The position numbers and the translations under genes are program-made. DNA of 64,000 nt, taken from positions 372,001 to 436,000 of the forward strand of contig NZ_BJZQ01000001.1 of assembly GCF_007992115.1 (NCBI RefSeq), given 5' to 3'. The notes under the pieces were generated by a model. It did not search any database, was not told where the DNA came from, and saw nothing but the letters and a program-made list of their open reading frames with translations. This document shows, piece after piece, positions 1-64,000 of this stretch; the stretch's first letter is position 1, and every line of letters starts with the position of its first letter. Source of the stretch: Aeromicrobium flavum. Lineage in GTDB: Bacteria > Actinomycetota > Actinomycetes > Propionibacteriales > Nocardioidaceae.

Positions 1-136
1 CCTGGCCGCCGCCGTCCGCCTCTTCGAGCGTGCCGAGGCCCAGGTCGCCGGTGCCCTCGTGCTGATCGAACTGCCCGCCCTGCGGGGCCGCGACGCGCTC
101 GTCGACGTCCCGCTCACCGCCCTGTTGGAGTACTGA
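1..136 (+). CDS. apt: Adenine phosphoribosyltransferase, C-terminal end (partial)
   Basis: The window opens inside a gene whose last 44 codons are readable, ending with TGA at 134-136. The tail contains LVLIELPALRGRDAL, which resembles the conserved C-terminal strand and helix of adenine phosphoribosyltransferase, the enzyme that makes AMP from adenine and PRPP. Position supports this: in many actinobacteria apt lies directly upstream of rel, after secD and secF. The PRPP-binding loop is outside the window, so the call rests on the tail and on synteny. Its stop codon overlaps the ATG of the next small ORF (ATGA), suggesting coupled translation. Confidence 0.75.
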   Translation, partial: LAAAVRLFERAEAQVAGALVLIELPALRGRDALVDVPLTALLEY

Positions 137-228
137 TGAGCCAGCGCACCGTCCGCATCGTCGCCGTCATCGCCATCGCCGCGCTCGTGCTGGGCGTGCT
201 CGCGACGGTGATCTCCGGCGCCGTCTGA
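136..228 (+). CDS. Tiny single-pass membrane peptide (30 aa) between apt and rel
   Basis: An ATG at 136 overlaps the apt stop in an ATGA arrangement and opens a 30-codon frame ending with TGA at 226-228. The peptide starts MSQRTVR and continues as an unbroken hydrophobic stretch (about residues 7-27, rich in V, I, A and L), predicting one transmembrane helix with a short positively charged N-terminus. It would be translated by coupling to apt. I do not recognise a family. The overlap, the clean amphipathic design and the lack of other coding content in the gap support a real product, but the frame is short enough that chance cannot be excluded. Confidence 0.5.
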   Translation: MSQRTVRIVAVIAIAALVLGVLATVISGAV

Positions 229-263
229 CGTCACCTCCGTAGGATGGACTGAAGGAGGCACGC

Positions 264-2588
264 GTGGCTGAGCGCACCGAGGGAACCCCCACCCGGGCGG
301 CCGAGTCCAAGAGCCAGGACACGGCGAGCACGTCCGCGCGCGTGCGCAGCCGGCTGGCGCGCATCGGTGGCAAGTCCACCGGCGGCGGCAACCCGGTGCT
401 CGACCCGCTGATCAAGATCTACCGCGACACCCACCCCAAGGGCGACGTCGCGTCGATCGAGAAGGCCTACGCCGTCGCGGCCCAGATGCACGAGGGCCAG
501 AAGCGCAAGAGCGGCGACCCGTACATCACGCACCCGCTGGCCGTCGCGACGATCCTGGCCGAGCTGGGCATGACCGCGCCGACGCTGTGCGCCGCCCTGC
601 TGCACGACACCGTCGAGGACACCTCGTACACGATCGAGCAGCTGCGCAAGGACTTCGGTGACGAGGTCGTGCACCTGGTCGACGGCGTCACGAAGCTCGA
701 CAAGGTCAAGTACGGCGACTCCGCGCAGTCCGAGACGATCCGCAAGATGGTCGTCGCGATGGCGCGCGACATCCGTGTCCTGGTCATCAAGCTGGCCGAC
801 CGCCTGCACAACATGCGCACGCTGCGCTACCTGCGCCAGGACAAGCAGGAGCGCATCGCGCGCGAGACGATCGAGATCTTCGCCCCGCTGGCGCACCGCC
901 TGGGCATGAACATGATCAAGTGGGAGCTGGAGGACCTCGCGTTCGCGACCCTGCACCCCAAGGTCTACGACGAGATCGTGCGCCTCGTCGCCGAGCGCGC
1001 GCCGTCGCGCGAGGCGTTCCTCGAGCGGGTCATCCGCGACGTCAACTCCGACCTCGGTCACGCCAAGATCAAGGCCGGCGTCACCGGCCGGCCCAAGCAC
1101 TACTTCTCGATCTACCAGAAGATGCTGGTCCGCGGCCGCGAGTTCTCCGACATCTTCGACCTCGTCGGCGTGCGCATCCTCGTCGAGGACGTCGCCGACT
1201 GCTACGCCGTGCTCGGCGTGCTGCACGCGCGCTGGAACCCGATCCCGGGCCGGTTCAAGGACTACATCAGCGTCCCGAAGTTCAACATGTACCAGTCGCT
1301 GCACACGACGGTGATCGGTCCTCAGGGCAAGCCCGTCGAGCTGCAGATCCGCACGTACGCCATGCACCGCCGCGCCGAGTTCGGCGTCGCCGCGCACTGG
1401 AAGTACAAGGCCGAGTCGCTGGCCGCGGTCGGCAGCAAGGCCGACAAGGGCGGGCCCAGCGGCAGCGAGATGGTGTGGCTGCGCGAGCTCGTCGACTGGC
1501 AGTCCGAGACCGAGGACTCCACCGACTTCCTGGACTCGCTCCGCTTCGAGATGCAGAACGCGGGCGTCTACGCGTACACGCCGCGCGGCGACCTGATCCA
1601 GCTGCCGGCCGGCGCCACGCCCGTCGACTTCGCGTACGGCGTCCACACCGAGGTGGGGCACTCGTGCGTCGGCGCCCGGGTCAACGGACGTCTCGTGTCG
1701 CTGGAGTCCGAGCTGCAGAGCGGCGACGTGGTCGAGATCTTCACGTCGAAGTCGCCCACCGCCGGCCCGAGCCGCGACTGGCTCGAGTTCGTCAAGAGCC
1801 CCCGCGCCAAGAACAAGATCCGCCAGTGGTTCACGAAGGAGCGCCGCGAGGAGGCCATCGACCACGGCAAGGACCTCATCGCCAAGCAGATGCGCAAGGA
1901 GGGCCTGCCGATGCATCGCCTGTTCCGGCAGGCGAACCTCGACACGGTGGCCAAGGAGATGGGCTACGCCGACGTGTCGACGCTGTACGCGGCGGTCGGC
2001 GAGAACAACGTCGGTCCGCAGCATGTCGTCGACCGGGTCATCGACCTCGCCGGCGGCCGCGAGGGCGCCGAGGAGGAGGCGGCCGAGGCCACGGCGATGC
2101 CGATCTCGTCCAGCCGGGCGTCGGTCGCGTCCCGCGGCGACGCCGGCGTCGAGGTCATCGGCGTGTCCGGTGACCTGCTGGTCAAGCTGGCGCGCTGCTG
2201 CACGCCGGTGCCCGGCGACGACATCCGCGGCTTCGTGACGCGCGGCTCCGGGATCTCGGTGCACCGTGCCGACTGCGTGAACTTCGCCGAACTGGCCGAC
2301 CAGACCGAGCGCGTCGTGGGCGTCCGCTGGATCGCGAACGCGAAGACGACGTTCCTCGTGGCGATGCAGGTCGAGGCGCTGGATCGTCCGCACCTGCTGT
2401 CGGACATCACCAAGGTGATCTCCGACCAGCACGTCAACATCCTGTCGGCCACGCTCAGCACCGGACGCGACCGTGTCGCCAAGAGCCGCTTCACCTTCGA
2501 GATGGGCGACGCCAAGCACCTGGGCTCGGTCCTCAAGGCCGTCAACAACGTGCCCGGCGTCTTCGACGCCTACCGCGTCACCCAGTAG
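264..2588 (+). CDS. rel: Bifunctional (p)ppGpp synthetase/hydrolase Rel (RSH)
   Basis: This 774-residue protein makes pppGpp/ppGpp from ATP and GTP/GDP and also hydrolyses them, controlling the stringent response at the ribosome. The N-terminal HD hydrolase domain shows HDTVEDT from residue 114. The synthetase domain has [13 protein letters not shown] from about residue 275. A TGS domain begins near residue 435 ([14 protein letters not shown]) and a C-terminal ACT domain spans about 697-774. Length and order match long bifunctional actinobacterial Rel. The GTG start at 264 has a strong GAAGGAGG Shine-Dalgarno at 251-258. The last 28 codons recur as a near-identical copy just downstream (2646-2747). 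Confidence 0.97.
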
Positions 2589-2599
2589 ACGTCGAGATC
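2498..2599 (+). repeat. Original copy of a 102-bp direct repeat at the rel 3' end
   Basis: These 102 bases cover the last 30 codons and stop of rel plus 11 bases after it. They recur at 2646-2747, offset by 148 bases, with four mismatches (positions 2509, 2540, 2582 and 2589). Both copies end in CGAGATC, the motif found at every junction of the downstream repeat mosaic. Confidence 0.95.
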
Positions 2600-2648
2600 A
2601 TCTGTGGATGACGGTTTCTGTTGATCGATGCGCGGGACGCTGGTCCGA
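2592..2648 (+). repeat. Repeat A, copy 1 (GIY-YIG leader-like sequence)
   Basis: This 57-bp sequence runs from TCGAGATC to CTGGTCCGA. It matches the leader directly upstream of the GIY-YIG gene (2832-2889) with four mismatches and a one-base indel. Here it is followed by the second copy of the rel tail instead of the nuclease gene, so it looks like the left end of a module whose body was replaced. Confidence 0.9.
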
Positions 2649-2747
2649 GATGGGCGCCGCCAAGCACCTGGGCTCGGTCCTCAAGGCGGTCAACAACGTG
2701 CCCGGCGTCTTCGACGCCTACCGCGTCACGCAGTAGGCGTCGAGATC
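2646..2747 (+). pseudogene. Duplicated rel 3' end (gene fragment)
   Basis: This is the second copy of the rel tail. In frame it reads [19 protein letters not shown] and on to the same C-terminus, YRVTQ, with a stop at 2734-2736. Relative to rel it has one amino-acid change (Asp to Ala), two synonymous changes and one change after the stop. It starts exactly where repeat A ends, at the position corresponding to the ATG of the GIY-YIG gene. It encodes only part of an ACT domain and is unlikely to make a functional Rel by itself. It could serve as donor sequence or be a relic of element insertion. Confidence 0.9.
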
Positions 2748-2839
2748 TCGATGCTCCGTCTCGCTTCGCTCGCCGGTACTCGATCAGCGGTCTCGGTGAT
2801 CGAGTAGCTCGTGAGCGCAGCGAGCGGCGTATCGAGATC
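2742..2839. repeat. Repeat B, copy 1, with imperfect inverted partner (long hairpin)
   Basis: The left arm, 2744-2789, begins GATCTCGATGCTCCG and recurs at 3181-3226 with two mismatches. The right arm, 2796-2839, is an imperfect inverted copy, so the pair can fold into a stem of about 45 bp with a loop of about 6 nt. The left junction is the perfect palindrome CGAGATCTCG (2741-2750). The core carries the alternating CTCGCTTCGCTCG / GAGCGCAGCGAGC pattern typical of repetitive extragenic palindromes in high-GC genomes. Confidence 0.9.
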
Positions 2840-2889
2840 ACCTGTGGATGACGGCCTCTGTTGGATCGAGGCGCGGGACGCTGGTCCGA
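2832..2889 (+). repeat. Repeat A, copy 2 (leader of the GIY-YIG gene)
   Basis: This is the second copy of repeat A, running from TCGAGATC to the A of the GIY-YIG start codon. It is contiguous with the right arm of the repeat B hairpin. Its first eight bases, TCGAGATC, are the inverse of GATCTCGA at 3181-3188, giving the 2832-3188 segment matching inverted ends. Confidence 0.85.
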
Positions 2890-3182
2890 TGGCCCACGTC
2901 TACATCCTCCGCTGCTCCGACGGCTCGTACTACGTCGGCAGCACACGCCACCTCGAGGCGAGACTGCACCAGCACCGAACCGGCACCGGCGCGGAGTACA
3001 CGAAGCGTCGCCTGCCCGTCGAGCTGCTCTGGTCGTACGCGTTCGAGTCCGTGGCTGATGCGTTCGCAGCGGAGAAGAGGATCCAGGGGTGGTCACGAGC
3101 GAAGCGCGAGGCCCTCATGCGGGGAAAGTTCCACCTTCTCCCCGGTCTCGCCAAGAAGAGGAACTGGCGTCGAGACTCATGA
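2889..3182 (+). CDS. Small GIY-YIG domain endonuclease in a repeat module
   Basis: This 97-residue protein is a single GIY-YIG nuclease domain. It shows VYILRCSDGSYYVGST (the two motif strands) at residues 4-19, a downstream Arg in LEARLHQH, and the conserved Glu in AAEKRIQGW; the C-terminus is basic. Such minimal domains resemble the UvrC nuclease half and the YhbQ/URI family, and many are orphan genes. An in-frame upstream start at 2811 exists, but it would translate repeat A, so ATG 2889 is preferred. The TGA stop (3180-3182) merges with the right-hand repeat. The gene lies between A and B repeats and converges on the DUF349 gene. It may mobilise its own module; this is inference. Confidence 0.9.
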   Translation: MAHVYILRCSDGSYYVGSTRHLEARLHQHRTGTGAEYTKRRLPVELLWSYAFESVADAFAAEKRIQGWSRAKREALMRGKFHLLPGLAKKRNWRRDS

Positions 3183-3226
3183 TCTCGATACTCCGTCTCG
3201 CTTCGCTCGCCGGCACTCGATCAGCG
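3181..3226. repeat. Repeat B, copy 2 (right end of the GIY-YIG module)
   Basis: Forty-six bases beginning GATCTCGATACTCCG and ending ACTCGATCAGCG, identical to 2744-2789 except at two positions. It starts inside the GIY-YIG stop codon and lies between two convergent genes, so it may also act as an insulator or terminator, which I cannot test here. Confidence 0.9.
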
Positions 3227-3236
3227 AGGGAGCGGC

Positions 3237-4460
3237 TCAGCCGAAGTCGGAGGCGGTGCGCTGGGCGATGTCGAGGAAGGCCTGACGCGACTCGAGGTTC
3301 TCGCGCAGCGAGGCCACCTTCTTGGCGTCGCCGGCGGCCTCGGCCCGGGCGATGTCGGCCTCGATCGCCGCGATGGCGTCCTCGAGCTTGGTGATCATGT
3401 CGTCCGCGCGGGCCGACTTCTCGGGGTCGGTGCGCTTCCACTCCTGGTCGCCGGCGTCGCGGATCGCCTTCTCGACGACGCGGATGCGGCCCTCGAGCTC
3501 CTTGATCTGGTCGCGCGGCACCTTGCCGGCGGCCTCCCAGCGGTCGGCGATGTCGTGCCACGCGCGGCGGGTGGCCTCGAGGTCCTTGATCGGCAGCAGC
3601 GCCTCGGCCTCGACCAGGATCTGGCGCTTGACCTCGGCGTTCTCGGCGAACTCGGACTCCTGGGCCGCGTTGGCGGCCTCGCGGGCGTGGAAGAACACGT
3701 CCTGCGCGGCGCGGAAGCGCTTCCAGAGCTTGTCCTCGGCGTTGCGCGGCGCGGAGCCGGCGGCCTTCCAGCGCTGCATGAGATCGCGGTAGGCGGCGGA
3801 GGTGGCGCCCCAGTCGGTGGAGCCCGAGAGCGCCTCGGCCTCCTCGATCAGCTTCTCCTTGACCTTCTGCGCCTGGTCGCGGCGCACGCTCTGCTCACCG
3901 AAGTGGGCCTTGCGCTTCTTCGTGTACGCGGTGCGGGCACTGGAGAAGCGGTGCCACAGCTCGTCGTCGGCCGACTTGCTGAGCCGGGGGAGCGCCTTCC
4001 ACTCGTCGAGGAGGGCACGCAGCCGGTCGGCACCGTTGCGCCAGTCCTGGCCGGCGCCGATCTTCTCGGCCTCGGCGACGATGCGGGTCTTGGCCTCGGT
4101 GGCCTCGGCGGTGCGCTGCTCGCGCTCGGCCTTGCGCTTGGCGCGCAGCTCCTCGAGCGAGGGCTCCAGGGCGTCCAGCCGTGTCGACAGCGAGGCCAGG
4201 TCGCCGATCGCCTGCGCGTCGACGAGCTGCTCGCGGATCGTGGCGACGGCCTTGCCGGCGTCGTCGGGCGAGACCGTGCCGGCCTCGATCCGCTTCTCCA
4301 GCAGGTTCACCTCGGTCTCGAGGTTCTCGAAGCGTCGCGTGTAGAACGCGAGTGCCTCGTCGGCGTCCCCGCCGGTCACCCATTGCCCGATCAGCCGCTC
4401 GCCGTCGCCCTCCTTGACGTAGACGTTTCCATCTGCGTCCACACGGCCCCAGTCGCTCAT
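3237..4460 (-). CDS. DUF349 repeat protein, charged coiled-coil-rich
   Basis: A 407-residue protein made of repeated charged helical segments. It has several DUF349-like units with spaced tryptophans (for example WRNGADRLRALLDEWKALP and WHDIADRWEAAGKVP), each unit having the pattern W, then R-L, then W-K-A-G near its end. The N-terminus (about 1-30) is a short beta segment, VDADGNVYVKEGDGERLIG, and residues 45-110 are coiled-coil-like. No signal peptide or membrane segment is visible, so it is probably cytoplasmic. The molecular role of DUF349 is unknown to me. Placement next to rel is common in actinobacteria. It starts at ATG 4460, divergent from the MBL gene with 56 bp between, and its stop faces the GIY-YIG module. 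Confidence 0.85.
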   Translation of the reverse strand: MSDWGRVDADGNVYVKEGDGERLIGQWVTGGDADEALAFYTRRFENLETEVNLLEKRIEAGTVSPDDAGKAVATIREQLVDAQAIGDLASLSTRLDALEPSLEELRAKRKAEREQRTAEATEAKTRIVAEAEKIGAGQDWRNGADRLRALLDEWKALPRLSKSADDELWHRFSSARTAYTKKRKAHFGEQSVRRDQAQKVKEKLIEEAEALSGSTDWGATSAAYRDLMQRWKAAGSAPRNAEDKLWKRFRAAQDVFFHAREAANAAQESEFAENAEVKRQILVEAEALLPIKDLEATRRAWHDIADRWEAAGKVPRDQIKELEGRIRVVEKAIRDAGDQEWKRTDPEKSARADDMITKLEDAIAAIEADIARAEAAGDAKKVASLRENLESRQAFLDIAQRTASDFG

Positions 4461-4503
4461 GGCGGTCAGTCTAGGAGGTTCGCGACGCGCAGGCGTCCTC
4501 GCG

Positions 4504-4509
4504 TACCCT
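4504..4509 (+). promoter_or_regulatory. Probable -10 hexamer of a leaderless promoter for the MBL gene
   Basis: TACCCT ends 7 nt before GTG 4517, with no Shine-Dalgarno between them. That spacing places the transcription start at or next to the start codon. Confidence 0.55.
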
Positions 4510-4516
4510 GACAGGC

Positions 4517-5212
4517 GTGCTTCTCACCGCCTTCCCCGCCGGACCGCTGCAGGCGAACTGCTATTTCGTCGCCGCCGAACCCGGCGCACCGTGCGCGATC
4601 GTCGACCCGGGACAAGAGTCCGCCGAGGGGGTGCGCGCCGTCGTCGCCGAGCACGACCTGCGCCCGGCCGCGGTGCTGGTCACCCACGGGCACTTCGACC
4701 ACATGTGGGACGCGGCCAAGGTCGCCGACGAGTACGGCTGCCCGCTGTGGATCCACCCGGCCGACCGGCACCTGCTGAACGACCCGATGGCGGCGATCTC
4801 GAACGAGTCGGCCGCGATGCTGCGCGCGCAGCTCGGCGAGATCGACGAGTCGCAGTTCGGCGAGCCCGCCGACGTCCGCGACGCCGTCGACGGCGCCACG
4901 ATCGAGGTGGGCGACCTGACGATCACCGTCGACCACTGCCCCGGCCACACGCCGGGCACCGTGGCGTACCGGCTGGACTACACCGGCCCCGAGCCCGTCT
5001 CGCAGATCATGTTCTCGGGCGACTTCCTGTTCTTCGGCTCGATCGGCCGCACCGATCTCGTCGGCGGCGACCACGCCGAGATGCTGCGCAGCCTGCAGAC
5101 CAAGGTGCTGTCGCTGCCCGACGACGTCGTCGTGCTGCCCGGTCACGGCCAGCAGTCCTCGATCGGCCGCGAGAAGCAGACCAACCCGTTCCTCGCGGAG
5201 CTGACCGCGTGA
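4517..5212 (+). CDS. MBL-fold metallo-hydrolase (glyoxalase II-like)
   Basis: A 231-residue metallo-beta-lactamase fold protein. It has the dinuclear metal motif THGHFDH at about residues 55-61, a downstream His in DHCPGHTPGTV, an Asp in FSGDFLFFGSIGR, and a last His in VLPGHGQQSSIGREK. This pattern matches hydroxyacylglutathione-hydrolase-like enzymes, which in actinobacteria often precede hisS; the thiol substrate is unknown and could be a mycothiol ester. Translation starts at GTG 4517 just after a TACCCT hexamer. The stop overlaps the hisS GTG in a GTGA arrangement, so it is the head of an MBL–hisS–aspS–DinB-like operon. Confidence 0.88.
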   Translation: MLLTAFPAGPLQANCYFVAAEPGAPCAIVDPGQESAEGVRAVVAEHDLRPAAVLVTHGHFDHMWDAAKVADEYGCPLWIHPADRHLLNDPMAAISNESAAMLRAQLGEIDESQFGEPADVRDAVDGATIEVGDLTITVDHCPGHTPGTVAYRLDYTGPEPVSQIMFSGDFLFFGSIGRTDLVGGDHAEMLRSLQTKVLSLPDDVVVLPGHGQQSSIGREKQTNPFLAELTA

Positions 5213-6531
5213 GCAAGCTCAGCGGCTTCCCGGAATTCCTACCTGCCGAGCGCAGCGTCGAGCGAGCGGTCCTCGACCACCTCAGCGGCGTCTTCGAGCT
5301 GCACGGCTTCGGCAACATCGAGACGCGGGCCGTCGAGCCGCTCGAGACCCTGCTGCGCAAGGGCGAGATCGACAAGGAGGTCTACGCCGTTCGCCGCCTG
5401 CACGCCGACGAGTCGGAGGCCTCCGAGCTGGCGCTGCACTTCGACCTCACGGTGCCGTTCGCGCGGTACGTGGTCGAGAACGCCGGCCACCTGCAGTTCC
5501 CGTTCCGTCGCTACCAGATCCAGAAGGTGTGGCGTGGCGAGCGCCCGCAGGCCGGCCGCTTCCGCGAGTTCACCCAGGCCGACATCGACATCGTCGGCGA
5601 CGGCACGCTGCCGTTCCACTTCGACGTCGAGGTCGCCCGGGTCATGGCCGAGGCGCTGGCGGGGCTGCCGATCCCGGGCCTGTCCATGACGCTGCAGGTC
5701 AGCAACCGCAAGGTGCTCGAGGGCTTCTACCTCGGCCTGGGCGTCGAGCAGCCCACCGCGGTCATGCAGGTGATCGACAAGCTCGACAAGCTGTCGGGCG
5801 ACAAGATCGCCGACCTGCTGGGCGAGCAGGGACTCACCGAGGCCCAGGCGAACGCCTGCCTCTCGCTCGCGGGCATCGTCACCACCGACACGTCGTTCGT
5901 CCAGCAGGTGCGCGACCTCGGCGTCGAGCACCCGATGCTCGACGAGGGCCTGGCCGAGCTCGAGGCCGTCATCGCCGGGTGTGCCACGGTCGAGGGCGTG
6001 ACCGTCACCGCCGACCTGCGCATCGCCCGCGGCCTGGACTACTACACCGGCACGGTCTTCGAGACCCGCGTTGCCGAGCATCCGTCGCTCGGCTCGATCT
6101 GCTCGGGCGGCCGCTACGACCAGCTCGCCAGCGACGGCAAGCGCACCTACCCGGGTGTCGGCCTGTCCATCGGCGTCTCGCGACTGCTGTCGGTCCTGAC
6201 CAGCAGCGGCGTCACCGCCAGTCGGTCCGTGCCGTCGGTGGTGCTGGTGGCGGTCAACGACGAGGACTCCCGGCCCGAGAGCGACGCGATCGCCCAGCGC
6301 CTGCGCGCCCGCGGCATCGCCTGCGAGGTCGCCCCCCACGCCCAGAAGTTCGGCAAGCAGATCCGCTTCGCCGAGCGCCGCGGCATTCCCTTCGTCTGGT
6401 TCGTCAACGACGACGGCCACCAGGCGAAGGACATCCGCACCGGTGAGCAGGTGTCGGCCGATCCCGACGCCTGGACACCGCCCCAGACCGACCTGCGACC
6501 GCAGGTGACCCACAAGGAGACGACAGCGTGA
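5209..6531 (+). CDS. hisS: Histidyl-tRNA synthetase
   Basis: A 440-residue class II aminoacyl-tRNA synthetase that charges tRNA-His. Class II motif 2 appears as [15 protein letters not shown] from residue 99. The histidine-specific motifs are [12 protein letters not shown] from residue 274 and [11 protein letters not shown] about 30 residues later. The C-terminal anticodon-binding domain begins near 340 ([13 protein letters not shown]). The GTG at 5209 overlaps the TGA of the MBL gene and starts [12 protein letters not shown], the usual actinobacterial beginning; longer upstream readings run through the MBL gene and are not needed. Its own stop overlaps the aspS start. Confidence 0.97.
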
Positions 6532-8297
6532 TCCGCACCCATGACGCCGGAACCCTGACGGCAGCGAACATCGGTGAGAGCGTCACGCTCGCCGGTTGGG
6601 TCGCCCGCCGCCGCGACCACGGCGGAGTCGCCTTCATCGACCTGCGCGAGGCCAGCGGCGTCGCCCAGGTCGTCGTCCGCGAGGACGTCGCCCACCAGCT
6701 GCGCAGCGAGTTCTGCCTCAAGGTCACCGGCACGGTCCAGCGCCGTCCCGAGGGCAACGAGAACGCCGCGATCCCGACCGGCGAGATCGAGGTCATCGCC
6801 GACGACGTCGAGATCCTGTCGCGCTCCGAGCCGCTGCCGTTCCCCATCGACGAGCACGTGGAGGTGGGGGAGGAGGCGCGCCTCAAGCACCGCTACCTCG
6901 ACCTGCGCCGGCCCGCCCCGGCCCACGCCATGCGCCTGCGCTCGAAGGTCAACGCCGCCGCTCGCCGGGTCCTGGAGGGCCACGACTTCGTCGAGGTCGA
7001 GACCCCCACGCTGACCCGCTCGACGCCCGAGGGCGCCCGCGACTTCCTCGTGCCGGCCCGCCTGCGTCCGGGCAGCTGGTACGCCCTGCCGCAGAGCCCG
7101 CAGCTGTTCAAGCAGCTGCTCATGGTCGGCGGCCTCGAGCGGTACTACCAGATCGCGCGCTGCTACCGCGACGAGGACTTCCGCGCCGATCGCCAGCCCG
7201 AGTTCACCCAGCTCGACATCGAGATGAGCTTCGTCGAGCCCGACGACGTCATGGCGCTGGCCGAGGAGATCTACGTCGCGCTGTGGAAGCTGATCGACGT
7301 CGAGCTGCCCACGCCGTTCCCGCGGATCACCTACGCCGACGCGATGCGCAAGTACGGCTCGGACAAGCCCGACCTGCGCTTCGACCTCGAGCTGGTCGAG
7401 CTGACCGACTACTTCAAGGACACGCCGTTCCGCGTGTTCCAGGCGCCGTACGTCGGCGCGGTCGTGCACCCCGGTGGCGCGTCGCAGGCCCGTCGCACGC
7501 TCGACGGCTGGCAGGAGTGGGCCAAGCAGCGCGGCGCCCGCGGCCTGGCCTACGTGCTGGTGCAGGAGGACGGCAGCCTGACCGGCCCCGTCGCCAAGAA
7601 CCTGTCCGACGCCGAGCGCGAGGGCCTCGTCGAGGCTGCCGGCGCGAAGCCCGGCGACGCCGTGTACTTCTCGGCCGGCCCGGTCAAGAGCTCGCGCCAG
7701 CTGCTCGGGGCCGCGCGCATCGAGATCGCCAGGCGCGAGAACCTCATCGACGAGTCGGCGTGGGCCTTCGCGTTCGTCGTCGACTGGCCGATGTTCGAGT
7801 CGGTCAGCGAGCTCGACTCCGGCGACGTGGCCGTCGGTGGCGGCGAGTGGACCGCGGTGCACCACGCCTTCACCGCCCCGCAGGACCCCGAGACCCTGGC
7901 CACGCCCGGCGACTCGCTGGCGCAGGCCTACGACATCGTCTGCAACGGCAACGAGGTCGGCGGCGGCTCGATCCGCATCCATCGCGAGGACGTGCAGAAG
8001 CGCGTCTTCGAGATCATGGGCATCGGCGCCGAGGAGGCGCAGGAGAAGTTCGGCTTCCTGCTCGAGGCGTTCAAGTACGGCGCCCCGCCGCACGGCGGCA
8101 TCGCGTTCGGCTGGGACCGCACGGTCGCGCTGCTGGCCGGTGCCGACTCGATCCGCGACGTGATCGCGTTCCCGAAGTCCGGCGGTGGCTACGACCCGCT
8201 CACCGCGGCTCCGGCGCCGATCACGGCCGAGCAGCGCGCCGAGGCCGGTGTCGACGCCGAGCCCGACGAGGACGAGAAGGACGACGACGCGTCGTGA
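6528..8297 (+). CDS. aspS: Aspartyl-tRNA synthetase, probably non-discriminating (Asp/Asn)
   Basis: A 589-residue bacterial-type AspRS. It has an N-terminal OB-fold anticodon domain, class II motif 2 ([21 protein letters not shown]), the GAD insertion (about 290-420) and motif 3 in [13 protein letters not shown]. The loop RRRDHGG places histidine at residue 31, and the RRPEG segment follows; H31 with a glycine near position 83 is described for non-discriminating AspRS that also charge tRNA-Asn, while E. coli AspRS has leucine there. Such enzymes need GatCAB, which is outside this window. GTG 6528 overlaps the hisS stop, and the 3' end overlaps the next gene. The C-terminal 15 residues are strongly acidic. 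Confidence 0.96.
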
Positions 8298-8785
8298 CCG
8301 CCGGCGGCGAGAGGGCCAACTACGCGGAGTACCTGGCGCACTACCGCCAGACGTTCCAGCGGAAGTGCGAGGACCTCTCGCCGGAGCAGCTCGCGCAGCG
8401 CAGCGTGCCGCCCAGCGCCTTGTCGCTGCTCGGGCTGGTCCGTCACATGGCGTACGTCGAGCACCACTGGTTCGTGACGGTCGCGCAGGGCTCGTCGGAG
8501 CCGGCGCTGTTCCTCAAGGACCAGGACCGCGACGCCGACTTCAACGAGGCCGTCGGCACGCAGGAGTGCGTCGACGAGGCGTTCGCGGCTCTGCGGTCGC
8601 AGATCGCGCGTGCCGAGGAGTGGCTCGCCGGCATCGACGAGGGCGACCTCGGCCGTGAGCTGCCGCGGCGCGGGGAGCGCGTCCCGATCCGCGACCTCCT
8701 CGTCCACATGATCGAGGAGTACGCGCGCCACTGCGGGCACGCCGACCTGCTGCGCGAGTGCATCGACGGCCGCACGGGGGAGTGA
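8294..8785 (+). CDS. DinB/DUF664-family putative metal-dependent protein
   Basis: A 163-residue all-helical protein of the DinB-like four-helix type. Histidines suitable for a metal site are in [13 protein letters not shown] and, near the C-terminus, in [18 protein letters not shown], whose H-x3-H spacing is typical of the family. DUF664/DinB proteins include mycothiol- and bacillithiol-dependent transferases, but no substrate can be read here. GTG 8294 overlaps the aspS stop (GTGA), making it the last gene of the MBL–hisS–aspS run. The arginine and aspartate rich central part is soluble, and no signal peptide is present. Confidence 0.8.
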
Positions 8786-8809
8786 CCTGATCTCGCGCGA
8801 GATCACTGG

Positions 8810-8815
8810 CAGGAT
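8810..8815 (+). promoter_or_regulatory. Possible -10 hexamer (CAGGAT), near-leaderless
   Basis: CAGGAT lies 8 nt before ATG 8824. It keeps the A at position 2 and T at position 6 of TANNNT, and there is no Shine-Dalgarno. It is weaker than the other examples. Confidence 0.35.
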
Positions 8816-8823
8816 GCAGCCCC

Positions 8824-9219
8824 ATGTGGGAGATCTTGGGCTCGTGGCCGTGCGTCGTCGTCGTCTTCGCCGTCGGTGCCGCGGCACTGGCCCGAGCCGC
8901 ACGGAGGTCACGTCGCGCCCTCATCGCTGTCGCAGTGCTCGTGGCGGCGACGATCGGGGCGTGGCTCGCGACAGCGACGCCGCTGACGATCGACGGCACG
9001 ACGTGCAACAACCGCGCCACCCCCTACGGCGTGAACCACATCGAACTCGACGCCTACTCGGCCAAGCAGCTGCGTGAGTCCGGCGTCCAGGTGGACCGGT
9101 ACGAGTGCCGCGATGCGTTGAGGACCCGGTACCTGCTGGCAGGTGCCGGTTACCTCGTGCTGACGCTGGGCGGAGCCGTCCTGGTCGCTCGCCGCCCGAG
9201 GGTGGCGGCGCGCGACTAG
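8824..9219 (+). CDS. Hypothetical membrane protein with a Cys-containing extracytoplasmic loop
   Basis: A 131-residue protein with three likely membrane helices: about residues 8-24, 33-50 and 103-121. The loop between the second and third (about 51-102) holds two cysteines, in [11 protein letters not shown] and [11 protein letters not shown], which could form a disulfide outside the cell. The C-terminal tail is short and arginine-rich. No family is recognised. It stands alone between the aspS operon and rarA, 38 bp after the DinB-like gene, and has its own weak -10 signal. Confidence 0.65.
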
Positions 9220-9222
9220 GCT
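9217..9222 (+). promoter_or_regulatory. Probable -10 hexamer of a leaderless promoter for rarA
   Basis: TAGGCT ends 7 nt before ATG 9230 and begins inside the stop codon of the preceding gene (TAG at 9217-9219). No Shine-Dalgarno precedes rarA. Confidence 0.6.
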
Positions 9223-9229
9223 GGTCCTC

Positions 9230-10594
9230 ATGGCTGACGGACTGTTCGATCTTCCGGATCAGGCGCCGTCGGACCCGCGGCGCGACTCGAGTGGCTCCCT
9301 TGCGGGCAACGTCCACTCGAGCGCGCCGCTGGCCGTGCGGATGCGGCCGCAGTCGCTCGACGAGCTGGTGGGCCAGCAGCACCTGCTGGCGCCCGGGTCG
9401 CCGCTGCGCCGGATGATCGAGGGCAACGCGCCCCTGACGGTTCTGCTCTGGGGGCCTCCGGGCACCGGCAAGACGACGCTGGCCAGCCTGATCAGCCGCC
9501 AGACCGACCGCCGCTTCGTGGAGGTGTCGGCCGTCAGCGCCGGCGTCAAGGAGGTCCGCGAGGTCATCGCCGGTGCTCGCCAGGCGCTGTCGCGCGGCAA
9601 AGAGACCGTCCTGTTCGTGGACGAGGTCCACCGCTTCAGCAAGGCCCAGCAGGACGCCCTGCTGCCCGGTGTCGAGAACCGCTGGGTCAGCCTCGTCGCG
9701 GCCACCACCGAGAACCCGCACTTCAGCGTGATCTCGCCGCTGCTGAGCCGCTCGCTGCTGCTGACCCTGCAGCCGCTCACCGACGACGACATCGCCGTCC
9801 TGCTCGACCGGGCCGTCGCCGACGAGCGCGGCTTCGACGGTGAGCTCAAGATCGCCGACGACGCCCGCGACCACCTCGTGCGGCTGGCGGGTGGCGACGG
9901 CAGGCGCGGCCTGACGTACCTGGAGGCCGCTGCCGGTGCCGCGACCGATCAGGGCCACGACGAGATCACGCTCGACGACGCGGCGCTCGCGGTCGACAAG
10001 GCCGCCGTGCGGTACGACCGCCAGGGCGACCAGCACTACGACGTCACGAGCGCGTTCATCAAGTCGATCCGCGGGTCCGACGTGGACGCCGCGCTGCACT
10101 ACCTGGCCCGGATGATCGAGGCGGGGGAGGACCCGCGCTTCATCGCCCGTCGGCTGATGATCCATGCCAGTGAGGACATCGGCATGGCCGACCCCACTGC
10201 GCTGCCGATGGCCACGGCGACCGCGCAGGCCGTCGCGATGATCGGCTTTCCCGAGGCGCGCATCCCGCTCGCCCAGGCGGTCATCCACCTCGCGACGGCG
10301 CCGAAGTCCAACGCCGTCATCCGCGCGATCGACGCGGCGATGGCCGACGTCCGGGCCGGCAAGGTCGGCGCCGTGCCGCCCGCACTGCGTGACGCGCACT
10401 ACTCCGGGGCCAAGAAGCTGGGCCACGGTCACGACTACGTGTACCCCCACGACGACACCCGTGGCGTGGTGCCGCAGCAGTACGCGCCGGACGACGTGGA
10501 CGGGGCGGACTACTACCGGCCCGGGCCCCATGGGGCCGAAGGGGCCATCGCCGAGCGACTCGCCCGAATCCGCGCGATCGTCCGAGACCGGTAA
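9230..10594 (+). CDS. rarA: Replication-associated recombination protein A (RarA/MgsA AAA+ ATPase)
   Basis: A 454-residue clamp-loader-like AAA+ ATPase that acts at stalled replication forks. Walker A is GPPGTGKTT at residues 75-83, Walker B is LFVDEVHRF, sensor 1 lies in [10 protein letters not shown], and an arginine finger follows in [10 protein letters not shown]. The C-terminal tetramerisation region contains the family signature [10 protein letters not shown]-like stretch (here [11 protein letters not shown]) and [11 protein letters not shown]. Length and order are normal. The gene has its own leaderless-type start at ATG 9230. Its TAA stop forms part of the next gene's -10 hexamer. Confidence 0.95.
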
Positions 10595-10597
10595 TCT
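10592..10597 (+). promoter_or_regulatory. Probable -10 hexamer nested on the rarA stop codon
   Basis: TAATCT uses the rarA TAA stop as its first three bases and ends 6 nt before ATG 10604. A transcript starting there would be leaderless for the following gene and could extend into alaS. Confidence 0.5.
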
Positions 10598-10603
10598 CGT
10601 TCC

Positions 10604-11086
10604 ATGTCCGTGCAGCTGCTGATCCTCGTCGCCACGGCCGTGCTGGCCGTCGTGGCGGTCGGCGCTGCCGTGATCGCCGTGCTCGCCCTCCGCCGACTGC
10701 GGGCGCTGCACCACGCCGCGCCCCCGGAGCCCGCTGAGTTGCACGTTGCGCCCGTCGAGGACGGCGTGTCGCTGGTGGAACGTGAAACTCAGCGGGAAGT
10801 GCAGCCGCCCGCCGAGGTCGTCCGCGTCGTCGAGGGTCGCGTGATCGTGCAGCCCACCCACGACCAGTTGGTGGCGGCCTCGATGACGCGCCCCAGCGTG
10901 CGGCTGAGCATCTTCGCCGCGGGCCTGGCCCATGCGCTGCGCCCCGAGAGCCGCGACCGGATCACCGCGCTGATGCGCCGCGAGTACCGCGCCCGCAAGC
11001 GGGCCCGCCAGCGCGCTGCCAAGGCCGCCGCCCGGGCCACGAACGACCCGCCGCCCGCGTCGGGCCGCGGCTGGGTGGGTTCGTGA
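10604..11086 (+). CDS. Single-pass membrane protein upstream of alaS (DUF948-position protein)
   Basis: A 160-residue protein with one N-terminal membrane helix (about residues 4-28), a proline- and glutamate-rich linker, a conserved-looking middle ([19 protein letters not shown]), and a very basic Arg/Lys/Ala tail (about 125-150). In other actinobacteria this place before alaS holds a DUF948-type membrane protein. The topology matches, but I cannot confirm sequence homology. The basic tail is probably cytoplasmic and may contact nucleic acid or membrane lipid. Its stop overlaps the next gene (GTGA). Confidence 0.65.
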
Positions 11087-11358
11087 GCGCCCGCCTCGTG
11101 TGGTTCGTCGCCGGCACGGCCGCCGGCGTCTACGGGAGCGTCAAGGCCAAGCGCGCCGCCTACCGCGCCTCCATGCCCGGCCTCATCGACCAGGCAGCCG
11201 CGCTCGGCACCGGCGTCCGCGCCTTCCGCGCCGAGCTCGCCGAGGGCAAGCACAGCAAGGAGCACCAGCTGCGCACGCACCTGCTGGCCTCCGACCCCGA
11301 TCTCCGGCTCGCCCTGCCCGAGCCCTCCGTCCCCTCCGAACCGAAGGAACTTCCCTGA
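11083..11358 (+). CDS. Small DUF6167-like protein upstream of alaS
   Basis: A 91-residue protein with a hydrophobic N-terminus ([20 protein letters not shown]) that could be a membrane anchor, followed by a helical charged segment and a proline-rich end. The start and gene position correspond to the short DUF6167 proteins that precede alaS in actinobacteria. The GTG at 11083 overlaps the previous stop, and the TGA shares its A with the alaS ATG (TGATG), so translation is probably coupled into alaS. Function is unknown. Confidence 0.65.
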
Positions 11359-14015
11359 TGGAAACCGCTGAGATCCGGCGCCGATTTCTTTCCCACTTCG
11401 AGAACGCCGGCCACACGGTCGTGCCTTCGGCCCCGTTGCTGTTCGACGACCCGAACCTGTTGTTCGTCAACGCCGGCATGGTGCCGTTCAAGCCGTACTT
11501 CCTCGGCCAGGAGACGCCCCCGTTCGAGCGCGCCACGAGCGTGCAGAAGTGCGTGCGCACCCTCGACATCGAGGAGGTCGGCAAGACCACCCGGCACGGC
11601 ACGTTCTTCCAGATGAACGGCAACTTCAGCTTCGGTGACTACTTCAAGGAAGGTGCGATCACGCACGCCTGGGAGCTCATCACCGGCTCGGTCGACGACG
11701 GCGGCCTGGGGTTCGACCCCGAGAAGATCTGGGTCACCGTCCTGCACACCGACACCGAGTCGCGCGAGATCTGGCGCCGCGTCGCGGGCCTGCCCGACGA
11801 GCGGATCCAGAACCGCGGCCTGCTCGACAACTACTGGCACATGGGCGTGCCCGGCCCCGGTGGCCCGTGCTCGGAGATCTACGTCGACCGTGGCCCGGAG
11901 TACGGGCCCGACGGCGGCCCCGAGGCCGACGAGGACCGCTTCCTGGAGATCTGGAACCTGGTCTTCATGCAGGAGGAGATCACGAACGTGGTCGCCAAGG
12001 ACCAGTTCGACGTCGTCGGCCCCCTGCCGCACCAGAACATCGACACCGGCATGGGCCTGGAGCGCGTCGCCTACCTGCTGCAGGGCAAGGAGAACCTCTA
12101 CGAGATCGACGAGGTCTACCCGGTCATCGCCAAGGCCGCCGAGCTGAGCGGTCGCGCGTACGGCGCCGACCACGGCGACGACGTGCGCTTCCGCGTGATC
12201 GCCGACCACGTCCGCAGCGGCCTGATGCTGATCGGCGACGGCGTCACGCCCGGCAACGAGTCGCGCGGCTACGTGCTGCGCCGCCTGCTGCGCCGCGCCG
12301 TGCGCTCGATGCGCCTGCTGGGCTACGAGGATCCCGCGCTGCCCCAGCTGCTGCCGGTCAGCATGGAGCGGATGAAGGCGTCCTACCCCGAGCTCGAGAC
12401 CGACTTCGCGCGCATCAGCCAGATCGCCTACGCCGAGGAGGAGGCGTTCCGCCAGACGCTCGGCAAGGGCACGCAGATCTTCGACGTCGCCGCGGGCGAG
12501 ACCAAGCAGTCCGGCGGCACGGTGCTGAGCGGCGACCAGGCGTTCCAGCTGCACGACACCTACGGCTTCCCGATCGACCTGACGCTGGAGATGGCGCAGG
12601 AGCAGGGCCTGGAGGTGGACCAGGAGGGCTTCCGCGCGCTCATGGCCGAGCAGCGCAACCGCGCCAAGGCCGACGCCAAGGCGAAGAAGGGCGTGCACGC
12701 CGACACGACGGTCTACCGCGAGACCATCGACGCGTTCGGCCCCACCGACTGGGTCGCCTACACCAACCTCATCACCGAGTCGAAGGTGCTGGCGCTGCTC
12801 TCCGGCGGCGCGAGCGTCCCGGTCCTGTCCGAGGGCCAGGTCGGCGAGGTCGTCCTCGACCGCACGGGCTTCTACGCCGAGTCCGGCGGCCAGAACGCCG
12901 ACGCCGGCACCCTGCGCTGGGACGGTGGCCAGGCCGAGGTGCTCGACGTCCAGCGGCCCATCCGCGGACTCGTCGTCCACCAGGTGCGCATCCAGTCCGG
13001 CGAGCTGACGGCCGGTGCGGCCCTGTCGGCCGAGGTCGACCACGAGTGGCGCCTCGGCGCCCGCCAGGCGCACTCGGGCACGCACGTCGTGCACGCCGCG
13101 CTGCGCGAGGTGCTCGGCCCGACGGCGCTGCAGTCCGGCTCCTACAACCGGCCCGGCTACCTGCGCCTCGACTTCGGCTGGGGCGGCGCGCTCGACCCCG
13201 AGCAGCTGCACCAGGTCGAGCACGTCTCGAACCGGGCGCTGCGCGAGGACCTGCAGGTCTCGCAGCACTTCATGACGCTGCCCGAGGCCAAGGAGTTCGG
13301 CGCCCTGGCGCTGTTCGGCGAGAACTACGGCGAGGAGGTGCGCGTCATCGAGATCGGCGGCCCCTGGTCGCGCGAGCTCTGCGGCGGCACGCACGTCGAG
13401 CGCTCCAGCCAGATCGGCACGGTCGTGCTCACGTCGGACTCCTCGGTCGGTGCGGGCAACCGCCGCGTCGAGGCGCTCGTCGGCATCGAGGGCTTCGAGT
13501 ACCTCGCCCGCGAGCGCGACCTCGTGCAGCAGCTCACCGAGGTGCTGAAGACCAAGCCGGCCGACGTGCCCGCCCGGGTCCAGGACCTCGTCTCGCGCCT
13601 GAAGGCCACGGAGAAGGAGCTCGAGAAGCTCCGCACCGCCGAGCTGCAGGGCGCCGCGGGCGATCTCGCGCAGGCCGCCGAGGACGTCGACGGCGTCGCG
13701 TTCGTCGGCCACCGCGCCGAGGGCGTGGGCGGTGGCGACGTGCGCCAGCTCGCGCTAGACATCCGCGGCCGGCTCACCGATCGTCCGGCCGTGGTCGTCG
13801 TCATCGGCACGGCCGGCGACAAGCCATCGGCCGTCGTCGCGCTCAACCCGGCCGCGATCGACCGCGGCCTCTCGGCCCAGCAGCTCGTCGCGACGGTGGG
13901 GGAGCGGATCGGCGGTCGCGGTGGCGGCAAGGCCGACGTGGCCCAGGGCGGTGGCACCGACCTCGGTGGCATCGACCCGGCTTTCGCCGCCGTGCGGGAG
14001 GCCCTGCGCGGATGA
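11358..14015 (+). CDS. alaS: Alanyl-tRNA synthetase
   Basis: An 885-residue class II synthetase charging tRNA-Ala. The catalytic core begins [19 protein letters not shown] and contains [14 protein letters not shown] and [18 protein letters not shown]. The editing domain has the zinc ligands [12 protein letters not shown] and, further on, [11 protein letters not shown]-terminal C-Ala domain with a glycine-rich [15 protein letters not shown] segment closes the protein. Length is typical. The chosen ATG (11358) overlaps the preceding stop. The 3' end overlaps ruvX by ATGA, starting the cluster alaS–ruvX–mltG–aroE that is conserved in actinobacteria. Confidence 0.98.
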
Positions 14016-14503
14016 CGTGGCGCAGGGGCCGTCGGCTGGGGGTCGACGTGGGCGACGCCCGGATCGGTGTCGCGTCGTGCGACCCGGACGGGCTGATCGC
14101 CACCCCGGTCGAGACCGTCGCCGCCGGACCGCAGGCCATCGCTCGCCTCGTCGCGCTGGCGCAGGAGTACGAGGTGCTCGAGGTCGTCGCGGGCCTGCCG
14201 CTGGGGATGTCCGGTCGCGAGGGTCCCGCCGCGATCAAGGTGCGGGCGTTCGCCGGCGAGCTCGCGGTGGCGCTCGATGCTGCCATGCCGGGGGTTTCGG
14301 TACGGTTGATCGATGAACGACTCTCGACGGTGGCGGGCCAGGCCCAGCTGCACGCGAGTGGGCGCACGACGAAGTCCTCACGCGCGGTCATCGACCAGGC
14401 GGCCGCCGTGGTGATTCTGCAGTCGGCGATCGATGCCGAGAAGACGCGCGGAACCGCGCCCGGCGAGGTCGTCGACGTGACGAAGGGAACGACGCATGAG
14501 TGA
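14012..14503 (+). CDS. ruvX: Holliday-junction resolvase-like / pre-16S rRNA nuclease YqgF
   Basis: A 163-residue RNase H-fold protein of the YqgF family, which processes the 16S rRNA 5' end and was earlier proposed as a Holliday junction resolvase. The first catalytic aspartate lies in [13 protein letters not shown], a conserved Gly-Leu-Pro in [11 protein letters not shown], an acidic residue in [10 protein letters not shown], and the last Asp in [15 protein letters not shown]. It has the usual length plus a short tail. Start and stop overlap alaS and mltG, so it is translated within the alaS cluster. Confidence 0.93.
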
Positions 14504-15635
14504 CGGCGACGGCGGTCTGGAGATCCTCACCGGACCTGACGAGCCCCGACCCGCGGGCCCCGGCTCGCGACGCCGGGAGGAGCCGCCCCCGGCGAAGAAG
14601 AAGGGACTGCGCAACGTCCTGGCGCTGCTGGCGGTCATCGCGATCCTCATCGGCGGCTACGTCGTCGTCACGAAGGTGATGGACCGCATGGGCGGGGCCG
14701 AGGACTACTCCGGCTCCGGCACGGGCCAGGTCGAGGTGGCGATCCCGTCCGGCGCCAACGGCATCCAGATCGCCCGGCTGCTGGCCGAGGAGGACGTCGT
14801 CAAGTCGTCCGAGGCGTTCTACCAGCTGAGCCTCACCGACGCGCGGGCCCAGCAGATCCAGCCCGGCACGTACCGCCTGCGCCAGCAGATGTCGGCCGAG
14901 GCCGCGCTGACCGCCCTCGTCGACCCGTCGGCGCGGGTCCAGGCGAAGTTCACGGTGCCCGAGGGCGCGCGGGTGGGGCAGATCGTCGAGATCATCGCCA
15001 AGAACACCGAGCTCGACGCCAAGGACCTCGAGGCCGCCCTCGACGACCCCGCGTCCATCGGCCTGCCCGAGTTCGCCAACGGCAACCCCGAGGGCTACCT
15101 GTACCCCGAGACGTACTTCGTCGAGCCGGGCGAGGACGCCAAGGACGTGCTGACGCGGATGGTCGAGCAGACGCTCCGGGTCGCCAAGGACCTCGACATC
15201 GGCTCGCGCGCCCCGGCGCTCGGCCTGTCGGGCGAGGAGGTCCTCACCGTCGCCAGCATCCTCGAGTACGAGGGCCAGAAGCCCGAGGACTACGCCAAGA
15301 TCGCCCGCGTCCTCTACAACCGCATCGAGCAGGGGATGCCGCTGCAGCTGGACTCGACGGTGTCGTACGTCAGCGAGCGCAAGGGCGACGTCTGGACCAC
15401 GGCCGAGGAGCGCGCCAACCCGTCGCTCTACAACACGTACCAGCACGCCGGGCTGCCCCCGGGACCCATCGGCTCGCCGGGCGAGGCCTCGATCGAGGCG
15501 GCGCTCAACCCGGCCGAGGGCCCGTGGCTGTACTTCTTCGCGACGAAGGACGGCTCGGTGATCTACAACGAGGACTTCGGCAAGCACACGGCCGACTGCC
15601 AGGCGGAGTACGGCGCCGGCTCGTGTGGTGGCTGA
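14496..15635 (+). CDS. mltG: Endolytic murein transglycosylase MltG (YceG-like)
   Basis: A 379-residue membrane-anchored enzyme that cuts nascent glycan strands in peptidoglycan. The N-terminus is a cytoplasmic Pro/Arg-rich tail (1-35), then a membrane helix at about 38-56 (NVLALLAVIAILIGGYVVV) and a LysM-like domain (VEVAIPSGANGIQIARLL). The catalytic YceG domain contains the glutamate region ASILEYEGQ, followed by ARVLYNRIEQGMPLQLDST and LPPGPIGSPGEASIEAALNP, the family signature. The gene overlaps ruvX by 8 nt and aroE by 11 nt. Confidence 0.94.
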   Translation: MSDGDGGLEILTGPDEPRPAGPGSRRREEPPPAKKKGLRNVLALLAVIAILIGGYVVVTKVMDRMGGAEDYSGSGTGQVEVAIPSGANGIQIARLLAEEDVVKSSEAFYQLSLTDARAQQIQPGTYRLRQQMSAEAALTALVDPSARVQAKFTVPEGARVGQIVEIIAKNTELDAKDLEAALDDPASIGLPEFANGNPEGYLYPETYFVEPGEDAKDVLTRMVEQTLRVAKDLDIGSRAPALGLSGEEVLTVASILEYEGQKPEDYAKIARVLYNRIEQGMPLQLDSTVSYVSERKGDVWTTAEERANPSLYNTYQHAGLPPGPIGSPGEASIEAALNPAEGPWLYFFATKDGSVIYNEDFGKHTADCQAEYGAGSCGG

Positions 15636-16440
15636 GGTGAGGTGCGCCGTCCTCGGTTCCCCCATCGCCCACTCGCTGTCGCCGGCGATGCACCGGGCCG
15701 CCTACGGCGTGCTCGGGCTCGACTGGAGCTACGGCGCCTTCGACGTCCAGGACGGCGAGCTCACCGAGTTCGTCTCCGAGCACCGTGAGGGCTGGCGCGG
15801 CTACTCGGTCACCGCGCCGCTGAAGCGCGAGGCCGCGACGCTCGCGTCCGAGCGCGACGCCCACGTCGTGGCACTCGGGGTCGCCAACACCCTCGTCGCG
15901 ATCGACGGGGGTTGGTCGGCGGCCAACACCGACGTCCCCGGCGCCATGAACGCGCTGCGCGAGGTCGGCGTCGACAGGCTGAGCTCCGTGCGCATCCTCG
16001 GCGCGGGGGCCACCGCGGCCTCGGTGGCGCTGGCCTGCCAGCGCCTCGGCGCGCGCGAGATCGAGCTGCGGGTCCGCGACACCGACCGGGCGGCCACCAC
16101 CGCGCGCGCCGTCGAGAAGCTCGGCCTGTCGGTGTCGGTCGTGCCGTTGCAGCTCGACGTCACCGAGACCGTCGACCTGCTCGTGTCGACCGTGCCCGGA
16201 GCGGCATTGGCGGGGCACGAGCACGCCTACACCGGCACCGCGTCCGCCGTGTTCGACGTCGTCTACGACCCGTGGCCCACCACGCTGATGCGGTCGGCCC
16301 AGTCGGACGGCCGCGCCCTCGTCACCGGACTGGACCTGCTGGCCCACCAGGCGGTGCTGCAGGTCGCCCTGATGACCGGTGAGACGGTCGAGCCCGAGGT
16401 CCTGGTGACAGCGGCCATGGAGGCGCTCGCCAGCCGTTAG
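15625..16440 (+). CDS. aroE: Shikimate dehydrogenase
   Basis: A 271-residue NADP-dependent dehydrogenase reducing 3-dehydroshikimate to shikimate. The substrate domain shows SLSPAMHRAAY and the catalytic lysine in SVTAPLK; serine replaces the usual Asn of NVTxPxK, a change common in actinobacterial AroE. Asn and Asp ligands are in VANTLV and ANTDVPG. The dinucleotide loop is LGAGATAAS. I take GTG 15625, which overlaps mltG; GTG codons 3 and 12 nt downstream are alternatives. It begins the shikimate genes that continue after the prepilin peptidase. Confidence 0.94.
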   Translation: MVAEVRCAVLGSPIAHSLSPAMHRAAYGVLGLDWSYGAFDVQDGELTEFVSEHREGWRGYSVTAPLKREAATLASERDAHVVALGVANTLVAIDGGWSAANTDVPGAMNALREVGVDRLSSVRILGAGATAASVALACQRLGAREIELRVRDTDRAATTARAVEKLGLSVSVVPLQLDVTETVDLLVSTVPGAALAGHEHAYTGTASAVFDVVYDPWPTTLMRSAQSDGRALVTGLDLLAHQAVLQVALMTGETVEPEVLVTAAMEALASR

Positions 16441-16441
16441 G

Positions 16442-17107
16442 GTGCACCTCGTGTCGATCCTCGTGAGTGCGCTGCTGGCCGGGCTGCTGGCCGCGGTGTC
16501 GCCGCTGCTGCTGTCCCGGCTGCCCGAGCCCACCGCTGAGCCCGAGCCGGACATGCCGGTCAAGATCCCGTACGTCGAGCTCGGCGCCGTGCCTCGGCTG
16601 GGCCTCTGGCTCGCCCTGCCGGCGGCCGTCCTGGGTGCGGTCGCCGCCGCCACGATCACCGAGCCGAGGCTGCTGCCGGTCTGGATCCCGATCGCCGCCG
16701 CGACCCCGGTGCTGGCGTGGGTCGACTGGAAGGTGCACCTGCTGCCGTACCTGATCGTCGCGCCGCTGTACGTCCTGTCGTGGCTGCTGATCGGCGTCAG
16801 CGCGCTGTGGATGCAGGACGCGTCGGTGCTGCTGCACGCGCTCTACGGCAACCTCGGGGTGTTCGGCTTCTACTTCGTGCTGGGCCTGCTCGGCCCCATG
16901 GGCTACGGCGACATCCGGCTGTCGGCGGTGGTGGGCGTGGGCCTCGGTCCGCTCGGCTTCATCGCCACGTTCTACGGCCTGTTCTTCGGTCTCGTCATCG
17001 GCGCGATCGCCGGTCTGGTGCTCGTCCGTGGCCGTCTCGGCAACCAGACGCCGATCGCGTTCGGTCCATACCTGCTGCTCGGTGCGTTCGCGGCTCTGTG
17101 GGTCTGA
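16442..17107 (+). CDS. A24-type prepilin peptidase-like integral membrane protease
   Basis: A 221-residue polytopic membrane protein with about six to seven hydrophobic helices. The two catalytic aspartates of the A24 (TadV/PilD) family are visible: D95 in VDWKVHLLP and D157 in GYGDIRLS, the GxGD motif. It lacks the N-terminal zinc-binding methylase domain of PilD, so it is a peptidase-only form. No pilin genes are in the window, so its substrates are elsewhere. The gene begins 1 bp after aroE and ends 12 bp before aroC; this insertion inside the aro cluster is shared by other actinobacteria. Confidence 0.88.
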   Translation: MHLVSILVSALLAGLLAAVSPLLLSRLPEPTAEPEPDMPVKIPYVELGAVPRLGLWLALPAAVLGAVAAATITEPRLLPVWIPIAAATPVLAWVDWKVHLLPYLIVAPLYVLSWLLIGVSALWMQDASVLLHALYGNLGVFGFYFVLGLLGPMGYGDIRLSAVVGVGLGPLGFIATFYGLFFGLVIGAIAGLVLVRGRLGNQTPIAFGPYLLLGAFAALWV

Positions 17108-17113
17108 GAGAAT
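17108..17113 (+). promoter_or_regulatory. Possible -10 hexamer (GAGAAT) of a leaderless start for aroC
   Basis: GAGAAT ends 6 nt before ATG 17120 without a Shine-Dalgarno. It matches TANNNT at positions 2 and 6 only. Confidence 0.4.
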
Positions 17114-17119
17114 CGCCCC

Positions 17120-18298
17120 ATGCTTCGTTGGTTGACTGCCGGTGAGTCACACGGCCCCGCACTCGTCGCGACCCTCGATGGCCTTCCGGCCGGGGTCGAG
17201 GTGACGAGCAAGGAGATCCAGGCCGCCCTGGCGCGCCGCCGTCTCGGCTACGGCCGCGGCGCGCGCATGGCCTTCGAGGCCGACGAGCTGGAGATCATCG
17301 GCGGCATCCGCCACGGCCGCACGCTCGGCAGCCCGATCGCGATGCGCATCGGCAACAGCGAGTGGCCCAAGTGGGACCAGGTGATGTCGGCCGACCCGGT
17401 CGACCCCGAGACCCTCGCCGGGCTCAAGCGCAACGCGCCGCTGACGCGTCCGCGCCCGGGCCACGCCGACCTGGCCGGCATGCAGAAGTTCGACTTCGAC
17501 GAGGCCCGCCCGATCCTCGAGCGCGCCAGCGCCCGCGAGACGGCCGCCCGCGTCGCCCTGGGTGAGATCGCCGCCCAGTTCATCGCCCAGACCACCGGCG
17601 CGACGATCGTCAGCCACGTCGTCGAGCTGGGCACGGTCAAGGCGCCCGCGGGCGTCCTGCCGAGCCATGCCGACGTCGAGCGCCTCGACGCCGACCCGCT
17701 GCGCTGCTTCGATCCCGATGCCTCCGCCGCGATGGTGGCCGAGGTCGACGCCGCCCACAAGGACGGGGACACCCTCGGCGGTGTCGTCGAGGTCATCGTC
17801 GAGGGCCTGCCGCCGGGTCTGGGCTCGCACACGCAGTGGGACCGCCGGCTCGACAGCCGCCTGGCCGCCGCGCTCATGGGCATCCAGGCGATCAAGGGCG
17901 TCGAGCTCGGCGACGGCTTCGAGCTGGCGCGGACGCGCGGCTCGCTGGCGCACGACGAGATCGTCCCCACGCCCGAGGGCATCCGTCGCGTCTCGGGTCG
18001 CGCCGGCGGCACCGAGGGCGGCATGACGACGGGCGAGCTGCTGCGCGTGCGTGCGGCCATGAAGCCCATCGCCACCGTGCCGCGGGCCCTGCGCACGATC
18101 GACGTCCAGACCGGCGAGGAGACCCGCGCGCACCACCAGCGCTCCGACGTCTGCGCCGTCCCGGCCGCCGGCATCGTCGCCGAGGCCATGGTCGCGCTCG
18201 TGGTCGCCGACGCGCTGCTGGAGAAGTTCGGCGGCGACTCCGTCGGAGAGACGGCACGCAACGTGCGCACCTACCTCGAGAACCTGAGCTACCGGTGA
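17120..18298 (+). CDS. aroC: Chorismate synthase
   Basis: A 392-residue FMN-dependent enzyme converting EPSP to chorismate, the branch point to aromatic amino acids and folate. Signature stretches are [18 protein letters not shown] near the N-terminus, [25 protein letters not shown] and the C-terminal [16 protein letters not shown]. Length is standard. The gene is followed by aroK with a GTGA overlap and then aroB, so the three are one translational unit. aroA, aroD/aroQ and aroG are not in the window. Confidence 0.97.
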
Positions 18299-18807
18299 CC
18301 TCGACCCGGCCGGTCGTGGTGGTCGTGGGTCCGCCCGGGTCCGGCAAGACCACCGTCGCCGAGCTGCTCGCGGCCCGGCTGGGCGTCGCGGTCCGCGACA
18401 CCGACCAGGACGTCGAGGCCGCCGAGGGGGAGTCGATCCAGGACATCTTCGTCGGCCGCGGCGAACCCGTCTTCCGCGAGCTGGAGGCAGCCGCGGTGGC
18501 CGAGGCGCTGAGCACCCACGACGGAGTGCTGGCGCTCGGGGGAGGGGCCGTCATCGACGAGCGCACCCGCGCCCTGCTGGCCGACCACACGGTCGCGCAC
18601 CTGGACGTCAGCCTGGCCGGCGCGGCGGCCCGCGTCGGCATGAACACCGGTCGCCCGTTGCTGATGGGCAACATCCGCGGCCAGCTCAAGAAACTCATGG
18701 ACGCCCGCCGACCGCTCTACCAGCAGGTCGCGACGTTCACGGTCGACACGAACGAGCTCACGCCCGACCAGGTCGCCGACCGGATCCTCGCGGAGATGGG
18801 CCGATGA
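18295..18807 (+). CDS. aroK: Shikimate kinase
   Basis: A 170-residue P-loop kinase that phosphorylates shikimate at the 3-OH. Walker A is GPPGSGKTT (residues 12-20). Substrate residues are the Asp pair region DTDQDVE, the Arg in [11 protein letters not shown], and the glycine-rich LALGGGAV. The lid arginine is in NTGRPLL. GTG 18295 overlaps the aroC stop, and the end overlaps the aroB start (ATGA), the usual aroC–aroK–aroB coupling. Confidence 0.95.
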
Positions 18808-19886
18808 CCCGCCGCGTCGCGGTCGAGACGGCGCGGCCGTACGAGGTCGTCGTGGGCCACCACGTGATGGCCGAGCTCGAGCACCTCGTCCCCGAGGACG
18901 CCCTGCGCGTCGCGATCATCCACGCCGGACCGGTCAAGGGCGTCGCCGAGGGGCTCGCGCTGCACCTGCCCGGTCGCGAGGTGCTGCTGATCGAGGCGCC
19001 CGACGGCGAGCAGGCCAAGACCGTCGAGTTCCTCGCGCACTGCTGGGACCAGCTCGGGCTGCGCGGCTTCACCCGCTCCGACCTCGTCATCGGCGTCGGG
19101 GGAGGGGCCACCACCGACCTCGCCGGGTTCGTCGCCGCCAGCTGGCTGCGCGGTGTCCGCTTCGTCACCGTCCCCACCACCGTGCTCGGCATGGTCGACG
19201 CCGCGGTCGGCGGCAAGACCGGCATCAACGTCGCGGCGGGCAAGAACCTCGTCGGCGCGTTCCACGAGCCCGTCGGCGTGCTGTGCGACCTCTCGACGCT
19301 GGCCGACCTGCCGGTCCGTGAGCTGCGCGGGGGACTGGCCGAGGTCATCAAGTGCGGGTTCATCGCCGACCCCACGATCCTCGCCGACGTCGAGGCCGCG
19401 CCCGAGCGCGCGCTCGACCCGGCCGACGACCTGCTGGCCGACCTCGTCACCCGGGGGATCGTCGTCAAGGCCGCCACCGTCGCCACCGACCTGCGTGAGA
19501 CCGGTGCGGACGGATCGATCGGGCGCGAGGCGCTCAACTACGGCCACACGCTGGCCCACGCGATCGAGCGGCACGAGAAGTACACGATCCGCCACGGCGA
19601 GGCGATCAGCGTCGGCATGGTGTTCGTCGCCGAGCTCGCCCACCGGAACGGGCTGATCGACGACGCGCTGCTGGCGCGCCACCGTGCCATTCTGGGTCTC
19701 GTGGGCCTCCCGACGAGCTACGACGGCGCGACGTTCGCCGACCTCCTCGCCGGGATGCGTCTCGACAAGAAGACCCGCGGCGACCAGCTGCGGTTCGTCG
19801 TGCTCGACGGCCTGGCGCAGCCGGTGATCCTGGCCGGGCCCGACGAGGACGTGCTGCGCGAGTGCTGGGACGCCGTCCGTGGCTGA
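18804..19886 (+). CDS. aroB: 3-Dehydroquinate synthase
   Basis: A 360-residue NAD- and metal-dependent enzyme producing 3-dehydroquinate from DAHP. The NAD-binding glycines are in IGVGGGATTDLAGFVAASW, followed by PTTVLGMVDAAVGGKTGIN. Metal ligands lie in GLAEVIKCG, LNYGHTLAHAIE and IRHGEAISVGM. It has normal length. It overlaps aroK by 4 nt and pepQ by 8 nt. Although aroB acts before aroE, aroK and aroC, it lies last of the aro genes here, as in other actinobacteria. Confidence 0.97.
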   Translation: MTRRVAVETARPYEVVVGHHVMAELEHLVPEDALRVAIIHAGPVKGVAEGLALHLPGREVLLIEAPDGEQAKTVEFLAHCWDQLGLRGFTRSDLVIGVGGGATTDLAGFVAASWLRGVRFVTVPTTVLGMVDAAVGGKTGINVAAGKNLVGAFHEPVGVLCDLSTLADLPVRELRGGLAEVIKCGFIADPTILADVEAAPERALDPADDLLADLVTRGIVVKAATVATDLRETGADGSIGREALNYGHTLAHAIERHEKYTIRHGEAISVGMVFVAELAHRNGLIDDALLARHRAILGLVGLPTSYDGATFADLLAGMRLDKKTRGDQLRFVVLDGLAQPVILAGPDEDVLRECWDAVRG

Positions 19887-20955
19887 CGGCACCCGCATCG
19901 AGCGGCTCCAGGACCTCCTGCGCGAGGCCGGGCATGCCGCGATGTACGTGTCCGACCTGGTCAACGTGCGCTACCTGACCGGCTTCACCGGCTCGAACGG
20001 CGCCGTCCTGGTGCAGACCCACGGCGAGCCCGTGTTCCTGACCGACGGCCGCTACCGCGACCAGGCGGCCGCCGAGCTCGCCGCGGCGGGTCTGGCCGAT
20101 GTCGAGATCCTCGTGACCCGCGACCTCCTCGGTGTCGCCGCGGGCCGCGCTCCGGCCGACCTCGTCGCCGAGACGCACGTGCTGGACGTCGAGTCGTGGC
20201 AGAAGCTCGACCGGCCCGAGGCCTCCGGACGGCTGGTCGAGCGCCTGCGCGAGGTGAAGGACGACGACGAGATCGCCTCGCTGCGGCGCGCGTGCGAGAT
20301 CTCGTGCGAGGCCCTCGAGGCCCTGCTCGTCGGCCCGCTGGCCGGCCGCACCGAGCGGGAGGTCGCGCGCGACCTCGAGTGGCGGATGCTCGATCTGGGT
20401 GCCGAGGACCGCGCCTTCGACACGATCCTGGCCTCGGGCGAGAACACCGCCATCCCGCACCACCAGCCGACCGACCGCGTGCTGCGGGCCGGCGACCTCG
20501 TCAAGGTCGACTTCGGCGCCAAGGTCGATGGCTACCACGCGGACTGCACGCGCACCGTCGTGATCGGCAGCGCCGCCGCGTGGCAGCGCGAGATCCACGC
20601 CGCCGTGAAGGAGTCGCAGGCCGCCGGTCTCGACCGGCTCCGCCCGGGTGTCCCGGTGGCCGAGTCCAACGCCGCGGCGCGCGACTCGCTCGAGCGCGCG
20701 GGATGGCTCGACGCCTTCACGACAGGCCTCGGACACGGCGTCGGACTCCAGATCCACGAGGACCCGTTCATCGCGTCCGCACACCCCGGTAGACTTGCCA
20801 GCCGCACCGTCCTGACGATGGAACCGGGGATCTATCTCCCGGGCCGAGGGGGCGTGCGCATCGAGGACACCGTCCTCGTCACCGACCCCGACCACCATGG
20901 TGGTGAGCCGGACGTGCTCACCGACATGACCACAGAACTCCTGGAGATCGACTGA
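19879..20955 (+). CDS. pepQ: Xaa-Pro peptidase, M24 family
   Basis: A 358-residue metallopeptidase of the M24B family (Xaa-Pro dipeptidase/aminopeptidase). The N-terminal creatinase-like domain covers about 1-125. In the pita-bread domain the dinuclear metal ligands are the Asp pair in [16 protein letters not shown], the His in [13 protein letters not shown], and the Glu pair in [12 protein letters not shown] and VRIEDTVLV. The GTG start lies inside the end of aroB, and the stop overlaps the efp ATG. It is the classical efp neighbour. The exact peptide preference is not visible. A TAGACT hexamer occurs within its 3' part. Confidence 0.9.
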
Positions 20956-21518
20956 TGGCGACCACGAACGACCTCAAGAACGGCATGGTGCTCAAGATCG
21001 ACGGACGGCTGCTCACCGTCATCGACTTCCAGCACGTCAAGCCGGGCAAGGGCCCTGCTTTCGTCCGCACCAAGCTGAAGGACGTCGAGTCGGGCAAGAC
21101 GCTCGACCGCACCTTCAACGCCGGCATGAAGGTCGAGACCGCCAGCGTCGACAAGCGCGACATGCAGTACCTGTACAACGACGGCAGCAACTACGTCTTC
21201 ATGGACACCGCCACGTTCGACCAGATCGAGGTCACGCCCGAGATCATGGGCTCCACCGTCGACTACCTGCTCGAGAACCAGGACGCCGTCGTCGCCACCA
21301 ACGAGGGCCGCGTGCTCTACGTCGAGCTGCCGGCCTCGGTCGAGCTCGTCATCGAGCACACCGACCCGGGCCTGCAGGGCGACCGCTCCAGCGGCGGCAC
21401 CAAGCCGGCGCGCCTCGAGACGGGCAAGGAGATCCAGGTCCCGCTGTTCGTCGGCTCGGGCGAGAAGATCAAGGTCGACACCCGTGACGGCAGCTACCTC
21501 GGTCGTGTGAAGGCCTGA
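20955..21518 (+). CDS. efp: Elongation factor P
   Basis: A 187-residue, three-domain translation factor that relieves ribosomes stalled at polyproline. The N-terminal KOW-like domain starts [15 protein letters not shown]. The loop KPGKGPA places lysine 32 at the tip that contacts the peptidyl-transferase centre; actinobacterial EF-P is thought to use this lysine unmodified with a proline-rich loop. The C-terminal OB domains end with [12 protein letters not shown], the family signature. ATG 20955 overlaps the pepQ stop, and the TGA overlaps nusB. Confidence 0.97.
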
Positions 21519-21946
21519 TGGCTGCTCGCACCAAGGCGCGCAAGCGGGCCCTGGACATCCTCTTCGAGTCCGAGTCCCGGGGGCTCTCGGCTGACGGCAC
21601 GCTGGCCGACCGGCTCGAGGTCAACGACCCGCCGGTCAACCCGTACACCGTCTCGCTGGTCGAGGGCGTCGCCGCGAACATCGAGCAGATCGACGCGCTG
21701 CTCGAGGAGCACTCGCACGCCTGGCCGCTCGAGCGGATGCCCGCGGTCGACCGCAACCTGCTGCGGATCGCGGTGTTCGAGATCCTGCACGTCGACGACG
21801 TGCCCGACCCGGTCGCGATCAGCGAGGCGGTCGAGCTGGCCACCGAGCTCTCCACCGACGAGTCGCCGCGGTTCGTGAACGGGCTGCTGTCGAAGGTCGC
21901 CCAGGTCAAGGACCAGCCGACCGACACGAATCAGCCGACCGACTAG
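21518..21946 (+). CDS. nusB: Transcription antitermination factor NusB
   Basis: A 142-residue helical RNA-binding protein that with NusE binds boxA in rRNA leaders. It starts [17 protein letters not shown] with the basic RNA-binding helix and contains PAVDRNLLRIAVFEIL and DESPRFVNGLLSKVA, conserved NusB segments. A short Gln/Thr/Asp tail ends the protein. The TAG stop (21944-21946) overlaps the efeB stop on the other strand in the four bases CTAG, so no terminator fits between them. Genes usually following nusB in relatives (bldD/pyrR) are displaced here. Confidence 0.95.
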   Translation: MAARTKARKRALDILFESESRGLSADGTLADRLEVNDPPVNPYTVSLVEGVAANIEQIDALLEEHSHAWPLERMPAVDRNLLRIAVFEILHVDDVPDPVAISEAVELATELSTDESPRFVNGLLSKVAQVKDQPTDTNQPTD

Positions 21947-23196
21947 AAGAGCCCGCTTCCGACGGAGTCCCCGGCGCGGATGCCGCCGGGGACCGCGAAG
22001 ATCGCCGATCCGATGTGGCGGATGTACTCGTTGAGCGTGTCCTTCGCCAGCGACCTCTGGACGTCGATGAACTGCTGCGGCGAGCGCACGAACGCGAGGA
22101 AGAACAGGCCGGCGTTGAGCTGGCCCAGGTCGTTGTTGCCCTCGACGAAGTTGTAGCCGCGCCGCAGCATCCGCGCGCCGCCGTTGTGGTCGGGGTGGGC
22201 CAGCCGGACGTGGGAGTCCATCGGGATCGCCGGGCCACCGGCCTTGGTCGAGAAGACGTCGAACTTCGGCTCGGTGAACTCGGTGCCGCCCGACAGGGGA
22301 GCGCCCTCGCCCTTGTCGCGGCCGATGATGGCCTCCTGCTCCTCCAGCCGGACGCGGTCCCACGACTCGATCAGCATCTGGATCTTGCGGGCGACGAGGA
22401 ACGTGCCGCCGTCGAGCCAGGGCTGGTCGGAGTCGTCGGCCCAGACCGATGTCGCAAGGTCGGAGCCGTCGCTGCCGAAGATGTTGGCGGTGCCGTCCTT
22501 GAAGCCGAAGAGGTTGCGTGGGGTGGCCTGCGCCTTGGACGTGGTCGAGGTGCGGCCGTAGCCGAGCTGCGTCCAGCGGACCTGCGCCCGGCCGAAGGCG
22601 ATGCGCGAGAGGTTGCGGATGGCGTGCACGGCGACCTGCGGGTCGTTGGCGCACGCCTGGATGCACAGGTCGCCGCCGCTGAAGCGGTCCTCGAGCAGGT
22701 CGAACGCGAACGAGGGCAGCTCGACGAGCTCCTTCGGGCGCCGGTCGGCGATGCCGAAGCGGTCGCGCCCGTCCGCGTCCTCGAACAGGGTGGGGCCGAA
22801 GCCGAACGTGATGGTCAGGGCGTTGGCCTGGAGGTCGAGCGCCTCGCCGGTGTCGTCCGGCGGCTTGTACGGGCCGCCGCCGACGGCTCCCTCGTCGGTG
22901 ACGTCCTGGCCCCGGGTCATGCGGGCGGCCGCGGCCGTCCAGTCGGCCAGCAGGGACTTGAGCTCCTCGCGCCCGGCGGTGGACGTCATGTCGAAGGACG
23001 CGAAGTACAGGTGCTGCTGGACCGCGGTGGTGATGCCGGCCTGGTGCTTGCCGCGGAACGGCACCACGAGATCGGTGGTGCTGGGGGCGTCGTCACCCCG
23101 CGCGGCGCCGGCGGTGAACCCACCGGCGACGCCGGCAGCACCTGCCGCGCCGATCAGCCCGAGGGCCGACCGGCGTGACAGCCGCGGACCGGTCAT
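21943..23196 (-). CDS. efeB: Tat-exported dye-decolorising peroxidase EfeB
   Basis: A 417-residue heme peroxidase of the DyP type, the periplasmic-side enzyme of the EfeUOB iron system. The N-terminus RLSRRSALGLIGAAGAAG is a twin-arginine signal, so the protein is exported folded with heme. The DyP motif GFKDGTANIFG (GxxDG, with the distal Asp) is present, and the proximal His region is DSHVRLAHPDHNGG. The role proposed for EfeB is oxidation of ferrous iron or release of iron from heme. Its ATG overlaps the efeO stop. Its own stop overlaps the nusB stop tail to tail. Confidence 0.94.
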   Translation of the reverse strand: MTGPRLSRRSALGLIGAAGAAGVAGGFTAGAARGDDAPSTTDLVVPFRGKHQAGITTAVQQHLYFASFDMTSTAGREELKSLLADWTAAAARMTRGQDVTDEGAVGGGPYKPPDDTGEALDLQANALTITFGFGPTLFEDADGRDRFGIADRRPKELVELPSFAFDLLEDRFSGGDLCIQACANDPQVAVHAIRNLSRIAFGRAQVRWTQLGYGRTSTTSKAQATPRNLFGFKDGTANIFGSDGSDLATSVWADDSDQPWLDGGTFLVARKIQMLIESWDRVRLEEQEAIIGRDKGEGAPLSGGTEFTEPKFDVFSTKAGGPAIPMDSHVRLAHPDHNGGARMLRRGYNFVEGNNDLGQLNAGLFFLAFVRSPQQFIDVQRSLAKDTLNEYIRHIGSAIFAVPGGIRAGDSVGSGLF

Positions 23197-24404
23197 GACT
23201 TCGAGACTCCCAGGACGGTGTGCGTCAGCTGCGACAGCGGCTCGCTCAGGGCGTTCAGCTGGGCGCCGAGCTCGTTGCGCTGCGCCTGCTCGACCGTGTC
23301 GTAGGAGACGAAGCCCTGGTCGTAGTCGCCGTACGTCTCGAGCAGGGCGAACATGCCCTTGAACTGGCGGTCGAGGTCGCCGACGAGCTTCTCGCCCTCG
23401 GTGCCCTTGGCCTCGGCGATGTCGCGGACCGCGCCGTACGCGACCTGGGCGCCCTCGACGTTGGCGTAGAAGTCGTAGAGGTCGGTGTGGCTGAACTCGT
23501 CCTCCTCGCCGGGCAGCTTGCCGTCGGGCGCGGCGATCTCGTCGAGCAGTCCGATGGCGCCGTTGGTGATGTCGCCGACGGTCAGCACGAACTCATCGGA
23601 GTGGACCTTGTCGTAGAGGGCCTTGATGTCCGTCCTGAGCTGGTCGCCCAGCTTCGCGCGGCCCTTCTCGTCGAGCTCGATCAGTTCCTCGGTCGGGTAG
23701 TTCTTCCGCGCCTCGTCGAGCCACAGGTCCATCTCGATGCGGTGGAAGCCGGTGAACGGCAGGTTCTCGGCCTCGGCGCCGGGCTTGCGGTAGTCGATCT
23801 TCGGGTCGAGGTCGCCGAACTGCTCGGCGGTGGGCTCGATGCGCTCGTAGTTGATCCGCGTGATCGGGAAGAGCTTCCGAGCGGTCTCGTCGTCGCCGGA
23901 CGTGTACGCCGCGACGAAGTCGTCGACGTTGCCGACCAGCTCGCCGACCTGGTCCTTCGTGTAGGCCGTGTACGAGGCGACGGCCGCGTCGATCGCCTTC
24001 TGCTGGTCCTCGTCGACGGCCACGTCGTCGCCGGTGACGGTGAACTTCGCGTTGCCGATGCCGTCGCCAACCATGCCGGGCTTGCACTCGGTGAAGTACT
24101 CGCCGGGCTGGGCCTGGACGGTCAGGTCGCGCGAGGTGCCGGGGGCGATGTTCTCGACCTCGCCGACGATCCGCAGCTTGTTGCTGTCGAGCACGTAGAA
24201 CTCGGTGATCTTGTCGCCGTCGTTGGTGACGTCGAAGGTGATCGTGCCGCTGTCGGCCTTCGCCGTCGACACCTCGCACCCGTCGGCGGTGCTGGTGACC
24301 TTGATGGCGTCGTCACCGGACTCGGAGTTCTTGACGCAGGCGCTCAGGCCGAGCGTCGCGGTGAGGGCGACGGCCAGCACGGTGGAGCGGGAGCGACGAT
24401 TCAT
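23193..24404 (-). CDS. efeO: Iron-binding lipoprotein EfeO (cupredoxin plus M75/imelysin domains)
   Basis: A 403-residue lipoprotein. The signal peptide ends in the lipobox LSAC at about residues 22-25. An N-terminal cupredoxin-like domain (about 40-125) contains [19 protein letters not shown] and the Cys in [10 protein letters not shown]. The C-terminal M75 peptidase-like (imelysin) domain has the metal motif HRIEMDLW. This architecture is the full-length EfeO, which captures iron outside the membrane and passes it to EfeU. I place the start at ATG 24404, giving a clean lipoprotein signal; longer readings run into efeU. Start and stop overlap the neighbours by 4 nt each. Confidence 0.94.
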
Positions 24405-25261
24405 GCACGGGATCCTTCGGTCGTGGCGGGCTGGGCCGCGGGGGTGGGTCGTCGGGTGGCGCGCGCGTACGCGGTGCCGACGACGGCGAGGTAGGCCGCC
24501 CAGGCTGCGATCTCGAGCTTGGTCATGTCGGGGGCGAAGCCGATCGTGCCCTTGAGCAGCGCGGCGGGCAGGCCGGACGGGTCGATCGTGTCGCTCAGCT
24601 GGAACGCCCAGCCGGATCCACCCTGGGTCCACGGGCCGGGCAGGACTCCGGCCTCCTGCAGGTCGTGGACGCCGTAGGCCAGGATGCCCGCGGCGACGAC
24701 GATCAGCAGGGCTCCGGTCCAGGTGAAGAACGTGCCGAGGTTGATGCGGACGATGCCCTTGTAGATGAGCCATCCGATCGCCACGGCCGTGAGCAGGCCC
24801 AGCACGGCGCCCACCCAGGCCAGGGGAGCGTCGCCGTTGGAGCGGACGGCGCTCCAGAGGAAGAGGGCGGTCTCGAGGCCCTCGCGAGCGACGGCGACGA
24901 AGCCGATGGCGACGAGGCCCCAGCCGGGACCATCGAGGCGGGCGTCGACCTGGTGCTCCAGCTCGCGCTTGAGGCCTCGGGCCGTGCGGGCCATCCAGAA
25001 GATCATCCAGGTGACGAGTCCGACCGCCAGGATCGACAGCGTCCCGCCGATGATCTCCTGCGCCTCGAACGTCAGCCCGTAGGTGCCGAAGGTCAGGAGG
25101 GCGCCGAGGCCCAGCGAGAGCACGACCGCCAGCGCCACGCCCGCCCAGATGCGGGGCACGACGTCGTCGCGGCCGATCTTGCGGACGTAGGCGATGAGGA
25201 TGCCGACCACCAGCGAGGCTTCGAGGCCCTCGCGCAGGCCGATCAGGAAAGTACCGAGCAT
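24401..25261 (-). CDS. efeU: FTR1-family iron permease EfeU
   Basis: A 286-residue integral membrane protein with about seven helices, homologous to the yeast Ftr1 iron permease. The two REGLE iron-binding motifs are in helix 1 (residues 10-14) and helix 4 (126-130). It imports ferric iron produced at the membrane surface. It is the first gene of efeUOB, all three with ATGA overlaps. A Shine-Dalgarno AAAGGTGA precedes ATG 25261. A DtxR/IdeR-like palindrome lies 30 bp upstream, so transcription is probably repressed by iron. Confidence 0.95.
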
Positions 25262-25290
25262 CGTGTGTCACCTTTGCCGGCCGCCCTGGG

Positions 25291-25307
25291 TTAGGCGAGC
25301 CTCAGCA
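25291..25307 (-). promoter_or_regulatory. DtxR/IdeR-like iron box upstream of efeUOB
   Basis: The palindromic stretch TTAGGCGAGCCTCAGCA closely follows the left half of the IdeR/DtxR consensus TTAGGTTAGCCTAACCTAA. It matches TTAGG, then AGCCT and the following A. It lies 30-46 bp upstream of the efeU start, where a bound repressor would block the promoter. The regulator itself is not in the window. Confidence 0.8.
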
Positions 25308-25347
25308 AAGATACATCACCCCGGGATCACGGTCCGTGTCCGGTGCG

Positions 25348-26501
25348 TCACGTCGCGCGGTACCGCTCGCTGTGCCGGAGGGGCGCATCGAGGTAGCGGT
25401 CGTCGAGGTAACCGTGGGACTTCATGTTGTGGTGCTTGCGGCACAGGCACCTGAGGTTCGATGCCGTGGTGGGGCCGCCCGAGTCGTAGGCCTTCGCGTG
25501 GTCGAGGTCGGTCTCATGGGCCGGAACTCGGCAGCCGGCGACGCGACAGGCGCCGTCCCTCCAGCGGAGTGCTCGCCGCAATGACTCGGTGGGTTGGTCC
25601 GCAGGACGGTGGTGTCGAGGACCTCGCCGAGCGGGTCGAGAACCAGGCGCCGGAAGAGCGTGTGCTCGGACTGGGCGAGCTCGCGCACCCACTCCGCACC
25701 GACCGGCTCGCCGTCGAGCGTGAGGCCGGGGCCGTCGGTGAGCCCGATCAGGTCGGTGGCGGCGATGCTGATGGCGATCTCGGCGCGGATGTCGGTCTCG
25801 GTGCCGGTGCACGACGTGAGCCAGTGGCCGAGGACGTCGGCCTGCTTCTGCTCACGGGTGCGGCGGTCCTTCTCGCCCGTGTCGGGATCGATCGCCGGAA
25901 GGGACTTCGCGGTCCGGCGGAGTCGGTCGCCGACGGCGATCGCGAGCGGGGTGGGCAGGAGGGCGGCCAGCCACGACGTGCCGTCGTCGTTGTGACGGAT
26001 CGAGACATGACGCTGCTCGACGGCGCGGGCGGTCTCTTGGGCCGTCGGCTCGGGCTCGAGTCGGGCGCGCAGGCGTCGCAACCAGGAGCGCAGCTCGGCG
26101 ACGGTGTGGGTCGCCGCGTACTCCGGCGCGGAACGCTCCAGATGGTCGAGCGCCTTGCGGGTCTGCAGCTGCTCGGCCGTGCGGGCGATCGCCGTGACCC
26201 GCACGCCGTCGATGTCTCCGGCACGGAACGCCTCCCACACGGCCGGCGCACGGTCGCGCAGGACCCCGGACTCGCTGATCATCGCCCAGATCGTGTTCTC
26301 GGAGACGTGCAGCGACTGGGCGAGGTCGAGGGTGACCTCGCGCCGCGCCAGCTCCTTGGTCAGCGCGATCTCGTCGCAGCGGTCGATCTGCGCCCCGCGC
26401 TCGGCGTGCTGGGTGACGACGAAGTGCCACTCGGTGAACTCGGCGATCGCCCGCGCGCGACGCACCGCGTCGGCGGAGAGAGAGGTCGTTTCCGAGGTCA
26501 T
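25348..26501 (-). pseudogene. DUF222/HNH endonuclease-domain gene with a frameshift
   Basis: Two overlapping frames together form one DUF222 (13E12-repeat) plus HNH protein. The N-terminal frame (from ATG 26501) is helical DUF222 to LDTTVLRTN. Near 25595 the reading moves to the adjacent frame, which continues PTESLRRALRWRDGACRVAG and ends at 25348 with the HNH motif: DLDHAKAYDSGG, then NLRCLCRKHHNMKS. Restoring one base in the CCC run near 25595-25600 gives an ordinary protein of about 384 residues. It may therefore be a real loss of function, a programmed shift, or a single-base assembly error. Without correction the product ends after 359 residues and lacks HNH. Confidence 0.8.
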
Positions 26502-26559
26502 GCACCCAACCTAGTGGGCGCCACCGACAGAAACGGCGCGCCGCGGGATCGGGTCGCAC

Positions 26560-26565
26560 TACGGT
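26560..26565 (+). promoter_or_regulatory. Probable -10 hexamer (TACGGT), leaderless
   Basis: TACGGT ends 6 nt before GTG 26572 with no Shine-Dalgarno between. Confidence 0.5.
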
Positions 26566-26571
26566 GACGAC

Positions 26572-27531
26572 GTGAACGAAGAGGTCGTCGGGCTGATGGT
26601 CCGGTTGGCGTGCGGGGAGGCGAGCGAGCCCCCGTTGCGCGGACTGGTGCAGATCGGCGGGTGCCGGTTCCGGGTCTGGAAGCACTGCGAACGGTTGAGG
26701 GTGGAGACCGACGCGGGTGAGCTGCGGGCGGTCCGCGCACCCGACCGGGTGCTCACGTTCCTCAAGGGTGACGAGCTGCCGATCGAGACCGGGCCGGGGT
26801 CGCTGGCGTTCGACGACGAGGACGGCGACGTCTCGTACAGTTTCTTGGCGCGCCCGCGCTTGCGGCAGCTCGAGCTGGACGAGCGCCGCGTGACCGGGCC
26901 GGTCGAGCGAGGCGCACGGTTCGGGCGACCGACGGCCACCGTCACCCTCGAGCACACCTACCACGACGACTTCGCCACGACGCTGGTGCTGGACGCCGTG
27001 ACGGGCATGCCGTTCTCGTGGGTGGAAGCCGGCAGCACGATCCTGGAGTGGCGCGAGCTCGAGGTGCTGGACGCGGTCGACGAGTCGCTGCTGCGGTGGG
27101 ACGGCGACACCCGGAGCGTGGGCTGGTTCGCCTACGTCGGGTCTTCGGAGGAGCTGGACGAGGACGAGGACGAGGACGTCCCCGATGAGGTCCGTGAGCA
27201 GCTCCGCGAGAACAGGCGCCGGTCGGGGGAGCTCTCGTCACGCTTCGATCACTCGCCGCTCCTGGCGCGGGTTCCGATGGAGGTGCTCATCGAGTCCTCC
27301 GAGCCCGGCCACGTGGCGATCGACGTCCAGCCGGAGACGCTGGTCACCGTGCGAGGTCACGCCTCGGGCAGACGCCGTGACGGGGAGTACGCGACCGAGA
27401 CCTGGACCACGGACGACGGATGGACCTGGGAGGTGCACGCCGCCGGCGTCGTGGACCCGCAGCTCCTCCCGTCGCTCCGGGAACGGATCGCGGCCTGGCG
27501 GGCGTCGCTCGCGTCCGATCAGGGCGATTGA
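26572..27531 (+). CDS. Hypothetical protein with acidic linker (319 aa)
   Basis: I do not recognise this 319-residue protein. It is soluble, with no clear signal peptide or membrane helix. The first part (about 1-185) alternates beta-type segments, including FRVWKHCERLRVETDAGE and TATVTLEHTYHDDF, and reads like a beta-rich sensor or lipid-binding fold. A very acidic linker, EELDEDEDEDVPDE, lies at about 187-200, followed by a helix and a second beta-rich part. Codon usage and GC match the neighbours. It follows the HNH gene divergently, and its end overlaps the YdeI-like gene by 13 bp on the opposite strand. Confidence 0.7.
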   Translation: MNEEVVGLMVRLACGEASEPPLRGLVQIGGCRFRVWKHCERLRVETDAGELRAVRAPDRVLTFLKGDELPIETGPGSLAFDDEDGDVSYSFLARPRLRQLELDERRVTGPVERGARFGRPTATVTLEHTYHDDFATTLVLDAVTGMPFSWVEAGSTILEWRELEVLDAVDESLLRWDGDTRSVGWFAYVGSSEELDEDEDEDVPDEVREQLRENRRRSGELSSRFDHSPLLARVPMEVLIESSEPGHVAIDVQPETLVTVRGHASGRRRDGEYATETWTTDDGWTWEVHAAGVVDPQLLPSLRERIAAWRASLASDQGD

Positions 27532-28082
27532 GGGTCCGAGACCTGCAACCGCTCGACCGATCGCTCAAGGAGGCGCACCCGTGCCTCGGCCGATCGTGCC
27601 TTCAGCAACGGCAGGACGATCGCGTATTGGTCGGTGCGGCTCAGCCGCTCGAACGCAGCACGGGCGGTGGGCGCCGCGTCGAGCGCTGCCATGAGGTCGG
27701 ACGGGATCTCGCCGCCGGCCTGCGGAGCGTAGGCGGCGTCCCAGCGTCCGTCGGCACGTGCGGCCGCGAGCTGTGCGAGGCCTCCGGGCCGCATCCGCCC
27801 CGCTGCCTCGAGAGCCTCGGCCTTGGCCACGTTGACCTGCGACCACGGAGTTCTCGCTCGTCGCGGCGAGTACCGCTGCAGGAAGGACACGTCGTCGAGT
27901 GAGCGTCGGAGGCCGTCGATCCAGCCGTGGCACAGCGCCCCGTCGAGGGCGTCACCGATGGTGATGAGCGGCAGGTCGGTGTTCTTGCGCCGGATGCGCA
28001 GCCACGCCTCGGACGCGGTGGCGTGGTGCTCCTCGAGCCACGCGTCCCATACCGCCGCGTCAGCGAGTTCCAGCACGTCCAT
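27519..28082 (-). CDS. YdeI/OmpD-associated family protein
   Basis: A 187-residue protein resembling the YdeI/OmpD-associated (DUF1905-neighbour) family. It has WDAWLEEHHATASEAWLRI at the N-terminus, ALCHGWIDGLRR, and FLQRYSPRRARTPWSQVN, followed by a C-terminal helical segment. This is the usual family size. Function is unknown; some relatives are tied to stress responses. I choose ATG 28082 because AGGAGG lies 6 nt upstream; an earlier start at 28106 lacks this. Its 3' end overlaps the convergent hypothetical gene. Confidence 0.85.
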   Translation of the reverse strand: MDVLELADAAVWDAWLEEHHATASEAWLRIRRKNTDLPLITIGDALDGALCHGWIDGLRRSLDDVSFLQRYSPRRARTPWSQVNVAKAEALEAAGRMRPGGLAQLAAARADGRWDAAYAPQAGGEIPSDLMAALDAAPTARAAFERLSRTDQYAIVLPLLKARSAEARVRLLERSVERLQVSDPQSP

Positions 28083-28122
28083 CCCCGACCTCCTGGGTGC
28101 CAGCATCCCAGCCGCGGGCGGG

Positions 28123-28128
28123 TAACGT
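28123..28128 (+). promoter_or_regulatory. Probable -10 hexamer (TAACGT), leaderless
   Basis: TAACGT ends 7 nt before ATG 28136, and no Shine-Dalgarno is present. This supports ATG 28136 over the in-frame start at 28097. Confidence 0.5.
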
Positions 28129-28135
28129 CGACGGG

Positions 28136-29311
28136 ATGATCGACCCGAGTCTGCACGACGTTCCGCTCACCGAGGCGCTGTTCCGCGGCATCGTCGAGCT
28201 GGAGCGGACCGAGCGCGGAGTCCAGCCGCATCGCCTACCGGCCTGGGCTCGGCGACAGTTGCCCGAGCCGCAGCTGCTCATGGCCGAGGCACAGCCGTCG
28301 GGCGTCCGGCTGGTGCTGCGGACGTCCGCGACGACGGTCGAGCTCACGACCCGCCCGACGCGCGTCGGCTACGTGGGGGCGCCGGCGCGACCGGCCGGCG
28401 TCTACGAACTCGTGGTCGACGGCGTGGTGACGGATCGTGGGTCCGTCGACGGCGGCGACCTGCTGACGATCGACATGACCACGGGCGCCACCACGATCGA
28501 GAACGGTGAGCCCGGCGCGGTGTCCTTTGTCGGGCTGGCTCCGGAGGACAAGACGATCGAGATCTGGCTCCCGCACAGCGAGCTGACCGAGATCGTGTCG
28601 CTGCGCGCCGATGCGCCGGTCGAGGCAGTTCCGCCGGATGGTCGCCGGGTGTGGCTTCACCACGGCAGCTCGATCAGTCACGGCTCCAACGCGCTCGGCC
28701 CGACCGGCACGTGGCCGGCCGTCGCGGCGCGGGCCGGGGGAGTGGACCTCATCAACCTCGGGTTCAGCGGCAGCGCCCTGCTCGACCCGGCCACCGCTCG
28801 CACGATGCGCGACCTCCCGGCCGACGTCATCAGCGTGAAGATGGGCATCAACCTGGTCAACGCCGACCTCATGCGCCTGCGCGGGTTCGTCGCGGCGATG
28901 CACGGCTTCCTCGACACGATCCGCGAGGGCCATCCGCAGACGCCCCTGCTGGTGGTCTCGCCGGTGCTGTGCCCGATCCACGAGGACACTCCCGGTCCCG
29001 GCGGACCCGACCTGACGACGCTCGGCACGGATGCGGTGCGGTTCGTCGCGGCGGGCGACCCGGCCGAGGTCGCCCAGGGCAAGCTGACCCTCCGCGTGAT
29101 CCGCGAGCAGATGGCGCAGATCGTCGAGGCACGCAGGCAGGACGACCCGCACCTGCACTACCTCGACGGGCGCGAGCTGTACGGCGACGAGGACGAGGTG
29201 ACGCATCCGCTGCCCGACGCGCTGCACCCCGACGCGTACACGCAGCGGGTCATGGGCGAGCGGTTCGCGGCGCACGCCTTCGCTACGGGCGGCGTGTTCG
29301 GCTCCGCGTGA
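28136..29311 (+). CDS. SGNH/GDSL-family hydrolase with N-terminal beta domain
   Basis: A 391-residue esterase-like protein with two parts. Residues about 1-175 form a beta-rich domain, and about 176-391 the SGNH hydrolase. The nucleophile block is HHGSSISHGSNA, block II glycine lies in INLGFSGSALLD, block III Asn in SVKMGINLVN, and the catalytic Asp-His pair is DALHPDAY near the C-terminus. No signal peptide is visible, so it is probably cytoplasmic. Carbohydrate or acetyl esters are plausible substrates, but none is shown. ATG 28136 is preferred because of the TAACGT hexamer just upstream. Confidence 0.85.
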   Translation: MIDPSLHDVPLTEALFRGIVELERTERGVQPHRLPAWARRQLPEPQLLMAEAQPSGVRLVLRTSATTVELTTRPTRVGYVGAPARPAGVYELVVDGVVTDRGSVDGGDLLTIDMTTGATTIENGEPGAVSFVGLAPEDKTIEIWLPHSELTEIVSLRADAPVEAVPPDGRRVWLHHGSSISHGSNALGPTGTWPAVAARAGGVDLINLGFSGSALLDPATARTMRDLPADVISVKMGINLVNADLMRLRGFVAAMHGFLDTIREGHPQTPLLVVSPVLCPIHEDTPGPGGPDLTTLGTDAVRFVAAGDPAEVAQGKLTLRVIREQMAQIVEARRQDDPHLHYLDGRELYGDEDEVTHPLPDALHPDAYTQRVMGERFAAHAFATGGVFGSA

Positions 29312-29333
29312 TCGGGTGGGACAGGATGAGTTC

Positions 29334-29789
29334 ATGATCACCCTGGCTCCTGCCGCCTCGGCCAACTGGCGCGACATCGCGCGCGTCCGCGCGGCGGACG
29401 GACAACATGAGTGGGTCGCGGAGACGACCTACTACCTGTGCCTGTCGGCGTACGACGGACTCTGGCGCTCCTACGCGATCCTGGACGGCGACGCGACGGT
29501 CGGGCACGTGATGTGGGCCGTCGACCCGGAGGACAAGGGCCATTGGATCGGCGGGCTGGTGATCGACGCCGAGCACCAGGGCCGCGGGCTCGGTCGCGCC
29601 ACGGTAGAGGTGCTGCTCGACCTCTGGGAGCGTGAGGAGCCGGCGCTCTCGGGCACGGCCTACCGCGAGGCCGCGCTGTCCGTCTCGCCCGACAACGAGG
29701 CCGCGGTCGGCCTGTACCGGTCGCTGGGCTTCGTCCGGACCGACGAGGACATGGACGACGAGATCGTCATGCGTCGTACTCGCGCCTGA
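29334..29789 (+). CDS. GNAT-family N-acetyltransferase
   Basis: A 151-residue acetyltransferase of the GNAT fold. Acetyl-CoA motif A is QGRGLGRATVEVLL, preceded by the strand WIGGLVIDAEH and followed by the C-terminal AVGLYRSLGFVRTDEDMDD, the motif B signature with its Tyr. The substrate is unknown. I choose ATG 29334 because AGGA lies about 7 nt upstream; an in-frame GTG at 29316 lacks a ribosome site. It stands 22 bp after the SGNH gene and may be transcribed with it. Confidence 0.88.
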   Translation: MITLAPAASANWRDIARVRAADGQHEWVAETTYYLCLSAYDGLWRSYAILDGDATVGHVMWAVDPEDKGHWIGGLVIDAEHQGRGLGRATVEVLLDLWEREEPALSGTAYREAALSVSPDNEAAVGLYRSLGFVRTDEDMDDEIVMRRTRA

Positions 29790-29879
29790 CGGGAGCATCC
29801 TCGATCCCTGAGTGATGAGTTCTCGCGCCCCCAGCCGTCATACGTGTGACAGGACACGACGAGACGGAAGAGGATGACC

Positions 29880-30866
29880 ATGAGGCTGGACACGCGAAGG
29901 GGAGAGCGAGCCGTGACCGAGGTCGATGAGCCCACGTTCTCCGCGATGACCGAACGGCACCGGCGCGAGCTGCACGTGCACTGCTACCGGATGCTCGGGT
30001 CGTTCGAGGACGCCGAGGACACGGTGCAGGAGACGTTCCTGCGGGCGTGGCGGCGCCGCGAGACGTTCGAGGGGCGCTCGACGTTCCGGGCGTGGTTGTA
30101 CCGGATCGCGACGAACGCCTGCCTGGACCTGCTCGCGAAGCGGCGACCGGAGCCCGCGACCGGCGGCGAGGTGCTGTGGCTCCAGCCCTATCCGGACCGG
30201 CTGCTCGACCAGGTGCCGGCTGACGACGCGGACGAGCCCGAGACGCTCGCCGTCGCGCGGGAGACGATCGAGCTGGCGTACCTCGTCGCGTTGCAGCACC
30301 TCGCACCGCGGCCGCGGGCGGTGCTGATCCTGAGGGACGTGGTCGGCTGGCCCGCGAAGGAGGTGGCCGACCTCCTCGGGGACTCGGTCAACTCGGTGAA
30401 CAGTGCGCTGCAACGAGCCCGCGCCGGCATGCGGGAGCACCTGCCCGCCGAGCGCCAGGACTGGACCACCGCCGGCGCCGACGACCCCGAGACGCTCGAG
30501 CTGGTCCGCCGCTACACCGATGCCTGCGTGGCCACCGACATCGACGCGATCACCGCGCTCCTGAGCGACGACGTCCGCTTCTCGATGCCGCCCGTCCCGG
30601 GCCTCCACGTGGGCCGCGACGCGGTCGTGAGCACGTGGGTCGAGGCCGGTTTCCAGGGCATGCCGCGCATGCGGGTCCTCACCACGTCCGCGAACCGGCA
30701 GCCTGCGATCGCCGCCTACCTGTGGCAGGACGAGTCCGCCGCGTACCTGCCCCTCGCCATGGACGTGCTGCACGTCGAGGACGGCAAGGTCGCCGAGATC
30801 GTCACGTTCGACCACGAGCAGTTCGCACGGTTCGGCCTGCCGGAGCGGCTGGAGGAGGCATCGTGA
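29880..30866 (+). CDS. ECF sigma factor with C-terminal SnoaL-like domain (SigG/TIGR02960 type)
   Basis: A 328-residue extracytoplasmic-function sigma factor. Region 2 is visible as YRMLGSFEDAEDTVQETFLRAWRR with STFRAWLYRIATNACLD. Region 4 is PRPRAVLILRDVVGWPAKEVADLLG with SVNSALQRAR. Residues about 205-320 form a SnoaL/NTF2-like domain (VRRYTDACVATDIDAITALL), which in related ECF groups modulates activity in place of a separate anti-sigma. ATG 29880 has AGAGG 6 nt upstream; ATG 29874 is too close to it. The stop overlaps the next membrane protein gene by GTGA. Confidence 0.88.
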   Translation: MRLDTRRGERAVTEVDEPTFSAMTERHRRELHVHCYRMLGSFEDAEDTVQETFLRAWRRRETFEGRSTFRAWLYRIATNACLDLLAKRRPEPATGGEVLWLQPYPDRLLDQVPADDADEPETLAVARETIELAYLVALQHLAPRPRAVLILRDVVGWPAKEVADLLGDSVNSVNSALQRARAGMREHLPAERQDWTTAGADDPETLELVRRYTDACVATDIDAITALLSDDVRFSMPPVPGLHVGRDAVVSTWVEAGFQGMPRMRVLTTSANRQPAIAAYLWQDESAAYLPLAMDVLHVEDGKVAEIVTFDHEQFARFGLPERLEEAS

Positions 30867-31285
30867 GCCGGCTGGCCGTGGGGGCGCGACGGGCGTCCCT
30901 CGTCCGGGTGGCCGTCACGGGTGTCGTTGCCACGGTGGTGGCTGCGGCGCTCACGACAGCCGCCGCCGCCGTAGCGAAGTCCGCTGGCGTGGACTTCGAG
31001 ATTCCCGACGGAGGCGAGTCGATCCCGGTCGCCGGGTTCGCGACGGTGACCACGGCGTTCTCGCTCGTAGGTGTCGGGATCGCGCTGGCGCTCTCGCGGT
31101 GGAGTGCCCGGCCGGCAACGCGCTTCGTCCAGATCGCGGTGCCGCTCACCGCGGTGTCGCTGGCCCCACCGTTCGCGGTCGGTGCTGACGCCGGAACGGC
31201 CGAGACGCTCGTCGGGCTCCACCTCGTGGCCGCGGCCGTGATGGTTCCCGCGATGGCGCGGTGCCTGCGGCGCGGGTCCGACTGA
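30863..31285 (+). CDS. Four-helix membrane protein paired with the ECF sigma factor (DUF6069-like)
   Basis: A 140-residue membrane protein with four hydrophobic helices: about residues 14-36, 54-75, 84-100 and 113-131. The extracytoplasmic loop between the first two helices reads VDFEIPDGGESIPVAGF. Size and pattern recall DUF6069 proteins. Its GTG overlaps the sigma-factor stop, so the two are coexpressed; a sensing or modulating role for the sigma factor is possible but unproved. It ends 3 bp from the convergent ANTAR gene. Confidence 0.7.
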   Translation: MSRLAVGARRASLVRVAVTGVVATVVAAALTTAAAAVAKSAGVDFEIPDGGESIPVAGFATVTTAFSLVGVGIALALSRWSARPATRFVQIAVPLTAVSLAPPFAVGADAGTAETLVGLHLVAAAVMVPAMARCLRRGSD

Positions 31286-31288
31286 GGG

Positions 31289-32002
31289 TCAGTCGGACGA
31301 CTTCTTGGAGGGCACCGTCGGGAGCTTGCCGGTCTCCACGAGCTCAGCCGCGATGACGCGCATCTTGACGTTCAGCGTCGAGGACAACCGGGTGAGGACC
31401 GCGAAGGCGGTGTTGGTGTCGAGGTGGTGACGCTCCATCAGGATCCCGCAGGCCTGGGAGATCACGCCTCGGGAGTCCAGGGCGGTCTCGTACTGGTCGA
31501 TCCGCTGCGCAGCCAGGACCGCGATGGCGATGTGCGCGGCGAGCGCGAGGCCCTCGGCCTTGTCTTCCTCGGTGAACCCATCGACCTCGGTCGAGTACAT
31601 GCTGAGGGCGCCGATGACGTTCGACACCGTGAACAGGCGGAAGGTCAGGACGCTGGCGGCGCCGGTCAGCTCGGTGAGCCTCGGCCCCCACTCGGGCCAG
31701 CGGTCGTCGTTGCGCAGGTCGGGGACGTAGACGGTCTCGTGGTCCCAGAGGGTGTCGAGGGCGGGGCCTTGCTGCAGCTCCACCTGGAGCCGGTCGCCGG
31801 TGGCGGCGAGCTCGTCGCTGGCGGCCGGGGTCTCGACGCGCTTCTTGGCGTAGACCAGGGAGATGCTGGCCGAGGCGCATCCCGGCACGTTGCGGACGAG
31901 GAGGTCGACAGCGCTCTTCACGGTGGCGTCCGGATCCTGCTGGTCCTGCATCTCGCGTGCCGCGGCCACCATCCGCTCCGCGATGTCTTGCTCCGAAACC
32001 AT
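31289..32002 (-). CDS. GAF-ANTAR regulatory protein (RNA-binding antiterminator)
   Basis: A 237-residue two-domain regulator. The GAF domain (about 15-165) includes LQQGPALDTLWDHETVYVPD and RLFTVSNVIGALSMYS. The C-terminal ANTAR three-helix RNA-binding domain (about 170-230) reads RGVISQACGILMERHHLD, TAFAVLTRLSST and VKMRVIAAELVETG. ANTAR proteins bind paired hairpins in leader RNAs and prevent termination. The input ligand is unknown. ATG 32002 is chosen because AGGTGA lies 7 nt upstream; a longer reading to 32098 lacks it. Two strong hairpins lie in its own upstream region. Confidence 0.92.
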   Translation of the reverse strand: MVSEQDIAERMVAAAREMQDQQDPDATVKSAVDLLVRNVPGCASASISLVYAKKRVETPAASDELAATGDRLQVELQQGPALDTLWDHETVYVPDLRNDDRWPEWGPRLTELTGAASVLTFRLFTVSNVIGALSMYSTEVDGFTEEDKAEGLALAAHIAIAVLAAQRIDQYETALDSRGVISQACGILMERHHLDTNTAFAVLTRLSSTLNVKMRVIAAELVETGKLPTVPSKKSSD

Positions 32003-32056
32003 CGATGAATCACCTTCTGTGAAGCAACAACCTGTGCTGTCCTGAGTGTGTGCGGC

Positions 32057-32116
32057 CCGCCGAGCCGTTTGCTCGACTCGGCGGACCTGGCGCGACACCC
32101 CCGCGCGCAGGGGTGT
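32057..32116. promoter_or_regulatory. Two adjacent GC-rich hairpins upstream of the ANTAR gene
   Basis: An 8-bp perfect stem CCGCCGAG/CTCGGCGG (32057-32064 and 32077-32084) encloses a 12-nt loop. Ten bases on, a 7-bp stem ACACCCC/GGGGTGT (32095-32101 and 32110-32116) encloses an 8-nt loop. They lie 55-115 bp upstream of the ANTAR start, in the 179-bp space before the heparinase gene. They could be terminators or leader structures. They lack the six-base loops typical of ANTAR targets. Confidence 0.55.
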
Positions 32117-32181
32117 GTTGCACGTGGTTCGAATGTACCCAATCTCCCCAGCCCCACACTCTCAGCAGGACGAGGCGGTGG

Positions 32182-33999
32182 TCACTCAGGCGCGATGGTG
32201 GTGCGCAGGTTGGTGGCCTTCGCCGACTGCGAGACGATGACGACGGGCGCCGGCACGGCCTTGCCGGATCCTGCGGAGACCCAGCCCTGGTAGGGGTTGG
32301 TGCGACCCGTGACGACCGAGACGCGCAGGGCGCTCCGGTCCTCGAGCCGCTTGGCAGCCAGGCGTGTCTTCCTGACCCGTGCGGTCGCCTTCTTCACCTT
32401 GGCCTTGCGTGCCTTCTTCGTGGCGGCCGAGGCGTCCGCGCGCACGGCGGCGCGCAGCGAGCGCTTGGCCTTCACGAGCGTCGTCCTCGCGGTGGCGTAC
32501 TTGGTCGCAGCCCGCGCAGACGCACCGCGTCGGATGCTGGTGGTGACGAGCCGGGCGGTGCTGCCGTTCGGCATCGTGAGCTTCACGGTCGTGCGGTACT
32601 GGTGGCTCCGATGGACCGACACCTTGGTGCCGGGGACGAGGTGCCAGAGCTGCTGACGCGTCTGCGCCTTCTTCTGGCGCGAGGTGAAGTCGTCGACCAG
32701 CAGCGAACCGGTGGCCCGTGTGTAGGCGACGGTGCGTCGCGCCACCACGCCGTTGCAGTGCGGCGTCCGCACGACGTAACGGTCGCGCCATCGGCTGCGG
32801 GTGCCGGACTCGAGGTCGGCACGCCGGGACACGCTGCAGCTGTTGTTGCCCACCATCAGCACGTTCTTGGCCTCGGGCGAGCGCTGGAACCAGACCCGGA
32901 GCGGCGAGGTGTAGCCGATCGAGCCCGGTTCGGTGATGACCGGCGAGCCGTTGGCGTAGAGGGTGACCGAACCGTGGTCGGGGTGGCCGTGGAGCTCACG
33001 CGCAGGCCCGAACCGCAGGGAGAAGTGCGAGGGGTCGTCCTTGGCGTTCCACGACGAGCGGCCGAACGCCCATCCGTTCTTGACCCAGGCCCCGCTCAGG
33101 GAGAGGGCCGCAGCCGGCTGGTGGCCCTTGTCCGTGGGGTACGTGTCGCCGATCGGCGCCACGAGTCCGTCGGGCTTCGTGGCGTGCGCGATGAACGCGT
33201 GGTTCTTCTCCAGTCGCTCCGCGAGTCCGGGCAGCGGCGGCAGGCCGCAGGTGCGGATCGTCCTCGCGGCCGCCAGCCAGCGCAGGTACGTGTACCTCGC
33301 GTAGGCGGTGGACTGCTCATTGGTGGCGCCCTCGCCGTCGATCGACACGGGCAGGATCGTGCTGAGACGCTTCCGGCCGAGCTCGATCCAGTCGTCGCGG
33401 CCGAGCACGCACCCGGCCATGACGATCGCGTGGTCCTGGTCGAGTCCGTGGTTGTAGAGGCCGGCCCAGTTGGCGGCGAGGAAGTCGACGGTGCCGGCCA
33501 TCGCCTCGGAGATCCACGGCTTCGGGTCGCGTTCGTAGAGGCAGCCGAGGAACTGCAGGCGACGCGCGGTCTGCTGCAGCACCGGGCGGTCGGGCGTCTC
33601 GGCGCTCATCGGCTGGTCCCGGACGTAGTCGCGCGCGTACGCCATGGCCAGCGCGAGGTCGGTGCGGTTGCCGGTGCGGTCGTAGCTGTCGATCAGCGGC
33701 CCGGCCCAGCCGAGTGTGTCGAGCCACATGCGCCAGCTGAGCGAGTGGTAGGGGTCGAGCGTCCAGTCGACGTCGCCGCCGACCGCGACCCGGTAGCGCT
33801 CGAAGGGCGGCCCGGTGAAGTAGCCGGCGCGGATGTCCTCGAGGGAGTTGTGCGGGACGAGTCCGCTCCAGCTGTGGTCACACAGCGATGCCGACGGGGT
33901 GGGCGCGGCATGGGCGGCCGGAGGCGCCACCAGGATCGACATCATCACTGCGAGGGCCAGCAGCACCGACCCCCGGGCAGAACTGCCCCCACGCGCCAT
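32182..33999 (-). CDS. Secreted heparinase II/III-family polysaccharide lyase
   Basis: A 605-residue exported protein. A Sec signal occupies residues 1-32 (LLALAVMMSILVAPPAAHAA). An alpha/alpha-barrel domain covers about 40-300 and includes NHGLDQDHAIVMAGCVLG and TNEQSTAYARYTYLRWL. The heparinase II/III beta domain has the signature HGHPDHGSVTLYANG. Within the C-terminal part, residues 492-553 form an Ala/Lys/Arg-rich segment with 21 basic residues of 62, not expected in the family; a normal beta tail follows. The substrate is an acidic polysaccharide by family analogy only. The start is ATG 33999, where the signal peptide begins. It stands alone, so there is no operon clue. Confidence 0.85.
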   Translation of the reverse strand: MARGGSSARGSVLLALAVMMSILVAPPAAHAAPTPSASLCDHSWSGLVPHNSLEDIRAGYFTGPPFERYRVAVGGDVDWTLDPYHSLSWRMWLDTLGWAGPLIDSYDRTGNRTDLALAMAYARDYVRDQPMSAETPDRPVLQQTARRLQFLGCLYERDPKPWISEAMAGTVDFLAANWAGLYNHGLDQDHAIVMAGCVLGRDDWIELGRKRLSTILPVSIDGEGATNEQSTAYARYTYLRWLAAARTIRTCGLPPLPGLAERLEKNHAFIAHATKPDGLVAPIGDTYPTDKGHQPAAALSLSGAWVKNGWAFGRSSWNAKDDPSHFSLRFGPARELHGHPDHGSVTLYANGSPVITEPGSIGYTSPLRVWFQRSPEAKNVLMVGNNSCSVSRRADLESGTRSRWRDRYVVRTPHCNGVVARRTVAYTRATGSLLVDDFTSRQKKAQTRQQLWHLVPGTKVSVHRSHQYRTTVKLTMPNGSTARLVTTSIRRGASARAATKYATARTTLVKAKRSLRAAVRADASAATKKARKAKVKKATARVRKTRLAAKRLEDRSALRVSVVTGRTNPYQGWVSAGSGKAVPAPVVIVSQSAKATNLRTTIAPE

Positions 34000-34147
34000 C
34001 GCGAACAACTCGATTCCCCTCGATCTGCGCGGATGCTCGCGCCCCGCAAGTCTAAGTGATCTCGGCAGCCCCTCGGGCCACGTCGCGGAGCCTGCATCAC
34101 GAGCGCGCGGACCGGCTCTCCAGGGACGCCGGACCGGAGGGAGCCCC

Positions 34148-34615
34148 ATGGACGTCAGCACGTTCTACGCACTGTTCTCGGCGACCTGCTTCACCCTCGT
34201 CGGGCTGTGGTGGTGCGTGACACTGCGCGACACCAGCTGGGTCGGCGACCCCGTGCGCCGGCGGGCGATCGGCGGCGTCTACCTGGCGTTCCTGCTGCCC
34301 GCGCTCATGGGACTGTTCGCGCAGGTCGGGGGAGTGGAGGAGCCGCTGGTCTGGAGGGTCAGCTTCGTCCTCATCGCGGTGGTCGGCTGCGCGACCACGC
34401 TGCGACTGCTCGCGACCGACGCTCTGCCCGCCGTCAGGGCACTCCGTGGCGGGGCCGCCGGGGTCTACGTCCTCGTGGCGCTCCTGGGCCTGTTCCCCGG
34501 GTCCGCGGAGCTCGTGGGCCTGCGTCCGATCCAGGTCGTGGCCCTGCTGCTCGTCGTCCTGGTCGCGCTGGGGCATGCGCTCGTCTGGCACTTCCTGGTC
34601 CACGACGCCGCCTAG
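34148..34615 (+). CDS. Integral membrane protein (155 aa)
   Basis: A 155-residue protein with about four to five membrane helices: residues 4-24, 43-62, 71-91, 98-118 and 126-147. It starts MDVSTFYALFSATCFTLVG, ends with HALVWHFLVHD and has few charged residues. No known motif is seen. A good Shine-Dalgarno (GGAGGGAG) precedes ATG 34148. The preceding 148 bp after the heparinase start contain no recognisable gene. Its TAG stop forms part of the -10 hexamer of arr. Confidence 0.7.
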   Translation: MDVSTFYALFSATCFTLVGLWWCVTLRDTSWVGDPVRRRAIGGVYLAFLLPALMGLFAQVGGVEEPLVWRVSFVLIAVVGCATTLRLLATDALPAVRALRGGAAGVYVLVALLGLFPGSAELVGLRPIQVVALLLVVLVALGHALVWHFLVHDAA

Positions 34616-34618
34616 GCT
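34613..34618 (+). promoter_or_regulatory. Probable -10 hexamer of arr, nested on the upstream stop codon
   Basis: TAGGCT includes the preceding gene's TAG stop (34613-34615) and ends 6 nt before the arr GTG at 34625. No Shine-Dalgarno is seen, so arr mRNA is probably leaderless. Confidence 0.5.
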
Positions 34619-34624
34619 GGCCTC

Positions 34625-35035
34625 GTGAGCGACGTGTTGGACGAGGGGCCGTTCTTCCATGGCACGAAGGCCGATCTGCGGGCGGGTGATCTCCTCACCG
34701 CGGGCTATCGGTCGAACTACCGCCCCGAGATCGTGATGAACCACATCTACTTCACGGCGCTGATCCCCGGCGCCGGCCTGGCAGCGGAGCTCGCCGCCGG
34801 CGAGGGCGAGCCCCGGGTGTACGAGGTCGAGCCGATCGGTGACTACGAGAACGACCCCAATGTCACCGACAAGAAGTTCCCCGGGAATCCGACGCGGTCG
34901 TACCGGAGCACGGAGCCGTTGAGGGTCCTGCGCGAGGTGACCGACTGGCCTCGTCTGACCCCCGCGGGGCTGCAGGACTGGCGCGACCGACTGGCACAGC
35001 TGCGCGCCGAGGACCGCGACAAGATCATCAACTGA
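34625..35035 (+). CDS. arr: Rifamycin ADP-ribosyltransferase (Arr)
   Basis: A 136-residue enzyme that transfers ADP-ribose from NAD to rifampicin and inactivates it. Nearly the whole protein follows the Arr family pattern: FFHGTKADLRAGDLLTAGY with the His-Gly NAD region, NYRPEIVMNHIYFTA, GAGLAAELAAGEG, VEPIGDYENDPNVTDKKFPG and NPTRSYRS with the final Arg-Ser block. Length is that of Arr from Mycobacterium smegmatis and of integron Arr-2. There is no integrase or attC site nearby and GC matches the genome, so it looks like a resident chromosomal gene. Confidence 0.96.
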   Translation: MSDVLDEGPFFHGTKADLRAGDLLTAGYRSNYRPEIVMNHIYFTALIPGAGLAAELAAGEGEPRVYEVEPIGDYENDPNVTDKKFPGNPTRSYRSTEPLRVLREVTDWPRLTPAGLQDWRDRLAQLRAEDRDKIIN

Positions 35036-35183
35036 TCGCACTCGCGACTGAACTCCGCCCACGCTGGAAATCCCCGGAGTTGCAGGCCTAGCCAGCACCC
35101 CTACGCGGGTCTAGGGTGCGAAGCGAGGGCGAGGTGTCGTCGGGACCATCGCGGTGCGGTTCCTCCGTACCGGGATGGTGTCC

Positions 35184-36206
35184 ATGCGCACACGATTTCC
35201 TCGCCCTCTCCAACTCGTGTTCGCCGTCGCGCTGTCAGGCGCGCTGGTCGTGCCGACCGCCTCCGCCTCGACGGTCTCGGGACCCCCGGGCCACCGCCAG
35301 GCAGAGGGCTTGATCACCTTCATGCGTCAGGACGCCTCCGGCTTCTGGCAGACGTGGGTGGCTCGGCCGGATCGCAGCCGCCAGCGACAGCTCACGTCCG
35401 GTGACGCCGGCAGCGGCTGGCCGGTGCTCTCGCCGCGTCGGGCCGAGGTGGCCTTCGACAGCGATCGGACCGATCCTGATCCGTCGGACGACACCGGCGT
35501 GAACGACGTCTTCGTCATTCGGTCGGACGGCACCGGGCTGCGTCAGGTCACCGACTCGGTGGGGTTCAGCTCGGACCCGGGGTGGTCCCCGGACGGCAGG
35601 TCGCTGGCCGTTTCGGCCGACCGTGGCGACTACCCGGCCTCGCAGGGCATCTACGTCCTGCGCGCGAACGGGACCGGTCTGCGTCGGATCACGACCCTTC
35701 CCGACGGTGCGAGCCTGGACAGCGCGCCTCGCTTCTCGCCGAGTGGTCGGCACCTCGTCTTCACCCGGTACGCGTACGAGGGCGATCAGGAGCTCGGTGC
35801 GCTGTTCGTGGTGCGGACGGACGGAACCCGGGAGCGCCAGGTGACGCCCTACTCGCTGAACGCCAACGACGCCACGTGGTCACCCGACGGCCGGACCCTG
35901 GCACTCGAGGCGTATCCCAGTCCTTCGAGCCGCGGCGATGTCTACACGGTGCGCAGCGACGGCACGAAGCTGCGGAACCTCACCCGGAACGACGCGCGTT
36001 TGGCCGGCTCGGGTGACCCGGTCTGGTCGCCGGACGGACGCCGGATCATGTTCCTCGATTCCATGCGTGCGAACGAGGAGACGGAGTTCGCTCTGGGACT
36101 CGCGGTGATGACACCCCAAGGACGACGTCGCCACTTCGTCGCCGATCCGGGGACGGAGGCACAATCCGAGCACCAGCCCGACTGGCAGGACTACTCGCGG
36201 CGGTGA
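35184..36206 (+). CDS. Secreted beta-propeller protein (TolB/WD40-like repeats)
   Basis: A 340-residue exported protein. A Sec signal peptide (about 1-29, LQLVFAVALSGALVVPTASA) precedes repeated PD40/TolB-type blades. Each blade has the pattern W-S-P-D-G-R followed by a hydrophobic strand, seen as GWSPDGRSLAVSA, FSPSGRHLVFT, TWSPDGRTLALEA and VWSPDGRRIMFLD. Strands ending RSDGTGLRQVT, RANGTGLRRIT and RSDGTKLRNLT separate them. It probably has six blades. There are no Tol/Pal partners; this type is common in actinobacteria with unknown ligands. I prefer ATG 35184 because the signal peptide starts there; in-frame starts at 35154 and 35175 exist. Confidence 0.82.
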   Translation: MRTRFPRPLQLVFAVALSGALVVPTASASTVSGPPGHRQAEGLITFMRQDASGFWQTWVARPDRSRQRQLTSGDAGSGWPVLSPRRAEVAFDSDRTDPDPSDDTGVNDVFVIRSDGTGLRQVTDSVGFSSDPGWSPDGRSLAVSADRGDYPASQGIYVLRANGTGLRRITTLPDGASLDSAPRFSPSGRHLVFTRYAYEGDQELGALFVVRTDGTRERQVTPYSLNANDATWSPDGRTLALEAYPSPSSRGDVYTVRSDGTKLRNLTRNDARLAGSGDPVWSPDGRRIMFLDSMRANEETEFALGLAVMTPQGRRRHFVADPGTEAQSEHQPDWQDYSRR

Positions 36207-36285
36207 GCCACCTGACCCTCATGCCTGACCAGGACGACCGCCTGGGCGATCGCAGCATCCTGCTTCCCAGCGGCTGACCGTTTGC

Positions 36286-36291
36286 GAGGAT
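36286..36291 (+). promoter_or_regulatory. Possible -10 hexamer (GAGGAT), leaderless
   Basis: GAGGAT ends 6 nt before GTG 36298. It matches TANNNT at positions 2 and 6; an identical arrangement precedes ATG 37351. Confidence 0.35.
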
Positions 36292-36297
36292 GTACCG

Positions 36298-37338
36298 GTG
36301 CGCGCTTTGGTCCTCGATGCAGTCCGGGCCCAGCCGGAGGTTCGCGACGTCCCGGTGCCCACCGTTCCGGACAGCGGCGTCGTGGTGCGGGTGGTCGCGA
36401 CCGGCCTGTGTCGCAGCGACTGGCACGCGTGGGCCGGCCACGACGACGACGTCGCCTTCCCCCACGTGCCGGGACACGAGCTCGCCGGCGTGATCTCGTC
36501 CGTCGGGCCCGGCGTGAGGACGTGGAAGGTCGGCGACCGCGTCACCGTGCCGTTCGTGGCCGGCTGCGGGACGTGCGCGTGGTGCCTCGCCGGAGACGCC
36601 CAGGTGTGTCCCGATCAGGAGCAGCCCGGCTTCACCTACTGGGGCTCGTTCGCCGAGTACGTGGCCGTGCACGCCGCGGACACCAACCTCGTCGCGATTC
36701 CCGAGTCGGTCGACTTCGCGACGGCGGCGAGCCTGGGTTGTCGGTTCGCGACCGCTCACCGCGCCCTCGTCGGTCGCGCTCGCGTCACGGAGGGTGAGTG
36801 GGTGACCGTGATCGGCGCCGGGGGAGTGGGACTCAGCGCGGTGATGATCGCCCGAGCGCTCGGCGCGCGGGTCATCGCGGTCGACCGCAACGCCGAAGCG
36901 CTGGCCGTCGCGACGGACCTCGGTGCCGAGCACACGGTGCTCGCCGACGGGCGCGACATCGCCGAAGCGGTCGCGGAGCTCACCGGGGGAGGCAGCCACG
37001 TCGCGGTCGACGCCGTCGGCAGCGAGCAGACCTGCGCCGACGCGATCCTCAGCCTGCGTCGCCGCGGTCGTCTCGCCCAGGTGGGCCTGCTGCCTCCCGT
37101 CGACGGGCACCCGCGGGTCCCGATGGCGCGCGTCATCGGGTGGGAGCTCGACCTTCTCGGCAGCCACGGCATGGCCGCCGTCGACTACCCGGGGATGATG
37201 GCGCTGATCGAGTCGGGCGCCCTGCGCCCGGACCGACTGATCGAGCGCACGATCGGCCTCGACGAGGCCGCCGCGCTGTTGCCGGTCTTCGACACGGCGA
37301 CGCTCGCCGGGATGACGATCATCGACCCGACCCGCTGA
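36298..37338 (+). CDS. Zinc-dependent alcohol dehydrogenase family protein
   Basis: A 346-residue medium-chain dehydrogenase/reductase. Catalytic zinc ligands lie in GLCRSDWHAW (Cys) and VPGHELAG (His-Glu). The structural zinc site has all four cysteines in CGTCAWCLAGDAQVC. The Rossmann motif is GAGGVGLSAVMIARALGA, and DRN after the second strand suggests NAD rather than NADP. The substrate is unknown. It is a single gene, 91 bp after the propeller gene, and ends 12 bp before the next ORF. Confidence 0.9.
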   Translation: MRALVLDAVRAQPEVRDVPVPTVPDSGVVVRVVATGLCRSDWHAWAGHDDDVAFPHVPGHELAGVISSVGPGVRTWKVGDRVTVPFVAGCGTCAWCLAGDAQVCPDQEQPGFTYWGSFAEYVAVHAADTNLVAIPESVDFATAASLGCRFATAHRALVGRARVTEGEWVTVIGAGGVGLSAVMIARALGARVIAVDRNAEALAVATDLGAEHTVLADGRDIAEAVAELTGGGSHVAVDAVGSEQTCADAILSLRRRGRLAQVGLLPPVDGHPRVPMARVIGWELDLLGSHGMAAVDYPGMMALIESGALRPDRLIERTIGLDEAAALLPVFDTATLAGMTIIDPTR

Positions 37339-37350
37339 GAGGATCGCCGC

Positions 37351-37908
37351 ATGGCATCGAAGGCATCGAGCATCTCCACGGCGACGGGCGTCGACTGGTC
37401 CGCGTGGGACGCCTGGCTCCGCGCGGAGGGAGCCCTCGACCTCCCGCACCCGGAGATCGCGAAGCTCGCGCTGCGGCGCGTCCACGAGCTCGGCATCACG
37501 ACCCACGCAGGCAACGGCAAGCCGTTCAACGACGGGTGGTGGGCGCAGACCATCGCGATCGAGTTCGGTCACCAGCACGGCCTGCGGGAGAAGGGCCAGT
37601 CGTCGACCGGCGACCACGCGGTGTCGGCCTCGAAGAAGGTGGTGGGCTCGCTCGACGACCTGCTCGACCGTTGGCTGGCCGCGGTGGCCGGACAGACGGA
37701 CTTCGACGGCGTGAAGTTGGAGGGGGAGCCGCGCATCAGCTCCACCGAGAAGTGGCGCTACTGGCGCGCGAAGCTGACGGACGGCTCGTCGGTGAACGTC
37801 GACATCTCCGCCGACCGCATCGCCGTGCAGCATGCGGGTCTGGAATCCGCCGCCGATGGTGAGCGGTGGCGCCCGTACTGGAAGACGGTGCTGTCCTCGC
37901 TGGTGTGA
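37351..37908 (+). CDS. Hypothetical soluble protein (185 aa)
   Basis: I do not recognise this protein. It has 185 residues and no signal or membrane segment. The N-terminal half is helical and contains WSAWDAWLRAEGALDLPHPE and THAGNGKPFNDGWWAQTIA, a Trp-rich stretch that may bind ligand. The C-terminal half ends in beta-type segments (YWRAKLTDGSSVNVDISAD) and WRPYWKTVLSSL. A GAGGAT hexamer ends 6 nt before ATG 37351, so it may have its own leaderless start, or it may be cotranscribed with the dehydrogenase 12 bp upstream. Confidence 0.7.
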   Translation: MASKASSISTATGVDWSAWDAWLRAEGALDLPHPEIAKLALRRVHELGITTHAGNGKPFNDGWWAQTIAIEFGHQHGLREKGQSSTGDHAVSASKKVVGSLDDLLDRWLAAVAGQTDFDGVKLEGEPRISSTEKWRYWRAKLTDGSSVNVDISADRIAVQHAGLESAADGERWRPYWKTVLSSLV

Positions 37909-38043
37909 GTCGCGCAGGGAGTCCGCGGGGGCATTCCTCGGGTTGCCGCGTCGCGCACGGCCCCTAGGCTCGGGAAGCCCGACCACCGGGCCTGCGGCGA
38001 CCCCCCTCGTCACGGATCGACGATCCCTCAGTGAAGGAAGCCC

Positions 38044-38994
38044 ATGTGCCGCGTTCTTGCCTATCTCGGGTCTGAAGTTCCGCTCGAGGACCTGCTCCTC
38101 AAGCCGGAGAACAGCCTCATCAACCAGTCCCTCGACCCGGAGCGCCACCCGCAGCTCCAGCTGGCCGGGTGGGGATTCGGGGCGTGGAGCGAGCACCTGC
38201 TGAAGCCGGACGAGCCCTTCCTCTATCACCGCCCCATGCCGGCCTTCTACGACGACAACGCCCAGGGGATCGTGCCGAGCCTCCAGGTCAGCACGATGCT
38301 CGCTCACGTGCGCGCAGCGGACTACAACTCCAAGACCGTGCTGGCCGACGAGAACTGTCACCCGTTCTCCTTCACGGGAACGCCGTGGATCGTCGCGCAG
38401 AACGGTGACGTGCCGAACTGGACGCTGCTGCAGCGCGAGCTGCTCCACCACTGCAAGGACGAGTACCTCGAGCAGATGGCGGGCACCACGGACACGGAGT
38501 TCCTCTACGTGCTGCTGCTGTCCCTGCTCGAGAGCGACAGCGACGAGGACGTGAAGCGCGCCGTCGAGGAGATGATGCGGCTCCTCGCGCAGGCCATGGA
38601 GGATCTCGACCTCCGGGCGCTGACCAAGCTGAAGATGGCGCTGGTGTCCCCGAACCGGATCATCGGGGTCAACGTCGGCACCGGGCACCAGGGCGAGCTG
38701 AACCCGGAGGGTGACTGGAGGGAGCTGCGGAAGGCCGAGCCGGGCACGGACGACTACGCGCTCGGCATGCTGCTGGAGCCGATGTACGTGCTGATGGGTC
38801 GCAACTTCTGTTACGACGGCCCGACCTACGACTTCGAGGAGTGCACGGTCGACCACGCGACCGCCGCCATCTTCGCCTCCGAGCCGTTGACCGACAGCAA
38901 GGCCGACTGGGGCACGTTGGAGTTCGGCGAGATCATGTTCCTCGAGAAGGACGGCGAGAAGGTCACCAAGACCGTCGACAAGCTGAAGGTGTAG
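38044..38994 (+). CDS. Class II glutamine amidotransferase (YafJ/EgtC-like)
   Basis: A 316-residue Ntn-type glutamine amidotransferase. The catalytic cysteine is residue 2 (MCRVLAYLG), exposed after removal of the initiator Met. Glutamine-pocket residues are in AHVRAADYNSK and the Asn-Gly of VAQNGDVPNW, and a conserved Asp in TDTEFLYVL. No synthetase partner domain is fused. EgtC of ergothioneine synthesis has the same start, but no egt genes are nearby, so the amide acceptor is unknown. A GAAGGA ribosome site precedes ATG 38044. It ends 7 bp from the convergent TrmO-like gene. Confidence 0.88.
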   Translation: MCRVLAYLGSEVPLEDLLLKPENSLINQSLDPERHPQLQLAGWGFGAWSEHLLKPDEPFLYHRPMPAFYDDNAQGIVPSLQVSTMLAHVRAADYNSKTVLADENCHPFSFTGTPWIVAQNGDVPNWTLLQRELLHHCKDEYLEQMAGTTDTEFLYVLLLSLLESDSDEDVKRAVEEMMRLLAQAMEDLDLRALTKLKMALVSPNRIIGVNVGTGHQGELNPEGDWRELRKAEPGTDDYALGMLLEPMYVLMGRNFCYDGPTYDFEECTVDHATAAIFASEPLTDSKADWGTLEFGEIMFLEKDGEKVTKTVDKLKV

Positions 38995-39001
38995 TCGGCC
39001 C

Positions 39002-39469
39002 TCAGGGCTCGAAGTACTCCGACATGACGTTGCCGACCCAGGCGGGTTGGCGCACGTCGGTCGGGAGGAACTCGCGCAGCACCGGCTTGAGGTCGACGAC
39101 CGGGGTCCCGGTGACGGCGTCGAGGCCGATCACGGTCAGCTCCCGACCGCTGACCGACTCGATCGCGCAGCATGTCACCCCGAGGCGGTTGGGCCGCCGC
39201 GGCGCGCGGCCCGCGAAGACCCCGACCGGCGGCAGGTCGCTGCGCCCGCGATAGGGCTTGGGCTCGCGGTGGTCGTCGAGCTCGTCGAACTGGTCGAAGA
39301 CGAAGAGCACCTCGACGTGCGAGAAGCCCTCCAGTCCTTGGAGGCAACTGTCGCCGAACCGCTCGTCGACGGTGATGGTGCTGCGGACCGCGCCCCACTG
39401 GTCGGAGTGCTGGACGTCGGTGCGGTCGTTGCGGACGGTGCCGATCGGGGTGATGGTGAACGTGCCCAT
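39002..39469 (-). CDS. TrmO/TsaA-like tRNA methyltransferase domain protein
   Basis: A 155-residue single-domain protein of the TsaA (TrmO) family, which uses SAM to methylate t6A37 in some tRNAs. It opens TFTITPIGTVRNDR and contains LQGLEGFSHVEVLFVFD and GVFAGRAPRRPNRLGVTCC, the family's core motif with Arg and Asn. Compared with E. coli TrmO it lacks the C-terminal extension. Substitutions in the core (GRAPRR for TRSPHR) leave activity uncertain. It follows the LysR gene by 9 bp on the same strand, so the two are probably cotranscribed. Confidence 0.85.
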   Translation of the reverse strand: MGTFTITPIGTVRNDRTDVQHSDQWGAVRSTITVDERFGDSCLQGLEGFSHVEVLFVFDQFDELDDHREPKPYRGRSDLPPVGVFAGRAPRRPNRLGVTCCAIESVSGRELTVIGLDAVTGTPVVDLKPVLREFLPTDVRQPAWVGNVMSEYFEP

Positions 39470-39478
39470 GCTCCCGTT

Positions 39479-40387
39479 CTAGCGGACGGCGGTGAGATCC
39501 GTCGTGATGCTCCGGATGTGCGCCAGGACCGTCTGCACGGTGGCGCGCTCGAGCGTCTCGGGTCGAGCGAGGCAGTCGATGTGGCGACCTACGCCGGGGT
39601 GGGCGAGCGGGCGGAGCACCAGGTCGGGGTGGCTGCGCAGGTCACTCGTGTAGCGGGGCATCAGCGCGACGCAGTCGCTCGCGGACACGACGGCGGCGGC
39701 CACCTGGAACTCGTTGATTCGGTGCTCGATGCGCACCTCGTTGCCCCCGAGGCCCGCGATCAGGGCGATGGCCTGTTCCAGGGGGAACCCCTCGTGCACG
39801 GCGACCCATCGTTCGCCGGCGAGATCAGCCGGCTCCAGCGACGCCTTCGCGGCCAGCGGATGATCACGCCGGAGGACGACGTCCAGTGGCTCGAACACGA
39901 GCCGCTCCACGCGCATCGACGGCGGCCAGTCGGGGCTGCCGACGAGTCGGTGGGCGAGGACGAGGTCGTGATCGGTCGTGAGCGAGGGGAAGTCCTCCTG
40001 GGCCACGTCGAAGTCGGTCACGGTGACGTCCGGCTGATCGGGATCGCTCAGCGCCATGATCAGCGGCGCGAAGATCGCGAGGCCCGCGCTGTGGAAGGCC
40101 GCCACCGACACGGTGCCCGAGCGATCGTCCTGGAACCGCGCCACGGCCTGCTCGGCGCGCTCGAGCGCCACCTCCACGTCGATCGCTGCCGCAGCCAGGG
40201 CGCGTCCGGCGTCGGTGAGTGCCGTCCGCCGGCCGTTCCGGTAGGTCAACGGGACGGGGGAGCGGCGTTGCAGCGCGCTGATCTGCTGCGAGATGGCCGA
40301 CGGGCTGACGTGCAGCGCGGTCGCCACCGCGGCGATGCTGCCCCGGTCGCCCAACTCTCTCAACACGCGCAGCTGACCCAGTTCCAT
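39479..40387 (-). CDS. LysR-family transcriptional regulator
   Basis: A 302-residue LysR regulator. The N-terminal winged helix has LRVLRELGDRGSIAAVATAL followed by HVSPSAISQQISALQRR, and the effector-binding periplasmic-protein fold starts near residue 90. The divergent neighbour is an EamA transporter starting 48 bp away, the classical LysR pairing, so it probably controls the transporter and itself. The inducer is unknown. The shared 48-bp region (40388-40435) is AT-rich for this genome and should hold both promoters, but I cannot identify a T-N11-A box with confidence. Confidence 0.92.
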   Translation of the reverse strand: MELGQLRVLRELGDRGSIAAVATALHVSPSAISQQISALQRRSPVPLTYRNGRRTALTDAGRALAAAAIDVEVALERAEQAVARFQDDRSGTVSVAAFHSAGLAIFAPLIMALSDPDQPDVTVTDFDVAQEDFPSLTTDHDLVLAHRLVGSPDWPPSMRVERLVFEPLDVVLRRDHPLAAKASLEPADLAGERWVAVHEGFPLEQAIALIAGLGGNEVRIEHRINEFQVAAAVVSASDCVALMPRYTSDLRSHPDLVLRPLAHPGVGRHIDCLARPETLERATVQTVLAHIRSITTDLTAVR

Positions 40388-40435
40388 AAGTCGAACCTAA
40401 ATCATCCGCTTTGAAATGAGTGTCTTGTCTAACGC

Positions 40436-41392
40436 ATGAGTGGGCCGGACGATCAGGAGGTGACCTCCCTGCTCTTCCGTCTCCGCGTGGACCTCCTGCT
40501 CTTCCTCGTCGCCGCGTCCTGGGGATCGACGTACCTGGTGGCCAAGGAGCTGGTCACCCCGAGCTCGGTGATGGCCCTCCTCGCGCTGCGGATGCTGCTC
40601 GCCGCCGCCGTCATGGGCGCGATCGTGGCCATCCGGGGCCGGCGCATCACCGCGGACGAGCTGCGCGCGGGGGTCACGCTCGGGATGCTGCTGGCTGCCG
40701 TGTTCGTCCTGGAGACCTTCGGGATCGCTCACACCTCGGCCACGAACGCCGGGCTCATCATCAGCCTGACGATCGTGTTCACGCCGATCCTCGACTCCGT
40801 GGTCTCAGGGCGCCGGCTGCCGGGCACCTTCCTGCTCGCCGCCACGATCGCGGTGGTCGGGGTCGGTCTGCTGGCGGGCAACGGCGCGCTCGATCCACCG
40901 AACGTAGGCGACCTGCTGATCCTCGGAGCGGCCGTCGTGCGCGCTGTCCACGTCACCTCGATGCCGCAGGTGACCGCCGGCAAACCGATGGACACCGTCC
41001 ACCTCACGACGGTGCAGCTGGCCACCTGCGCGGCGGTCTTCTCGGTGGGCTCGGTGTTCCACGGCGACTCGATCCCGCAGTACGTCGCGCAGCTCGACCT
41101 CGCAGGCGTCGTGCTCTTCCTCTATCTCGTGCTGGTGTGCACGGTGTTCGCCTTCTTCATCCAGATCTGGGCGGTCCACCGCACGTCGCCGTCGAGGGTC
41201 AGCCTGCTGCTGGGAACGGAGCCCATCTGGGCCGCCTTCATCGGCATCACCGTCGCTCAGGACACCATCGCCCCGATCGGCTACCTCGGCATTGCCTTGA
41301 TCCTCGCCGGCACCGCCTGGGGCCGATCCCTTGAACAGCGCGACCGACTCGCCGCCCAGACACCCGAGCGTCAGTTGTCCGCAGCGCAGTAA
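40436..41392 (+). CDS. EamA/DMT-family transporter
   Basis: A 318-residue membrane protein with ten predicted helices in two EamA repeats (about 22-145 and 160-300). The first repeat begins FLVAASWGSTYLVAKELVTPS, typical of the RhaT/DMT group, and the second contains TEPIWAAFIGITVAQD. It probably exports a small metabolite or amino acid. The start ATG 40436 has no Shine-Dalgarno; an AGGAGGTGA stretch at about 40455 lies inside the reading frame. Expression is probably under the divergent LysR regulator. Confidence 0.9.
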   Translation: MSGPDDQEVTSLLFRLRVDLLLFLVAASWGSTYLVAKELVTPSSVMALLALRMLLAAAVMGAIVAIRGRRITADELRAGVTLGMLLAAVFVLETFGIAHTSATNAGLIISLTIVFTPILDSVVSGRRLPGTFLLAATIAVVGVGLLAGNGALDPPNVGDLLILGAAVVRAVHVTSMPQVTAGKPMDTVHLTTVQLATCAAVFSVGSVFHGDSIPQYVAQLDLAGVVLFLYLVLVCTVFAFFIQIWAVHRTSPSRVSLLLGTEPIWAAFIGITVAQDTIAPIGYLGIALILAGTAWGRSLEQRDRLAAQTPERQLSAAQ

Positions 41393-41562
41393 GTAGGGAC
41401 CACCACTCAGACCGACTCCGCACTGGCGTCGGTATGTCGCCGGCCGCGGCGGCAAACTGAAGGGTTTTCCTATCGCGCGGCACTTTCGCGGTGGTGTGAC
41501 GCACCTCGGAGAGACGGCGCAGATCTGGACAGAAGCGGACGCAACGTTGGCAAGATGGACGG

Positions 41563-41853
41563 ATGGAAGGATCCTTACTTCACGACCTCGCTGCGAAGCG
41601 AGCGTCTCGGTGGCGACGGGAGGAGTTCGGCTTCGAAGTCCTCGATGGGCCGATCACCGACAAGCCCGCGTCCTGGCTAGTGCTTAGCCTGAACGGTGTC
41701 CTTGGGCAGTTGACGCTGTGGGTATCCGGAGAAGCGGAGATGGACTGGGGCACTCCCGAGGACGGCGGCGAACGCCACTACGACCTTGGTTCCAGCGCCG
41801 AACTTGAGCGCTGCGTCGACGACCTTGAACTGCAGTTGCGCCTCCTGTCTTAG
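41563..41853 (+). CDS. Small acidic hypothetical protein (96 aa) in a lower-GC patch
   Basis: I do not recognise this 96-residue protein. It contains GFEVLDGPITDKPASWLVL, LTLWVSGEAEMDWG and a helical acidic end (LERCVDDLELQLRLL). It is soluble. The surrounding stretch, about 41400-42060, is visibly less GC-rich than its neighbours and has weaker third-position bias, which may indicate recent acquisition. ATG 41563 has only a weak ribosome site (GGACGG). A small acidic immunity-like protein is conceivable, but no toxin gene is adjacent, so I give no function. Confidence 0.45.
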   Translation: MEGSLLHDLAAKRASRWRREEFGFEVLDGPITDKPASWLVLSLNGVLGQLTLWVSGEAEMDWGTPEDGGERHYDLGSSAELERCVDDLELQLRLLS

Positions 41854-42141
41854 CCGTCCGCTCATCGGCACGGGCACGCGAGCTGCGGCAATGGCGGTGG
41901 AATGCGCCAACTGATGTTGGGTCAGTTCAGCCCACATATGGGCCAAAGCGGTACATCATTCTGGGCGGAATGCCGCAGTCCGCCCTGCTGAACGCGAAGC
42001 TCTGCGACGGCCCACCGCGTCGATCGAGCGGAGCGGATCTGTACCGAAGCCCTTCCGTCGCGGGGGCCACGTGTCACGCGTCAGCCGTTCCCGCGGGCGC
42101 GGGCGGGCTGGGCCGGGCCCACTGATAACCTGACGCAGAAC
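41854..42141 (+). other. Non-coding stretch before the pyr operon
   Basis: Nothing here is convincingly coding. It is the continuation of the lower-GC patch and then the GC-rich upstream region of pyrR. A TGATAAC at 42123-42129 could be the -10 element of the pyr promoter, about 20 bp before the PyrR-binding hairpin, but no clear -35 is visible. Confidence 0.4.
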
Positions 42142-42180
42142 CATCCTTTAACCACCGTCCTGTGAGGCGGAGAAGGAGGT
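42142..42180 (+). promoter_or_regulatory. PyrR-binding leader RNA overlapping the pyrR ribosome site
   Basis: The leader contains CCGTCCTGTGAGGCGG (42155-42170), a bulged stem with a UGUGA loop that matches the PyrR recognition pattern UCCNGNGAGG. Outside it, TCCTT at 42144-42148 can pair with AAGGA at 42173-42177, part of the Shine-Dalgarno AAGGAGGT. PyrR bound with UMP would stabilise the structure and hide the ribosome site. Translational repression of this kind is known for mycobacterial pyrR. No terminator poly-U follows. Confidence 0.85.
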
Positions 42181-42184
42181 CGGA

Positions 42185-42718
42185 TTGAGCACCGTCATGG
42201 ATGCCACCGACATCTCGCGTGCGCTGACACGCATCACCCACGAGATCCTCGAGCGGAATCGCGACGCCGAAGGCGTGGTGATCCTCGGGATTCCCACCCG
42301 CGGCGTCGAGCTGGCCGAGCGGATCGCCGCGAAGATGGCCGAGGTCGAGGGGACCACCATCGTGCCCGGCGCCCTGGACGTCACGATGTACCGCGACGAC
42401 CTGCGCCTGAAGGCCCCCCGCGCGCTCGAGGCCACCAACGTCCCCGAGGACATCGACGGTCGCGTCGTCGTCCTGGTCGACGACGTCCTCATGAGCGGCC
42501 GCACGATCCGGGCGGCGCTCGACGCCCTCAGCGACCTCGGCCGGCCCAAGGCCGTGCAGCTGGCGGTCCTGGTCGACCGCGGCCACCGCGAGCTGCCGAT
42601 CCGGGCCGACTTCGTGGGCAAGAACCTGCCCACCTCGCTGGCCGAGAAGGTCCGCGTGCGGCTGAGCGGCACCGACGGCTCCGACGACTCCGTCTCGATC
42701 GAGGGGAGCGGCGCATGA
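42185..42718 (+). CDS. pyrR: Bifunctional pyr operon regulator / uracil phosphoribosyltransferase
   Basis: A 177-residue phosphoribosyltransferase-fold regulator that binds the pyr leader RNA when UMP is high. The PRPP-binding motif is [19 protein letters not shown] (about 95-113), and [16 protein letters not shown] carries the RNA-binding and flexible-loop region. The start is the TTG at 42185, 4 nt after the AAGGAGGT ribosome site; the ATG at 42197 would be 16 nt away. It is the first gene of pyrR–pyrB–pyrC–carA–carB–pyrF and overlaps pyrB by ATGA. Confidence 0.95.
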
Positions 42719-43647
42719 AGCACCTCCTGAGCGCCGGCGACCTCAGCCGGGACGAGGCCGTCCTCATCCTCGACACCGCCGAGCAGCTGCTGAGCGTCGC
42801 CCAGCGACCGATCAAGAAGCTGCCCACCCTGCGCGGCCGCACGATCGTCAACCTGTTCTTCGAGGACTCCACGCGCACCCGGATCAGCTTCGAGGCCGCG
42901 GCCAAGCGCCTCTCGGCCGACGTCATCAACTTCAGCGCCAAGGGCTCCAGCGTCAGCAAGGGGGAGTCCCTCAAGGACACTGCGCTGACCCTGCAGGCCA
43001 TGGGCGCCGACGCGGTCGTCATCCGCCACCACGCCTCGGGCGCGCCGCACCGCCTGGCGACCTCCGAGTGGACCAAGGGAGCGGTCGTCAACGCCGGCGA
43101 CGGCACCCACGAGCACCCCACGCAGGCCCTGCTCGACGCCTTCACGATGCGCTCGCGCCTCGGCGACCTGGCCGGCAAGAACGTCACGATCGTCGGTGAC
43201 GTCCTGCACAGTCGCGTCGCCCGCTCGAACGCGCTACTGCTCGACACGCTCGGCGCCAACGTCACGCTCGTCGCGCCGCCGACGCTGCTGCCGGTGGGTG
43301 TCGAGACGTGGCCCGTCGAGACGTCCTACGACCTCGACGCCAGCCTCGAGAAGGCCGACGCGGTCATGATGCTGCGCGTCCAGCGCGAGCGGATGAACGC
43401 CTCGTTCTTCCCCAGCGCCCGCGAGTACAGCCGCCGCTACGGGCTCGACGTGGCCCGCATGAACCGCCTGCCCGACCATGCCATCGTGCTGCACCCCGGC
43501 CCGATGAACCGCGGCATGGAGATCAACGCCGACGTCGCCGACAGCGACCGCTCCGTCATCGTCGAGCAGGTCACCAACGGCGTCGCCGTCCGCATGGCCG
43601 TCCTGTACCTGCTGCTGGGTGGCGCCACCGAGGGAGAAACTGCATGA
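42715..43647 (+). CDS. pyrB: Aspartate carbamoyltransferase catalytic subunit
   Basis: A 310-residue enzyme joining carbamoyl phosphate and aspartate, the first committed step to UMP. The carbamoyl-phosphate motif [13 protein letters not shown] and the 80s loop region [14 protein letters not shown] are present, as are [14 protein letters not shown] and the C-terminal [10 protein letters not shown]. No pyrI regulatory gene is adjacent, typical of the PyrR-regulated actinobacterial operon. It overlaps pyrR and pyrC by four bases each. Confidence 0.97.
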
Positions 43648-44921
43648 GCACCGTCATCAAGGGCGCCCGGATCCTGGGCGGCGAAGCCACCGACCTCCTC
43701 ATCGAGGACGGGGTCATCATGCAGATCGGCGCCGACCTCACCGGCGACGAGACCGTCGATGCCACCGGCCTGATCGCGCTGCCCGGCCTGGTCGACCTGC
43801 ACACCCACCTGCGCGAGCCGGGCCGCGAGGACGCCGAGACCGTCCTCACCGGCACGCAGGCCGCCGCCAGGGGCGGGTTCACCTGCGTCTTCGCCATGGC
43901 CAACACCGAGCCCGTCGCCGACACCGCCGGCGTCGTCGAGCAGGTCTGGCGCCTCGGCCGCGAGCACGGCTACGCCGACGTGCAGCCCATCGGAGCGGTC
44001 ACCGTCGGACTGGCGGGGGAGCGGCTCGCCGAGCTCGGCGCCATGGCCGACTCGGCCGCCCAGGTGCGCGTGTTCAGTGACGACGGCAAGTGCGTCAGCG
44101 ACGCCGTCCTCATGCGCCGCGCTCTGGAGTACGTGAAGGCCTTCGACGGCGTGATCGCCCAGCACGCGCAGGAGCCGCGCCTCACCGAGGGCGCCCAGAT
44201 GAACGAGGGCCCGCTCTCGGGCGAGCTCGGCCTCACCGGCTGGCCCGCCGTCGCCGAGGAGGCGATCATCGCCCGCGACGTCCTGCTCGCTGAGCACGTC
44301 GGCAGCCGCCTGCACGTGTGCCACCTGTCCACGCGGGGCTCGGTCGAGATCGTGCGCTGGGCCAAGAGTCGCGGCATCGACGTCACCGCCGAGGTCACGC
44401 CGCACCACCTGCTGCTCGACGACGAGCTGGTCCGCAGCTACGACCCGATCTACAAGGTCAACCCGCCGCTGCGCAGCAAGGACGACGTCCTCGCCGTCCG
44501 CGAGGGCCTGGCCGACGGCACGATCGACATCGTCGCCACCGACCACGCGCCGCACCCGATGGAGGACAAGGAGTGCGAGTGGCAGGCCGCGGCCTTCGGC
44601 ATGATCGGCCTCGAGACCGCGCTGTCGATCGTGCAGCAGACGATGGTCGACACCGGGGCCCTCACCTGGGAGCGCGTCGCCGAGGTCATGAGCGCCAACC
44701 CCGCCCGGATCGGCCGCGCCACCACCCACGGACGTCCGCTCGCGGTCGGCGAACCGGCCCACGTGGTGCTCTACGACCCGACCGCGAAGCGTACGATCGA
44801 GCCCGCCGACACGGCGAGCCTGTCGCGCAACACCCCCTATGCCGGAAGGGAACTGCCGGGCCGCGTGGTCGCGACGTTCCTGGCCGGCAAGCCCACCGTC
44901 CTGGAAGGAAAGCTGCAGTGA
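43644..44921 (+). CDS. pyrC: Dihydroorotase (type I)
   Basis: A 425-residue zinc amidohydrolase closing carbamoyl-aspartate to dihydroorotate. The metal-binding HTHLREPG motif is in [14 protein letters not shown]. Further ligands are the His in [14 protein letters not shown] and [11 protein letters not shown], and the Asp in [14 protein letters not shown], matching the large bacterial DHOase class. ATG 43644 overlaps the pyrB stop; a reading from further upstream runs through pyrB. The carA GTG overlaps its stop. Confidence 0.96.
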
Positions 44922-46025
44922 CGTTCACCCCCGCCATCCTCGTGCTCGAGGACGGACGCACCTTCCGCGGACGCTCCTACGGCGCCACCGGCACCACGGT
45001 CGCCGAGATCGTCTTCAACACCGGCATGACCGGCTACCAGGAGACGCTCACCGACCCGTCGTACCGCGGCCAGATCGTCGTGATGACGGCCCCGCACGTC
45101 GGCAACACCGGCGCCAACCCCGAGGACTTCGAGTCCGGCCGGGTCTGGGTCGACGGCTACGTGGTGCGCGACCCCGCCCGCCAGCGCTCCAACTGGCGCT
45201 CCGACCGCAGCCTCGACGACCTGCTCACCGAGCAGGGCGTCGTCGGCATCAGCGGCATCGACACCCGCGCCCTCACCCGCCACCTGCGCGAGCGCGGCTC
45301 CATGCGCGCCGCCATCAGCACCGAGGTCCTCGACCCCGAGGCGCTGCTCCAGCAGGTGCAGCAGGCGCCGAGCATGACCGGCTCGAACTACCTCGCCGAC
45401 GTCACCGTCGACGAGGCGCAAGTCGTGCCGGCCGAGGGCGAGAAGAAGTACACCGTCGTCGCGCTCGACCTCGGCATCAAGGGCATGACCCCCAAGCTGA
45501 TGGCCAAGCGCGGCATCGAGGTGCACGTCCTGCCCGCCACCTCCTCGCTGGAGGAGGTGCTCGCGCTCGACCCCGACGGCGTCTTCATGTCCAACGGCCC
45601 GGGCGACCCGGCCACCGCCGACCACCAGGTCGAGCTCGTCCAAGGCGTCCTCGAGCAGGGAACGCCGTACTTCGGCATCTGCCTGGGCAACCAGATCTTC
45701 GGGCGCGCGCTCGGCCGCGGCACCTACAAGCTCAAGTACGGGCACCGCGGGGTCAACCAGCCCGTGCAGGATCGCACCACCGGCAAGGTCGAGATCACCG
45801 CGCACAACCACGGGTTCGCCGTGGACGCGCCGCTCGACGAGGACTTCGAGACGCCCTACGGCCCGGCCCGGGTCACCCACGTGTGCCTGAACGACGACGT
45901 CGTCGAGGGCATCGCCCTGCTGGACCGCCCCGGGTTCAGCGTCCAGTACCACCCCGAGGCCGCTGCGGGTCCGCACGACGCCGGCTACCTCTTCGACCGC
46001 TTCACCGACCTCATGGAGGCTGCTC

Positions 46026-46042
<17 letters not shown>
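44918..46042 (+). CDS. carA: Carbamoyl-phosphate synthase small (glutaminase) subunit
   Basis: A 374-residue subunit that hydrolyses glutamine and channels ammonia to CarB. The N-terminal CarA-specific domain reads [20 protein letters not shown]. The class I glutamine amidotransferase triad has Cys255 in [11 protein letters not shown] and His/Glu in [13 protein letters not shown]. It begins at GTG 44918, overlapping the pyrC stop, and extends 17 bp into carB. Carbamoyl phosphate is shared with arginine synthesis, and no arg genes are in the window. Confidence 0.97.
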
Positions 46043-49336
<3,294 letters not shown>

Positions 49337-49340
<4 letters not shown>

Positions 49341-50158
49341 GCTTCGGCAGCCGCGCCCACGTGGCGATGCAGGCGTACGGTCCGCTGTGCGTCGGCATCG
49401 ACCCGCACTCCCACCTGCTGGAGCAGTGGGGGCTGGAGGACTCGATCGACGGGCTCGACCGGTTCGCGGCCACGTGCGTCGAGGCGTTCGCCGGCAAGGT
49501 GGCGTTCGTGAAGCCGCAGTCGGCGTTCTTCGAGCGGTTCGGCGCGGCCGGCGTCGCCATCCTGGAGCGCACGCTGCAGGACCTGCGGCACACCGGCACG
49601 CTGACGATCCTCGACGTCAAGCGTGGTGACATCGGCTCCACCGCCGGCGCGTACGCCGACGCCTACCTCGACGACGACGCCCCGATGGCGGCCGACGCGA
49701 TCACCGTCAGCCCGTACCTGGGCTTCGGCTCCCTGACGCCGTTCTTCGCGGCCGCCGAGAAGAACGACGCGGGCGTGTTCGTGCTGGCGTTCACCTCCAA
49801 CCCCGAGGCGATCCGGTTCCAGACCGCGACCGCCTCGTCAGGCATGTCGGTGGGTGACGAGGTGCTGGTCGAGCTCGGCCACGCCAACGAGGGCGCCGAC
49901 CCGATGGGCTCCTTCGGCGCCGTCATCGGTGCGACGGTCGCCCACCTCGACACCCAGCGCCTCGGCTTCAACGGCCCGATCCTGGTCCCCGGCTTCGGCG
50001 CCCAGGGCGGCACCGTCGACGACCTCCGCCGCCTGTTCGGCGACGTCACGGACCAGATCATCCCGTCCACCTCGCGCGACGTCCTCGCCAAGGGCCCGGA
50101 CGTGGCCACCCTCCGCGCCGCCGCGGCCGCCACCAACGACTCGTTGTCGCTGCTGTAG
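49337..50158 (+). CDS. pyrF: Orotidine 5'-phosphate decarboxylase (type 2)
   Basis: A 273-residue enzyme of the PyrF type 2 group that makes UMP. The catalytic Lys95 lies in [12 protein letters not shown], preceded by [13 protein letters not shown], and the C-terminal phosphate region is [16 protein letters not shown]. The start ATG 49337 overlaps the carB stop. It ends the operon, 9 bp from the convergent CHAT gene. pyrD and pyrE, needed for a full pathway, are elsewhere, as is usual in this group. Confidence 0.95.
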
Positions 50159-50167
50159 CGCTCAGCG

Positions 50168-52624
50168 TCACCAGCCGGCGCCGAAGCAGACGAACGAGGT
50201 CGGGCGGTCGGCGGTGGCCTCGGCCAGGGCGACGCCCGGGGGAGTGCCGGCGGCCATGAGCCGGTGCACGTCCTGCAGCACCTCGCAGGCCTCGTCGTCC
50301 GCGACGGCCGCGGGGGAGGCGATGACGCAGCGCGCACCGGCGTGCAACCACGCGTTGACCATGCCGAGCGACTCCTCGGCCCAGCGTTGCGTCGAGCGGC
50401 CCACCTCGCACGCCGACAGGATCACCACGTCGGGCACGTTCTTGAGCTGGTCGAGGTCGTACCCGAAGAGCGGCCCGTCGGCGAGCAGCACGGCCGAGAA
50501 CAACGGGTTCTCCGCCGCGTGGCGTCCGTGCGCCGAGATGTGCAGCAACGACGCCCCGTCGGCCGCCGCGAGCGTCGCGGCCACCGTCGCCTGACCGTCG
50601 GTGAGGCACGTCGAGCCGGGCCAGCGCGCCGACGACTGCTTGACCTCCTCGACGGCACGATCGACGTCGGGACCGGCGACGAAGGTGCCGGTGGTCGGGG
50701 TGGGCAGGCCGCGCGTCGCCAGCCACCGCGTCGCCGCCGACGCCACGGTGACGGGCCGGCCCACGAAGCCCGGCAGCATCGACCACGGGACGCCGGCGAG
50801 GATCCCGGAGTGGGTGAGCACCACGCGCCGGTCGCCCACCAGGGGAAGGACGGGCGCGACGAGGGCCGTGGCGACCTCGGCCAGGCGACGCCGGCGTCCC
50901 GCCAGGACCACGCGGCCGATCGCCTCGCCCAGCTCGCCGGCACTGACGTCGAGGTCGGCGCGCAGGCCCGCCATCAGGGCCACCGTCGGTGAGGAGTCCC
51001 CGAGGTCGACGACCGTCGGGCCGTCCTCGGTCACCACGAGCGCGTGCAGGCGCGACCGGCGGTCCCAGCCGTAGCTCACCAGCGCCGTGTCGCTGCCCAG
51101 CGCCGCACCCACCTCGTGCAGCTCGGCGACCCGTCGGACCTCGCCCGACCCGGTGCCGAGCCAGGCACGACGCCGCACGCGGTCGCGCAGCTCGGCGAGC
51201 CGTCTCGCCTCGGGTGAGCCGGCCTCGGGCTCGGTGACCGTCAGCCTGCGGATCTCGACGAGGTCGGCCGCCGCCGCCGGGTCCTCCGGCGGCCGCACCG
51301 GCACCACCCGCGTCGTGAGTGCCCGAGCACGCTCGGACCACTCGAAGACCAGCTCGGGCGAGCCGTCCTCGAGGGCGATCTGGATGCCGCGGGCGGCGAG
51401 GTCGCGCCCGTGGCCCACGAGCGACGTCATGAGGTCGAGGCTGCCGAACGAGGACTGCCAGTCGTGCAGGAGCCCGAGGCCGGCCTGCAGGTGTCGCAGC
51501 GCCTGCCGACGACGACCCGTCGCCAGGGAGAGCTCGGCCTTCGTGCGTCGCTCCAGCAGGCGCTCGGTGAGCGAGTCGCGCGGGTTGGTGCGGGCACGCT
51601 GCAGGCGGACCCGCGCGTCCTCGAGCCGGCCCAGGCGCACGGCCACCCTGGCCGCGTAGAGGTCGAGCAGCTGGGCCTCGTGCACCATCGACGACCCGCG
51701 CAGGGCGGCGGCGAGCTCCTCGGCGCGACCGAGCCACGCGGGGGTGCCGCCGCCCCCGATGGCCCTGGCGATCGCCTCGAGCGTGTCGGCACGCAGGGCC
51801 CAGCCGCTGTTGCCGTTGCGTCGCAGCCGGCGGGCGGCGCTGCGTGCCAGCACCCGGGACCGGTTCGGGTCGGTGAGCAGGACCGCGCGTCCCAGCACGA
51901 ACTCGCACTCGGCCTGCATGCGGGGCAGCCGCAAGGTGGAGAAGTTCGCGACCGCCCGCTCGAGCAGCCGGGTGCCCTCGGTGACCATGCCGGCCTTGAG
52001 CAGCACCTCCGCCCGGTCCTGCATGCCGATGGTGCGCACCTGGATGCCGGCGTCGGGCGACTCCCGCTCGGCCCGGTCCATCAGGCGCAGCGCCGTGACG
52101 AGGTCGCCGAGGGCCATGGCGACGTACCCGCGGTTGTGGTCGGCCGCGGCCGCGCCGGCGTCGTCGCCGGCAGCACGGAAGTCGCGCGCCGCGGCGTCGA
52201 AGTCGGTCTCGGCACGGGTGAGGTGGTTCTGCTCGAGCTGGGCGAAGCCACGGTTGAGCAGGACGTTGCCGCGTTCGGTGGTGCCGGGGTCGAGGGCGGG
52301 GATGGCCAGGTTGTAGAGGCCGATCACCTCGTCGAGGTCGCCGCCACGCGACAACAGGACGGCCAGCTGGCTGCGCACGATCGCCCGGGCCCGAGGAGAG
52401 GTGCCGGGGAGCCGCAGCGCCGCGGCGCACCGTTGCATGGCCTGCGCGCGGTCGCCCAGCTCGGCCTCCGCGTACGCCAGGCTCGCGCTGATCCGCGCGA
52501 CGAGGTCGGGCTCGTCAGCGCGCTCCAGCGCCGAGCCCAGCAGCCGTCGCGCCTGCCGGAAGTGACCCCGGTTGATCGCGGCGACGCCGTGCTCGTGCAG
52601 CGTGGGAGCGGCGGTCGGCGGCAC
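50168..52624 (-). CDS. TPR-CHAT caspase-like protease
   Basis: An 818-residue protein. Residues about 1-400 are tetratricopeptide-like helical repeats rich in Ala, Leu and Arg (for example FRQARRLLGSALERADEP). The C-terminal CHAT domain, a caspase-clan protease, has catalytic His699 in LLHISAHGRH and Cys739 in VVILSACEVG, both intact. No signal peptide or membrane helix is seen. It starts at GTG 52624, 3 bp after the S8 protease stop, and is last in the sigma–beta-domain–S8–CHAT operon. CHAT proteins act in bacterial conflict and regulated proteolysis; the substrate here is unknown, though the neighbouring proteins are candidates. Confidence 0.88.
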   Translation of the reverse strand: MPPTAAPTLHEHGVAAINRGHFRQARRLLGSALERADEPDLVARISASLAYAEAELGDRAQAMQRCAAALRLPGTSPRARAIVRSQLAVLLSRGGDLDEVIGLYNLAIPALDPGTTERGNVLLNRGFAQLEQNHLTRAETDFDAAARDFRAAGDDAGAAAADHNRGYVAMALGDLVTALRLMDRAERESPDAGIQVRTIGMQDRAEVLLKAGMVTEGTRLLERAVANFSTLRLPRMQAECEFVLGRAVLLTDPNRSRVLARSAARRLRRNGNSGWALRADTLEAIARAIGGGGTPAWLGRAEELAAALRGSSMVHEAQLLDLYAARVAVRLGRLEDARVRLQRARTNPRDSLTERLLERRTKAELSLATGRRRQALRHLQAGLGLLHDWQSSFGSLDLMTSLVGHGRDLAARGIQIALEDGSPELVFEWSERARALTTRVVPVRPPEDPAAAADLVEIRRLTVTEPEAGSPEARRLAELRDRVRRRAWLGTGSGEVRRVAELHEVGAALGSDTALVSYGWDRRSRLHALVVTEDGPTVVDLGDSSPTVALMAGLRADLDVSAGELGEAIGRVVLAGRRRRLAEVATALVAPVLPLVGDRRVVLTHSGILAGVPWSMLPGFVGRPVTVASAATRWLATRGLPTPTTGTFVAGPDVDRAVEEVKQSSARWPGSTCLTDGQATVAATLAAADGASLLHISAHGRHAAENPLFSAVLLADGPLFGYDLDQLKNVPDVVILSACEVGRSTQRWAEESLGMVNAWLHAGARCVIASPAAVADDEACEVLQDVHRLMAAGTPPGVALAEATADRPTSFVCFGAGW

Positions 52625-52627
52625 GGC

Positions 52628-54247
52628 TCACCCTGACGCGAGCAGGTCGGACACGACCTTCTGGGCCAGCCCGACCCGTGCCTTCCGGTCGTCCCCGGTC
52701 GTGAGGCCGGGCGCGAGCGCCTCGGCCAGCTCGGCCGCGAACACCGGCGCGGCGAACGACGACCCGCTCCAGATCGCGAACCCGCTGCGGTAGTCGTCGG
52801 GGTCGAAGGACTCACGCAGGCGGCCGTCGGCGGTGACGAGTCGCGCCGTCGGCTCGAGGCCCGTCTGGAACGCGGGGAACGTGCTGAGCAGCGCCGTGCC
52901 CCGGCGGTACACGCGGACCCACCGACCGGCGTTGGTGAACAACGCGTCCGTGACGCCGTTCGTGTTCAGCGCCCCCACCGAGACGATCGGGGCCGCCCCG
53001 GGATCGAGGGAGATGATCTGCCCGACGTCGTCGTGCGGGGTCCATGCGGCGGGGAACATGGGACGCGTCGTCGCGTCGTTCCCGGCCGAGCAGACCACGA
53101 TCGTGCCGGTGCGGCCGATCGCGGCGAGCATCTCGTAGAACGTCGGATCGAACTTCTGGTCGAGCGGCGTCTCGTGGTAGTAGCCGAACGACAGGTTGAG
53201 CACGTCCAGCGTGATGGCGTCCGTGCGCACGAGCACGGCGATCCGGGCGACCGCGGTCATGAGGTCGGACTCGGCCATGGTGCCGTCGGACTCCGCGACC
53301 CGCCACCACCACAGGTCGGCCTCGGGGCAGCCCTGGTGCAGGAGCCCCGCGATGAAGGTGCCGTGGCCCGAGGCCTCGTCGAGCATCCCGTCCAGGGGGC
53401 CTCCGACGTCACCGACGACCTCGGGCGCGGTGGCGGGATCCTTGAGTCCGATCGGCGTCGCCGGGCCCAGGTCCGTGCCGTCGTGGACGAAGTCGGGGGT
53501 GAGCCACGGGTGCGTGCCGCAGCCGGTGTCGATCATGCCGATGTGGGGCCGGCGCTCGCCGAGCACCTTCCCGCGGTGCGGCGGGCGACCGACGAACGAC
53601 ACCGGCTGGCGCCCGCCCGTGCCGGGATCGGCGTAGGCGTCGAGCAGGGCGCCGTTGCTGCGCGTGTGCGGGTTGGACCGGGTGTGGGGGTTCGAGCGCG
53701 TGTGCGGGTTGGAGCGCGTGTGCGGATTGGACCGGGTGTGCGGGTACAGCGTGAGGACGTGGTCGAGCCCGATGCCGAAGAGCAGGTCGGTGTTCGTCTT
53801 CTTGTCGGTCCGCGCCATGGCACGCGCCGTCTGCAGCAGCGACCAGGCGTCCGGCGGGCGCGCCCGGGCGTCGTCGCGCGGTGTGATGAGCACGCGCATC
53901 AGGCCCACGTCGCCCGTGGCCCACGGGTAGCGCCGTAGTCGTGACTCCCGCTCGTCGTCCTCGCTCGTGATCTGCACCCGGGGAAAGCTGGGATCCTCCT
54001 CCACTTCCCAGTGGAAGGTCTCGGCGGCGTCCTGCAGCAGCTTGAGCGCGGCGGCCGTGTCGATCAGCGTGGAGATCAGCAGCCGGGTCGCCAGGTAGGA
54101 GGTGGGGTTGGCGTCGGGGTCGGGGGAGGCGGCGGCCGTGTTGGGGTCGAGGAGCTTGCCCTCACGTTCGGCGACGGACTGGGGCCGGGTCCACGCGTCC
54201 TGCGCCTCCAGTCGGGGCGGCTTCCGTCCGGAATCCTGGGTGGCCAT
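52628..54247 (-). CDS. Subtilisin-like S8 serine protease with PHTRSN repeats
   Basis: A 539-residue protease of the subtilase family. The triad is intact: Asp240 in GMIDTGCG, His295 in SGHGTFIAG and Ser497 in GSSFAAP. No signal peptide is visible, so it is probably cytoplasmic, which is unusual for subtilases. The first 165 residues are a family-specific N-terminal region. Residues 169-198 are five consecutive copies of PHTRSN, forming a basic, flexible array just before the catalytic domain; it could be a processing or binding site. ATG 54247 follows a TGAGGA ribosome site. The gene lies 3 bp before the CHAT gene and 9 bp after the small beta protein. Confidence 0.9.
   Translation of the reverse strand: MATQDSGRKPPRLEAQDAWTRPQSVAEREGKLLDPNTAAASPDPDANPTSYLATRLLISTLIDTAAALKLLQDAAETFHWEVEEDPSFPRVQITSEDDERESRLRRYPWATGDVGLMRVLITPRDDARARPPDAWSLLQTARAMARTDKKTNTDLLFGIGLDHVLTLYPHTRSNPHTRSNPHTRSNPHTRSNPHTRSNGALLDAYADPGTGGRQPVSFVGRPPHRGKVLGERRPHIGMIDTGCGTHPWLTPDFVHDGTDLGPATPIGLKDPATAPEVVGDVGGPLDGMLDEASGHGTFIAGLLHQGCPEADLWWWRVAESDGTMAESDLMTAVARIAVLVRTDAITLDVLNLSFGYYHETPLDQKFDPTFYEMLAAIGRTGTIVVCSAGNDATTRPMFPAAWTPHDDVGQIISLDPGAAPIVSVGALNTNGVTDALFTNAGRWVRVYRRGTALLSTFPAFQTGLEPTARLVTADGRLRESFDPDDYRSGFAIWSGSSFAAPVFAAELAEALAPGLTTGDDRKARVGLAQKVVSDLLASG
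53654..53743 (-). repeat. Five 18-bp tandem units coding for (PHTRSN)x5
   Basis: Five units of 18 bases sit end to end inside the S8 protease gene. Each encodes Pro-His-Thr-Arg-Ser-Asn. The units differ at synonymous positions (Thr ACC/ACG, Arg CGG/CGC, Ser TCC/TCG/AGC), so the peptide is kept while the DNA has drifted. Unit number could vary by recombination. Confidence 0.97.
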
Positions 54248-54256
54248 CGGTGGTCC

Positions 54257-54703
54257 TCAGATCTCGAAGGTGGGGGTGGCGAGGTCGTCGTGGTCGGCGA
54301 CCTGGAACCAGATGCGGACGAGCCCGGCCGGCACGGAGTCGAACTCGAACCGGCCCACGGTCAGGTCGGCCGTCACGGAGTCGTCGTCGTGCGTCAGCCG
54401 TACGCTGCCGCTCTCACCGGGGGTGATCCAGCCGTCGAGGCGGCGCGTGCCGGGGGCGGGCCCGTCGCTGACGCGCACCAGCACGGACACGTCGTCGTAC
54501 GCGAACTCGATGGTGAGGGGGCCCGAGCCGCGGGTGCCGGCCAGCTCGGTGCTGCGGCTGAGCAGGCTCAGCAGGGCGTACTCGGTGTCGAGGTCCTCGG
54601 CCGCGACGGCCGCGATCATGGCGTCGGTGAGGTGGGGCGGCGCCGGGTCGATCGCCCGGTACATCGCCTGCAGGTCGTCGAAGATCGGTTCGCGCTCGGT
54701 CAT
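54257..54703 (-). CDS. Small protein with beta-sandwich C-terminus, sigma-operon partner
   Basis: A 148-residue soluble protein. The N-terminal 55 residues are helical and acidic (FDDLQAMYRAIDPAPPHL, then AMIAAVAAEDLDTEYALLS), and the rest is beta-rich (TIEFAYDDVSVLVRVSDG and FEFDSVPAGLVRIWFQV). The layout resembles proteins annotated as carboxypeptidase-regulatory-like that sit beside ECF sigma factors in actinobacteria, and the helical part could bind the sigma factor. The zinc-binding HxxxCxxC of ZAS anti-sigmas is absent. ATG 54703 overlaps the sigma stop, and the S8 gene begins 9 bp after its stop. Confidence 0.7.
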   Translation of the reverse strand: MTEREPIFDDLQAMYRAIDPAPPHLTDAMIAAVAAEDLDTEYALLSLLSRSTELAGTRGSGPLTIEFAYDDVSVLVRVSDGPAPGTRRLDGWITPGESGSVRLTHDDDSVTADLTVGRFEFDSVPAGLVRIWFQVADHDDLATPTFEI

Positions 54704-55308
54704 GATGCGGCCCCCTCGCCGGAGATGACGGACTTGAGCTTCTCGAGGCAGCGGCGGCGCGTCGGTCCGATGCTGCCCACGGGCATGCCCAGGTCCTCGG
54801 AGATGTGGTGGTAGTCCGGTCGTTCGTCGAAGGCGATGACGCGCAGGAGGCGCTGGCACCGTTCGTTGAGCTGGGCGACCGCCGCCCAGAGCCGGTGGTT
54901 CTCGTCGGCCTCGACCGCCTCGGACTCGGCGGCGCGCGTCGTGGGCAGGGCGGGGGCCAGGACCTCGTCGTCGGTGGCGTCCTCGCGGCGGTTGCGCGAG
55001 GCCACGCGCCACGCCTGGCGGCGGGCGGTGATGATCAGCCACGAGGACACGGCGCGAGGGTTCTCGACCGCGTCGGCCTTGCGCACGAGGGTCAGCCAGG
55101 TGAACTGGATGACGTCCTCGCACACGTCCTCGTCGAGTCGGTACGCGCGGACCACGTGCCACAGCACCGGGGTCATCTCGCGCACCAGGTCGTCGATCGC
55201 CCCACGGTCCCCGTCACGCCAGCGTGCGAAGGCCTCGCCGGAGCGGATCCACGGGCCGTCGTCGGATTCTGCTGGTTCGTGTGACTTGCTGTCGGTCACG
55301 GAGTTCAT
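54700..55308 (-). CDS. ECF-type RNA polymerase sigma factor of the protease operon
   Basis: A 202-residue ECF sigma factor. Region 2 appears as MTPVLWHVVRAYRLDEDVCE, DVIQFTWLTLVRKADAV and SSWLIITARRQAWR. Region 4 is LNERCQRLLRVIAF followed by YHHISEDLGMPVGSIGPTR, the DNA-binding helix-turn-helix. It begins about 95 bp from the divergent lipoprotein gene. I choose ATG 55308; a GTG at 55317 is also in frame, and neither has a strong ribosome site. It is the first of four overlapping or tightly spaced genes, so it probably controls its own operon. Confidence 0.88.
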   Translation of the reverse strand: MNSVTDSKSHEPAESDDGPWIRSGEAFARWRDGDRGAIDDLVREMTPVLWHVVRAYRLDEDVCEDVIQFTWLTLVRKADAVENPRAVSSWLIITARRQAWRVASRNRREDATDDEVLAPALPTTRAAESEAVEADENHRLWAAVAQLNERCQRLLRVIAFDERPDYHHISEDLGMPVGSIGPTRRRCLEKLKSVISGEGAAS

Positions 55309-55390
55309 TGTGCGCACATCCGGGACGAGGCAGGAAGGGGTAACCCTGATACACGCCGACGGGCGTCGCCGGGGGAGAGGCCCGCGCTAG

Positions 55391-55396
55391 TAGCCT
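55391..55396 (+). promoter_or_regulatory. Probable -10 hexamer (TAGCCT), leaderless
   Basis: TAGCCT ends 6 nt before GTG 55403 with no Shine-Dalgarno between. Confidence 0.5.
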
Positions 55397-55402
55397 GTCC
55401 GG

Positions 55403-55837
55403 GTGCGACGACCCACCCTGCTGCTGCTCTCGGCGGTCCTCGGCCTCGGCACGGTGGCGGGTTGCTCGGGCGGCGGACCGTACTGCGACGCGGTCGACGA
55501 CGCCAAGGAGCCGCTCACCAGCTTCGGCCGCCAGACCGACGCCGCGTACGCCGAGTACGCGCAGGTCACCGCCGACATCGCCGAGGTCGCACCCGAGTCG
55601 GTCCGGAAGGACTGGCGCACCATCGCGAAGGCGACCAAGAAGGTCGTGATCGTCCACCGCAAGGCCGGCTTCCGCCTCCAGGACATGAAGGACGAGGTGA
55701 AGGTGAACGCGCTGTCCCAGCAGGACATCGACCGCATCACCGCCGCCCACGAGGCCTTCAACGACACCCGGACCCAGCGCCTTGCCGTCGTCGAGCACGT
55801 GGACGACGAGTGCGGCATCGACCTGTCCGAGAAGTGA
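55403..55837 (+). CDS. Small secreted lipoprotein (144 aa)
   Basis: A 144-residue lipoprotein: the signal sequence LLLLSAVLGLGTVAGC ends at a clear lipobox (VAGC, Cys21). The mature part is helical, with KDWRTIAKATKKVVIVHRK and two further cysteines (PYCDAVDD and ECGIDLSE) that may form a disulfide. It is a common actinobacterial type of unknown role. It is divergent from the sigma factor operon and lies 10 bp before mihF. Confidence 0.78.
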   Translation: MRRPTLLLLSAVLGLGTVAGCSGGGPYCDAVDDAKEPLTSFGRQTDAAYAEYAQVTADIAEVAPESVRKDWRTIAKATKKVVIVHRKAGFRLQDMKDEVKVNALSQQDIDRITAAHEAFNDTRTQRLAVVEHVDDECGIDLSEK

Positions 55838-55847
55838 GGAGTTGACC

Positions 55848-56168
55848 GTGGCCCTGCCCCGACTGACCGACGAACAGCGCCGAGAGGCGCTGGCGAAGGC
55901 GGCCGTCGCCCGCCAGGTGCGCGCCGAGGTGAAGAACCGGCTGCGCCACTCCGGCGCGAGCGTCGCCGAGGTGCTCAAGGAGGCCCAGAGCAACGAGGCG
56001 ATCGCCAAGATCAAGGTCCTCGACCTGCTGCAGAGCATCCCCGGCATCGGCAAGCTGACCGCCCAGCAGATCATGGACGACCTGAACATCGCCCAGAGCC
56101 GCCGCCTGCGCGGCTTGGGCAGCAACCAGGCCAAGGGCCTCATCGCTGAAATTGCACGCCGTGGCTGA
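55848..56168 (+). CDS. mihF: Integration host factor, actinobacterial type (MihF)
   Basis: A 106-residue nucleoid-associated protein of the mycobacterial IHF type, unrelated to E. coli IHF. It starts [18 protein letters not shown] and contains the helix-hairpin-helix [19 protein letters not shown] that binds DNA, with basic helices ([15 protein letters not shown]) before it. The GTG start at 55848 has a GAGGAG ribosome site. In-frame codons upstream belong to the lipoprotein region and are not used. The stop overlaps gmk by 8 nt, the conserved mihF–gmk–rpoZ order. Confidence 0.95.
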
Positions 56169-56742
56169 GCGCGGCCGACTGATCGTCCTCGCCGGGCCCA
56201 CGGCGGTCGGCAAGGGCACGGTGGCGGCGTGGGTCCGCGAGCACCACCCCGAGATCTGGATGTCGGTGTCGGCCACCACGCGGCCCCCGCGGCCGGGCGA
56301 GATCGAGGGCAAGCACTACCACTTCGTGTCCGCCGACGAGTTCGACCGGCTGATCGCCACGGACGGCCTGCTGGAGTGGGCCACCGTCCACGGCGTCAAC
56401 CGTTACGGCACGCCCCGCGCGGCCGTGGAGGAGAAGCTGGCCGAGGGCGAGTCGGTCCTGCTGGAGATCGACCTGCAGGGCGCGCGCCAGGTGCGCCGGG
56501 CCCTGCCGGAGGCGTTCCTGGTCTTCCTCGCGCCGCCCAGCTGGGACGAGCTGGTCAACCGCCTCGTGGGTCGCGGCACCGAGACCGAGGCCGAGCGCGA
56601 GCGCCGCCTGGCCACGGCGCGCGAGGAGCTGGCGGCCGTGTCGGAGTTCGACACCACCATCGTCAACACCGAAGTCGAGGATGCGGGGCGCGAGTTGGTA
56701 GACTTGTTCAGATCCCGCCCGTCGGCCGACCCTGCCGGGTGA
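56161..56742 (+). CDS. gmk: Guanylate kinase
   Basis: A 193-residue enzyme that phosphorylates GMP to GDP. The P-loop is [10 protein letters not shown], the GMP-binding motif is [20 protein letters not shown], and [13 protein letters not shown] is the lid-hinge region. It is linked functionally to rel, since it supplies GDP/GTP and is a known (p)ppGpp target in several bacteria. I use GTG 56161, which overlaps the mihF stop; a TTG at 56152 would add three residues. Neither has a strong ribosome site, so translation may be coupled. Confidence 0.96.
56699..56704 (+). promoter_or_regulatory. Possible internal -10 hexamer (TAGACT) for rpoZ
   Basis: TAGACT lies in the 3' part of gmk, 63 nt before the rpoZ start. 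An AT-rich TTGTTCAGATCC follows. This would let rpoZ and coaBC be transcribed apart from gmk. No clear -35 is seen. Confidence 0.35.
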
Positions 56743-56767
56743 CCCCCACAACTTCTGGAGATTCTGA

Positions 56768-57067
56768 GTGTCCACGACACGTTCTGCTGCCGAAGGCATC
56801 ACCAACCCGCCGATCGACGACCTGCTCGAGAAGGCGGACTCCAAGTACAAGCTCGTTCTCTACAGCGCCAAGCGCGCCCGCCAGATCAACGCGTACTACT
56901 CGCAGCTCGGCGAGGGCCTGCTCGAGTACGTCGGCCCGCTGCTCGAGACCGAGGTCCAGGAGAAGCCGCTGTCGATCGCGCTACGCGAGATCAACGCCGG
57001 CCTGCTGACCGTCGAGGACATCGATCCCGACGCCCCCGTCGCCCCGGCGACCACCGACGAGGCCTGA
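56768..57067 (+). CDS. rpoZ: RNA polymerase omega subunit
   Basis: A 99-residue subunit that helps RNA polymerase assembly and, in E. coli, contributes to ppGpp binding. It contains [19 protein letters not shown] and [17 protein letters not shown], the MARKER-type core, and [17 protein letters not shown]. It begins at GTG 56768 after a TGGAG ribosome site. The position between gmk and coaBC is the standard one. Confidence 0.95.
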
Positions 57068-57077
57068 GCCTGCCGCG

Positions 57078-58280
57078 ATGAGCCGCATCGTCCTCGGCGT
57101 CACCGGAGGCGTCGCCGCCTACAAGGCGGCGCTGCTGCTTCGGCTGTTCACCGAGGCCGGGCACGACGTCCGCGTCGTCCCCACCGAGTCCGCGCTGGAG
57201 TTCGTCGGCGCGCCCACGTGGGAGGCGCTCTCGGGGCATCCGGTCCAGACCGGCGTGTTCGAGAACGTCCCCGAGGTGCCGCACGTCAAGCTCGGCCAGA
57301 CCGCCGACCTCGTCGTCGTCGCTCCGGCCACCGCCAACACGCTCGCGCGAGCGGCCCACGGCCTGGCCGACGACCTCCTGACGAACACGCTGCTCACGGC
57401 TCGCTGTCCCGTCGTCATGGCCCCGGCCATGCACACCGAGATGTGGGAGCACCCCGCCACGGTCGCCAACGTCGCGACGCTGCGTGAGCGGGGTGTCCTG
57501 GTCATCGAGCCCGACTCAGGCCGCCTCACCGGCGCCGACACGGGCCCCGGCCGCCTGCCCGATCCCGAGGCGATCCACGCGATCTGTCTCCAGGTCCTGC
57601 AGGGCCGCCCGCGCGATCTCGCCGGTCGCCACGTCGTCGTCTCCGCCGGCGGCACCCGCGAGTTCCTCGATCCCGTGCGGTTCCTGGGCAACCGGTCGTC
57701 CGGCCGCCAGGGGATCGCGCTCGCCGAGGCCGCGCTGGCCCGCGGTGCCACGGTCACCCTCGTGGCAGCCAACGTCTCGATCGACGTCCCGGCCGGTGCC
57801 GAGGTCGTCCGCGTCGTCACCACGGCCGAGCTGCGCGAGGCGATGCTGAAGCAGGCCGCGTCGGCCGACGCCGTCGTCATGGCCGCCGCCCCCGCCGACT
57901 TCCGTCCCGTCTCCCGGGCGGACGCCAAGATCAAGAAGCAGCCCGACGGGGTCGCCCCCTCGATCGAGCTGACCGAGAACCCCGACATCCTCGTCGAGCT
58001 GGTCCGCAGCCGCTCCGGCTCCTCGCCGGTCATCGTCGGCTTCGCCGCAGAGACCGGCGACGCGAACGGTTCGGTGCTCGACCACGCCCGCGCCAAGATG
58101 GCCCGCAAGGGCTGCGACCTGCTGGTCGTCAACGACGTCGGCTCCGAGAAGGTCTTCGGGCAGGCCGACAACGAGGTCACGATCCTCAGCTCCGACGGAT
58201 CCGAGCATCCGATCGCCCGTGCGGCCAAGGCCGAGATCGCCCATGCGATCTGGGACGCCGTCGTCCACCGAGTGAAATGA
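57078..58280 (+). CDS. coaBC: Phosphopantothenoylcysteine decarboxylase / phosphopantothenate-cysteine ligase
   Basis: A 400-residue bifunctional enzyme of coenzyme A synthesis. The CoaC decarboxylase half (about 1-185) starts [18 protein letters not shown] and has [20 protein letters not shown] and [12 protein letters not shown] with FMN and substrate residues. The CoaB ligase half has [19 protein letters not shown] and the lysine-rich [16 protein letters not shown]. It lies 10 bp after rpoZ and 77 bp before metK. Confidence 0.95.
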
Positions 58281-58305
58281 ACCCCGGGCGTCACCGTGCG
58301 CCCAC

Positions 58306-58311
58306 TACAGT
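58306..58311 (+). promoter_or_regulatory. Possible metK -10 hexamer (TACAGT)
   Basis: TACAGT lies 46 nt before the metK GTG, leaving a short 5' leader with an AGAGAGGT ribosome site. No SAM riboswitch features are seen in this leader. Confidence 0.4.
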
Positions 58312-58357
58312 CGACACGACGTCCGCGACGTCGTCACCCACAGCCAGAGAGGTAACC

Positions 58358-59545
<1,188 letters not shown>

Positions 59546-59549
59546 CCGA

Positions 59550-61445
59550 GTGAGTCCCGCACAGCGGCGTGTCGCGAGGATCCTCGTCGACACGCCGCTG
59601 TCGCATCTGGACCGCCCGTTCGACTACGCGATCCCCGACGACCTCGCCGAGGCCGTCGTCCCGGGGTGCCGGGTCAAGGTGCGGTTCGCCGGGCGCCTCG
59701 TCGACGGCTACGTGCTCGACCTCGCGTCGGACACCGAGCACGAGGGCCGGCTCGCGCCGATCGCCAAGGTCGTGTCGTCCGAGCCCGTCCTGGTGCCCGA
59801 GGTGGCCCTGCTGGCCCGCCAGGTGGCCGACCGGTACGCCGGCACGGTCGGCGACGTGCTGCGACTGGCGATCCCGCCGCGGCACGCCCGCGCCGAGGCC
59901 CATCCCGGCGGTGCCGAGCCCCCCGAGCCGCCCGCCATCGGCGAGGCGTCCTGGCACGCCTACGTCCACGGTGCCGCGTTCGTCCGGGCGCTGGCGGCGC
60001 GGGAGTCGCCCCGCGCCGTCCTGAACACCCTGCCCCGGCACGAGCCCGAGCGGGCCGTCGCCGAGGCCGTCTCCGCCACCGTGCGCTCCGGCCGCACCGC
60101 GGTCGTGTGCGTGCCCGACGTGCGCGACGCCGCCCGCTGGGACGCCGTCTTCACCGAGGCGCTCGGCCCCGGTGTCCACGTCACGCTCACCGCGGCCGAC
60201 AAGCCCGCGGCGCGCTACCGCAACTTCCTCAAGGCCTCGCGTGGCGAGGTGCGGGTCGTCCTGGGCACGCGCGGCGCGGCCTACGCGCCGCTGCGCGATC
60301 TGGGGCTCGTCGTCGTCTGGGACGACGGCGACGACCTGCATGCCGAGCCGCGCGCCCCGTACCCGCACACCCGCGAGGTGCTGCTCACCCGTGCCGTGGA
60401 GACCGGCGCCGGCGTGCTGATCGCCGGGCACGCCCGCACGTCGGAGGCGCAGTCGCTCGTCGAGCAGGGCTGGTGCGCCGAGATCGTGGCCGACCAGCCC
60501 GCGCGCCGCCGCGAGTGGCCGGTCGTCGACGTCACCGACGGCACCGAGCACGGTGCCGCGCCCGCGCGCCTGCCCGCGCCCGTCTTCGAGGCCGTGCGCC
60601 GGGCCGAGGGTCCGGTGCTCGTCCAGGTGCCGCGCCGGGGCTACCGCACCTCGCTGGTCTGCGACAGCTGCCGCACGCCCGCCCAGTGCCCGGCCTGTGC
60701 CGGCCCGCTGGTCCAGCACCGCGCCGACGCGCCGCTGGTGTGCCGCTGGTGCGCCACGACAGTGGCCGCGTGGCGCTGCGGCGAGTGCAGCGGCACCCGG
60801 CTGCGCGCTCCGGTCGTGGGCCAGCTGCGCACCGCCGAGGAGTTCGCGGCGGCGTTCCCCGGGCGCGAGGTCGTCACGTCCGGCGGCGACACCGTGCTCG
60901 ACCACCTCGACCGGGACGACGCCGTGCTGGTCCTGGCCACGCCGGGCGCCGAGCCGTCCGTCACGGGCGGCTACGCGGTCGTCGTGCTGCTCGACACCTG
61001 GCTGATGCTGGCGCGCGACGACGTGCGGGTCTTCGAGGAGTCGCACCGGCGCTGGTTCAACGCGCTCGCCCTCGCCGGCTACGGCGCCCGCGCGGTGGCG
61101 GTCGGCGACACCGGCATGCTGCAGGGTCTCGTCCGCGCCGATCCGGCGGGCGTGGCCGCGCGCGAGCTGGCCGACCGAGCCCAGACCCACCTGCCGCCGG
61201 TCGGGCGCCTGGCCACGGTCGACGGGCCTGAGGACGTCATCACCGGGCTTGCGGCCCGCACCTGGCCGCCCTTCGTCGACGTCCTCGGCCCCGTCCCGGT
61301 CGAGCCCGGACGCGATCGGCTCATCCTGCGCGTGCCGCGGCGTGAGGGACTGGCCCTGGCCCGCGTGCTGAAGGCGGTCGCGGCCGAGCGCAGTGCGGCC
61401 AAGGAACCGCCGGTGCGGATCCAGATCGACCCCGTCGCGTTCTGA
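59550..61445 (+). CDS. priA: PriA-like primosomal protein without helicase motifs
   Basis: A 631-residue protein with the PriA layout but degenerate ATPase motifs. The N-terminal 3'-DNA-binding domain begins RILVDTPLSHLDRPFDYAIP. The expected Walker A GxTGSGKTE is absent, and the DEAH box position reads WDDGDDLHAEP. The zinc-binding cysteines are kept (CDSCRTPAQCPACAG, then CRWCATTVAAWRCGECSG). Actinobacterial PriA are known to lack a detectable helicase domain, so it probably acts as a structural replication-restart factor. GTG 59550 is 4 bp after metK, with fmt 31 bp downstream. Confidence 0.93.
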   Translation: MSPAQRRVARILVDTPLSHLDRPFDYAIPDDLAEAVVPGCRVKVRFAGRLVDGYVLDLASDTEHEGRLAPIAKVVSSEPVLVPEVALLARQVADRYAGTVGDVLRLAIPPRHARAEAHPGGAEPPEPPAIGEASWHAYVHGAAFVRALAARESPRAVLNTLPRHEPERAVAEAVSATVRSGRTAVVCVPDVRDAARWDAVFTEALGPGVHVTLTAADKPAARYRNFLKASRGEVRVVLGTRGAAYAPLRDLGLVVVWDDGDDLHAEPRAPYPHTREVLLTRAVETGAGVLIAGHARTSEAQSLVEQGWCAEIVADQPARRREWPVVDVTDGTEHGAAPARLPAPVFEAVRRAEGPVLVQVPRRGYRTSLVCDSCRTPAQCPACAGPLVQHRADAPLVCRWCATTVAAWRCGECSGTRLRAPVVGQLRTAEEFAAAFPGREVVTSGGDTVLDHLDRDDAVLVLATPGAEPSVTGGYAVVVLLDTWLMLARDDVRVFEESHRRWFNALALAGYGARAVAVGDTGMLQGLVRADPAGVAARELADRAQTHLPPVGRLATVDGPEDVITGLAARTWPPFVDVLGPVPVEPGRDRLILRVPRREGLALARVLKAVAAERSAAKEPPVRIQIDPVAF

Positions 61446-61464
61446 GCCCGGGTCGGGCAACACC

Positions 61465-61470
61465 TAGACT
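61465..61470 (+). promoter_or_regulatory. Probable -10 hexamer (TAGACT) of a leaderless fmt promoter
   Basis: TAGACT ends 6 nt before the fmt GTG (61477), with no Shine-Dalgarno between, in the 31-bp gap after priA. Confidence 0.6.
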
Positions 61471-61476
61471 CGCCGG

Positions 61477-62400
61477 GTGAGGATCGTCTTCGCCGGGACC
61501 CCGGCCACCGCAGTACCGACCCTGGAGGCGCTCGTCGCGAGCCGCCACGAGGTCGCCGCCGTCATCACCCGTCCCGACGCGCGCGTCGGCCGCGGCCGCA
61601 CGCTGCAGCCGTCGCCGGTCGCCGTCGCCGCGGAGGCGCACGGCATCGAGGTGCTCAAGCCGGCCTCCACCTCCGACCCGGCGTTCCTCGAGCAGCTCGC
61701 CGCGACGCAGGCCGAGCTCGGGGTGATCGTGGCCTACGGCGCGCTGCTGCGCCGCGACGTGCTCGACGCCCTCGAGTTCGGCTGGATCAACCTGCACTAC
61801 TCGGTGCTGCCGTCGTGGCGCGGTGCCGCGCCCGTCCAGCGGTCGATCATGGCCGGCGACGAGGTCACCGGCGCCACCGTCTTCAGCCTGGTGGAAGCGC
61901 TCGACGCCGGGCCCGTGCTCGGCACGATCACCGAGCGGATCCGCGAGGACGACACCACCGGCACGATGCTCGACCGGCTGTCGGACGAGGGCGCGAAGCT
62001 CGTCGTCGACGTCGTCGACCACATCGAGGACGGCGACATCGGGGCGGTCACCCAGCCCGAGGACGGCGTCTCCTACGCCCACAAGCTCACCACCGAGGAC
62101 GCCCGCATCGACTGGCGCCGCCCGGCGTTCGCGATCGACCGCCACGTCCGCGGCTGCACGCCGGCGCCCGGCGCCTGGACCGAGATCGACGGCGCCCGGC
62201 TCAAGGTCGGGCCGCTCACGATCGCGGAGGAGTCGACCCTGAAGCCCGGGGTCGCGTCCATCGGCAAGCGCGAGGTGCGCGTCGGCACCACCACGACCGA
62301 CGTCGTCCTGGGCGAGGTGCAGGCGCACGGCAAGAAGGCGATGCCCGCCCCCGACTGGGGCCGGGGCCTCGGCGGAGGCACGGAGGTGGTCTTCGGATGA
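61477..62400 (+). CDS. fmt: Methionyl-tRNA formyltransferase
   Basis: A 307-residue enzyme formylating initiator Met-tRNA from 10-formyl-THF. The N-terminal Rossmann part begins RIVFAGTPATAVPTLEAL. The catalytic region shows NLHYSVLPSWRGAAPVQRS, matching the NLHFSLLPxWRGAAP consensus with the Asn and His, and the Asp in LDAGPVLG. The C-terminal OB-like domain binds tRNA. GTG 61477 is the only sensible start, and its probable mRNA is leaderless. The stop overlaps the rsmB ATG. Confidence 0.97.
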   Translation: MRIVFAGTPATAVPTLEALVASRHEVAAVITRPDARVGRGRTLQPSPVAVAAEAHGIEVLKPASTSDPAFLEQLAATQAELGVIVAYGALLRRDVLDALEFGWINLHYSVLPSWRGAAPVQRSIMAGDEVTGATVFSLVEALDAGPVLGTITERIREDDTTGTMLDRLSDEGAKLVVDVVDHIEDGDIGAVTQPEDGVSYAHKLTTEDARIDWRRPAFAIDRHVRGCTPAPGAWTEIDGARLKVGPLTIAEESTLKPGVASIGKREVRVGTTTTDVVLGEVQAHGKKAMPAPDWGRGLGGGTEVVFG

Positions 62401-63668
62401 GCGCCCCCGTCACCGACCCCCGTGAGGTCGCCTTCGACGTCATGTCGGCCGTCCGCACCCGCGAGGTCTACGTCAACCTGCTGCTGCCGACGCTGCTGGA
62501 CGGGCTGACCGACCGCGACGCCGCGCTGGCCACCGAGCTGACGCACAACACGATCCGCCACCAGGGCACCTACGACGCGATCATCGACAAGGTCGCCACC
62601 GGCACGGTGCACCCGGCGGTGCGCGACGCGCTGCGGCTCGGCGCCCACCAGCTGCTCGCGATGCGCGTGCCCCCGCACGCGGCCGTCGACACCACCGTGA
62701 ACCTCGTGCGTCGGCGGATCGGGCACAAGCCGGTCGGCTTCACGAACGCCGTGCTGCGCAAGATCGGCCAGAAGGACCTCGGGATGTGGATCAACGAGGT
62801 GACCACGGGCCTGAGCCGCCTCGACGCGCTGGCCGTGCGGTACTCGCACCCGAAGTGGGTCGTCGAGGCGCTCGAGCAGGCCGTCGGCGCGGACCAGCTC
62901 GAGGACCTCCTCGAGGCCGACAACATCCCGCCGTACGTCACCCTCGTCGCCCGCCCGGGCCTCGTCGACCCGCGGTCGCTGCCCGGTGAGTCGGGCCGGC
63001 TCAGCCCGTACGCCCGCGTGATGACCGGCGGGGGAGACCCCGGCTTCGTCCCGGCCGTCCGCGACGGCCGCGCCGGCGTGCAGGACGAGGGCTCGCAGAT
63101 GGTCGCGATCACCACCGCCGAGGCACCGATCGAGGGCTACGACACGCACTGGCTCGACCTCGCCGCGGGGCCGGGTGGCAAGGCCGCGCTGTTGGGCGCC
63201 CTCGCCGCGCAGCGCGGTGCCACCCTCGTCGCCAACGAGATGCAGCCGCACCGCGCCGACCTGGTGCGCCAGTCGGTGAAGGCGCTGAAGAACGTCGAGG
63301 TCACGGTGCACGACGGCCGGAACGGGCCGTGGGAGGAGGAGTCCTTCGACCGCGTCCTGCTCGACGCCCCCTGCACCGGGCTGGGCGCGCTGCGTCGCCG
63401 CCCGGAGGCGCGCTGGCGCCGCAAGCCCGGCGACGTCCCGGCCCTGGCCGCCCTCCAGCGCGAGCTGCTCAGCCGCGCGCTCGAGCTCGTCCGCCCCGGT
63501 GGCGTCGTGGGGTATGCGACCTGCTCGCCGCTGCCCGCCGAGACCCGCGCCGTCGTCGACGCCGTCCTGGCCGACCGCACGGACGTCACCCTCGAGTCCG
63601 AGCACCACTGGTGGCCCCACACCGACGGCACCGACGCGATGTACCTCGCGCTGCTGCGTCGCGCCTGA
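62397..63668 (+). CDS. rsmB: 16S rRNA (cytosine-967-C5)-methyltransferase (RsmB/Sun)
   Basis: A 423-residue SAM-dependent rRNA m5C methyltransferase. The N-terminal NusB-like RNA-binding domain (about 1-135) reads AFDVMSAVRTREVYVNLL. The SAM motif is WLDLAAGPGGKAALL. The two conserved cysteines are Cys326 in DAPCTGLG and Cys376 in YATCSPLP; in the RsmB family the latter attacks the cytosine and the former helps release product. ATG 62397 overlaps fmt by ATGA, and rpe begins 18 bp after its stop. Confidence 0.95.
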   Translation: MSAPVTDPREVAFDVMSAVRTREVYVNLLLPTLLDGLTDRDAALATELTHNTIRHQGTYDAIIDKVATGTVHPAVRDALRLGAHQLLAMRVPPHAAVDTTVNLVRRRIGHKPVGFTNAVLRKIGQKDLGMWINEVTTGLSRLDALAVRYSHPKWVVEALEQAVGADQLEDLLEADNIPPYVTLVARPGLVDPRSLPGESGRLSPYARVMTGGGDPGFVPAVRDGRAGVQDEGSQMVAITTAEAPIEGYDTHWLDLAAGPGGKAALLGALAAQRGATLVANEMQPHRADLVRQSVKALKNVEVTVHDGRNGPWEEESFDRVLLDAPCTGLGALRRRPEARWRRKPGDVPALAALQRELLSRALELVRPGGVVGYATCSPLPAETRAVVDAVLADRTDVTLESEHHWWPHTDGTDAMYLALLRRA

Positions 63669-63674
63669 CGCCGA

Positions 63675-63680
63675 TACCCT
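63675..63680 (+). promoter_or_regulatory. Probable -10 hexamer (TACCCT) of a leaderless rpe promoter
   Basis: TACCCT ends 6 nt before ATG 63687, in the 18-bp gap after rsmB. Confidence 0.5.
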
Positions 63681-63686
63681 CGCCCC

Positions 63687-64000
63687 ATGCGCATCACGCC
63701 GAGCCTGCTGAACGCCGACTTCGCGAACCTGGCGGGGGAGGCGGCCCGGATCCCGACGGCCGACTACCTGCACATGGACGTGATGGACAACCACTTCGTC
63801 CCGAACCTGACCCTGGGCGTCCCGGTGATCGAGGCGCTCGCGAAGGCGGCCCCGCAGCCGATCGACGCCCACCTGATGATCGAGGAGCCCGATCGTTGGG
63901 CCCCGCAGTTCGTCGAGGCCGGGGCGTCCAGCGTGACGTTCCACGTCGAGGCCGCGCAGGCGCCCGTCCGCCTCGCGCGCGAGATCCGCGCCCAGGGCGC
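63687..64000 (+). CDS. rpe: Ribulose-phosphate 3-epimerase (5' part, runs off the window)
   Basis: The first 104 codons are visible. They read [19 protein letters not shown], then [18 protein letters not shown] and [10 protein letters not shown], which carry the metal-binding His and catalytic Asp motif (HxDVMD) and the second metal site (HLM) of pentose-phosphate 3-epimerase. The gene interconverts ribulose-5-phosphate and xylulose-5-phosphate. The start ATG 63687 has a TACCCT hexamer 6 nt upstream. The remainder lies outside the window. Confidence 0.95.

Follow-up and report, generated by a model that had tools for sequence, protein, structure and literature searches.

We report a conserved four-gene operon of actinobacteria in which an ECF sigma factor and a small soluble protein are encoded together with an S8 subtilase and a TPR-CHAT protease, and in which the sigma factor very probably, to judge from the DNA upstream of the operon, transcribes its own genes from a promoter of the form GTATCA-N16/17-CTC. 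The gene arrangement is not new, since it matches the published description of the ECF54 group in a 2022 review (PMC8999054, in the part treating ECF54), where neither a repeat array nor a promoter forms part of the description. Found in the present analysis are the motif before the head gene of the operon and before an unlinked heme-binding gene, and a species-specific repeat array in the subtilase. Such operons are frequent among actinobacteria, and our literature search found no experimentally tested member; the one described here can be tested at its defined promoter and its two active sites, and through a candidate inhibitor and a candidate unlinked target.

The operon, its products and its distribution

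The window, a stretch of 64,000 nt from Aeromicrobium flavum (GCF_007992115.1, contig NZ_BJZQ01000001.1, 372,001-436,000 of the forward strand), had been described in a first-pass annotation as holding four co-directional genes at 50168-55308, for a sigma factor, a 148-aa protein, a subtilase and a TPR-CHAT protease, and both the coordinates and the gene calls are borne out (Table 1). The genes are closely packed, with a 4-nt overlap between those of the sigma factor and the small protein, a 9-nt gap from the latter to the S8 gene and a 3-nt gap from there to the TPR-CHAT gene; a GTG at 55317 is an alternative to the ATG at 55308 as start of the sigma factor. Hydropathy analysis revealed neither membrane segment nor signal peptide in the window proteins, in keeping with the earlier description of the subtilase as cytoplasmic-looking.

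Table 1. Features of the operon, in positions of the window
Feature	Position	Strand	Basis or remarks
ECF sigma factor, 202 aa	54700..55308	minus	Pfam Sigma70_r2 E 4.6e-07; NCBIfam sigma70-ECF 9.7e-18
Small soluble protein, 148 aa	54257..54703	minus	homologs match CarboxypepD_reg; adjoins sigma gene
S8 subtilase, 539 aa	52628..54247	minus	Pfam Peptidase_S8 E 3e-13; conserved triad
TPR-CHAT protease, 818 aa	50168..52624	minus	Pfam CHAT E 5.4e-21 and TPR; CHAT domain residues 580-804; His699/Cys739
S8 N-terminal domain, residues 1-165, ending GLDHVL	53753..54247	minus	alignment of S8 proteins
(PHTRSN)x5 tandem repeat, between S8 N-terminal and catalytic domains	53654..53743	minus	sequence repeat
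Predicted sigma-dependent promoter, GTATCAG-N16-CTCGTC	55324..55352	minus	GTATCA 44 nt before sigma ATG

Co-occurrence of the four genes in other genomes, on which the reading of them as one system had been made to depend, was examined in 113 loci, 53 in a first and 60 in a second set, all selected by subtilase similarity. All four genes are present in 47/53 and 56/60 of these (103/113 together), and many actinobacteria of the soil type share the set; two more genus-mates, retrieved via the small protein, also hold it. At five of the 113 loci S8 and CHAT genes occur and neither a sigma nor a small gene was found. The sigma and small genes are same-strand neighbours in every locus holding both (47/47 and 56/56, or 103/103), while the position of the S8 gene varies, as would be expected of a sigma/anti-sigma pair. 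Across the class, 85/394 genomes contain the subtilase at E<=1e-20; within the genus the operon is patchy (7/49 genomes), and it is inserted at the same point between housekeeping genes throughout.

The first-pass annotation had also credited both proteases with complete catalytic residues, and alignment of their homologs shows these to be conserved. Asp240, His295, Asn390 and Ser497 of the S8 protease are aligned in 53/53 and 60/60 proteins. For the CHAT protease, His699 and Cys739 are aligned in 49/52 proteins of the first set, the three gaps all being in copies truncated at a contig end; in the second set they are aligned in 56/60 and 57/60, respectively, the gaps falling in three fragments and, for His699, also in a copy of 600 aa. 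The active sites are thus invariant in untruncated copies, with the exception of one CHAT gap. The best PDB match of the S8 profile is the intracellular serine protease 7xr8, and with 2wv7 and 2x8j also among the best matches, an S8 fold, an intact triad and no signal peptide, the enzyme resembles the intracellular subtilisins, from which it differs in its 165-residue N-terminal domain, its repeat array and its being encoded with a sigma factor. This domain is prodomain-like by position only, and its beta-alpha-beta reading was made by eye: the Inhibitor_I9 domain of I9-prodomain subtilisin precursors was not matched in the N-terminal domain of 27 S8 members, nor was there a subtilisin among the seven PDB matches of the N-terminal profile.

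The small protein of the window has no Pfam match of its own. Its homologs match CarboxypepD_reg in 26 of 48 cases at E<=1 (best 2.5e-05), matches that are weak singly and consistent as a family; to our knowledge this domain is not catalytic. Besides this beta domain, a single-sequence model places helices at the N-terminus with low confidence, and the AlphaFold single-sequence models (pLDDT 45.3 and 32.5) were too low for use. Neither the protein nor its homologs matched an anti-sigma family. We nevertheless propose it as a candidate inhibitor of the sigma factor.

Of the earlier interpretation, the conserved set, the soluble proteins, the two intact proteases and the parallel to type III-E CASP (below) stand; a defence island is not borne out at this locus. 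Among the nine flanking genes tested against Pfam there was no defence gene and no cas gene, eight being housekeeping genes and one giving no match. PADLOC-DB 2.0.0 contained no significant defence family for the components, the only match being BovA for the CHAT protein at 17.5 bits (E 2.9e-4). A phage or plasmid origin was considered and rejected: a scan of viral contigs returned 13 loci with an S8 match only, and the four-gene profiles revealed none of the other three genes there. One unverified faecal contig labelled 'Bacteriophage sp.' holds all four genes, and is probably bacterial.

Promoter motif and candidate targets

The motif GTATCA-N16/17-CTC lies before the first gene of the operon in 39/56 complete loci of the second set. 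Where the sigma gene comes first (n=34) it precedes sigma in 26 loci and another gene in none, and where the S8 gene comes first (n=22) it precedes S8 in 13 and sigma in one. It is because the motif precedes whichever gene heads the operon that we consider the sigma factor very likely to drive its own operon. In all 60 loci, the motif stands before sigma or S8 in 43 and is missing there in its exact form in 17. A count over 1.21 Mb, with both strands included, gave 79 matches (0.018 per 280-nt window, hits included), made up of these 43 and of 36 that lie elsewhere. Neither the promoter upstream of sigma nor the PHTRSN repeat of the S8 gene had appeared in the first-pass annotation.

In the genome of A. 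flavum itself, each of two patterns gave three matches, vs two for a reversed-pattern control; one of them is the operon and one the gene of an FMP-type heme-binding protein. This unlinked gene occurs in 6/49 genus genomes, all six among the seven operon carriers, and GTATCA-N16/17-CTCGT lies upstream of it in 6/6, in a gene neighbourhood of two forms, with similarity beginning at GGTATCA. The motif supports the heme-binding gene as a candidate unlinked target of the sigma factor in this genus. Its co-occurrence with the operon is not independent evidence, because the operon-bearing genus-mates form one close group, their CarB proteins being 94-97% identical to that of the window vs 84-86% in four operon-less ones. 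Across the order the heme-binding family is above cut-off in 10/391 genomes, nine of which have a close S8, and four relatives from outside the genus (three with S8) had no GTATCA within 1.5 kb. A gene of the endonuclease/exonuclease/phosphatase type, present in 4/49 genus genomes, all among the seven with the operon, is a weak lead as a further regulon member, with the motif before it in two of the four; of the other two, one has a degenerate form and one has none. Another site, common to five genus-mates, lies inside a terminator-like hairpin and was for that reason rejected as a target.

A proposed protease-gated sigma switch and competing readings

We give about an even chance to a model in which the operon acts as an ECF sigma switch gated by proteases, self-contained and cytoplasmic, with the gene context of ECF54. 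The small protein would probably bind and inhibit the neighbouring sigma factor, and the TPR region of the CHAT protease would probably sense a cue, upon which CHAT would cut the small protein, the S8 zymogen or both. The freed sigma factor would transcribe its own operon in positive feedback, raising its own level and that of both proteases; in this genus, as the conserved motif supports, it would also transcribe the heme-binding gene. The S8 protease may be kept inactive by its N-terminal domain and released or recruited via its repeated peptide linker, and the two proteases would execute or shut off the response. Autoregulation is well supported by the motif; the proteolytic cascade is what we infer. 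Counting against the model are the 17/60 loci where neither sigma nor S8 is preceded by an exact motif, together with the 36/79 matches elsewhere, the small protein's failure to match an anti-sigma family, and the 5/113 loci with both proteases and no sigma or small gene found.

The closest parallel, already drawn in the first-pass annotation and upheld here, is the type III-E CASP/Craspase system (Csx29-Csx30-CASP-sigma), in which, according to the portion of PMC10028731 concerned, the TPR-CHAT protease Csx29 cuts the sigma inhibitor Csx30 and the locus encoding CASP-sigma contains motifs for it. Common to both are a TPR-CHAT protease with a His/Cys pair beside an ECF sigma factor, sigma motifs in the locus itself and, here as a candidate, an inhibitor within the operon; the present operon differs in its added S8 protease and in having no recognised Csx30, and a search of 44000-60000 gave no CRISPR-like array, nor did the nine flanking genes tested include Cas7-11. 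Were the model true, such operons would be membrane-free, CRISPR-free switches working like Craspase: a caspase-like protease would control the sigma factor, and the latter would amplify two proteases. The EACC2/caspase systems, as described in the relevant part of Kaur et al. 2021 (PMC8195603), likewise place a caspase-like protease in ECF sigma operons, with a TPR gene as well, and are marked by EACC2 and TRADD-N domains; our comparison with them is by description.

The likeness to ECF54 is one of gene context: subtilase and CHAT genes accompany sigma in the 103/113 loci with all four genes, and the counterpart of the 'carboxypeptidase' protein is the small protein, whose homologs match CarboxypepD_reg, the window copy having no match. 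The group is reportedly that of Huang 2015 and Casas-Pastor 2021. For ECF54, an actinobacterial sigma factor without an anti-sigma gene and with conserved neighbours of carboxypeptidase, subtilase and CHAT domains, section 3.3 of PMC8999054 proposes that the proteases degrade sigma and so keep the system off with no anti-sigma factor, which would make the small beta-domain protein an adaptor or substrate handler. The absence of an anti-sigma family match agrees with this proposal, and proteases co-transcribed with sigma would equally yield negative feedback; we consider it somewhat unlikely, however, since the small gene accompanies sigma more strictly (103/103 same-strand neighbours) than the proteases do, and the domain matched by the homologs is CarboxypepD_reg, not the carboxypeptidase domain named in the review. 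Alternatively, a phage or stress cue might act through CHAT on S8 to unleash general proteolysis that kills or arrests the cell, sigma serving only as amplifier. Such abortive infection or programmed death would suit the pairing of a caspase-like protease with a subtilase, the predicted positive feedback, the patchiness in the genus and the five loci with proteases only, but it appears unlikely given that the flanking genes tested include no defence gene, that no PADLOC family is significant and that the insertion point between housekeeping genes is constant in the genus.

The repeat array of the subtilase

Between the N-terminal and protease domains, 74/87 close S8 proteins carry an exact tandem repeat, mostly with a unit of six residues in 3-11 identical copies; between species the copy number ranges over 2-11. 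The units differ from species to species and the copies within an array are the same in protein, exact copies numbering 347 vs 13 near-copies. At the DNA level the synonymous sites of the copies are randomised, with a codon identity of 0.626 vs 0.614 expected from the gene's own usage (p=0.68) and 1679/4386 codon pairs differing. Such strict protein identity without DNA homogenisation, in a unit that is replaced wholesale between species, represents an unusual evolutionary problem. A run of NPYDRD in an unrelated long protein (G047) was set aside as a spurious repeat match.

Low-complexity linkers often contain repeats, and this, together with the varying copy number, would suit an array that is a mere flexible spacer, its repeats the debris of replication slippage and of no specific role. 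That reading is already disfavoured and we hold it to be very improbable, as recent slippage should leave the DNA of the copies alike, whereas their codons are as different as random choice would make them, and near-copies are so few beside exact ones. Tentatively, and with more doubt than conviction, we suggest that the repeat acts as a species-specific password, a short peptide in 3-11 copies that a partner (CHAT, or S8 itself) would have to recognise repeatedly before docking on the zymogen or cleaving it. A word that changes wholesale between species and is uniform within an array would keep activation private to a lineage, and array and reader would co-evolve within one self-amplifying operon. 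The array was also considered as an Arg/Lys cleavage site, R or K being found in 14/21 of the first arrays, but in the larger set basic residues are missing from many units, and a basic-P1 rule was dropped on that account. None of the CHAT alignment columns convincingly tracked the S8 repeat unit. In a mutual-information screen of 54 species, roughly corrected for phylogeny and excluding three units whose phase was ambiguous as well as systems in which a partner was absent or short, S8 columns were slightly raised (p=1.5e-4). The raised columns belong mainly to the catalytic domain, and some of the top ones lie near the array edge.

Layout and recurrence of the four-gene operon

The four genes described by the first-pass annotation, an ECF sigma factor, a small protein of 148 amino acids, an S8 subtilase and a TPR-CHAT protease (CHAT), lie in that order and in a single orientation, joined successively by a 4-nt overlap, a 9-nt gap and a 3-nt gap, and profile matches bear out the domain calls for the sigma factor, S8 and CHAT. 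A hydropathy scan of the four proteins of the window found neither a membrane-like segment nor a signal peptide.

Searched singly at E<=0.001, the S8 protein picked out 12 relatives among 58. At E<=1e-20 an S8 profile matched 85 of the 394 genomes searched in the class, and at E<=1e-60 a second one matched 88 of the 391 searched in the order. Our first set consists of the neighbourhoods of 53 S8 matches: 13 come from the single-protein search, from which one repeat-like match (genome G047) was left out, and 40 from the class-profile listing, namely the close places not already included and 20 weaker ones, some being skipped. The second set holds the surroundings of 60 places among those listed by the order-wide profile. 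At the sequence level the linkage, which the annotation had suggested checking, is conserved: 47 of 53 and 56 of 60 loci, or 103 of these 113 chosen via S8, are complete, and in the remaining ten the sigma and/or small gene or the CHAT gene is absent from the stretch examined, some at a contig edge. Two more genus-mates, recovered via the small protein, carry all four genes. Recurrence in the window's own order, sigma-small-S8-CHAT, holds only in part (17/53 and 34/60), S8-sigma-small-CHAT being found in 17/53 and 22/60 and mostly divergent layouts in the other first-set loci; the odd order at locus L079 is an artefact of a CHAT start placed too far upstream. The sigma and small genes are same-strand neighbours wherever both occur (47/47 and 56/56).

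The active sites also stand as annotated. Asp240, His295 and Ser497 of S8, together with Asn390, are identical in 53/53 and 60/60 proteins, and the CHAT pair His699 and Cys739 is identical in 49 of 52 first-set proteins, the three gaps being copies truncated at a contig end; in the second set His699 is kept in 56/60 and Cys739 in 57/60, the gaps being three fragments and one 600-aa copy.

Several loci are of interest in their own right. S8 and CHAT adjoin each other, with sigma and small genes not found nearby, in L020, L080 and three second-set loci; these may represent a reduced form without sigma. In G006 the sigma gene is broken across two reading frames, as a pseudogene or by a sequence error; the copy in its close relative G281 is intact. 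A contig obtained from human faeces and entered, unverified, as 'Bacteriophage sp.' has the S8-sigma-small-CHAT order and is probably a misnamed bacterial contig, and a Nonomuraea record labelled as a plasmid, likely a chromosome judging from its 11.85 Mb, bears the same four genes.

Coordinates of the operon and of other features discussed
Feature	Coordinates	Remarks
Four-gene operon	window 50168-55308	minus strand
Small predicted lipoprotein gene	window 55403-55837	divergent from operon; also present here where the operon is lacking
Broken sigma gene, G006	L018 10072-11052	
'Bacteriophage sp.' contig	L116 (MT838002.1, 1-7478)	
Nonomuraea record	L115 (NZ_LT559118.1 5023590-5040444)	
NPYDRD run	L023, about 10574-10813	
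FMP-type heme-binding gene	G000:C2:193861-194871 (L278)	homologs L279-L283; unlinked to operon; NF040572, E 6.6e-89
Exo_endo_phos_3 nuclease gene	G000:C5:57421-58410	homologs in G006, G281, G447
Leader ORF and hairpin	L129, about 1501-1545	

Genomic site and published context

The small protein was found in 7 of 49 genomes of the genus. In six of these carriers the operon lies between pyrF and the small predicted lipoprotein gene, which adjoins mIHF and gmk and matched no Pfam family; the contig of the seventh shows the lipoprotein side of the site alone. The flanking genes have Pfam matches that we take to be carA, carB, pyrF, mIHF, gmk, rpoZ, coaBC and metK. Because these flanks are housekeeping genes, and because pyrF and the lipoprotein gene are directly adjacent in all four operon-less genomes examined, the operon is, judged by this comparison, accessory and inserted at a housekeeping site. 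CarB is 94-97% identical to that of the window in the six carriers where it is visible (window included), compared with 84-86% in four operon-less genomes, so that the carriers look like one clade.

Searched singly, the 148-aa protein matched no family, and 26 of 48 homologs matched CarboxypepD_reg at E<=1 (best 2.5e-05). This is a regulatory-like domain, and a peptidase label for the small protein would therefore be misleading. The match ties the operon to the published context of the ECF54 sigma group, worded in PMC8999054 as 'carboxypeptidase, subtilase and CHAT'; the gene set is thus not new, being already on record there. A literature search, with most subscription papers outside its reach, returned no paper dealing with the S8 repeat array described below or reporting experimental work on such an operon.

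The S8 repeat array

The S8 protein of the window contains PHTRSN five times between the GLDHVL-like end of its N-terminal domain and the catalytic domain. Of 87 close S8 proteins, 74 carry exact tandem repeats, 72 of them with three or more copies; the period is six in 68, seven in five and eight in one. Both additional genus-mates have such repeats as well, and at the same position 0 of 26 distant S8 proteins had a tandem repeat. The 64 period-six arrays with proline comprise 53 different units, and the 55 of these arrays that have a single proline show Y/F/L/V at position 2 in 49, G/S/T at position 5 in 53 and N/H at position 6 in 35. The genus has the units PHTRSN, PLTRGN, PFTRGA and PVTRSN.

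Across the 74 arrays, codon identity between copies was 0.626, and drawing codons according to the usage of the gene itself would give 0.614 (Wilcoxon p=0.68; the comparison omits Met, Trp and any residue that has fewer than five codons elsewhere). Of 4386 codon pairs, 1679 are unlike. Near-copies, which deviate at one or two positions, adjoin the arrays only 13 times, against 347 exact copies, so the identity of the copies is no artefact of picking exact arrays. When G006 is compared with G281, four-fold codons differ at 18 of 40 places inside the array, against 73 of 318 outside it (Fisher p=0.006). It thus seems that selection keeps all copies of one array to one peptide, which varies between species. 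Given its position after the protease N-terminal domain, the array may be a segment for maturation, inhibition or docking; Inhibitor_I9, sought in that domain, gave no match. In another genome, an unrelated protein has a long run of the hexapeptide NPYDRD that bears a superficial likeness to these arrays.

Predicted promoter, proposed mechanism and candidate unlinked targets

Upstream sequences of five genus-mates have GTATCAG and CTCGTC in common, and two further groups share GTATCAG or GTATCA. In the first set, counting 150 nt upstream of a gene or its first 30 nt, GTATCA stands before sigma in 22/50 loci and before S8 in 4/53 (background 0.008 per window), and before small and CHAT in 0/48 and 0/52. 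In the second set the bipartite motif GTATCA-N16/17-CTC, a predicted sigma-dependent promoter, stands ahead of the first gene in 26 of the 34 loci headed by sigma and in 13 of the 22 headed by S8; a single S8-headed locus carries it ahead of sigma, and 16 loci are without it. Across these loci, 43 of 79 matches stand before sigma or S8. That the motif moves with the operon head is our strongest evidence for autoregulation.

We propose that the small protein would inhibit sigma, that CHAT would lift this inhibition, that sigma could then amplify the operon and that the array may link the two proteases. Only by hypothesis would the operon work like type III-E CASP/Craspase, the CRISPR system with the TPR-CHAT protease Csx29 and an ECF sigma factor, of which it is not itself a member.

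Whole-genome searches of five genus-mates with two patterns gave 3-7 and 2-5 matches per genome, against 0-2 for reversed-pattern controls. One of the matched sites lies ahead of an FMP-type heme-binding gene, which has no Pfam match. This gene is present in 6 of 49 genomes of the genus, all among the seven operon carriers, the seventh being an 88%-complete draft. GTATCA-N16/17-CTCGT lies upstream in 6/6; the gene directly follows another gene's stop codon in four genomes and has a different neighbourhood in two, and similarity begins at GGTATCA. This is good evidence for a candidate second target of sigma, though not independent, because the leader downstream of the motif is also conserved and the carriers are related; in four homologs outside the genus the motif is absent. 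Four of the 49 genomes of the genus, every one an operon carrier, have the Exo_endo_phos_3 nuclease gene; a GTATCAG-type site lies ahead of it in two, and it is a weak lead as a target.

A site common to all five genus-mates belongs to a terminator-like hairpin and was dropped as a target. All five have, ahead of a conserved gene, a short leader ORF and a terminator-like hairpin; this arrangement has no Rfam match and looks like an attenuator.
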